This document shows positions 1-30,288 of a stretch of 30,288 bases of DNA, piece by piece. Made by a program: the position numbers and the translations under genes. Within the stretch, counting starts at the first letter, position 1. Each line of letters begins with the position of its first letter. The notes beneath the pieces are model-generated. The model was given only the letters and a program-made list of their open reading frames with translations, was not told the DNA's origin and ran no database searches. Location: IMG/VR virus record IMGVR_UViG_3300028557_000138, positions 1-30,288 of that record, one strand, 5' to 3'. The stretch is from a virus.

Positions 1-308
1 TCGGCCACGCGAAAGCCAAAGCCGTCCAGCACAGCCAGTGCCAGGTAGGCGCTCAGGATGTAGGCCAGGGTCATGGGCCGGATGTTCTTGGACAGCCAGG
101 AGTCCGACGCCATGTCGGCCTTCCAGCGATCTGACACGCCAGCCTGCTCGGACTTGTATAGGTCGGTCTCGTTGGCCATCTTGGCCAGCTCACCGTCCTG
201 AGCCATCTTGGCCAGATCAAGTTGAGCTTTGGCCTTGGCCTCTGGGTCTGGAATCAGTTTGTCGATCAGCTTGCCGCCGACCTCAAGAAGGGCAGTCAGT
301 GGAAACAT
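1..308 (-). CDS. Phage holin, 3TM (GTA-type) family, partial
   Basis: The start is at 308 and the reading frame runs off the left edge, so about 102 N-terminal residues are visible and the C-terminus is missing. The protein opens with a hydrophobic/amphipathic stretch containing KLIDKLIPDPEAKAKAQ, followed by a charged Lys/Glu/Ala helix. A segment NIRPMTLAYILSAYLALAVL then begins the membrane part. This order (short N-terminus, the IPDP motif, charged helix, then membrane segments after a conserved RP) is that of the 3TM holin family found in gene-transfer agents and many phages. Such proteins sit in the host inner membrane and time lysis. It is the last visible gene of the leftward unit, 3 nt after a small membrane-protein gene, with AAAGG upstream. 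The family call is good; the holin function is inferred. Confidence 0.7.
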   Translation of the reverse strand, partial: MFPLTALLEVGGKLIDKLIPDPEAKAKAQLDLAKMAQDGELAKMANETDLYKSEQAGVSDRWKADMASDSWLSKNIRPMTLAYILSAYLALAVLDGFGFRVA

Positions 309-311
309 GGC

Positions 312-734
312 TTAGCCTTTCGATGTGGTGATCTGGTCGTCGCCCTTGCTGACGGTGACCTTTTCGCCTTCAACCGTGACCCGCATGGGCTGCTCTTTGC
401 GGTCGAGTTTGTCCAGTTTGTCGATCAGCTGCTTCATGACCTCAAACTCGGGCTTCTCTTGCTTGGCGTTGGCACCAGCAATGCCGTTCAGCATGGAAAT
501 CAAAGCCGTGAGGGACGCACCAAGCAAACCCATCACAGCAGCGATCTTGTCCTTGTCCAGCACCAGGCTGGAGGCCACGCCGATGGTGACGATCAGGGTG
601 ATGTAAAACAGGCCGTGCTTGCCGATTGCCCGACCTGCCACATCCTTGGCTGGAGAGTTTGCCTCCAGCTTGTTCAACTCGACTTTGGCTTGCGCCTTGA
701 TTAACTCTATCTGGTGCAGTTGCTCGTTCATCAT
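312..734 (-). CDS. Small two-helix membrane protein in the lysis region
   Basis: The 140-residue protein starts at 734, where the ATG overlaps the TGA of the preceding gene. A second ATG follows immediately at 731, and GGGTGG lies just upstream. It has an N-terminal amphipathic helix of about 35 residues, then two hydrophobic segments (around GLFYITLIVTIGVASSLVL and IAAVMGLLGASLTALISML). It ends in a charged Lys/Glu-rich tail with MRVTVEGEKVTVSKGDDQ. Two membrane helices with a cytoplasmic-type charged tail, directly before a holin gene, fit a role in lysis control or membrane anchoring, for example a second holin or an antiholin. I do not recognise the family, so the function is inferred from topology and neighbours only. 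Confidence 0.6.
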   Translation of the reverse strand: MMNEQLHQIELIKAQAKVELNKLEANSPAKDVAGRAIGKHGLFYITLIVTIGVASSLVLDKDKIAAVMGLLGASLTALISMLNGIAGANAKQEKPEFEVMKQLIDKLDKLDRKEQPMRVTVEGEKVTVSKGDDQITTSKG

Positions 735-946
735 CCACCCTTCATGTGGCCTGCAAGCCACGCAACGACAGCGCCGACGGATGACGCAATGGTCATGCCC
801 ATCCAAAAGCCGCCGCGCCCTTTGTTGGCCAGCGCAAGCAGCTCCTCGACGTTGCGTTCCATCTTATCCACCTTCTTGTCCATGTCCTGGACTTTCTGCC
901 AGAGGACGCCGTACTTCACCAGATCGATCTCATTCCCATCCGCCAT
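731..946 (-). CDS. Coiled-coil plus single-TM protein, XhlA-like topology
   Basis: The protein has 71 residues if translation starts at the ATG at 946, which has a well-placed GGAGG 8 nt upstream. An upstream ATG at 964 overlaps the previous stop (TGATG), but that GGAGG would then lie inside the gene, so 946 is preferred. Residues about 8-45 form a heptad-like charged helix (WQKVQDMDKKVDKMERNVEEL). A C-terminal membrane segment (GMTIASSVGAVVAWLAGH) follows, with a short basic end. This layout matches small XhlA-type phage proteins that work with holins in lysis. It could also be a truncated spanin-like accessory. The stop overlaps the next gene's start by four bases, which suggests coupled translation. 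Confidence 0.6.
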   Translation of the reverse strand: MADGNEIDLVKYGVLWQKVQDMDKKVDKMERNVEELLALANKGRGGFWMGMTIASSVGAVVAWLAGHMKGG

Positions 947-963
947 GACGTCATCCTCCAACA

Positions 964-1317
964 TCAAAGGCCTTGGCCAGGCGTGACGTAAACGGTGGTG
1001 GCTGCTGAAGCCAGACCGCTAAAGAAGGTGTCCTTGTTGAAGCGCAAGACCTCAACAGCACCAGGCAATAGCACGATGGCTGCCGTAGGTGAGCCAGCGG
1101 TTGGAGCCACGGCTGCAGCCTGGGCCAATGCTGCTGTTGGGCCTGTGCCCAAGAACACGGTGTTGGTTCCAGCATTCACAAAGCGGTACTGACCTGTGGC
1201 TTGAGGATTGAACTTCTCAAAGACAGGTGCTTGCACGCCGGTAGGCGCTGTGCCTGCAGCAGCCACCACGACGGTGTTGCCAATGGGGTTAAATGCAATT
1301 TGGCTATTGGTCGACAT
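964..1317 (-). CDS. Beta-rich minor structural protein, unknown family
   Basis: This 117-residue protein starts at 1317 with AAAGGAAAC upstream. It is Ala/Gly/Thr/Val-rich with almost no charge, contains alternating beta-type stretches (GNTVVVAAAGTAPTG, QYRFVNAGTNTVFLGTG) and ends in YVTPGQGL. This looks like a small secreted-style beta sandwich such as those decorating phage heads or tails. The location between a tailspike-type gene and the lysis genes supports a virion role. It broadly resembles the two beta-rich proteins encoded at 9072-9750 in composition and length, but I see no convincing residue-level alignment. I do not recognise the family. Confidence 0.6.
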   Translation of the reverse strand: MSTNSQIAFNPIGNTVVVAAAGTAPTGVQAPVFEKFNPQATGQYRFVNAGTNTVFLGTGPTAALAQAAAVAPTAGSPTAAIVLLPGAVEVLRFNKDTFFSGLASAATTVYVTPGQGL

Positions 1318-1329
1318 AATTTGTTTCCT

Positions 1330-1767
1330 TTAAAGTGGTCGTGCAAATGAGCCACTGAGCGTGCAAAGACCAGGGCCGGGGTTGTATGTTTGAGGCGCAG
1401 CGCCTTGGAAAATACGAACATCAATGTAGTCGGTTGTTCCATTCATTGGTACAAGAGCGCTCGCAACCAAACCAAAAAAAGTGCTTGCAGTAACTGCAGG
1501 CCCTCTTATGTACTCAGCTCCATTTTTAAAAATAGAGATAAATGCATTACCACCGCTGTCTGGAAAATAATTTGCCACAGCATCTATTTGATAGTAGCCA
1601 GGGGTGGTTGGTGTGAGCCGATAAGTTACCGGGTCAAAGTTTGAGTTTGTGTCATAAACCTCATTGTTAATCGGCAGCGCAGTAAAAGTTCCTGTTGGGA
1701 CGCTAACACTTGCGTTTTGATTTGCCTGAAACGCAGGGCCGTTAATTTCTCGGACTGTTTTCAACAT
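1330..1767 (-). CDS. Stand-alone C1q-like tip protein, paralogue of tailspike C-terminus
   Basis: The protein has 145 residues, starts at 1767 and has AAGGGAG upstream. After about 20 residues, the rest aligns end to end with residues 483-614 of the tailspike encoded at 1970-3814. Shared blocks include VPTGTFT/VPTATFT, YRLTPTTPGYY/YRFTPTIAGYY, NYFPDSGG/NYFPDGGT, SIFKNGAE/SIFQNGAE, GTTDYID/GSTDYFE and YNPGPGLC/YNPGFALC. The pattern (aromatic GYY, an F-x-V/I-S-I-F strand, a TDYxxxxV/IFQ strand) is that of C1q/TNF-like trimeric jelly-roll domains found at the tips of phage fibres. It lacks any particle-binding domain, so it may be an exchangeable receptor tip, a fibre cap or a decoy. The duplication is seen directly; the role is inferred. 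Confidence 0.75.
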   Translation of the reverse strand: MLKTVREINGPAFQANQNASVSVPTGTFTALPINNEVYDTNSNFDPVTYRLTPTTPGYYQIDAVANYFPDSGGNAFISIFKNGAEYIRGPAVTASTFFGLVASALVPMNGTTDYIDVRIFQGAAPQTYNPGPGLCTLSGSFARPL

Positions 1768-1778
1768 TGCGGTCTCCC

Positions 1779-1958
1779 TTAATCAAGAGCAGCCAACTGC
1801 TGGTCAGTTGGTTTCTCAAGTGTTTTGTGTTCCCAGACGCTGATGTAACTTGGCGATCCGTCTGAATCGTTCATCAAAACAATGGTGCCGTTTGAAAACA
1901 CTTCTTGAGTGTTTGCAAGCTCAGGATAGATGGCAATGATTTTGTCGTAGAGTTCCAT
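1779..1958 (-). CDS. Small tail-fibre-assembly-like protein
   Basis: This is a 59-residue protein. The ATG at 1958 has AAAGGA six bases upstream; an in-frame TTG at 1973 is less likely. The sequence begins MELYDKIIAIYPEL, continues with a short beta-hairpin-like part (VFSNGTIVLMND) and ends WEHKTLEKPTDQQLAALD. The closing W-x-x-x-x-L-x-x-PT-x-x-x-L pattern is the one seen at the ends of many phage tail-fibre assembly and XkdW-like small proteins. It sits between the tailspike and the detached C1q-like protein, so a chaperone or adaptor role for one of them is plausible. The family assignment rests on a short motif. Confidence 0.6.
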   Translation of the reverse strand: MELYDKIIAIYPELANTQEVFSNGTIVLMNDSDGSPSYISVWEHKTLEKPTDQQLAALD

Positions 1959-1969
1959 GATTTGTCCTT

Positions 1970-3814
1970 TCAAGGGTTGCGTGCGTAGTCGATTTGCATT
2001 CCGCAGAGTGCAAAGCCAGGGTTGTAATTCTGCGATGAACCAGAAGTTTGGAAAACGAAGAACTCAAAATAATCTGTCGAGCCATTGGCGTACACCATGC
2101 AATCAACACCAGCGCCAGCGCCTGCTGCAGAGTTAATTACGTTTGTGCCTCGGAAAAGTTCTGCGCCATTTTGGAAAATGGACACAAAGAAGTTTGTACC
2201 GCCATCGGGAAAGTAGTTTGCGCGAGCGTTGATTCGGTAGTAGCCAGCAATGGTTGGAGTGAATCTGTACAGCGAAACATCAAAGTTGTTGTTGCTGTCC
2301 CATGCCTCAACATCCAAAGGGATTTTGGTAAATGTCGCAGTTGGAACAGCCAAAACAGTTGAGGCGTTTTGGTATGCGTACACAGTAGGGGCGGAGCCAA
2401 GCGCTGGCCTTGGAGAGGCCAAATGCGTGCCACCATAGATGTTGTTGGTGCCACCAGTGCCCACGTTGTTTAGTGTGTTGTTGCGCTCCACAAAGTTGCC
2501 GCCATCCAGACTGGTCGTGAGGAAATAAACGGTGTTGACGTTTCCAGTCGTTGTGCCGTGCGCAATCCAGCAATCTTCAACAACAAAGTTCGCCCATGGG
2601 CCGGTCACATAGAAGTTTGCGCCGTCTGCAACGTCGTAGCCGTTGAACTCAAAGTAAGTCTGCTTGAAGTGGATCAGACGAGTTGCAACGCCTCCTGGCG
2701 CGTCGCCAACGTAAACGCCATACCCGTTGTTGCTCTCAATGACTCCGCCAATCCAAGAGAAGCCCTGCGCACCTCTGACCTTGACGCCACCGAAGTTTCC
2801 ACCAAAGCCAGAAGTTGTGCCGCCGTTGTGACGTGAGTCGCACTGGATGAAAGTCACGCAGTTCGCTGTTCCAAGATCGCTCAGTTCAGTGTCTTCATTT
2901 ACGCCAAGACCAGCGTTATAGGTGAACATGCACTGCAAGTAGCGCGTGGCCCAAGCGTAGCGATGGTAAAGGCCGTGTCGACCGTTGTTGTTTGAGTAGA
3001 CGCGGAAAAACTGGCAGTAGGCTGGATTGCCTGAACTGGTCGTCGTGTTGTACAGGCTGATGCCGTCACGGCTGTTGACGTTGCCAGAACCATCTACACC
3101 GAAGTTTTCAAAGGTTGTGTAATAGTCCGAGCCACTAAGGTCAAGCGCATCACCTGTGCCGTAGTTCTTGATGACAGAAGTCTTTGGGCCTGCGCCAGCA
3201 ATCGAGCATTCTGCCGTGACGGTGCTGGTGATTTTGTAAATACCAGCAGGAATGAACATTGTCTTATCGCTGTTCAAGCAATACAGGGCGCAAGCGTTCA
3301 GTGCAGCCGTGTCGTCGTTTGTGTCATCGCCGACAGCACCAAAATCTTTGACGCTGACCAGGTCGCGCATCTTGTCCTGTGCAGACCTGGCAACAGCAAC
3401 ACCAACACCACCCGCCTGCTCAAAACCAATCCAGTCTGAACCATCATCGTCTGCAAGGTCTGCAATGACGCCGACTTGGCCTTTGAACCCAGTGAATGAA
3501 ATCAAGTCGCTGCTGTAGCGTTCTGTCGCAGCCGGTGCGCTGTAAACCGTGCTGCCGTTCTTGTTCATCACGCGAATGCTGTAGTCGCTGTTGACGTACA
3601 GGCGACCAGGCGTGCCGTTACGTGATGGGTAGCCGTTGAGGGTGCGAATGGGCTGAGGGGCTGCGATGGTGAGCGCTGCGTCCCAGTAGACGTTGATGGG
3701 ATTGCCTTGGGGGTCGAGGTTGGCAGCGCCAATCCAGATGTAACCGTTCTCCAATGGCAAGCCGTCCGTCTCTGTGAAGATCGGGAAGGTTGGCTGGATG
3801 CTGAGTGCGGACAT
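1970..3814 (-). CDS. Tailspike: P22-type head-binding domain, beta-helix, C1q-like tip
   Basis: This 614-residue protein starts at 3814 with GGAGA upstream. Residues about 5-105 form the P22 tailspike head-binding domain (PIFTETDGLPLENGYIWIG, then GTPGRLYVNSDYSIRV), which docks the spike to the tail hub. Residues about 150-170 carry VKDFGAVGDD, the classic opening of the pectate-lyase-like parallel beta-helix. The helix then runs to about 470 with Asn/Gly-rich coils and is likely to bind or cleave a surface polysaccharide. Residues 483-614 form a C1q-like jelly roll with a close relative in the neighbouring gene at 1330-1767. The particle-binding part is thus P22-like and the tip is not. The exact glycan and any enzymatic residues cannot be read from the sequence. 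Confidence 0.9.
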   Translation of the reverse strand: MSALSIQPTFPIFTETDGLPLENGYIWIGAANLDPQGNPINVYWDAALTIAAPQPIRTLNGYPSRNGTPGRLYVNSDYSIRVMNKNGSTVYSAPAATERYSSDLISFTGFKGQVGVIADLADDDGSDWIGFEQAGGVGVAVARSAQDKMRDLVSVKDFGAVGDDTNDDTAALNACALYCLNSDKTMFIPAGIYKITSTVTAECSIAGAGPKTSVIKNYGTGDALDLSGSDYYTTFENFGVDGSGNVNSRDGISLYNTTTSSGNPAYCQFFRVYSNNNGRHGLYHRYAWATRYLQCMFTYNAGLGVNEDTELSDLGTANCVTFIQCDSRHNGGTTSGFGGNFGGVKVRGAQGFSWIGGVIESNNGYGVYVGDAPGGVATRLIHFKQTYFEFNGYDVADGANFYVTGPWANFVVEDCWIAHGTTTGNVNTVYFLTTSLDGGNFVERNNTLNNVGTGGTNNIYGGTHLASPRPALGSAPTVYAYQNASTVLAVPTATFTKIPLDVEAWDSNNNFDVSLYRFTPTIAGYYRINARANYFPDGGTNFFVSIFQNGAELFRGTNVINSAAGAGAGVDCMVYANGSTDYFEFFVFQTSGSSQNYNPGFALCGMQIDYARNP

Positions 3815-3925
3815 TTACTGGTTCTCCTGGTCAAATTGGCGTCCTGTCTGGACAGCGGATTGCAGCCACTGCACTCTCGCGTCCAGGGATTGTGGCAGCT
3901 TTGCTGCGTTTGCGAAATGGGTCAT
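3815..3925 (-). CDS. Tiny 36-residue protein between ejection protein and tailspike
   Basis: The ATG at 3925 overlaps the TGA of the upstream gene (ATGA), and the TAA at 3817-3815 abuts the tailspike ATG at 3814. The product begins MTHFANAAKLPQSLDAR and ends RQFDQENQ, with an amphipathic helical look and no cysteines. It fills exactly the space between the two neighbouring genes and carries the tailspike ribosome-binding site (GGAGA) near its end. It is therefore probably translated by coupling and may mainly serve to pass ribosomes on to the tailspike gene. I do not recognise it. Confidence 0.55.
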   Translation of the reverse strand: MTHFANAAKLPQSLDARVQWLQSAVQTGRQFDQENQ

Positions 3926-5982
3926 TGTGCTGCCTTGCGCTTTAGGATTTCTTCCATCGCTTTGATGGCGTTTTCCTTGTTGATGCCGCGCAAACCTTCT
4001 GCTTTCTCTGCGAGAAGTTCAATCGCACGTCGTGCTGCGCCACCTCGGGCAATGTCCACGCCAGTTTCCAAAGCCTGGGACATTTGGCCCTTGAGTGATG
4101 TGTCTGCGACAGCACCAAACATGCGATCCAGCTCGTTGACGAAGATCAGCTGGTTCACGATGTCGTCATCCAGCTTCATGCCGTACTTGCTGGCCACTTG
4201 GTTGGCCTGGTCGAGCGAGTCGATCAGGTTGGCGCGTGTGCCGTAGTTGCTGGTCAGCTTGCGCATGGCCGTGCCAAGGGCTTTATTGGCGTTTGGCGAG
4301 TCAAAGTCAATCTGAGTGCCTGCGGCCTTTTGCAAGTCATCGAGCGCCGTGATGGTGTCGGCATACTTGTCGTTGGCGGCTTTGTAGACCGGGAATCTTT
4401 CGCCGAGCGACTCATTCAGGTTGCGACGCAGATTCTTCAGGGCGCGTTCGGCCTGAGCTGTCAGGGGGTTGGCCATGTTTTTCTTGCCGTAGTTGACTTG
4501 GGTGTCAATGAACCGCTTTGCAGTGTGCACACCGAAAGCATCTGGCGCTTTGGCCGTGCTGAGGCGCTCCAAGACGGTGTTCAAGATTCGCTGGGCCGCC
4601 TTGTCGCCCTGAATGTCTGAGCCTTGCAGGATTGCCTTGGCCACGCCGTTCTCATCCAGTTCGACCCTGACGCCCAATGTGCCAAGCTCGTCCAGAAAAG
4701 TATTGATGGCAGGATCGTAATCCACGGCCTGTCCACGAAGTCTGCTTTGTGCGATGCGGTCGATGGCCTTGCCTGCTTGTTGGTTGGCATTGGCCAAAAA
4801 GTCAACGCGAGCTTGCACGGTGTCGCCAAGAATGTCGGCTGGTCGATTCATCGCCCTGAATTTGTCGCTCTTCTCGCCCATCTTGAAGACGTTGAGCATC
4901 TTGGTCATGGCCTGGCGGTCTTTGTCGGTGGCCGCCTTGATGCTGGCCACTGTGCCGTCCTTCCAGCCTTGCTTGATGGCCGTGGCCGCCTCGTTGTCCG
5001 GCACGACCTGCGAGCCAGAGAGACGAACGTTCACCAGGTCAACGGAATCAGGCGTTTGCGCCAGCTGGCTTTTGATGATGCGCTGATTCTCGGGTGCGAT
5101 CTTTTCGCCCACCGTGGCCTTGATGCTTTGCACCGACTCTTTGAATGTTGGCTCGATCTGCTCACGGATGCCTGCACCTTTGGGTGCGACTGCTTTGGCC
5201 GCCGCCTGAGTTGCGGCTTTGACGATTTGAGGCGCGGCAGGCAGTAAGCCACCTGCAAGTGTTGCGGCAATTTGTCCACCAGTGCCTGCGCCCATTTCCT
5301 TGGCTGTTTGGCCAGCCGCACCAGCTGATGCGCCGCTTGCGACTTGCAAGCCTGGGGCTGCCGCCATGAGTTGGCCAACGCCTTGCGTAACAGGGCCAGC
5401 AGCGGCCTGCAATGTCTTGCCAATGGCTACGCTGCCTCCAGCAGTTCCAGCGCCTGCTGCGGTCGTTTGAACGATGCGCTCTGCGGCTGTTCGTGGTTCG
5501 GCCACGCCGACACGGGTCAGCAAGTCTTGCAGTGCATCGGTGGGCAGCGTGTAGGTCGTGCCAAACATGCTGTTGATTGAGCCGACAATTGGATCAGCGA
5601 CAAGCCCTGCGAGGGTGGCCGCACCTGCGCCTGCGACAGCGCCAGGGATGGCCCCAACGCCAGCGAATGGAGCGCCAAGTAAAGCGCCAGCGGCTGCTCC
5701 AGCTGCTGGAAGTGCCAAGCCCCTGGTGGCCGCACCTGCAAGGCCTGTGGCGGTAGTTGATGGCTCAGATGATGCCGAGATCGTTCCACCAAGTTCAGCG
5801 GCCAACGCCTTGAGGTCAACGGGCTGTGGTGCTGCTGTCGCTGACTCTTCGGCCGTCGGGAAACGCACATCCACTTCAACATTCCGACCAGATTCGGTTG
5901 GGACGTTGAATTTTTGTGGCTGCGCTTTTGTGGCAGGCGTGAGAGTGCCACCAAGTTCGCGTGCGAGTGCTGCGTAATCCAT
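3922..5982 (-). CDS. Large ejection (internal virion / DNA transfer) protein
   Basis: The protein has 686 residues; its ATG at 5982 shares a base with the previous TAA. It begins MDYAALARELGGTL, and a similar LKALAAELGGTI appears again near residue 54, so the N-terminus holds a short repeat. Residues about 78-135 are Gly/Ala-rich and strongly hydrophobic (GLALPAAGAAAGALLGAPF), like a membrane-inserting segment. The remainder is mostly long charged helices ending in EEILKRKAAQ. Position (third after a p32-type DNA-transfer gene, before the tailspike), size and the Gly/Ala membrane segment fit the P22 gp16 or gp20 slot, whose products leave the particle and form a conduit for DNA. The assignment is by position and composition, not by motif. 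Confidence 0.65.
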   Translation of the reverse strand: MDYAALARELGGTLTPATKAQPQKFNVPTESGRNVEVDVRFPTAEESATAAPQPVDLKALAAELGGTISASSEPSTTATGLAGAATRGLALPAAGAAAGALLGAPFAGVGAIPGAVAGAGAATLAGLVADPIVGSINSMFGTTYTLPTDALQDLLTRVGVAEPRTAAERIVQTTAAGAGTAGGSVAIGKTLQAAAGPVTQGVGQLMAAAPGLQVASGASAGAAGQTAKEMGAGTGGQIAATLAGGLLPAAPQIVKAATQAAAKAVAPKGAGIREQIEPTFKESVQSIKATVGEKIAPENQRIIKSQLAQTPDSVDLVNVRLSGSQVVPDNEAATAIKQGWKDGTVASIKAATDKDRQAMTKMLNVFKMGEKSDKFRAMNRPADILGDTVQARVDFLANANQQAGKAIDRIAQSRLRGQAVDYDPAINTFLDELGTLGVRVELDENGVAKAILQGSDIQGDKAAQRILNTVLERLSTAKAPDAFGVHTAKRFIDTQVNYGKKNMANPLTAQAERALKNLRRNLNESLGERFPVYKAANDKYADTITALDDLQKAAGTQIDFDSPNANKALGTAMRKLTSNYGTRANLIDSLDQANQVASKYGMKLDDDIVNQLIFVNELDRMFGAVADTSLKGQMSQALETGVDIARGGAARRAIELLAEKAEGLRGINKENAIKAMEEILKRKAAQ

Positions 5983-7385
5983 TAAAGGCCAGCCCTTCTT
6001 TTGAATTCGTCCAATGCTTTCTGGTTGGGCGCTGTAAACACATTACCGTCAGGCAGGGTGATGGACAGCGGATTTGTTGGAGCCTGTGGGACTTGATAGC
6101 CACTTGGTGCAGCGCGACCAGCACGAGCCTTCAAAGACTCCAAATAGACCGGGATGGCCTCAAGTTTCTGTTTGCGCGTGTCTGCGTCATCGGTGAAAAG
6201 TGGGGTCAACTCTTCCAGTTTCTGCTTGGCTTCGTCTCGGTTCACGCCAGCGCCTGTTGCTGCACGAAGCAAGGCCTCTGACAGCGAGCTTGCCGCCTGG
6301 GTGAACTTCTGGCGATCTGTGCCGCGAGCAAGCGCTGCACTGCCTTCGCCAATGAAAGGCAAAGTGCCAAGAGCAGATTCAATGACTCCAGGTTTTTCAG
6401 CACCAGTTGTTTTGCCCTCTTTGGTGTACATCGCTCCAAGCATGTTGTTGTATGCGTTGGTCGCTTGTGCCAGCCAACCTGCTGCTTTGCGTTCGTCTTC
6501 CGTCGCAGCGCCTCCGCCGCCTTCTGTCTTTTTGCTTGGCAGGGGCAAACCTTTCAATGCCGCTTGGAAATCCAAACTCAGCATCTTGCCTTGGGTGTCA
6601 AGATTGCGTGTTTCAACTTTGAATTTGTTGATCTGCGCTTGCTTGAAACCAATGTCCGACAGTCTGGTTTGCAATTCCGTGTCAGCTTGCACCTTCTCTT
6701 TTCTGGCTTTTGCTTCTTCAAACTGACGTGTGGCTTTGGCTTTTGCAATGTCGTCAGTTGCCGTTTCCATTTTCACACGAGCTTCAACTTCAGCTTTGTC
6801 TGCTGCGGCCAGTTCTTGGCGCAGCTTGGCAGGCGCTTGCGCTTCTGTCCTGCGGTCTGCCTGCAGCTTGACAATGTTTTCAACAATTTTGTCGCCACCT
6901 GGCAAGCGCAAAAGTTCAGCCGTGAAAAAGTTTTGCGAGGCTGTAGGGTTTACCTCAGTAACGCCGCGCCAAGTCTCCAAGAACTTTGCGCCCTCTTCAT
7001 TGCCTGAATTGCGCATTGCAACAGCCTCATCGCTGATCAACTGCTGAGCAATGTCATTTTCTCCAGCAAAAAGAGCAGACACCACTTTTCCGGCTCGGTT
7101 AAGTGCATTCTGTTTTTGCGCGTCTGTTTTTAGCTGGAATGCTTTGATGACTGTTTCGCTTTGATCTTTTGGCAAAATCATTGCAAGGTTTGAAACGTCT
7201 TCAACTGTTGCACCAGGCTGTCGTATCTTGGCCAAGCCTTCTTGAATCAGCCTTTGATTGGCCATCTGCTGTTGCTGCTGCTGTTGCTTGAGGCTGGCCT
7301 CTTGAATAGCTGTGCCAGTCTGAAAAGCACTCAGAAACGATTGTGTCGGGTCGGGGATTTGTACGCCGTAGTCGATGGGTTGCAT
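5982..7385 (-). CDS. Ejection / DNA transfer protein, Gln-rich N-terminus
   Basis: This 467-residue protein starts at 7385, 10 nt after the previous gene. It opens MQPIDYGVQIPDPTQSF, followed by an amphipathic segment and a run of seven glutamines near residue 35. The middle (about 180-250) is a long charged, Ala/Lys/Glu-rich helical region with coiled-coil character. The C-terminus has a PxxPTNPLSITLPDG segment like a short DNA- or protein-binding tail. N-termini of the form (Y/I)G-x-x-PxxxF are common in podophage DNA-transfer proteins. Its place between the p32-like gene and the 686-residue protein corresponds to P22 gp20. The function, passage through the host envelope with the genome, is inferred. 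Confidence 0.65.
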   Translation of the reverse strand: MQPIDYGVQIPDPTQSFLSAFQTGTAIQEASLKQQQQQQQMANQRLIQEGLAKIRQPGATVEDVSNLAMILPKDQSETVIKAFQLKTDAQKQNALNRAGKVVSALFAGENDIAQQLISDEAVAMRNSGNEEGAKFLETWRGVTEVNPTASQNFFTAELLRLPGGDKIVENIVKLQADRRTEAQAPAKLRQELAAADKAEVEARVKMETATDDIAKAKATRQFEEAKARKEKVQADTELQTRLSDIGFKQAQINKFKVETRNLDTQGKMLSLDFQAALKGLPLPSKKTEGGGGAATEDERKAAGWLAQATNAYNNMLGAMYTKEGKTTGAEKPGVIESALGTLPFIGEGSAALARGTDRQKFTQAASSLSEALLRAATGAGVNRDEAKQKLEELTPLFTDDADTRKQKLEAIPVYLESLKARAGRAAPSGYQVPQAPTNPLSITLPDGNVFTAPNQKALDEFKRRAGL

Positions 7386-7394
7386 GATGTGACC

Positions 7395-8129
7395 TTAAAT
7401 TCCGTACTGTGCGAGAGTTGCATTGCTTGCAGCCCCTAAACCACCAACGTCTGTGAACTGACCAGCGCCGCCTGTCGGGCCTCCGAAAGTGCCACCAAAG
7501 CCACGATAAAGGCCAAGGCCACTTCCAATGGCAGACGGGATTGCACCAAATGCACGACCTTGGGCGATTTCTCCGCCTGCCAGCGCAGCACCTTGTTGCT
7601 GCAGAAGGTTTGTGACGTTTGTGCCCATGGCCTGACCAGCGGTTCCCACGCCTGCAGCAGATTGTTGGCCAAGCGAAGTCAAGCCACCAAGGCGGCTGTA
7701 CTGCTGGTAAATTAATTGACTCAACAAGGCTGGACGAAACTGCGCAAGCGCTGCTTGGACGTTTCCGCCACGCAGGCCACCAGTGGCAGACGCACGCTGC
7801 AGCAAAGCCTCTTCGCCCTGCCTTGAAAGCGCCTGGAATGTTTCGCCACCTTGGATGCGCTCGATGGCTGCACGCTCGGCTTCTGGGCCTTGAAGTCCTA
7901 AAAAGGCCTGTTGCTGTTGCAGTGCTGGTTGTCCAGCAGCAACATAAGGGGCAAGCAGTTCTTGAATTTTGTCAAATTGTCTGCGTTGCTCTTCAATGCC
8001 AGCCTGAGCAGAACCCGCTTGCATTGATGCAGCATCTTTTGCTGCCTCGCCTTGCATGTAGCCAGAAACAAGAGTTGCGCCGCCTGCGGCAATGCCTGCC
8101 AATGCTGCGCCTGATAGTCCGAATGTCAT
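7395..8129 (-). CDS. DNA transfer protein p32-like (P22 gp7 position)
   Basis: This is a 244-residue protein whose ATG at 8129 overlaps the previous TGA. The N-terminus is a Gly/Ala hydrophobic segment (GAALAGIAAGGATLVSGYM). A helical stretch follows with AQAGIEEQRRQFDKIQELLAPYVAAGQPAL, then FLGLQGPEAE and a Gln/Gly-rich low-complexity half ending ATLAQYGI. The combination of Gly-rich membrane segment, R-x-x-F-D-x-x-x-x-L-x-PY-x-x-AG-x-x-AL and a glycine-rich tail is typical of phage proteins annotated as DNA transfer protein p32, counterparts of P22 gp7. It should be packaged in the head and ejected early. Gene order (before two larger ejection candidates) agrees. Confidence 0.75.
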   Translation of the reverse strand: MTFGLSGAALAGIAAGGATLVSGYMQGEAAKDAASMQAGSAQAGIEEQRRQFDKIQELLAPYVAAGQPALQQQQAFLGLQGPEAERAAIERIQGGETFQALSRQGEEALLQRASATGGLRGGNVQAALAQFRPALLSQLIYQQYSRLGGLTSLGQQSAAGVGTAGQAMGTNVTNLLQQQGAALAGGEIAQGRAFGAIPSAIGSGLGLYRGFGGTFGGPTGGAGQFTDVGGLGAASNATLAQYGI

Positions 8130-8584
8130 TTTGATTCCTCCAGGTGCGGGTGTTGGACGGCCTCCAAAGCCAAAGCCGGTGCCGGGACGGTGTACATGTC
8201 CCAGATGGTCTTTGGATCAGTCTCGTTTGTTGGGTTCGCGTGGAATGTGGTCACCTCGACGTCGGTCAGCGCAACGCCAGCACGCTTGGTGTGGGGTTTG
8301 GTGACGCTCATGAAGCCAGGGCCGACATTGGCCGAGCCGTCGTCAGTTGTGACGATAAGGTTGCCTTTGCGAACAACAAAGAAAGACTCGTCCTTGTGCA
8401 CTGCGCCGGTCAGGACTGTGCCAGCCGGGATGTACATGGTGCGAGCGTAGAGGCCATTGCAGAAGTCGTGATCGACTGGCATCTCAACCTGGGGCAACTT
8501 GAGCAGTTCGGCCTCCAGGCGATAGATCGGCAGGTGCTCTGCTGGCACTTGCTTCTCAATTTCCTGAACCGCAGCATTGCTCAT
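8126..8584 (-). CDS. Cupin-like protein in the virion gene cluster
   Basis: The protein has 152 residues starting at 8584, chosen because AGGAG lies six bases upstream. The open frame extends to an ATG at 8656 without a good ribosome site. Central beta-rich blocks read GLYARTMYIPAGTVLTG, then AVHKDESFFVVRKGNLIV, then GPGFMSVTKPHTKRAG. The GxxxxxxxHxxExxxVxxG arrangement and later histidine match a small cupin barrel, which often binds a metal. Acidic residues dominate the N-terminus (VQEIEKQVPAEHLPIYRLEAELL). Why a cupin sits between tail-factor and ejection genes is unclear; a structural or metal-dependent role in the particle is possible. The fold call is moderately sure and the function is unknown. 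Confidence 0.6.
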   Translation of the reverse strand: MSNAAVQEIEKQVPAEHLPIYRLEAELLKLPQVEMPVDHDFCNGLYARTMYIPAGTVLTGAVHKDESFFVVRKGNLIVTTDDGSANVGPGFMSVTKPHTKRAGVALTDVEVTTFHANPTNETDPKTIWDMYTVPAPALALEAVQHPHLEESK

Positions 8585-8662
8585 GGGGCACTCCTGTGAA
8601 GGGTGAGCCACTGGCAGCTCGGACAGCTCAGTGCCGTTATTGTCCCACATTTGCATGGCCTG

Positions 8663-9061
8663 TCAATCCATCTCAAAGTCGCGCTCTTCCCAGGCTTGGC
8701 AAGAACGCAAGTCGTGACAGATGAAGTCGAACTTGCGGCAGTAGCCACGGAATCCAGCGTCAGTGTCCCAGTCGTTGCGCGGGATTCGCTCCATCAGCGC
8801 CTGCTTGTAGGTGCTGTTGTCGTAATACTCGCAGTTTGAGCAACGACGACGACGGGCCTCTTTCTCGTCAACCTGCATGGCCTTGCCCAATGCAACCCAG
8901 TAGACCTTGTTGGCCGTTGGCTCGTTACTTGGGTTTTCAGGGCCAAGCATCCAGTCATCGATGACGGTCTGGGTGTTCTTTTTGTTCTCGGATGCCGTGA
9001 TAAATGGCATCGATTCAGGCAGGCCACCAAAGCCTGCAAGCATGATTTTTGGCATTTCCAT
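8663..9061 (-). CDS. Cysteine-rich, probably metal-binding phage protein
   Basis: This 132-residue protein starts at 9061 with AGGAG six bases upstream. The N-terminal 60 residues include MLAGFGGLPESMPF and a Trp/Tyr-containing segment. The C-terminal half has five cysteines: C74-x2-C77 in RRRRCSNCEYY, then C108, C115 and C121 in YCRKFDFICHDLRSC. This spacing suggests a bound zinc ion or a small iron-sulfur centre. Repeated acidic and aromatic residues follow to the end. It lies beside the cupin gene in the middle of structural genes. I do not recognise the family; metal binding is inferred from cysteine spacing. Confidence 0.6.
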   Translation of the reverse strand: MEMPKIMLAGFGGLPESMPFITASENKKNTQTVIDDWMLGPENPSNEPTANKVYWVALGKAMQVDEKEARRRRCSNCEYYDNSTYKQALMERIPRNDWDTDAGFRGYCRKFDFICHDLRSCQAWEERDFEMD

Positions 9062-9071
9062 GTCGATCTCC

Positions 9072-9404
9072 TTATGTGATTTCGCGACCTGATGCGCGGA
9101 TGGTCAGCGCTGTGGCTGTGCCGGTGGTCGAGATAAATCCACCAGCTGCCAAAACTTGGCCAACCAGTTCGGGGAAGGTATAGGTCTCGTCCGGTGCAAT
9201 AGCTCGGCTGTCCACGATCAAATTGGTCGCGCCTGCGCTTCCTCCAACGCTCACCAAGTTGACGCTGATTAAAGCATTGCTGGCGCTGGTGTTGGTGGCT
9301 GTGAATTTGTCGATGATGGCGGTGCAGTTGAGCGCCGTGTATTGCGTGGTCTGCGCGGCCTCCATCTGCTTGGAGCCAATGAGGGGTTTTGCTGTGACTG
9401 CCAT
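9072..9404 (-). CDS. Small beta-rich virion protein, copy A of a pair
   Basis: This 110-residue protein starts at 9404 with AAGGAGAAC upstream. It is Thr/Ala/Ser-rich with beta-type strands and ends ALTIRASGREIT. It is clearly a paralogue of the next gene upstream (9415-9750): TTQYTALNCT aligns with TTLYTVPAST, TATNTSASNALISVNLV with SIANTTGAAINVRVFLV, GGSAGATNLIVD with AGSAGTGNAFLYD, and the tails LTIRASG/LTIIASG match. Such small immunoglobulin-like or jelly-roll proteins commonly decorate heads or tails. The pairing is seen directly; the virion role is inferred from location. Confidence 0.65.
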   Translation of the reverse strand: MAVTAKPLIGSKQMEAAQTTQYTALNCTAIIDKFTATNTSASNALISVNLVSVGGSAGATNLIVDSRAIAPDETYTFPELVGQVLAAGGFISTTGTATALTIRASGREIT

Positions 9405-9414
9405 GTCGTTCTCC

Positions 9415-9750
9415 TTAAGTGGCTTCTGCGCCGCTGGCGATGATGGTCAGGCCTGCGGATGCGGCCTGAATTTGAATGGTGTCGCCTGCGTTTAGCACCT
9501 CGATGCCGTTGTACTGCAGGGTGTTGTTTCCGGGAACGGACACGTCGTATAGAAACGCATTGCCAGTGCCTGCCGATCCTGCTGATGGCACCAAGAACAC
9601 GCGCACATTGATGGCCGCGCCCGTGGTGTTGGCGATGCTGAATTCCTTGAGCAGCGTACGAGTGCTGGCTGGTACGGTGTACAGCGTGGTGACGCCAGTC
9701 GTGATCGCCGCTTGGCCAAGTTTGGTGGGTGTGATTACATCGAAAGCCAT
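9415..9750 (-). CDS. Small beta-rich virion protein, copy B of a pair
   Basis: The protein has 111 residues and starts at 9750, overlapping the end of the preceding gene by 16 nt. It reads as a single beta-sandwich domain: AAITTGVTTLYTVPAST, KEFSIANTTGAAINVRVFLV, FLYDVSVPGNNTLQYNGIEVLNAGDTIQIQ and LTIIASGAEAT. The motif of a price-like edge strand (VPGNNTLQ), then L-x-AGDTI, is common in phage minor structural proteins that coat tails or heads. It is the sister of the gene at 9072-9404, showing a local tandem duplication with substantial divergence. The biological role of each copy is unknown. Confidence 0.65.
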   Translation of the reverse strand: MAFDVITPTKLGQAAITTGVTTLYTVPASTRTLLKEFSIANTTGAAINVRVFLVPSAGSAGTGNAFLYDVSVPGNNTLQYNGIEVLNAGDTIQIQAASAGLTIIASGAEAT

Positions 9751-10148
9751 GTGAGCACCTGATTAGATCGCACGGATGCGGGAAGGTTGGCCAAAGGCAA
9801 GATGCCGTTCACATCATGCGCTAGCTCGACATTGTTGCGCACCGGGGCAAGCGCGAGCATTTCCAGAGCGTTGGCCATGCGTCCAATGCTGTCCAAAGCC
9901 TGCGCAGCTTTCTGGTCTGCTGTGCCTGCGTTGATGGCGGCATCTTTCGCCAAGCTGACAATCTGTGCCAGCGCCTCATTGGCTGAGGCTTGGGCTTGGC
10001 CAGCCTGAATCTCGATGCCGGGCGTGTCGCTGGATGGCGAGACCTGGTCGGCAACTTGAAACAGTCGCTCGAACTGCCTGATCTGTTCCTGGTTTTTCAG
10101 GAATGTCGCAAGCTGGTCGCGTGTGAGGTTGAGCTTTTGCGTTGCCAT
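9735..10148 (-). CDS. Coiled-coil minor tail protein following the gp10-like gene
   Basis: This 137-residue protein starts at 10148, where ATG and the previous TGA share one base. The N-terminus (LTRDQLATFLKNQEQIRQFERLF) is a helical motif seen in many podophage minor virion proteins. Residues about 50-97 form an Ala/Gln-rich helix of coiled-coil type (QAQASANEALAQIVSLAKDA). The C-terminus has NNVELAHDVNGILPLANLP. Its place directly after the gp10-like gene is the place of the tail needle gp26 in P22, and a trimeric coiled coil would suit a tail plug. At 137 residues it is much shorter than gp26 (233 in P22), so that equivalence is only a positional guess. Confidence 0.6.
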   Translation of the reverse strand: MATQKLNLTRDQLATFLKNQEQIRQFERLFQVADQVSPSSDTPGIEIQAGQAQASANEALAQIVSLAKDAAINAGTADQKAAQALDSIGRMANALEMLALAPVRNNVELAHDVNGILPLANLPASVRSNQVLTWLSM

Positions 10149-11557
10149 CAGAAGGCCAATGGCTCGATCTGAGCCTCAAGACGAATGAATGACAGGTGCG
10201 CTTGGCTGTCGCCACGGAAGCGCTGGATGCGCCAGTTGCGCATGTGGCCCTGCTGAAACCATGCCAGGCGCTTTTGGCTGTTGCCTGTGGTTCCGACACG
10301 GATGCCACGGTCTTGGCTCCATGCCTTGCCGTCCAGGCTGTAGCTGGTGGTGATGATCGGGTCGATGCCAAGCGCCACGCTGCCAGTCAAGCTCACCAGC
10401 TCAAGCTCGTTGAAGATCGCGCCATTGCTCTCGTTGTAGACGATCAGCGTGCCAAACTCCCAGCGCACAATCTGGCCCCAGTGGCTGCTGATGTTGTCCA
10501 CCAGGTAGCCAATGTTCGAGGTCTGCGGGTCACCAATCAGCCATTTGTCGTAGGCCCAGACAAGGTTGCGTGCACGGTACTGGCTGAAGCCGACTTGGCT
10601 GGTGCTCAGGGTAAACCAAACCTGCTGCTGCAGTGCTGTTGAGGCGGCTGCGTCATAAACCAGCGTCCGGTCGGGCAGGTGCACATACAGGTGCTCGTGG
10701 GCTTTGTCGTTGCGTGCTTCCAGCTTGACGGTGGCCAGCTGCGCCTCGGTGTAGTCCAGCAGCAGCTCGTCAATCTCTTGCGTGCTGATCTTTTGGGCTG
10801 TGGCGTTTGCGCCCATGTAGATGCCTGGCGCTTCGTTGCGGCCAGAGCCAAGGAAGGCGATCATCTCCATGAACACGCAGCAGGCAAAGGTGCCAATGAC
10901 ACCCTTTTGCACCTGTGCGCCATCGATGCGCTGGAACGGGAAAAACTCACCGCCCACGTTGTCGAACACCTCGATGGTGTTGCGGTTGAGCGCATAAATT
11001 TCGTTGCGCAGCTTAAGCAATGCCACTACCGGATCGGGGTCGACTTCTGAGCTGCCGTACTTCAGTGGGTTGACCTGGGTGGGGTCTGACAACTCTGTCA
11101 CCACCAGGAACTCTCCGTCAGTGGTCATGAAGTAGCCATCCACCCAAACCACGTCAAGCACGACGCCAAGGTCGGGATCGGTGACCTGAACCAAGCCAAG
11201 CGTGCTGCTCCAGTAGTACAAGCGGCCACCAGATGCGATAGCCAGGCGGTCGAAGCTGTAGTCGAACGTCACCAGGGTATTGACGGGGCCACCAACGTCA
11301 CCCAGCACGGTCACGGTGCCATTGTTGGCCACAGACACGAGCTTGGTGCCCATGACGCGGTAGCAGACACCTTGCCAGTTGATGCCGCCACGGTCGATGC
11401 CTGGGCCGGTGCCGTTGGCCACAATGCCGTCACCAGGACGCAGAAAACCGGCACTGATGCCGGACTGCTTTGGGACTGGCACCAGGTTAACCGGGTACGA
11501 CGTGCGCAGGTCTGGCCCGTTGTCAGCAAAGATGCCGTTGAGGATTGGAATCTGCAT
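10148..11557 (-). CDS. Tail hub / packaged DNA stabilization protein, P22 gp10-like
   Basis: This is a 469-residue protein, like P22 gp10 (472). The N-terminus MQIPILNGIFAD and SYPVNLVPVPKQSG-xx-xGFLRPGDGI match the gp10 opening (PVN, then GYLR, then PGI). Further shared marks are AQVQKGVIGTFACCV (gp10 has VQKGIAGTY) and HEHLYVHLPDRTLVYDAAAS (gp10 has HELLIIHLPRHVLVYDASSS). The C-terminal half holds SYSLDGKAWS and RLAWFQQGHMRNWRIQRFRG, typical of the fold's last sheets. In P22, six gp10 copies form the ring below gp4 that seals DNA in the head and carries the tailspikes and needle. No departures from the family length were noticed. Confidence 0.9.
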   Translation of the reverse strand: MQIPILNGIFADNGPDLRTSYPVNLVPVPKQSGISAGFLRPGDGIVANGTGPGIDRGGINWQGVCYRVMGTKLVSVANNGTVTVLGDVGGPVNTLVTFDYSFDRLAIASGGRLYYWSSTLGLVQVTDPDLGVVLDVVWVDGYFMTTDGEFLVVTELSDPTQVNPLKYGSSEVDPDPVVALLKLRNEIYALNRNTIEVFDNVGGEFFPFQRIDGAQVQKGVIGTFACCVFMEMIAFLGSGRNEAPGIYMGANATAQKISTQEIDELLLDYTEAQLATVKLEARNDKAHEHLYVHLPDRTLVYDAAASTALQQQVWFTLSTSQVGFSQYRARNLVWAYDKWLIGDPQTSNIGYLVDNISSHWGQIVRWEFGTLIVYNESNGAIFNELELVSLTGSVALGIDPIITTSYSLDGKAWSQDRGIRVGTTGNSQKRLAWFQQGHMRNWRIQRFRGDSQAHLSFIRLEAQIEPLAF

Positions 11558-11562
11558 TCAGC

Positions 11563-11847
11563 TCACCACTTTTCTTTTGCCGACCAGTATGCCGCGCTCA
11601 TCTTGCCCTTGGCGATGTTGTCGGCGTGCCTAGCCATAAATGATTCGCGCCGAGTTTTGGAAGCCTTAGACTCACCTTCTTTTTTTGGCGAGCCTTTGAC
11701 GCCCTGCTGGCCAAAGCGAATGGTCTTGACCTGGTCGCCAGCCTTGGCCACCACGACATGGGACTTGGTTGGGTGCGAAGGCGTGCGCTTGGGCTTGTTG
11801 TAGCCCTCGACGCCTGCGCGTGCCAGTCTTGAGTCTTTGGTGGCCAT
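11563..11847 (-). CDS. Small basic conserved phage protein (FGQQG / KGKMSAAYW motif)
   Basis: This 94-residue protein starts at 11847, two bases after the previous stop; a longer open frame upstream is ignored because it would overlap the previous gene. It has two conserved blocks: GYNKPKRTPSHPTKSHVVVAK near the start and RRESFMARHADNIAKGKMSA near the end, with IRFGQQGVKGSPKKEGE between. I recognise this short, Lys/Arg/Ser-rich protein as widespread in phage structural clusters without a known role. The high positive charge suggests contact with nucleic acid, perhaps in the head or during packaging. The conserved final AAYWSAKEKW is a good family hallmark. Confidence 0.7.
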   Translation of the reverse strand: MATKDSRLARAGVEGYNKPKRTPSHPTKSHVVVAKAGDQVKTIRFGQQGVKGSPKKEGESKASKTRRESFMARHADNIAKGKMSAAYWSAKEKW

Positions 11848-11849
11848 GG

Positions 11850-13034
11850 TCAGAAGCTGATGTAGAGCTTGAAGGCTTCCAGCGTGACCACGTTGTTGGC
11901 CGTTGCTGGTTGCGCCGTGAAGGCAAAGGTTTGGTTCTGCGTTGCGTCCACGGTCAGCACCACGTTTGCGCCAGTGGACAGGCCGTGCCCGACCTGGTTG
12001 GCTGCGTTGCTGATCACCTGCGAGCTGCCACGGTTGCACATGAGCTTCTGAGCGCAGGCGCTTGCGTTGTTGGCCGCGCTGACTGCCATGAGCACGCCGC
12101 CGCCGTAGGACATGCCGATGTTCTTGGCTGAGGCGCTGTTGGTCAGGCTGTAAAGCGCATCGATCTCCATGCCGCCGCCGACGCCCATAGACCAGCCAGG
12201 GACAACGACAGACGCCAAGGTGACAGCGGTGTTGGCCACGGCAGCAACTGCGACGCCGTACCAGACCAAGGCTGTTTGTGTGCCGGACTGCGTGCCGCTG
12301 GTCGTGACGGCTGCGCCGCCTGCGGAAGTGGACACGGTGAAGGTGTTGGCCGTCAGCACTTCCTTGACGTAATAGGTCGTGTTAATCGCCAAGCCTGTGG
12401 GCAGTGCGCCGGTGGTGGTGAAGCGGATGGTGTCATTCACAGACAGGCCATGGCCAGTCCAAGTTACCACGCCAGGCGCTGCAATGCTGATCGTCACGGT
12501 GGCATCGATGTAAGGCAGGTCGATGGTGACTTCGTCTGTGGCTGTGTCAGCGTCCAGGACTTCATAAAAGCCAGTCACGCCAGTGCCGCCAGTCCAAGTG
12601 ACGTACAGGCTCGCGCCTTGAGCCACTGCGTTGGTCAGGTCGTGCACGCCTGCGCTCACCAGTTTGGTGTTGCCAGCGTCGTCGGCATAGGTCAAAGTGG
12701 TGAAGGTTGCAGCAGGTTGCACCAGGCTGACGGGTGTCAGATTGCCAAGCACCAGCGCAGGGAAGCTGCGCAGCTTTGGTTGTGTGCCAACGTCATATTC
12801 GACGGTGGCATTGCGGTTCTGGATGCGGATGGTGCGGTCTTGGCCGTAGGGGCCAAAGGTCTGTGCGCTGTTTGACAGCGTGGCCAGGGTGGTGTAAATC
12901 CATGGTTGGCCGGGTTCGGCAGCTTGAATCTGCACGACGCTCGGTTCGTCGCCTGTGTTGCCGATGCTGATGGCTTGGCCATTTGGCACCAGGATGTCGA
13001 AATCACCGGAGATTTTGCTTGGTTGGATGAACAT
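11850..13034 (-). CDS. Beta-rich tail/head protein with a common phage repeat module
   Basis: The protein has 394 residues and starts at 13034. The first 95 residues form a beta domain (VVQIQAAEPGQPWIYTTLAT, DRTIRIQNRNATVEYDV). Residues about 175-260 hold a widespread phage module recognised by VVTWTGHGLSVNDTIRFTTTG, GLAINTTYYVKEVL and NTFTVSTSAGGAAVTTSGTQ. That module occurs in many phage tail and adhesion proteins. The C-terminal part is Ala/Ser-rich and ends VTLEAFKLYISF. The location between gp4-like and gp10-like genes suggests a virion component, perhaps a head fibre or an accessory of the head-tail junction. The exact role is unknown. Confidence 0.65.
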   Translation of the reverse strand: MFIQPSKISGDFDILVPNGQAISIGNTGDEPSVVQIQAAEPGQPWIYTTLATLSNSAQTFGPYGQDRTIRIQNRNATVEYDVGTQPKLRSFPALVLGNLTPVSLVQPAATFTTLTYADDAGNTKLVSAGVHDLTNAVAQGASLYVTWTGGTGVTGFYEVLDADTATDEVTIDLPYIDATVTISIAAPGVVTWTGHGLSVNDTIRFTTTGALPTGLAINTTYYVKEVLTANTFTVSTSAGGAAVTTSGTQSGTQTALVWYGVAVAAVANTAVTLASVVVPGWSMGVGGGMEIDALYSLTNSASAKNIGMSYGGGVLMAVSAANNASACAQKLMCNRGSSQVISNAANQVGHGLSTGANVVLTVDATQNQTFAFTAQPATANNVVTLEAFKLYISF

Positions 13035-13049
13035 GATTGCTCCTTGGGG

Positions 13050-13505
13050 TTAGGCGATGCGATACCAGCTGTTGAGCGACTGCACAAAGCGCATGCGGAA
13101 AAATGCATTGGCTGCCAGTGTGGTTGGCGCTCCATTTGCTGCAGATGCGCCGTTCAGCGCCAGTGTGAATGAAGTGATAATCTGCGTGGTCGTGACAAGC
13201 ACCTCGGTGCCATCAGGCGTCTGGGTGTTTAAAGGTAGCGTGATCGTGCCAGCAGCCAACGTTCCGGCAGGCTGGAGCAGCATCCACTGCTGCTGGCTGA
13301 CCGGGGTGGGCACGGTGATGTTGAAGCCAGTGCCAGGCGTTGCGATGCTTGTGGCCAGCGTCGGAGCTGCGAAGGTTTGCTGGAAATACTGCAGCAGCGC
13401 ACCGATGGGCAGGCGTCGAGCGTCTCCGTTGTTCGGGGTGTAGACGGGAATCTGGTCGCCAGGCGAGGCCTGCATGAGCAGCGGCAATTGGTTGATATAA
13501 GGCAT
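13050..13505 (-). CDS. Small phage structural protein, unknown family
   Basis: This 151-residue protein starts at 13505. It begins MPYINQLPLLMQASPGDQIPVY, followed by a helix LLQYFQQTFAAP. A beta-rich half follows, with WMLLQPAGTLAAGTITLP and DGTEVLVTTTQIITSFTLAL, ending FRMRFVQSLNSWYRIA. The start (short strand, then P-G-D-x-I-P) and the closing F-x-x-SWYRI motif are frequent in small podophage head-fibre or tail-associated proteins. It lies just after the gp4-like gene. Its position and composition support a virion role, but I cannot name the family. Confidence 0.6.
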   Translation of the reverse strand: MPYINQLPLLMQASPGDQIPVYTPNNGDARRLPIGALLQYFQQTFAAPTLATSIATPGTGFNITVPTPVSQQQWMLLQPAGTLAAGTITLPLNTQTPDGTEVLVTTTQIITSFTLALNGASAANGAPTTLAANAFFRMRFVQSLNSWYRIA

Positions 13506-13516
13506 TTTCTGCTCCT

Positions 13517-13999
13517 TCAGTTGTATTGGATTGGGCCATCTGGGCCAGCAAGCGCCGGATCAATTGGCGGACGGACAAACGGATTGTCGTAGACGCGCCA
13601 GGGCTTGTTGCCAGCACCGGCAGGCATGGTCGACGGCAGTTGCTGCGGGATTGGCGCTGTGGCGCGTTGCAGCAGGGTGTTGTAACTGTCCTTGGCCACA
13701 GCCTTGGTCTCGGGCATCAGCACCTTGCCGTAGCCTGGCGCAATGCGGATGGATAAGTTCGTGATGATGGCTTGGTTGGCGGAGTCAGGAACCAGCGTCG
13801 GCTCGTCCAGATCGCTGTCCTGTGGGCTGCCTGGCAGTGGGTAGCCCAGACGAATGCCTTTGCCGTTCCAGTCGGCAATCATCGCATCGAGGCGACGCAT
13901 GGCGGATTGGAGCTGCTCAGGTTGCAGGTCGAAGACATAGGACGCAAGGCCGATTTCCTCGAATGCGGCTGCAACGAATTGGCGCTTGCTGTAGCCCAT
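13517..13999 (-). CDS. Head-tail connector, P22 gp4-like tail accessory factor
   Basis: This is a 160-residue protein, close to P22 gp4 (166). Recognisable parts are the N-terminal helix (KRQFVAAAFEEIGLASYVFDL), the second helix with RRLDAMIADWNGKGIRLGYPL, and the SANQAIITNLSIRIAPGYGK region. This order is that of the gp4 tail accessory family. In P22, twelve gp4 copies bind the portal and extend the channel, closing the head after packaging, and gp10 then binds them. Its position before the gp10-like gene agrees. RBS and start at 13999 are ordinary, one base after the previous gene. Confidence 0.85.
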   Translation of the reverse strand: MGYSKRQFVAAAFEEIGLASYVFDLQPEQLQSAMRRLDAMIADWNGKGIRLGYPLPGSPQDSDLDEPTLVPDSANQAIITNLSIRIAPGYGKVLMPETKAVAKDSYNTLLQRATAPIPQQLPSTMPAGAGNKPWRVYDNPFVRPPIDPALAGPDGPIQYN

Positions 14000-14000
14000 G

Positions 14001-14267
14001 TCACGCTCCTTGCATTGCGGTGTTAATCATGTCCAGCAACTTCTCGTCGCTGGTGCGTTTGGTAAATGTCAGGCCCAGTTCTTTGGCCTTTTCGATCAGC
14101 TCGATGCGGGTCGGTGGTGCGCTGTCTTCAGGCACAGCGGAAACAGCAGGGGCTTCCTGCACGTCAATGATTCGGTGGTTGATGCCGTCGATAGGCTTTG
14201 AAGGCTTGCGCACCTTCACGGGCTTTTTGCCCTTACGATATTTTGGCGAGAGGATGTTGTCTTCCAT
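14001..14267 (-). CDS. Small hypothetical protein with basic N-terminus
   Basis: The protein has 88 residues from the ATG at 14267, which overlaps the previous TGA (TGATG); an in-frame GTG sits one codon upstream. The first 30 residues are strongly basic (KYRKGKKPVKVRKPSKP). The rest is a Pro/Ala-rich linker and a helical C-terminus (RIELIEKAKELGLTFTKRTSDEKLLDMI) that looks like a short SAP- or HeH/LEM-type helix-extension-helix domain. That fold often binds DNA, which fits the basic segment. It may therefore hold nucleic acid during head assembly or packaging. Assignment rests on pattern only. Confidence 0.6.
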   Translation of the reverse strand: MEDNILSPKYRKGKKPVKVRKPSKPIDGINHRIIDVQEAPAVSAVPEDSAPPTRIELIEKAKELGLTFTKRTSDEKLLDMINTAMQGA

Positions 14268-14440
14268 CACTTGCCCTTCTTTGGTGGTTTGGCTGTTTTT
14301 GCTGCGGCTTTGAAAGCTGCATTGCTTGGTGCGCCCTTGGTGCCAGGCTTGCGCATGCGCTCAGGCGTCTTCCCTTCGGCCTTTTGCTTCTCGATGCGCT
14401 CACGCTTGGCGTGAATGTTGGCATAGAGGCCGGGCTTCAT
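14267..14440 (-). CDS. 57-residue Lys-rich conserved phage protein (MKPGLYANIHAKR)
   Basis: The ATG at 14440 overlaps the previous TGA (ATGA), and the stop overlaps the next start (TGATG), so translation is probably coupled on both sides. The product begins MKPGLYANIHAKRERIE, continues KTPERMRKPGTKGAPSNAAF and ends AAKTAKPPKKGK. I recognise the KPGLYANI(H/N)AKRxRI start and the MRKPGxKGAP block from small genes in many phage head clusters; their role is not established. The protein is very basic throughout, with no acidic patch, so binding to DNA or RNA inside the head is plausible. Confidence 0.75.
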   Translation of the reverse strand: MKPGLYANIHAKRERIEKQKAEGKTPERMRKPGTKGAPSNAAFKAAAKTAKPPKKGK

Positions 14441-14607
14441 TTCATGGCTTTCTTGGGTGCTTTGCTTGGCTTTCCTGCAGCCTTGGCTGCTTTGGTTGCA
14501 ACGTTCAAAGCGATGGCCACGGCTTGCTTTTGAGGCTTGCCAGCTTTCATTTCCTTCGAGACATTTTTCCCGATGGACTTGCTTGAGTAACCTTTGGTCA
14601 TTGGCAT
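14437..14607 (-). CDS. 56-residue Lys-rich conserved phage protein (AGKPQKQAVAIAL)
   Basis: The start is at 14607, six bases after AGGAG. The product begins MPMTKGYSSKSIGKNVSKEM, contains AGKPQKQAVAIALNVA and ends in a lysine-rich tail (KAAGKPSKAPKKAMK). The S-x-K-x-I-x-K-N-x-x-x-E-M-x-AGKPQKQAVAIAL core is a short conserved phage family without known function. The Lys/Ala/Pro tail resembles histone H1-like tails. It is the first gene after the coat-gene terminator, so it depends on read-through or on its own promoter, which I could not identify. Confidence 0.75.
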   Translation of the reverse strand: MPMTKGYSSKSIGKNVSKEMKAGKPQKQAVAIALNVATKAAKAAGKPSKAPKKAMK

Positions 14608-14624
14608 TTTGAGCTCCTATGCAG

Positions 14625-14645
14625 AAAGGGGGGCCGAGGCCCCCC
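14625..14645 (-). terminator. Factor-independent terminator after the coat gene
   Basis: Read on the minus strand, GGGGGGCC and GGCCCCCC pair perfectly over 8 bp around a 2-base loop, followed by TTTCT. It lies between the coat stop (14660) and the next start (14607). A terminator straight after the most heavily expressed gene would lower expression of the minor-protein genes downstream. Terminator-like in every respect, though the T-run is short. Confidence 0.85.
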
Positions 14646-14659
14646 AGTCTTTTGCCGGT

Positions 14660-15946
14660 TTACTGGTTGAACAACAAGATGCCGGACATCTCGGGGTTCT
14701 TGTTCACGACGCCAAACAGCGTGTCGAGACGGTACTTGATCGTCATGCTGTCGATGTCATAGAACTTCTGCATCACCAACTCGACGCCCTGGTCGGTACT
14801 TGCACGCATCACTGCGACGCCAGCATCGGATGGGACGGCATAGCGGCCAGGCAAGATTTCCAACGAATCACGCTGCCAGAACACGTTGACCTGTGCGGTG
14901 TTCACGTTCAAGAAGGTGATGGCGGAAGTGTTCGAGGCGGTAGCCACGTCCACGTTCTTGTACTGCAGCTGTGCATCGGTAGGTGCAACACCTTGAGCGC
15001 CGATGATCGGAGGAGTGATCACCAGGCTGGTGCCACCGGCAGGCACGCTCACGACACGGAATGTCTTGAGCTGGCCAGTCGATTGCTTGGTGATGTGGTG
15101 CACAGCGAACACGCCAGCGATGGTGAACGAATCACCAGCACGCACGTTGGTCGAAGAGCTCACGGTCACGGTCTGGAAACGGTTGTCCACGTTGATCTGG
15201 CCGCCCACGGAGGTGGAAGTGGCCTGAGGCGTGTAGTTGGCTTGAGTACCTGCGCCATCGGTGTCGATGGTGATGGATGCGCCACCAGCAGCAGCGAGCT
15301 GACGGTTTGCGTAGTCCATCTTGTAGGTGTCAAAGCCAGCGACCATGCCGACGTGCGAGCGCTCGTAAGCCTTGTCCGACTTCATGTTGCCAAAGCTGCG
15401 AGCAGTGCCAACCAGGTTACCAGCCAGGCCGTTGTAGTCGCGGCTGGACAGGGCCATGAAGCGGTCGTAGTCAGGCACGCCTTGCTCGTTCATGATGGCG
15501 TCGCACAGGGCCACGTCGTCATAGTCACCAGCAGCAGCGGCAATCGGCACAACCAAAGAACCCAAGCCAGCGGCTGCGTTCATGATGGCGATGTTGATAT
15601 CGCTGGCCAGCTTTTGCTTGGCGCTGTCGCCCAAACGACCTTCTTGCAATGCGTCACGCAATTGCAGGGTGGTCATTTCCCAAGGCACAGTCTTGCTGAA
15701 GCCAAGGGTTGCAGGGACGGCCAACTGGGTCATGCCTTGATAGCCAGGGATCGGAGTACCAGGGGTGGTATTGATCGACTGAGCGATGTAAGGCTGTGGA
15801 CGCCAGATGGTGTCGTTCGACCGAGCCATTTCGGTCTGGTTGGTGTTGTACACCGACACGTTGCGGGACAATACCAATGCGTCTTGGAAGCCTTCGAGGA
15901 GGTCTTCAAACGCGACGCGTTCTTCTTTGCTGAATGAGTTTGCCAT
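14660..15946 (-). CDS. Major capsid (coat) protein, P22 gp5-like
   Basis: This 428-residue protein (P22 coat: 430) starts at 15946 with AGGAG upstream. P22-coat hallmarks include RSNDTIWRPQPY (P22 has RSSNTIWMPVE), NIAIMNAAAGLGSLVV, VAGFDTYKMDYA and the I-domain/late block INVDNRFQTVTVSSSTNVRAGDSFTIAGV (P22 has [29 protein letters not shown]). LNVNTAQVNVFWQRDSLEI closes the conserved part. These are the shell-forming HK97-fold residues plus the inserted I-domain characteristic of P22. It forms the T=7-type head with the neighbouring scaffold and portal. A terminator follows the gene. Confidence 0.95.
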   Translation of the reverse strand: MANSFSKEERVAFEDLLEGFQDALVLSRNVSVYNTNQTEMARSNDTIWRPQPYIAQSINTTPGTPIPGYQGMTQLAVPATLGFSKTVPWEMTTLQLRDALQEGRLGDSAKQKLASDINIAIMNAAAGLGSLVVPIAAAAGDYDDVALCDAIMNEQGVPDYDRFMALSSRDYNGLAGNLVGTARSFGNMKSDKAYERSHVGMVAGFDTYKMDYANRQLAAAGGASITIDTDGAGTQANYTPQATSTSVGGQINVDNRFQTVTVSSSTNVRAGDSFTIAGVFAVHHITKQSTGQLKTFRVVSVPAGGTSLVITPPIIGAQGVAPTDAQLQYKNVDVATASNTSAITFLNVNTAQVNVFWQRDSLEILPGRYAVPSDAGVAVMRASTDQGVELVMQKFYDIDSMTIKYRLDTLFGVVNKNPEMSGILLFNQ

Positions 15947-15969
15947 GATGGGCTCCTAAATTTAAAAAA

Positions 15970-16866
15970 TCATTTTGAAGCTGCTCGCTTCTGCGCCTTG
16001 TACTGAATGACTTTCGTCATGTTGCCAGTACGCGCCGCTTCTTCTCGCAGCCGTTCAAGGGTTGAGTCCACTGCGCCAGACACTCGACCAGTTGAGCTGA
16101 TCATGCGTTCCGGTGCCGGGGCTGCCTTTCGGTTCGTAACTTTCAATTCCTTCTCCAGTTTCGCTACCGCAAAGGCAAACTTTACGGGGTCTTCGATCTT
16201 GGCCAGCTCTGTTGCCTTCTTCGGGTTTTTGCCGAGTGCGTAAATCACCAGAGCAGGATTGTCCGCGCCTTGCAGCACGACGCCTTGTTGCGTGATGTTG
16301 AAGAGTTCCTGGGCGACTGCCTCGGCATCCTCAAAATCTCGCACACGCAGCTCAGCTTTCGCCTTGCCGTAGCCGTCGAGCTTTTCCTGCCAGGCTTGCT
16401 TTTGCGCTTGCTCAGCCTGCTGAATCTTTTGGGATTCAGCATCGGCCACTCGCTTGCGGTCAAACCAGTCTGCCAGTGCAGCTTCGAACCTGTCAGCGTC
16501 ATAGTCGTGATCTTCCAGCTTTGGCTTTGGCCCAAGGATGACCGGCTTTTTCTCGGTCGTTTGGGTCAGCTTGGCTTCGAGTTCTCGAATGCGCTTTTCC
16601 TTTTCTCTGTTTGCCTTACGCAGCTCTTTCACCCAACCAGGCGCATGAGCTTGCTCTTCGGGAGGTGGCGCTTCCTCACCAATGGAGACGATCACTTCGT
16701 CGGCATCATCCTCGGCTTGATCGTTGCCGGAGTCTTGATCTTGCTGGTCGGCGTCGGAATTTTGCTCGTCGCCCACTTGCTCAGTTTCGATCTCTTCGTC
16801 CTGGTCTTCGATCACCACGGATTCGCCGTCGTTGCTCTCATCTCCTGTAACTGCCTTTTTGTTCAT
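15970..16866 (-). CDS. Scaffolding protein, P22 gp8-like
   Basis: The protein has 298 residues (P22 gp8: 303). It starts with a strongly acidic low-complexity region (GESVVIEDQDEEIETEQ, then ADQQDQDSGNDQAEDDADE). Charged helices follow: VKELRKANREKEKRIRELEAKL and a long Gln/Ala/Lys helix. The C-terminus is basic (LERLREEAARTGNMTKVIQYKAQKRAASK). This is the P22 scaffold pattern: acidic N-terminus, helical middle, and a basic helix-turn-helix end that binds the coat. Its place between portal and coat is the canonical place. It directs procapsid assembly and leaves before DNA packaging. A hairpin lies just upstream of its start (see 16884-16910). Confidence 0.9.
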   Translation of the reverse strand: MNKKAVTGDESNDGESVVIEDQDEEIETEQVGDEQNSDADQQDQDSGNDQAEDDADEVIVSIGEEAPPPEEQAHAPGWVKELRKANREKEKRIRELEAKLTQTTEKKPVILGPKPKLEDHDYDADRFEAALADWFDRKRVADAESQKIQQAEQAQKQAWQEKLDGYGKAKAELRVRDFEDAEAVAQELFNITQQGVVLQGADNPALVIYALGKNPKKATELAKIEDPVKFAFAVAKLEKELKVTNRKAAPAPERMISSTGRVSGAVDSTLERLREEAARTGNMTKVIQYKAQKRAASK

Positions 16867-16883
16867 TCAAATACCCCATTTGA

Positions 16884-16910
16884 CTCACCCATTTAAAACG
16901 GCTGGGTGGG
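16884..16910 (-). other. Hairpin in the leader of the scaffold gene
   Basis: In the 78-base gap between portal and scaffold, the minus-strand RNA can pair CACCCA with TGGGTG (6 bp) around an 11-base loop, with one further C-G pair outside a mismatch. The stem ends 18 bases before the scaffold ATG at 16866. No T-run follows, so it is not a terminator. In P22, the scaffold gene is regulated after transcription by its own product, which makes a leader hairpin here interesting. Its role is inferred. Confidence 0.4.
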
Positions 16911-16944
16911 ATTCCGTATAACCACATTCTCCACTAAAACGCTG

Positions 16945-19005
16945 TCATCTGACAACAGGTTGCACTTGTTCACCAAGCATTGCCTGCTGATTTGCCTCGA
17001 TAGCGCTTAGGGCCATGTTTTGATCGATCTCGCCAGTCTTGGCCAAAGTCTCCGCCGTCTTGGCGCGAGACAGCTCTGCGTCGGCCACGGTCTTGATGGT
17101 GCTGGCGCGTGCCTGGGCAGCTTTGGCCACGGCCTCTTCGGCTGCAGCCTGCAAGAAGATCGAGTTCGGGTCTTCCTTCTGGTTTTGTGCCTCGGCCATG
17201 AGCACTTCCAGCTCTTTGTCGGTCGGCTTGACCACGCCCATCTTGATCAGGCGCTGGCGGAAGAAGTCGCGCACCTCGCCAATGCCCTCGCCTTCCATGT
17301 TCATCATGGACATGGCACCGAGCACCTGGAGGGTTTCTGGGTCTTGCGTGATCTGCATCATGCCGGTCAGGGCACGCACTGTGGCTGCACGTTTGGAGCT
17401 GGACGATGGGCCGACCTCGACGTTGACGTCGAACTTGGCAGCGCTCAGGTCGTTGGCCATGCGCACTTCGCCGGTTTCCTGGTCGATTGTGGGCGTCATC
17501 AGCTTGACGGTGTCGGTGGATTCGTCCTCGGTAATGACCTTCATGGTGCGGCCTTCCTCGATGTAGACGTCCTTTGCCATCGACAGCCACACCTCGCCGC
17601 AGCGCTTCATGGCTTTGGCAAAGTTGCTCATGTAGATGAAGGTCTGCATGTCCAGGCGCTGCTGGATCATCTCCACGGCCTTGCCGCTGATGTTGCTGAC
17701 CATCTTGTCAGCGCCAGACGGGTTGCCCAGAATGTCCTGCATGTCCTGCTCGGTCACCTGCAGCAGGGCTGCCATGGCCGGTGGGATTTGTGGGCTGCGA
17801 GTGTAGGCCACAGGGCCGCTGATGCTTTGGCTGCCGTCGGGGCCAGTGATCGGGTTGATCAGCAGGTAAGGGTAATCCTTGAGGTTGTCCTCTGCCCACA
17901 TAACCTGGTGGCCAGCGACCTGCTCAGGCGTGAGGATTGGCTTCTCGACGCTGGACAGGGCGCTGATCTCGCCCAGCTTGGACAGTTGCATGTTCTTCAG
18001 GCGCTGCGCGTCCTTGGCCAGGCGAACGTGGCCCATGCAACGCTCGACGTTGTCCACAAACCAGCGCTTGCCGTAAACCGGGATGATCGGGATGCACTTG
18101 CCTGCGATGTAGCCAGCGTCCTCAAGGATGCGGCCACCGGACATGATGTACTTATGAACCTTGCGCGACTTGATCTTGCGCTGGCGCACTTCTTGGCTGC
18201 CAATGGCAGCCAGGGTGTTCTCCAGCTCTGGGTCTTCCTCAAAGTCCTTTGAACGGTAGCGTTCCTCGGTGCCGTCGATGTTGCGGAAGATGCGGATTGT
18301 CTCGGTAACGTCCTCGACCTTGTAGTATTCCGCGATGTAAACCACATCGGGCGTGGCCCAGTCGAATTCGTACTGGTGCACGATCTTTGGCCAGTTGGTC
18401 GGGTCGTCGCCCCACTCTTTCTTGTAGGATTCATACGTCATCGAATAGACGACGTAACAGAAACGTGCGTCGGCCTTGTCCTGGCGCTTGGCGTTCAGGT
18501 CAAAGAAAACCGAGCTGTCGGCATCAAAGATCGGCTCGATCTGAATGCGCTGGCGCTCGTTATCCTCGTCCTCGTCGTCCTCATAGGTGGTGCGCAGACG
18601 CCAGGCACCAAAGCCACCGCCCACTGCTTCCTCGAAGGCGTTGTCGTAGGCCTCGTCGGCCACGCTGTCCTGCTCGTCGGCACGGTACAGACCGTCGCAG
18701 GTCTCGGCCAGCTTGTCGGACATGCTGCCGTCCTTGGACACGTAGTCCACGGTGATGCGGTTGTTGCGGTATTCGTTGATGATCCGAATGACCGACAGCA
18801 TGATTTTGTTGACTTCAAACTTCGGCTTGTTCTCGTAGATTTCCCACAGGGGGCCTTCCCACTGAGCGCCGGACAAACTGTAGAAGCGTCGGTCTTGAAG
18901 GCATTGCAGCCGTTCGTCGCGCAGCGCCGTCTGGACGTTGTCGAATTGAGCCAGCGCTTCTGCGTGAACATTTGCTAGTCGCTGATCTTTTGAAATGCGT
19001 GCCAT
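16945..19005 (-). CDS. Portal protein, P22 gp1-like
   Basis: This 686-residue protein (P22 gp1: 725) has GAGGGC upstream of the start at 19005. It contains FYSLSGAQWEGPL, NKIMLSVIRIINEYRNNRITVDYV, AFEEAVGGGFGAWRL, IIPVYGKRWFVDNVERCMGHVRLAKDAQRLKN and IPPAMAALLQVTEQDMQDILGNP, all typical of the P22-portal family (clip/stem/wing core). The C-terminus (about 590-686) is a long Ala/Gln/Lys/Glu helix corresponding to the P22 barrel region. Twelve copies form the vertex channel through which terminase packs DNA. Order after terminase and before scaffold agrees with P22. Confidence 0.92.
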   Translation of the reverse strand: MARISKDQRLANVHAEALAQFDNVQTALRDERLQCLQDRRFYSLSGAQWEGPLWEIYENKPKFEVNKIMLSVIRIINEYRNNRITVDYVSKDGSMSDKLAETCDGLYRADEQDSVADEAYDNAFEEAVGGGFGAWRLRTTYEDDEDEDNERQRIQIEPIFDADSSVFFDLNAKRQDKADARFCYVVYSMTYESYKKEWGDDPTNWPKIVHQYEFDWATPDVVYIAEYYKVEDVTETIRIFRNIDGTEERYRSKDFEEDPELENTLAAIGSQEVRQRKIKSRKVHKYIMSGGRILEDAGYIAGKCIPIIPVYGKRWFVDNVERCMGHVRLAKDAQRLKNMQLSKLGEISALSSVEKPILTPEQVAGHQVMWAEDNLKDYPYLLINPITGPDGSQSISGPVAYTRSPQIPPAMAALLQVTEQDMQDILGNPSGADKMVSNISGKAVEMIQQRLDMQTFIYMSNFAKAMKRCGEVWLSMAKDVYIEEGRTMKVITEDESTDTVKLMTPTIDQETGEVRMANDLSAAKFDVNVEVGPSSSSKRAATVRALTGMMQITQDPETLQVLGAMSMMNMEGEGIGEVRDFFRQRLIKMGVVKPTDKELEVLMAEAQNQKEDPNSIFLQAAAEEAVAKAAQARASTIKTVADAELSRAKTAETLAKTGEIDQNMALSAIEANQQAMLGEQVQPVVR

Positions 19006-19039
19006 ATTTTTGCCCTCGTTTCAAGTATTTTCGCACCGA

Positions 19040-20506
19040 TCACCATCGATTGACAACCGGCAGCGGTTTGAAGCTGGCGGCCTTGTTGGCCGGTAGCCGC
19101 TGCACCAGGTTGATGGCGTCGAACATGGGGTCGAGCTGGTCGTCGTGTGCACCAGACGGGAAAGCGGCCACCTCGGCCAGGAAATCGGACAGCCAGGGCG
19201 CGTCGTGCGGCAGCAGGACATTGCCCGACTCGATAAACGGGGCTGCGTCGTAACCTCGACTGATCTTGTCCTTGTTGCGCTGCACGGCCACCACCGGGAT
19301 GCCCTCGCGCCGGAAGGTCTGGATCAGGCCGGTGCCAGAAACCTTGTCTTCCACGTACATGCCGCGCATGGCAGCGCCTTGGGCCACGGGCCGCTGGTCG
19401 TTTAGGTGCTTGAGCCAGAAGGCCCTGGCCTGCACCAGCAGCTCAGGGGCCTCCCACTTGCCGCGCACCTGGTCGAGCTTGACCGCCTGGCCAATGCTTG
19501 AGCATGCCCAACACTGCAGCACCGTCCAGTCGTTGTGGTCGGCAGTCTTTTGGGCCGTGTCCACCGTCAGGAAGCGGAACTCAAGCTGCGGGATGCTTGA
19601 CCAGAACTTGAACCAGTCGGTATTGATGATGCCGCCGCCTCGGGGTGCTGGCCGTTGTTGCAGCTGTCCGGCTGTGCCGTAGGTTCCCAGGGTTTGCTCC
19701 AACTCGGTGACCTGGGCTTCACCAAAGCGCTCGGGGAACATCAGCTCGCCTTCCTTGGTGCGCGGGTCAGTCCAGCCGATGCTGGTGGTGCAGCGGAAGG
19801 CAGGCTCAAAGCGCATCGGGATGCACAGGTGCGTATAAGGCAGACCCATCTCCTTGATGACGCCGGAAATGTCTTTCTCGTTCAGGCGTTGCATGATTAC
19901 AACGATAGCCGACTTGTCCGAGTTGACGCGGGTCGGCAGGGTCTCGGTGAAGGCAATGCGTGCGGCCTCCAGCTTGGCCGCGCTGTTGGCGTTGTCGGCG
20001 CTGATTGGGTCGTCCAGTATGACACGGTCGCCACGCACGCCGGTCATGCTGGTGAAAGCTCGGGCCTGCCGGATGCCTTTGCGGGTATTCCCGAACTCTC
20101 GCTTTCCGTCCAGGTCGGCCAGGAGGTCAAGCGGCCAGAGCTTCTGGAACCACTCGGACTTGATCAGGTCACGGCAGCGTCGGCTGTCTCGGATGGCCAA
20201 CTGCTCCTCGTGGGCCGTACCCACAAAGCGCATCTCAGGCAGGCCAACTGGCCCCCATTCCCAGGCTGGCCAGATCACGCCGGTCAGCAGGGACTTCATA
20301 GAGCCAGGCGGCACGTTCATCAGGAGGCGGGTGATTTCGCCCTTGGTCACGGCTTCCAGGTGCAGGCAGATGGCGTCCAGCGCCCAACCCCACTTCAGTT
20401 GCGCAGCCGGTTCAAGCACGCGCCAGGCACGCTTGGCAAACTCGGCCAGGCTGCGCTTGCACAGTTCGCGCTCGATGGCCAGAAGGTCAGCTTGCGTCAG
20501 TTGCAT
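19040..20506 (-). CDS. Terminase large subunit (packaging ATPase and nuclease)
   Basis: The protein has 488 residues from the ATG at 20506 (an in-frame TTG five codons earlier is less likely). The ATPase domain has Walker A PPGSMKS near residues 66-72 and Walker B VILDD near 162-166. A linker with YGTAGQLQQRPAP, a fixed mark of this family, leads to an RNase H-like nuclease. Its acidic residues are at VDTAQ (about 316), VEDKVSG (about 386) and GAHDDQLD (455-456). Both domains are complete. The enzyme cuts concatemers and pumps DNA through the portal. The start overlaps the end of the inserted endonuclease gene by 20 nt, so its translation now depends on that gene's end. Confidence 0.93.
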   Translation of the reverse strand: MQLTQADLLAIERELCKRSLAEFAKRAWRVLEPAAQLKWGWALDAICLHLEAVTKGEITRLLMNVPPGSMKSLLTGVIWPAWEWGPVGLPEMRFVGTAHEEQLAIRDSRRCRDLIKSEWFQKLWPLDLLADLDGKREFGNTRKGIRQARAFTSMTGVRGDRVILDDPISADNANSAAKLEAARIAFTETLPTRVNSDKSAIVVIMQRLNEKDISGVIKEMGLPYTHLCIPMRFEPAFRCTTSIGWTDPRTKEGELMFPERFGEAQVTELEQTLGTYGTAGQLQQRPAPRGGGIINTDWFKFWSSIPQLEFRFLTVDTAQKTADHNDWTVLQCWACSSIGQAVKLDQVRGKWEAPELLVQARAFWLKHLNDQRPVAQGAAMRGMYVEDKVSGTGLIQTFRREGIPVVAVQRNKDKISRGYDAAPFIESGNVLLPHDAPWLSDFLAEVAAFPSGAHDDQLDPMFDAINLVQRLPANKAASFKPLPVVNRW

Positions 20507-21056
20507 TTTTGCAGCTCTCAAAGTGGTAACGCTTCATGATCGGAACACCACCAATCAGCAAACAGTGTGGGCATTGGATTTTTGGTTTTGGTTTACCGGA
20601 CATGGTCTCGCTGATCTTTTTTCTGGTGTTTGAATCTCTTGGTTTCCCGGCCATGTGTTTGTTGCCTATTTTTTTGGCACTCAACTTTTCTTTGGTTTCA
20701 TGGCTGAAAACTTTTCCGATGTGTGAAATAGAAAGTTTTTTTCTGGTTTCTTCGGTTGGGACATAACCAGAACATCCTTCTCCGCCATCAGTCATGTTGC
20801 AAAGCCGAATGCCAATGGCACGAAGCTGATCGATTCGTTCAGCCTCAGCAAGAAAAGCAAGTTCCTCTGTGACGTTTTGAATCGTCATGCGCACAGAAAA
20901 ACCACCGGATTTCGCAACAATGCTTTTCCAATGTTTGCTTCTTTTGCCGGTAACGTAAGCGCGTTTTTTGCAGCCTTTGCCAACGTAAAAAACATTTCCA
21001 GTGTCATTGCGGATGTGCTCATAAACGTAAAACATTTTTTCTGGAACCGGTGTCAT
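20487..21056 (-). CDS. GIY-YIG homing endonuclease with NUMOD3 motifs
   Basis: This is a 189-residue protein. The N-terminus has the GIY-YIG-type pair FYVYEH (residues 9-14) and VFYVGKG (22-28), then a helix with R75 and a Glu-rich stretch. NUMOD3-type DNA-binding repeats follow: TEETRKKLSISHIGK (101-115), SHETKEKLSAKKIGNK and NTRKKISETMSGKP. It ends with a C2H2-like finger CPHC-x16-CKN. This matches the free-standing endonucleases of T4-like and other phages. It lies exactly between the terminase genes, is visibly richer in A/T with T-runs, and has no counterpart in the P22 order. It is therefore a probable recent insertion that spreads by cutting unoccupied phage genomes. Confidence 0.88.
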   Translation of the reverse strand: MTPVPEKMFYVYEHIRNDTGNVFYVGKGCKKRAYVTGKRSKHWKSIVAKSGGFSVRMTIQNVTEELAFLAEAERIDQLRAIGIRLCNMTDGGEGCSGYVPTEETRKKLSISHIGKVFSHETKEKLSAKKIGNKHMAGKPRDSNTRKKISETMSGKPKPKIQCPHCLLIGGVPIMKRYHFESCKNATDAS

Positions 21057-21059
21057 TGC

Positions 21060-21542
21060 TTACTCGCTACCAGTTGCATCTTTTGCGGCCATGATCTGCG
21101 CTAGCACATCGGTGCCAAGTTGGGAAACGTCCAGGGTGGCCACGGCAATCGGTGCGCCGTTGGCTCCGGTGTGCTCCAGCTGCCTGGGCGGTTCTTTCCA
21201 GCCCATCTGGCACTTCGACCACCAAATCTGCGCGGTCGTGTCGCCTGCCATGGCTTTCTGGAAGATGCCCTTGCCGATCTGAGCGTTGGCCTTGGCCTTG
21301 CCGTTCACCAGTTCGGTGGCGAACTTGTCGCGCAGCGTGTCGATGCAAATGCCTTCTCGAATCAGGGCAGCGATCTGCTCAAACGGCACGCCGTAACCCG
21401 ACATTGCCTCCACCTGCTTGCGCTCGGCATCGGTCGGCTCAAAGGGTTTGCGGCCAGCGCCAGGACGTGCGCCGCCGTTCTTTTTGGGTTGAACTGCCTC
21501 TTTTTTAGGCAGTCGGGTGGATTTTTCAGGTGTTTTTGCCAT
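21060..21542 (-). CDS. Terminase small subunit
   Basis: The protein has 160 residues and starts at 21542, overlapping the preceding gene by 17 nt. The N-terminal tail is basic with an AT-hook-like GGARPGAGRKPF. A helix-turn-helix-like segment follows: MSGYGVPFEQIAALIREGICIDTLRDKF. Then comes a helical core with GKGIFQKAMAGDTTAQIWW, a block frequent in small terminase subunits. The C-terminus is Ala-rich. It recognises phage DNA and activates the large subunit. The neighbour downstream (terminase large) confirms the identification even though an endonuclease has been inserted between them. Confidence 0.85.
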   Translation of the reverse strand: MAKTPEKSTRLPKKEAVQPKKNGGARPGAGRKPFEPTDAERKQVEAMSGYGVPFEQIAALIREGICIDTLRDKFATELVNGKAKANAQIGKGIFQKAMAGDTTAQIWWSKCQMGWKEPPRQLEHTGANGAPIAVATLDVSQLGTDVLAQIMAAKDATGSE

Positions 21543-22782
21543 TTGTAACCTCCGCGAAAGGTTCGCCAGTTTCTGCGTGAGTTGCTATTTTGCCTGTGAA
21601 ATCCTGCCAGCGCTTCACAATCACATCGCAATACTTTGGATCAAGCTCCATGATTCGAGCGACGCGCCCGTTCTTCTCGGCTGCGATCAGGGTGGTGCCA
21701 GAGCCTCCAAAGCTGTCCAGGACTTGGTCGCCGCCCTTGGTGTTGTTCAGGAGCTGGTACTCGAACAGGGCCACCGGCTTCATGGTCGGGTGCTCACCGT
21801 TCTTTGCTGGACGGTCAAACTCCAAGATGGTGGTTTGCTTTCGGTCTGCTGCCCAAAGGTGGCCTGCTCCCTCTTTCCAGCCGTACAGGCAAGGCTCATG
21901 CTTCCAGTGGTAATCCTGGCGTCCCATCACAATGCTGGACTTCTTCCATATCAAGCACTGTCGCACAGCCCAGCCAGCGTCCTTGGCCGCGCCTCGGAAG
22001 TTGTAGCCCTCGGAGTCTGCGTGCCAGATGTAGAACACAGCGCCAGGCTTCATGACTGTGTCGGCTGCGGTGTAAGCATCGCGCAAGAACTGTCGAAAAT
22101 CCTCGTCTGGCATTTTGTCGTTCATGATCTTGAGGCCGTTTTTACGCTCTGGATCGCCATGATTTCCGCCCTGCACAGCTACGTTGTACGGTGGGTCGGT
22201 CAGCCACATGTCCACCAGCTGGCCGTCGGTGAGCTTTTCCAGGTCGCTGACGCTTGTGCTGTCGCCACACAGGAGGCGGTGCTTACCCATCACCCAAATG
22301 TCACCGGGCACGGTGCGCGGATGTTCGGGCAGCGGTGGTGCATCGTCAGGATCGGTCAGTCCTTCAGTTCCAACGGGCGCCAGCAGCTCCTTGATCTCGT
22401 CCAGGTCGAAGCCGGTCAGCTCCAGGTCAAAGCCAAGCTCCTGCAGGTCGGCAAACTCAACCTTCAGCATTTCGGTGTCCCATCCTGAGTTCAGCGCCAG
22501 CCGGTTGTCGGCAATCACATAAGCGCGTTTTTGCGCGTCTGTCAAGTGGTCGAGTCGGATGCACGGCACGTCGGTCAGGCCCAACTTGCGTGCAGCGAGC
22601 ACTCGGCCATGCCCGGCAATGATTCCCCCCCCCCCGTCAATCAGCACTGGATTGGTGAATCCGAATTCCTTGATGGATGCAGCGATCTGGGCCACCTGCG
22701 CGTCGCTGTGGGTGCGACTGTTGCGTATATATGGAACGAGCGCATCAATATGGATTGCCTCAAGTTTGTCTGGCAGTTTCAT
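21526..22782 (-). CDS. ParB-like domain fused to DNA N6-adenine/N4-cytosine methyltransferase
   Basis: This 418-residue protein's ATG at 22782 overlaps the NinG stop (ATGA). Residues about 8-95 form a ParB/sulfiredoxin-type domain: YIRNSRTHSDAQVAQIAASI, then IIAGHGRVLAARKLG, ending YVIADNRLALNSGW. The methyltransferase follows with TDPPYN (DPPY at 196-199) first and the S-adenosylmethionine site DSFGGSGTTLIAAE (FGGSGTT at 358-364) last, which is the beta-class order. HPTMKPVALFEYQLL lies between. It should methylate DNA, perhaps to protect the phage from host restriction. Residues 50-53 are four glycines encoded by an 11-G run (22625-22635), a possible on/off switch. Confidence 0.9.
   Translation of the reverse strand: MKLPDKLEAIHIDALVPYIRNSRTHSDAQVAQIAASIKEFGFTNPVLIDGGGGIIAGHGRVLAARKLGLTDVPCIRLDHLTDAQKRAYVIADNRLALNSGWDTEMLKVEFADLQELGFDLELTGFDLDEIKELLAPVGTEGLTDPDDAPPLPEHPRTVPGDIWVMGKHRLLCGDSTSVSDLEKLTDGQLVDMWLTDPPYNVAVQGGNHGDPERKNGLKIMNDKMPDEDFRQFLRDAYTAADTVMKPGAVFYIWHADSEGYNFRGAAKDAGWAVRQCLIWKKSSIVMGRQDYHWKHEPCLYGWKEGAGHLWAADRKQTTILEFDRPAKNGEHPTMKPVALFEYQLLNNTKGGDQVLDSFGGSGTTLIAAEKNGRVARIMELDPKYCDVIVKRWQDFTGKIATHAETGEPFAEVTNGKNT
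22625..22635. repeat. 11-base G tract inside the methyltransferase gene
   Basis: Eleven consecutive C on the plus strand, G on the coding strand, encode the glycines at residues 50-53 within the ParB-like domain. It is the longest G/C homopolymer noticed in the window. A one-base change would shift the frame well before the methyltransferase motifs. Homopolymers of this length slip readily during replication and in sequencing. Confidence 0.9.
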
Positions 22783-23345
22783 GCTTTTGCTTTCTTGGTT
22801 TTGAGCGCTTCCGCCCGGTAGTATTTGGCCAGTTCGATCAGGCCTTCGTGAGCGTATTTGCGCACCGTGTTGTCGCTTTCGATGCTTTCGACGGCTTGCA
22901 GGCCGATCCGTTCGACCAGGCGCTTGCGGTATTCCACATGGTTTCCGGCCAAATAGTTGTTGCAGTGCTTGCATTGGCCGTGGCAGTTTTCCTCCACAAA
23001 CCTCATGTTCGGTGCGCTGCCGACTGATCGGTAGTGCCCTGCATCGTAGGTGTTCGGCTCGTTGCTCAGTGGCGTACCGCAGGAAATGCAGGTTTTACCC
23101 GCGTCCCTTGCCCGGATGAATGCGTTGAAGGCCGTCTGCGCTTTCTTGGTCAGCTGCGGCTTGGTTTGCATCGCGTCCAGCTTCTGGCGGGTCTCCTTGC
23201 GGTCTTTGGCCTGCTCCTTGGCCTGGGCCTTTTCCGTTGCTTTCCTGGCCAACACAAGGGCGCACGGTGGGCTGCACACCGTTTGCAGCGGCCTGGTCTT
23301 GGTGTAAGCGCACTGGCAGACTTTGCACTTGGCTGGTTTGGTCAT
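22779..23345 (-). CDS. ninG: NinG/Rap-like recombination nuclease
   Basis: This 188-residue protein starts at 23345. The N-terminus has a zinc-ribbon pair C7-x2-C10 (KCKVCQCAY) and a second pair near residues 24-28 (VCSPPC). A charged helix follows, then the core with CISCGTPLS, YDAGHYRSVGS, NMRFVEENCHGQCKHCNNYLAGN and YRKRLVERIG. These are fixed marks of the lambda NinG/Rap family, which resolves recombination intermediates. NinB is encoded two genes upstream, as in lambda's nin region. The start overlaps the stop that the preceding gene would have if its frameshift were corrected. Confidence 0.92.
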   Translation of the reverse strand: MTKPAKCKVCQCAYTKTRPLQTVCSPPCALVLARKATEKAQAKEQAKDRKETRQKLDAMQTKPQLTKKAQTAFNAFIRARDAGKTCISCGTPLSNEPNTYDAGHYRSVGSAPNMRFVEENCHGQCKHCNNYLAGNHVEYRKRLVERIGLQAVESIESDNTVRKYAHEGLIELAKYYRAEALKTKKAKA

Positions 23346-23357
23346 TTGACGCCCCTG

Positions 23358-23630
23358 TCATCCAGCCAAAGCATGAACAGCAAACAGCAGCCAGCATGGG
23401 GCCAAATGGTGCAGGCCGCTTTCTGGGTCGTTTTTTTCGCCATCGCGCCAGGCGTGCACGTGCCGCATCAAGGCGTCGTAGTAACGCTCCGGGCCTCGAT
23501 CAACGTGCTGCCAGTTGTTCTCCGTGTACTTTGCTGCACCGAACTCCAGCACAGCAATGATCTGCTGGACGGTTCCGGCAGGCAAAAGGCTCCAGCGTGG
23601 CTTTTTTCCGTCGTGCTTAGTGCCGATCAT
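23358..23630 (-). CDS. dATP/dGTP pyrophosphohydrolase-like protein (DUF5664), apparent C-terminal frameshift
   Basis: The protein is 90 residues as read; the ATG at 23630 overlaps the NinB stop (ATGA). It shows the DUF5664 pattern: HDGKKPRWSLLPAGTVQQII, LEFGAAKYTENNWQHV, ERYYDALMRHVHAWRDGE and NDPESGLHHLA. The family continues with a helix of type HAxxxLLFLLxL. Here the frame instead reads APCWLLFAVHALAG and stops at 23358. Skipping one base in the four-base run at 23398-23401 gives HLAHAGCCLLFMLWLDDRG. That frame ends at 23342 and overlaps the ninG start (ATGA). The family includes MazG-like enzymes acting on dATP/dGTP. A real mutation, a programmed shift or a sequencing error remain possible. 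Confidence 0.75.
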   Translation of the reverse strand: MIGTKHDGKKPRWSLLPAGTVQQIIAVLEFGAAKYTENNWQHVDRGPERYYDALMRHVHAWRDGEKNDPESGLHHLAPCWLLFAVHALAG

Positions 23631-24064
23631 GTGATCTCTCCGGTGTCTGGGTCGATGAATTCTGGCGCGGTGAACTTCACGCCTTGCTGCGCACCGAAGG
23701 CCTCGATCAGGTCTTGCAGCTCGCACATCTCTGGCTTGGTCATGTTGCTGGTGGACTTTCCCAAGGCAACAAAGCCGCCGTCGATGCCTGGCACGACGTC
23801 CTGCTTGGTCAAGGCAGCGGTGAGCACGTCCTTCCAGTTTTCAGGGGTCAGCTTCCTGCCGTACCAGTTCACCTGTTTGCTGACGTCGGTCAGCATGGCC
23901 CAAAGCCTGCGGTTTTGTTCCAGGCTGCGCGTTTCTTTCCTGACCTCGACGACCATCCGGTGGCCAGCCATCAGGGATGCCTTGATCAGCGGCCAGATTT
24001 GCTGCGTCAGGATTTTGTGAGCCTGGACTGGCTCGAACAGCGTGATCTTGATGCGGTCAGTCAT
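23627..24064 (-). CDS. ninB: NinB-like recombination mediator
   Basis: The protein has 145 residues from the ATG at 24064, one base after the previous stop; a longer frame start at 24094 is unlikely. Family marks are the KITLFEPVQAHKILTQQIWP beginning, MVVEVRKETRSLEQNRRLWAM (with the central R-S-x-x-QN-x-x-x-W) and VNWYGRKLTPENWKDVLTAAL, ending TAPEFIDPDTGEIT. This is the lambda NinB (Orf) pattern. Lambda Orf binds single-stranded DNA and helps load the recombinase in place of host RecFOR. Its partners here, ERF and SSB, are encoded in the rightward operon. Confidence 0.92.
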   Translation of the reverse strand: MTDRIKITLFEPVQAHKILTQQIWPLIKASLMAGHRMVVEVRKETRSLEQNRRLWAMLTDVSKQVNWYGRKLTPENWKDVLTAALTKQDVVPGIDGGFVALGKSTSNMTKPEMCELQDLIEAFGAQQGVKFTAPEFIDPDTGEIT

Positions 24065-24065
24065 G

Positions 24066-24320
24066 TCAGGCACTCCCGGACTGCGATCCAGCACTCGTCG
24101 AGGCTGAGGGGGGTTTCGTCAATGCCTGGGCGACGGATGCCAAGATTCGCTCCCGGCCAGGGTTCTGCGGGTATCGGGCAATCGCTGCCAGCATCCCTGC
24201 TGCTGCTTGTTTGTTCGGCCTGGTGCTGATCACCAGCCGGGTGCAGCACTGTAGGCACCCAAAGTGATACTGACCGGACAGTGGGTTCTTGGCGTTGGCT
24301 TGGCAGGCTGTGCATGTCAT
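24066..24320 (-). CDS. Small CxxC zinc-binding phage protein
   Basis: The protein has 84 residues; the ATG at 24320 overlaps the upstream TGA (ATGA) and AGGAGG lies just before it. It has two cysteine pairs near the N-terminus (MTCTACQANAK and FGCLQCCTRL), which looks like a zinc ribbon. A helical stretch with STRPNKQAAAGMLAAIARYP follows, then a Ser/Ala-rich end. The other reading frame in this stretch was rejected. I have seen this type of small zinc protein between replication and nin genes in Burkholderiales phages. The function is unknown and DNA or RNA binding is plausible. Cysteine pattern and overlapping start make the gene real. Confidence 0.7.
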   Translation of the reverse strand: MTCTACQANAKNPLSGQYHFGCLQCCTRLVISTRPNKQAAAGMLAAIARYPQNPGRERILASVAQALTKPPSASTSAGSQSGSA

Positions 24321-24847
24321 TCTCCCTCCTGGATTCTGAGCGCCTTCTTTGCGCACTCAAGGCTGCCGATGTTGATTCGGTCGCCAGCGGCCTGTCTGGC
24401 CAGCAGCTTGCGTGCCCAGTCTTTGCCGTCGTTCATGGCCACAAACTCCACCGGGCCGATGGGCTTGGCTTCTGGCGGTGGAAGTCTGCGAGGCTGGTCG
24501 TCGCTGAAGGTCTTGCGCGGCATCACGGCTTTGCAGATCGACTCGAACTGCGGCAGGTTTGGTGGGAAGGCAGGGCACTCGTCGGCCAGGCGCTTAGCTG
24601 CCGTCTCGATGGTTTCCGGTGAATACTTGGCCAAGGCTGCCTCCCAAACCAGCATGGCGGCACGGATGCCCTTGTCTTTGCCGTTGGCGTCGCGCTCAGC
24701 TGTGGAAAACTTGGTGGTGAACAGGCTTCCGTAAGACCCGTGCAAAACAATGAACAGCTTGCGGATCGTCGGGTTGTCGCCACGTGGTGCGGTTTGTTGG
24801 CCAGCGTTCTGGATGGCCTGGCTTGCCATTTCTGCGAGGTTATTCAT
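24317..24847 (-). CDS. Replication helicase-loader, lambda P-like
   Basis: This 176-residue protein's ATG at 24847 overlaps the previous TAA over 8 bases. The core block AAMLVWEAALAKYSPETIETAAKRLADECPAFPPNLPQFESI is the hallmark of the lambda P family: W-x-x-x-L, then PE-x-I, then R-x-x-x-x-x-P-xx-PP-x-LPEF. In lambda, P binds host DnaB and brings it to the origin, handed on by O. Its position right after the DUF1376-type initiator gene mirrors lambda O-P. The N-terminal 35 residues (MASQAIQNAG) are less conserved. Function is inferred from the family. Confidence 0.8.
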   Translation of the reverse strand: MNNLAEMASQAIQNAGQQTAPRGDNPTIRKLFIVLHGSYGSLFTTKFSTAERDANGKDKGIRAAMLVWEAALAKYSPETIETAAKRLADECPAFPPNLPQFESICKAVMPRKTFSDDQPRRLPPPEAKPIGPVEFVAMNDGKDWARKLLARQAAGDRINIGSLECAKKALRIQEGE

Positions 24848-25535
24848 GGTCGAACACCCCATCAAAGATTGCGCGGGAGGCTGCAGCGTGTTTGTGCTCG
24901 TTCCGCCCTTGGGCGCTGCGTGTCACGGTCTGCCGGCGCACCCAGTTTCGCCAGGTGGCTGGCCAGTCAGTTTTGACGCCCTTCTGGCCAGGCTGTGCAA
25001 TCCAGTAGTCCAGGAACTGGTCAAACACCGTTTGCGGGTCAAGGTCTGCGCGTTCTTGCTTGCAAAATCCAATCCACTCGTCTGGCAACTCAAAACCTGT
25101 TGGCAGGCGCGTTCCGCGCTGCGTCTTTGTGTTTTTTGGTTCTTGGTTAATGGTTCTTGGTTCTTGGTTAGGTGGCGCTTCGTTTACAGGTCGTGCACGG
25201 TTCGTGCCATTCTCTTTACGCTTCGTCTCTCTATCCAATGCGATCCGTTTGTTTGTGTCTGCTTTCGCGTGATAGTCCAGCAGCTCAGCCAGGATGCGGT
25301 CTTGCACATATTGGCCCTCGTCATCCAGCTTGAAAAACCTGGTCAGCACGAACTTGACGGCATCAATCTCGGCCTCGGTGCTGGCCCAAGTCCACTCGAT
25401 GGCCTCTTCAAGCGTGGGAAACTTCTCACGGTCGTAGCACGAATCAATCAGAAGCGTGTACGCACCGTGCTGCAACATGGACAGCCGTCCGCATTTTTTG
25501 GCGTAGTCGCCTAGGTTTCTTTTGTAATAGTGCAT
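24840..25535 (-). CDS. DUF1376-type replication initiator (lambda O position)
   Basis: The protein has 231 residues from the ATG at 25535 with GAGGAA upstream. The N-terminal domain HYYKRNLGDYAKKCGRLSMLQHGAYTLLID, then DREKFPTLEEAI, is the DUF1376 winged-helix pattern of phage replication initiators. Residues about 95-140 are an Asn/Gln/Pro/Glu linker (including PNQEP, INQEP). The C-terminal domain has FKLDDEGQYVQ earlier and later ELPDEWIGFCKQERADLDPQTVFDQFLDYWIA and DWPATWRNWVRR, the closing motif of DnaD-like or O-like replication proteins. The linker DNA contains tandem 7-bp units (25138-25172), so the gene may hold the origin, as O does in lambda. Confidence 0.82.
   Translation of the reverse strand: MHYYKRNLGDYAKKCGRLSMLQHGAYTLLIDSCYDREKFPTLEEAIEWTWASTEAEIDAVKFVLTRFFKLDDEGQYVQDRILAELLDYHAKADTNKRIALDRETKRKENGTNRARPVNEAPPNQEPRTINQEPKNTKTQRGTRLPTGFELPDEWIGFCKQERADLDPQTVFDQFLDYWIAQPGQKGVKTDWPATWRNWVRRQTVTRSAQGRNEHKHAAASRAIFDGVFDHE
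25138..25172. repeat. Five tandem 7-bp units in the initiator gene
   Basis: On the plus strand the units are GGTTCTT, GGTTAAT, GGTTCTT, GGTTCTT and GGTTAGG, lying in the linker-coding part of the initiator gene. Nearby direct repeats CGCTTCGT occur at 25176-25183 and 25219-25226, and TCGTGC at 25191-25196 and 25202-25207. They could be initiator-binding iterons. A 7-base unit is not a multiple of three, so copy change would shift the frame. The repeats are seen directly; the origin idea is inferred. Confidence 0.6.
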
Positions 25536-25595
25536 GGCACTTCCTCGCAAACCCTCCAGAAAAAAGACTTACGGCAGGCGGGAGGTTCGCTCTTC

Positions 25596-25616
25596 GAGTG
25601 GGTAGCTACTCCCACC
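25596..25616. other. Small hairpin between the Cro-like and initiator genes
   Basis: GTGGG (25598-25602) pairs with CCCAC (25611-25615) around an 8-base loop containing TAGCTA. It lies in the 107-base gap between the regulator stop and the initiator start. There is no T-run on either side, so it is not a classic terminator. It could stabilise the transcript or bind a regulator; nothing else was recognised in this gap. Confidence 0.3.
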
Positions 25617-25642
25617 CTAGCCGGGTCTTGCATCACTTTACC

Positions 25643-25855
25643 TCAGACGACCATGTCGCTCAAGGACTTTCGGAAAGCTGGCCCAAATTTCTTGTCCAGA
25701 ACTGGCCGCCACTTGTGCGCCACGCCATTGTTGGCCCAGGCTTGCACGGCAGGGCCGCTGACATCTCCCAAAGCCTTGGCCAGCTTTGCATAGCTGCCCG
25801 CCTGCTTATGAGCAAAGTCATAGACATGAAGGTAATAGGTGTCATCTTTTTTCAT
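25643..25855 (-). CDS. Cro-like HTH repressor, probably leaderless
   Basis: This 70-residue protein starts at 25855. Residues about 22-50 form a lambda-Cro type helix-turn-helix: YAKLAKALGDVSGPAVQAW, with the recognition helix VSGPAVQAWANNG. HKWRPVLDKKFG follows. The N-terminus (MKKDDTYYLHVYDFA) is lysine-rich. No ribosome site precedes the ATG. Instead TATAGT lies at 25868-25863, seven bases away, so the mRNA should begin at or next to the start codon, as lambda cI does from its maintenance promoter. It heads the leftward unit and faces the rightward early operon across a short AT-rich gap, so it probably controls both. Confidence 0.78.
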   Translation of the reverse strand: MKKDDTYYLHVYDFAHKQAGSYAKLAKALGDVSGPAVQAWANNGVAHKWRPVLDKKFGPAFRKSLSDMVV

Positions 25856-25978
25856 AGGCCAGACTATAACAGAAGTTTTTAACGTGACTAAAAATTTATT
25901 TTTGCGGAATACTGTAAAATTTTCTTGTAATGGTGTATGATTCGTTTCACCAACAACCACCCACGAAAGGTAAACACG
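25856..25978. promoter_or_regulatory. Divergent promoter / operator region
   Basis: This 123-bp AT-rich region separates the two operons. On the minus strand a -10 TATAGT (25868-25863) has a poor -35 candidate TAGTCA 16 bases before. On the plus strand candidate -10 boxes are TGTAAT (25926-25931) and TATGAT (25936-25941), with weak -35 options. Inverted repeats that could be operators are TTTTTA-N7-TAAAAA (about 25876-25894) and AAAAAT-TT-ATTTTT next to it. Such AT-rich repeats occur by chance, so operators are tentative; the divergent arrangement itself is clear. Confidence 0.6.
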
Positions 25979-26164
25979 ATGCAAGACGACTTTTACATAA
26001 ACGCGGTGGACGGCAATGCCGCCATCGTCAGCCAAAACGAGGAGCACATCTCGCTTGGCGTGCACATCCGAGGCGGCAGCTGCCGCATAGACCTGACGCC
26101 AGCGCAGGCCCAGGAGCTGATCAACGCAATCACCCAGACTTTGAACCAGGAGACAACAGCATGA
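25979..26164 (+). CDS. Small protein opening the rightward early operon
   Basis: The protein has 61 residues from the ATG at 25979, with AAAGG upstream; an in-frame ATG at 25937 is less likely because it lies at the expected promoter. It begins MQDDFYINAVDGNAAIVSQ, then EEHISLGVHIRGGSCRIDL, and ends with a helix LTPAQAQELINAITQTLNQE. It looks like a small beta-hairpin followed by a helix. As the first gene of the early operon, it could be a host-takeover or anti-defence protein, but this is a guess from position. The stop overlaps the ERF start (ATGA). I do not recognise it. Confidence 0.6.
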   Translation: MQDDFYINAVDGNAAIVSQNEEHISLGVHIRGGSCRIDLTPAQAQELINAITQTLNQETTA

Positions 26165-26814
26165 CAACCGAAAAGCAAAACGTTTACCAACTGATCTCGT
26201 TGGTGGCTGGCGAACTGGCCAACACCGGCATCAGCAAAAACCAAAGAAACAGCCAGGGCATTGGATACAACTTCCGAGGCATTGACGACGTTTACAACGC
26301 CATCGGCCCATTGTTGGCCAAGCATGGCCTGAGCATCCTTCCGCGCACGCTTTCAAGAGATTGTGTGGAGCGCGTAAGCGGCCAAGGGAAAGCGCTGTTT
26401 TATGTGACGGTGGACATGGAGTTTGACTTTGTGAGCGCACACGACGGCAGCAAGCACACGGTCAAGATGTATGGCGAGGCCATGGACTCTGGCGACAAGG
26501 CAACCAACAAGGCCATGAGCGCAGCCTACAAATACGCCATGTTCCAGGCCTTCTGCATTCCAACAGAGGGCGACAACGACGCGGATTCACAGACCCACAA
26601 CGTGGCCGCAAAACAGACGGTGCCAGCCGGTTACGGTGAGTTTGAGGAAGCCACCCTGCCAGCCATGCGCGAGGCCGCTATGCAAGGCAGCGAAACCTTG
26701 GCCGCAGCGTTCCAGGCTTTGCCCAAGTCGGCACACAAGGCAGCGTTCTGGCAAGCCCAAGGGCCAGCCCTCAAGAAGGCCGCCAAGACCGCAGACGAGC
26801 AGGAGGCAGCATGA
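26161..26814 (+). CDS. erf: ERF-family single-strand annealing protein
   Basis: The protein has 217 residues; the ATG at 26161 overlaps the previous stop and AGGAGA lies upstream. Residues about 30-60 carry GIGYNFRGIDDVYNAIGPLL, the ERF-family signature (YxFRGIDDVYNAI), and SSxxxx-type strands follow (FYVTVDMEFDFVSAHDG). GEAMDSGDKATNKAMSAAYKYAMFQAFCIPTE closes the domain. ERF anneals complementary strands in phage recombination, as in P22, where Erf is the classical example. A low-complexity Ala/Lys tail of about 60 residues follows, probably for oligomerisation or for contact with SSB or the exonuclease. Its partner exonuclease is the next gene. Confidence 0.92.
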   Translation: MTTEKQNVYQLISLVAGELANTGISKNQRNSQGIGYNFRGIDDVYNAIGPLLAKHGLSILPRTLSRDCVERVSGQGKALFYVTVDMEFDFVSAHDGSKHTVKMYGEAMDSGDKATNKAMSAAYKYAMFQAFCIPTEGDNDADSQTHNVAAKQTVPAGYGEFEEATLPAMREAAMQGSETLAAAFQALPKSAHKAAFWQAQGPALKKAAKTADEQEAA

Positions 26815-27437
26815 GAGTCATCACAGCAGATCAAGGCACCGAAGAGTGGAAGCAAGCCCGAGTCGGTGTGCCATCTGGCTCCAAGTTCAGCGACATCATG
26901 GCCAAAGGTGGCGGGGAAACCCGCGCCACTTACCTGACCGCCTTGGCCTTGGAGCGCATCACCGGGGTGCGCGAAGAGTTCAAGACAACCTTCGCCATGG
27001 AGCAGGGCACCGAGCGCGAGCCTTTCGCCCGGTCTGCATACGAGGCCCACACAGGCCAGTTTGTCACCGAGATCGGCTTCTGCATGCACGACACGCTGCA
27101 GGTCGGTGTCAGCCCTGACGGTTTGGTTGGCAAGGACGGCATGACCGAATACAAGTGCCCGATGCCAAAGACCCACCTGGAGTATTTGCGGCTTGAGCCA
27201 GGCAAGTGCCCGACGGCTTACCGCTGGCAGGTGCAGGGCCAGCTCTGGGTGGCCGAGCGCGAGTGGTGCGACTTCGTGTCCTACAACCCAGATTTTCCAG
27301 AAAACGCCCAGCTCATCATTCGCCGTGTGATGCGCGACGAGAAGGCCATCAAGGAGCTGGAGATCGAGGTGCTCAAGTTCCTCGGTGACATTGAGCGCGA
27401 GGTCGAGTTCATCCAGTCTTACAAGGATGCAGCATGA
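26811..27437 (+). CDS. YqaJ-family (lambda Exo-like) recombination exonuclease
   Basis: This 208-residue protein starts at 26811 with ATGA overlap and GGAGG upstream. It opens with QGTEEWKQARVGVPSGSKFSDIM, the family's start. The catalytic core reads GTEREPFARSAYE (E70 region), VGVSPDGLVG (D103) and MTEYKCP (E113, K115). A Q-V-Q-G-Q-L-W motif follows at 140-146. These are the metal and nucleophile positions of the YqaJ/lambda Exo fold. With ERF it forms an exonuclease-annealase pair like lambda Exo-Bet. It degrades one strand of a double-stranded end so that ERF can load on the exposed strand. Confidence 0.92.
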   Translation: MRVITADQGTEEWKQARVGVPSGSKFSDIMAKGGGETRATYLTALALERITGVREEFKTTFAMEQGTEREPFARSAYEAHTGQFVTEIGFCMHDTLQVGVSPDGLVGKDGMTEYKCPMPKTHLEYLRLEPGKCPTAYRWQVQGQLWVAEREWCDFVSYNPDFPENAQLIIRRVMRDEKAIKELEIEVLKFLGDIEREVEFIQSYKDAA

Positions 27438-27661
27438 GCCGAATACCACTGAAAGACATGCAAGCGATTCTTGAACGAACAACCTATCAAGACGACTATG
27501 GCGTGCATGGGTCAATCTTCATACATTGCAGAATTTGCGATCACGAAAGCGGTGCTGGTGTCTTATACCGACCGAACTGGCATGCTGCAGATTGTCCAGT
27601 GCCTCGCCTGAAGCGCAAGTACAGCGAACGCGGAGCAATCAAGAAAGGCGGTGCAGCATGA
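27434..27661 (+). CDS. Small CxxC protein, probably zinc-binding
   Basis: The protein has 75 residues and starts at 27434 (ATGA overlap). It begins MSRIPLKDMQAILERTTYQ. The middle holds FIHCRICDHESGAGVLY (C-x2-C) and then RPNWHAADCPVPRLKRK with His and a third Cys, so a zinc site is likely (C-x2-C...H-x3-C). The end is Lys-rich. It lies in the recombination operon between the exonuclease and a small unknown gene. A role as an accessory of recombination or as a nucleic-acid binder is plausible; I do not recognise the family. Confidence 0.65.
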   Translation: MSRIPLKDMQAILERTTYQDDYGVHGSIFIHCRICDHESGAGVLYRPNWHAADCPVPRLKRKYSERGAIKKGGAA

Positions 27662-27945
27662 AAGGCCGCGACCTTCGAGACGCTGGCATCGCTGCCGTGT
27701 CCATTGGCCGAGAGGACTGGATCGCCAAGGCACGCGACATGGCCATCTGGATTGCCAAGCAATCCGGCAAGGTGACCATCAACGACGTTCGGCAGCTGAT
27801 CGATCTGCCAGACGACTTTCACCACAACACCTGGGGTGCGGTTCTGAGGGGTGACGCCTTCGAGCCGATTGGATACTGTCAAGCAACCCACCCATCGGCC
27901 CACGCTCGGGTCGTTCGGGTTTACAAACTGAAGGAGCAAGCATGA
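27658..27945 (+). CDS. Small conserved phage protein, winged-helix-like
   Basis: The protein has 95 residues from the ATG at 27658, which overlaps the previous TGA. The frame is open further upstream, but those codons belong to the previous gene. It starts MKGRDLRDAGIAAVSIG, continues with a helical part WIAKARDMAIWIAKQSGKVTINDVRQLI and then DLPDDFHHNTWGAVLRGDAFEPIGY, ending SAHARVVRVYKLKEQA. The helix - K-V-T-I-N-D-V-R - turn - H-N-T-W-G - strand pattern looks like a winged helix. Similar short genes accompany SSB and recombination genes in Burkholderiales phages. Function unknown; nucleic-acid binding is likely. Confidence 0.65.
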   Translation: MKGRDLRDAGIAAVSIGREDWIAKARDMAIWIAKQSGKVTINDVRQLIDLPDDFHHNTWGAVLRGDAFEPIGYCQATHPSAHARVVRVYKLKEQA

Positions 27946-28364
27946 AAGCACAAGGACTGGCACGCATCGGCAAAGACGCCGAGGTGAGATTTACACCAGG
28001 AGGCACGGCCGTTGCCAACGTCTCGCTGGCATTCACCTATGGAAAGAAAGGCGAAGACGGCAAGCGCCCGACGCAGTGGGTCGATGCCTCGATCTGGGGA
28101 CAACGAGCAGAACCGATGGCACCTTACCTGCTCAAGGGCAAGCAGATCGTGGCGTATCTGGAGGACGTGCACCTGCAGACCTACACCAAAGGCGACGGCA
28201 CGCAGAACACCAAGATGGTTGCACGCTTGGCCGATCTGGAATTTGTCTCTGATAATTCAGACCACAAACCAACACAAAAGCCGCAAAGTGCGCCACAATC
28301 ACGTCCAGCGCCAGCACCGCAAGGCTCAGGCTTTGACGACATGGACGACGACATTCCATTCTGA
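27942..28364 (+). CDS. ssb: Single-stranded DNA-binding protein (SSB)
   Basis: The protein has 140 residues; the ATG overlaps the previous stop at 27942 (ATGA). The OB fold is visible as ARIGKDAEVRFTPGGTAVANVSLAF, then QWVDASIWGQRAEPMAPYLLKGKQIVAYLE and QNTKMVARLADLEFV. A Gln/Pro/Ser linker leads to the acidic C-terminal tip DDMDDDIPF, which is the interaction tail by which SSB recruits partner proteins. It protects single-stranded DNA made during replication and recombination. It is shorter than bacterial SSB (about 178) but typical for phage. All elements are complete. Confidence 0.93.
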   Translation: MKAQGLARIGKDAEVRFTPGGTAVANVSLAFTYGKKGEDGKRPTQWVDASIWGQRAEPMAPYLLKGKQIVAYLEDVHLQTYTKGDGTQNTKMVARLADLEFVSDNSDHKPTQKPQSAPQSRPAPAPQGSGFDDMDDDIPF

Positions 28365-28392
28365 GATTTTTTACCACCACTGAAAGGCAATC

Positions 28393-28755
28393 ATGAAAGA
28401 AGCATCCAATCGACCAGCATCTGCAGCAACAGACGTGCCTGAGTTCATATCTGACCTTGATGGCGGCATGTTTGAGCGCATCCTGTCTCAGGCAATGTCA
28501 GAAACCGCAGCCGCAGCAATTGACCACGGAAAGATCGGTGAGGTAACGATCAAGTTCAAGATCGACCGTATTGTTGGCACGCACCAGGTGCGCCTGCAGC
28601 ACGACGTCAAGTTCAAAAAGCCTACAAGCATGGGCAGCGTCAGCGAGGAAACAAGTGGCGCTACGGTGCTGCACGTTGGAAAGTACGGCCGCCTGTCCTT
28701 GGCGCAGCCTTCGCTCCTTGAAAACGAGCGCCAGACAAATATGCCAGGCCTGTAA
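28393..28755 (+). CDS. Conserved hypothetical phage early protein
   Basis: The protein has 120 residues, starting 28 bases after SSB with GAAAGG upstream. The conserved pattern is GGMFERILSQAMSETAAAAID, followed by GKIGEVTIKFKIDRI and VRLQHDVKFKKPTSMG. HVGKYGRLSLAQPS closes it. This family is common in beta-proteobacterial phages next to a DUF2303 gene, which also follows here, so the two may act together. The fold looks like a single beta-helix/sheet domain without cysteines or an obvious active site. The role is unknown. Confidence 0.7.
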   Translation: MKEASNRPASAATDVPEFISDLDGGMFERILSQAMSETAAAAIDHGKIGEVTIKFKIDRIVGTHQVRLQHDVKFKKPTSMGSVSEETSGATVLHVGKYGRLSLAQPSLLENERQTNMPGL

Positions 28756-28782
28756 TTCACCATCAACAGAAAGACATCAATC

Positions 28783-29610
28783 ATGTTTGACAAAGAAGCC
28801 ATCAACGCCCTGCAAGAAGGTACGTCCATTGATCAGGCCCGATCTGCCCTGGAGTTCTGCAAAACCACCGACGATTTGGCAGCCCTGCCTAGCGACTTCA
28901 AGCTGCACGACCTGGAGCAATACCAGCAAAACCGCCGACGCGCCCGTGGCGTTATGGCCACTCACAGCTTGAGAGACTTTTCGGCATACACCAAGGTTCA
29001 CGCTGAAACCGGTGCCATCGTGTTTGTTGATGCAGATGAAATGAGCGCCACAGCGGTGCTGAACCTTGGCACTGCTACTGCGCCAGGTCACACCGACAAC
29101 CGCGCCAAGCTGCAACTGAAGCGCACCGCAGCCTACTCGGCATTGAAGTCCAATGCCTCCAGCGTCCAGGCGATCAGCCAACTGAAAGCCGCTGAGTTCT
29201 TGGAAGACTGGCCTGGCCATGTCCAGTGCTTCAATGACGATGGCACCATCACACTGCCAAAGGCCATTGCAGCGATCCGCAAACTGTCCATCGAATCCAT
29301 GCGCAACCTGCAGTCCAGCGAGCAGTCGCTCAGCGCCAGCAAAAGCACATTTGAATCGGTGAAGGCAACCAGCGCCGAGCCGATCCCAACCACGATTTAC
29401 TTTGACTGCGAGCCGTACCACGGCCTGAAGTCGCGCCAGTTTGTTTTGCGCCTGGGCGTGCTGACTGGTGGCGACAAGCCAGCGATCAGCCTGCGCATCG
29501 TGAAGCAAGAACTGCACGACGAAGAAATGGCCAACGAGTTCGCCGACATGGCACGCGAAGCCCTTGGGTCTGAACTGCCTGTCTTGATTGGCTCCTATGC
29601 CAGCAAGTAA
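28783..29610 (+). CDS. DUF2303 family protein (YfdQ-like)
   Basis: This 275-residue protein has GAAAGAC upstream of the start at 28783. Family marks are LPSDFKLHDLEQYQQNRRRARG near residue 35-60, HSLRDFSAYTKVHAETGAIVFVDAD, the AYSALKS block and LRLGVLTGGDKPAISLRIVKQE near the end. These fit DUF2303, seen in many lambdoid phages beside early recombination genes (YfdQ in the E. coli prophage CPS-53). The biochemical role is unknown. The preceding 120-residue gene is its usual companion. No truncation or odd residues were noticed. Confidence 0.82.
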   Translation: MFDKEAINALQEGTSIDQARSALEFCKTTDDLAALPSDFKLHDLEQYQQNRRRARGVMATHSLRDFSAYTKVHAETGAIVFVDADEMSATAVLNLGTATAPGHTDNRAKLQLKRTAAYSALKSNASSVQAISQLKAAEFLEDWPGHVQCFNDDGTITLPKAIAAIRKLSIESMRNLQSSEQSLSASKSTFESVKATSAEPIPTTIYFDCEPYHGLKSRQFVLRLGVLTGGDKPAISLRIVKQELHDEEMANEFADMAREALGSELPVLIGSYASK

Positions 29611-29634
29611 TCATTCAAAACAAACGGAGAAACT

Positions 29635-29862
29635 ATGAGCACACGCATTTACCTGGTCACCGACGTGGAGACCAACAAACACCGCCTGATTCGCGCAGGC
29701 AACCAGGCGCAGGCCATCCGGCACGCCGCACAGACCCGATTCGACATCGAGGTGGCTGGCCAAGACGATCTGGTGAGCCTGCTGACTGGTGGAATTCCGG
29801 TTGAGATGGCTGGCGCTGGTGCCACAGCCGACATGTTTGAAGAAGCGCAGGAGGCAGCATGA
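29635..29862 (+). CDS. Small hypothetical early protein
   Basis: The protein has 75 residues from the ATG at 29635, with GGAGAAAC upstream. It begins MSTRIYLVTDVETNKHRLI with an obvious beta-hairpin, followed by a helix NQAQAIRHAAQTRFDIEV and an acidic Ala-rich tail. Short proteins of the form RxYLVxD-xxxxxxRL-x-x-A-x-x-x-x-A-x-R appear in early phage operons, often near a DNA-binding partner, which here is the Arc-like gene that overlaps its stop. A role as an antitoxin-like or host-interaction factor is possible; it is not supported by a motif. Confidence 0.6.
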   Translation: MSTRIYLVTDVETNKHRLIRAGNQAQAIRHAAQTRFDIEVAGQDDLVSLLTGGIPVEMAGAGATADMFEEAQEAA

Positions 29863-30011
29863 CAACCGGCAACAAACGCCAATACGTGACCGTGCGCCTT
29901 CCGGACGACATCATGGCCAAGCTCAAGGCCGAGGCCGAGCGCAACACCCGCAGCCTGTCTGCCCAGGTGCTGCATTACCTGAAGCAAGGCTTGGAAAAGG
30001 TGAAAGCATGA
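29859..30011 (+). CDS. Arc-like ribbon-helix-helix DNA-binding protein
   Basis: The protein has 50 residues; the ATG at 29859 overlaps the upstream TGA and GGAGG lies nearby. The whole sequence is one ribbon-helix-helix domain: strand RQYVTVRLPDDIMAKLKAEA, then a helix with N-T-R-S-L-S-A-Q-V-L-H-Y-L and a second helix ending LKQGLEKVKA. This is the shape and length of the P22 Arc repressor (53 residues) and its relatives. Dimers would bind DNA through the ribbon. In this operon it may regulate early transcription. The gene is too short to be obvious from size alone, but the fold motif is strong. Confidence 0.82.
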   Translation: MTTGNKRQYVTVRLPDDIMAKLKAEAERNTRSLSAQVLHYLKQGLEKVKA

Positions 30012-30136
30012 AGCGAGGCTGGCAGTTTGACGTGGAGTGGTTCAAGCGTCGCTGGCCGCTGTTTGTGTGCGGCATTCACCAAGGCCAGTTCTGCCTGTGC
30101 CTTTGGGTGGTCGATGTGACCATCTGGAGATACTGA
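30008..30136 (+). CDS. Tiny 42-residue Trp/Cys-rich protein
   Basis: The ATG at 30008 overlaps the Arc-like stop (ATGA), and the TGA at 30134-30136 overlaps the next start (TGATG). The product reads MKRGWQFDVEWFKRRWPLFV, then CGIHQGQFCLCLWVVDVTIW and RY. The four or five tryptophans and hydrophobic run of about 20 residues may be a membrane or protein-contact segment. Both junctions are tight overlaps typical of the operon, which is the main evidence for its reality. Function unknown. Confidence 0.5.
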   Translation: MKRGWQFDVEWFKRRWPLFVCGIHQGQFCLCLWVVDVTIWRY

Positions 30137-30288
30137 TGGACAAGCGCTATGTCCTGATGGCCGTCCTACGGCCTTCATCCATCCACCTGGCCGCGTGCCG
30201 GGCACTTTCCTGTGGTTCACGGCCAGCGATGGCTGTGTTCCTTGACCGAGTTGAAAAGACATTCAGCATCCTGGAGTACAAGCCATGA
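30136..30288 (+). CDS. Tiny 50-residue protein ending at the window edge
   Basis: The start at 30136 overlaps the previous stop (TGATG), and the TGA is at 30286-30288, exactly at the window end. An ATG inside the last bases (30285-30287) probably starts the next gene beyond the window. It begins MDKRYVLMAVLRPSSIHLA and ends FLDRVEKTFSILEYKP. It is basic and helical with no clear motif. The gene is supported by the overlapping junctions only. I do not recognise it. Confidence 0.5.
   Translation: MDKRYVLMAVLRPSSIHLAACRALSCGSRPAMAVFLDRVEKTFSILEYKP

Follow-up and report, generated by a model that had tools for sequence, protein, structure and literature searches.

A poly-G tract in an orphan DNA methyltransferase gene of a P22-like phage as a likely phase-variation switch

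The DNA considered here (hereafter the window, i.e., the whole stretch of 30,288 bp that was analyzed) encodes P22-like portal, terminase, NinG, Erf, YqaJ and SSB proteins and thus belongs to a tailed, P22-like environmental phage. A search for similar DNA from isolated phages gave no close relative, its best near match being 75% identical, and neither tRNA nor Rfam family was found in the window. The locus of interest is an orphan methyltransferase gene overlapping its neighbors on both sides, with the following features (in-frame alleles being designated ON and out-of-frame alleles OFF):

21060..21542, minus strand: putative terminase small subunit gene, overlapping the end of the methyltransferase gene (PHROG 309, E=1.5e-09)
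21526..22782, minus strand: orphan ParB-like / N6_N4 DNA methyltransferase gene, 418 codons, intact (ON) (ORF, Pfam, PHROG, PADLOC)
21616..22215, minus strand: N6_N4_Mtase catalytic domain (Pfam), the middle part being the recognition region, swapped in some tract-bearing relatives
21691..21711, minus strand: FGGSGTT SAM-binding motif (motif I), residues 358-364 (sequence)
22186..22197, minus strand: DPPY catalytic motif (motif IV), residues 196-199 (sequence)
22457..22459, minus strand: stop reached after gain of one G, with a 55-codon tail (translation of the shifted frame)
22516..22767, minus strand: ParB_N-like N-terminal domain, containing the tract (Pfam ParB_N, E=2.2e-05; PHROG ParB-like families)
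22575..22577, minus strand: stop reached after loss of one G, with a 15-codon tail (translation of the shifted frame)
22625..22635, minus strand: G11 tract, the proposed switch, in glycine codons 50-53 (sequence; AlphaFold2 secondary structure)
22779..23345, minus strand: upstream NinG recombination endonuclease gene, its end overlapping the methyltransferase start (Pfam NinG, E=1e-52)

With NinG and the putative terminase small subunit as neighbors, no restriction endonuclease adjoins the methyltransferase in the Pfam and PHROG annotations, and the adjacent res endonuclease gene that would mark a Type III restriction-modification (mod/res) system is absent. Because the putative terminase small subunit gene overlaps the methyltransferase end, polar effects of an OFF state on packaging are conceivable, a possibility inferred from gene overlap only. 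Further along, a homing-endonuclease-like gene (PHROG 314, window 20487-21056) separates the terminase small subunit gene from that of the large subunit, in a stretch missing from several aligned relatives.

The tract appears as C11 on the plus strand at 22625-22635, the G residues being on the coding (minus) strand in the context ATT GAC GGG GGG GGG GGA ATC ATT (I D G G G G I I). It is in frame, with residues numbered from the ATG at 22782. The 30,288 bp contain no second mononucleotide run above 7, and the other G or C runs reach 6 at most. What the initial annotation had read from sequence alone, namely eleven G encoding glycines 50-53, DPPY at 196 and FGGSGTT at 358, held in all respects. 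Its claim that gain or loss of one G shifts the frame and removes the methyltransferase held as well, the stops of both shifted frames (15 or 55 codons past the tract) preceding DPPY. In the AlphaFold2 model (block pLDDT about 90), glycines 50-53 form a turn between predicted beta strands 46-48 and 53-56; since the glycines sit in a turn between strands, an extra one is predicted to be tolerated. One relative (L085) has five glycines at the tract and is still in frame.

Regarding the protein family, the gene product matches Pfam N6_N4_Mtase (E=1.2e-22; 81.4 bits for a cut-off of 26.7), the PHROG 498 DNA methyltransferase family (E=9.5e-175) and the PADLOC MTase_II model (473 bits), the PHROG 498 and PADLOC Type II methyltransferase models spanning nearly the whole protein length. 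Pfam ParB_N remains just below its gathering score (24.8 versus 26.3 bits), with PHROG ParB-like families matching strongly (E to 4e-56). In the structure alignment, from which three rows whose tblastn ranges overran the stop were left out, F358, G360, S361 and G362 are invariant, and the fold of the protein matches CcrM (E=2e-13). By domain, motifs and fold, this protein is an N6/N4 DNA methyltransferase, assigned to the beta class because motif IV precedes motif I; that it methylates a DNA target is inferred from these features alone. The beta-class enzymes CcrM, M.BceJIV and M1.HpyAVI share the catalytic domain fold and the motifs, although the match is restricted to the catalytic part of the window protein. 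In contrast, phage ParB-methyltransferases (PHROG 498, PADLOC PDLC03229) are of the same family over nearly the full length but, unlike the window gene, mostly lack the tract, 169 relatives having an ordinary in-frame spacer at this position.

Relatives carrying a tract at the window's site (site 1) were sought by several routes. A protein-based search of viral contigs gave 80 loci, most of them run-free at the site and four with G10, G12, G13 and G14. A pattern scan of viral contigs for at least 8 Gs before (I/V)(I/V)AGHG codons gave 48 contigs, of which 47 were genuine, L108 being a chance match that was discarded; a scan from the upstream side of the tract added no contigs. The 47 viral loci have G8-G14 at the same codons (with one G19 at a contig end), and, window included, 28 are in frame (ON), 18 are out of frame (OFF) and 2 are cut by contig ends. 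L104 and L111, which reach contig ends, and L004, disordered beside the tract, were excluded from the ON/OFF counts, and these counts are of contigs, not of independent switches. In the 169 relatives without tract, the spacer between the flanking codons is 12 nt in 168 and 9 nt in one, hence never out of frame (0/169), versus 10 nt (1), 11 nt (12), 12 nt (26), 13 nt (5) and 15 nt (1) in the tract loci, all three reading frames being represented. The excess of out-of-frame spacers over tract-free relatives is marked (Fisher p=2.6e-14), a value to be taken as a guide only, related contigs not being fully independent.

The closest pairs are the most informative. L119 (G13) and L126 (G11) can be compared over 4,048 bp with 2 mismatches, their sole gap being 2 nt at the tract; L115 (G11, OFF) and L127 (G12, ON) show 17 mismatches over 6,871 bp, again with a sole gap at the tract. 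These pairs differing at the tract are 99.7-99.9% identical. Three more pairs, >99.7% identical and with both tracts complete, have equal lengths, so that 2 of five near-identical pairs differ at the tract, with no indel in the remaining roughly 24 kb. On the tree, at least 12 ON/OFF changes are required.

In L002 and L207 the tract is broken by a T (GCGGGTGGGGG), which, as inferred from sequence alone, would keep the gene permanently ON. The contigs L104, L111 and L278 start or stop inside or beside a tract, as would be expected if mixed lengths break assembly. Every site-1 tract locus is an assembled metagenome contig: a pattern scan of an 84,980-species genome collection found no site-1 tract in methyltransferases, hence no isolate of the exact type, and its seven matches (L130-L136) were rejected as not being this gene, judging by their flanking reading frames.

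OFF copies do not decay. Downstream of the tract, dN/dS relative to the nearest relative is 0.063 for OFF copies and 0.057 for ON copies, which shows that the OFF copies are under purifying selection with an intact downstream frame. This may reflect reversible switching, and sequencing error would fit too; error is nevertheless disfavored because of the enrichment of runs in this gene and of the pair L119/L126 with its 2-nt difference. Indeed, among 156 related loci chosen regardless of runs, 12 of 15 G/C runs of at least 9 fall in the ParB-methyltransferase gene, all with G on the coding strand (p=9e-8), this gene accounting for 0.20 of 1.24 Mb (16%). The 12 runs are located in the ParB turn, just before DPPY and near HRLMCGDS. 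Judging by motifs in the translations, one of the other three is in what we take to be a cytosine-C5-type methyltransferase ORF, and another in an ORF taken to be PAPS-reductase-like. Moreover, as GGG represents only 68 of 1,471 glycine codons (4.6%) in the rest of the tract-bearing genes, the tract is unlikely to have arisen by chance from codon usage.

Tracts are also present at other positions of this gene, mainly just before DPPY, where runs occur in at least 120 contigs of related phages. Of 115 distinct cases, all but 23 have an assigned frame, with 61 ON and 31 OFF alleles, and close pairs again differ in length. A G8 at this position can come from ordinary Met-Gly-Gly codons, and it is the longer runs that carry weight. 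Before-DPPY tracts of G8-G18 are found in L049, L053, L057, L172, L175, L191 and L228 as well as in about 115 loci within L249-L364. In L196, L227 and L365 a tract occupies a third position, before HRLMCGDS; the first two have G10, which is out of frame. Outside this gene, ORFs resembling cytosine-C5 methyltransferases contain G15 in L057 (at 2475) and G11 in L126 (at 12291), on contigs that also carry a ParB-methyltransferase tract; a G9 lies in a PAPS-reductase-like ORF of L213 (at 556), and a G8 in a second methyltransferase-like ORF of L084 (minus strand, 4954). Ten other phage records of the family lack a run at site 1, and before DPPY they show just two runs, both G8. A G8 precedes DPPY in L367 and L370, which are a fecal phage and the Streptococcus equinus prophage Javan213. 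The latter host is cultured, so switching could be tested there.

In light of these data, the inference of on/off switching made in the initial annotation is supported by length variation in relatives, with switching within a clone and mixed methylation of progeny still inferred. The constant 11-G tract in relatives that it had named as a refutation was looked for and not met, lengths going from 8 to 14 in all three frames and differing even between near-identical contigs; the other, an isolated sequencing artefact, is unlikely. Its description of such a tract as unusual in phage was an understatement: members of this phage gene family carry poly-G tracts in several places.

Behind the tract, the central part of the gene is exchanged in some tract-bearing relatives. 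Compared with the window, L106, L112, L098, L120 and L129 keep 84-100% of residues from the tract through the ParB part, 6-33% in the central catalytic/recognition region and 46-57% in the next block, and become window-like again at the C-terminus. At the DNA level, identity between L086 and L098 along the gene is 85-95%, then about 35-50%, then 96-100%, and between L088 and L106 it drops from about 95% to about 35-40%. As the 5' half is kept, the center diverged, and the DPPY and F(G/C)GSGS motifs are retained in the exchanged proteins, different recognition regions are found behind one shared switch; that they have different targets is inferred.

Several other explanations have to be weighed. 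Length differences could arise from faulty sequencing or assembly of G runs, with a true tract that is always in frame. Poly-G is indeed error-prone, contigs L104 and L111 break off at the tract or within it, the sequence next to it in L004 is disordered, and intact downstream frames in OFF copies are also expected if the OFF call is wrong. However, this would require false calls in about 40% of consensus contigs at G8-G13, tract lengths for which Illumina produces few indel errors, homopolymer indels being misplaced chiefly beyond 14 bp (PMC8808543). Furthermore, the tracts of L119 and L126 are 2 nt apart in length with just 2 mismatches across 4 kb, and errors would not create the enrichment of 12 runs out of 15 in this gene. 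We hence consider this explanation very unlikely. Equally hard to sustain is a recoding site, at which slippage of RNA polymerase or ribosome would supply a constant fraction of complete protein from DNA of any tract length. Homopolymers can trigger transcriptional slippage, and such a mechanism would keep OFF alleles under selection; yet a programmed site has a fixed phase whereas offsets 0, +1, -1 and -2 are all found here, nearly all relatives have an ordinary in-frame spacer, and elongation transcriptional slippage in E. coli has been described for A or T runs, according to a title in the reference list of PMC3711429.

Two further alternatives are less easily dismissed but remain unlikely. 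The tract could be a neutral by-product of glycine-rich turns, slipping without function, with OFF copies as passing loss-of-function mutants. The turn is glycine-rich in many run-free relatives, so a run may start by chance, and the tract is interrupted in two relatives (L002, L207). Against this, GGG is rare among glycine codons (just 4.6%), even strongly diverged methyltransferases have kept tracts, which also recur elsewhere in the gene, G runs cluster in the methyltransferase gene rather than in its neighbors, and no relaxed selection is seen in OFF lineages. Alternatively, the switch could be a phage phasevarion regulating phage or host genes instead of conferring protection from restriction. 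Orphan methyltransferases can regulate genes, the phage-encoded orphan methyltransferase PamA altering surface traits of S. aureus (PMC13076061), and the window gene has no neighboring restriction endonuclease; replacement of the recognition region with retention of the 5' half, however, suits evasion of varied host systems better than fixed-site regulation.

The reading we favor is thus that a phage orphan DNA methyltransferase is phase-variable by slipped-strand mispairing. The tract, its length variation, the ON and OFF alleles, the selected downstream frames, the recurrence elsewhere and the exchange of recognition regions are directly supported; slippage, reversibility in a clone, methylation and benefit are inferred, making the whole likely. 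During replication, the G11 tract would gain or lose Gs by mispairing: with 12 nt of tract codons, the full-length protein would be made (ON); with one base fewer or more, translation would stop 15 or 55 codons past the tract without reaching the catalytic domain (OFF), until a further slip brought the gene back to ON. The beta-turn would accept an extra glycine, so that the frame alone would matter. The phage population would contain both modified and unmodified genomes, the benefit being, as a hypothesis, bet-hedging between hosts cutting unmodified DNA and hosts cutting or responding to modified DNA. The evidence fulfills three of the features that define a phase-variable gene with a simple repeat (an in-frame repeat, a length differing in near-identical genomes and a selected OFF frame), reversible switching with a change of phenotype in one clone being inferred. 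It lacks read-level data: mixed lengths within one sample have not been seen, and the window copy is known solely as G11.

Known bacterial systems offer close parallels. Type III mod methyltransferases (phasevarions; Haemophilus, Neisseria, Helicobacter) likewise carry a simple repeat in the methyltransferase ORF and are ON or OFF by frame, and mod alleles have conserved ends and an exchangeable recognition region, like the window gene family. The window system differs from them in being phage-borne, in its ParB-like fusion, in the absence of an adjacent restriction partner and in its short mononucleotide G run. The Type IIG enzyme Cj0031 of Campylobacter jejuni is phase-variable through a poly-G in its methyltransferase ORF, like the window gene (title cited in PMC13335696), but it is a bacterial restriction-modification enzyme whereas the window gene encodes a phage orphan methyltransferase. 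In the open-access literature searched, we found no earlier report of poly-G phase-variable phage methyltransferases, although a paper elsewhere is possible; two gut-phage methylome papers mention neither phase variation nor homopolymers.

A bolder reading, towards which we lean without being able to press it, is that poly-G contingency loci in DNA-modification genes form a large class in environmental and gut phages, occupying several positions of ParB-methyltransferases and also other methyltransferases. With recognition regions swapped behind a common switch, phages would randomize whether and where their own DNA is marked. The signature is easily found, with more than 100 viral contigs having a run just before DPPY in addition to the 47 at the window's site. 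While phase variation of methyltransferases is classic in bacteria, here a virus would apply it to its own genome. If true, one burst would contain modified and unmodified particles, which would account for uneven plating on restricting hosts as well as for mixed signals of methylation, and bet-hedging between restriction systems and modification-dependent defences would become directly testable.
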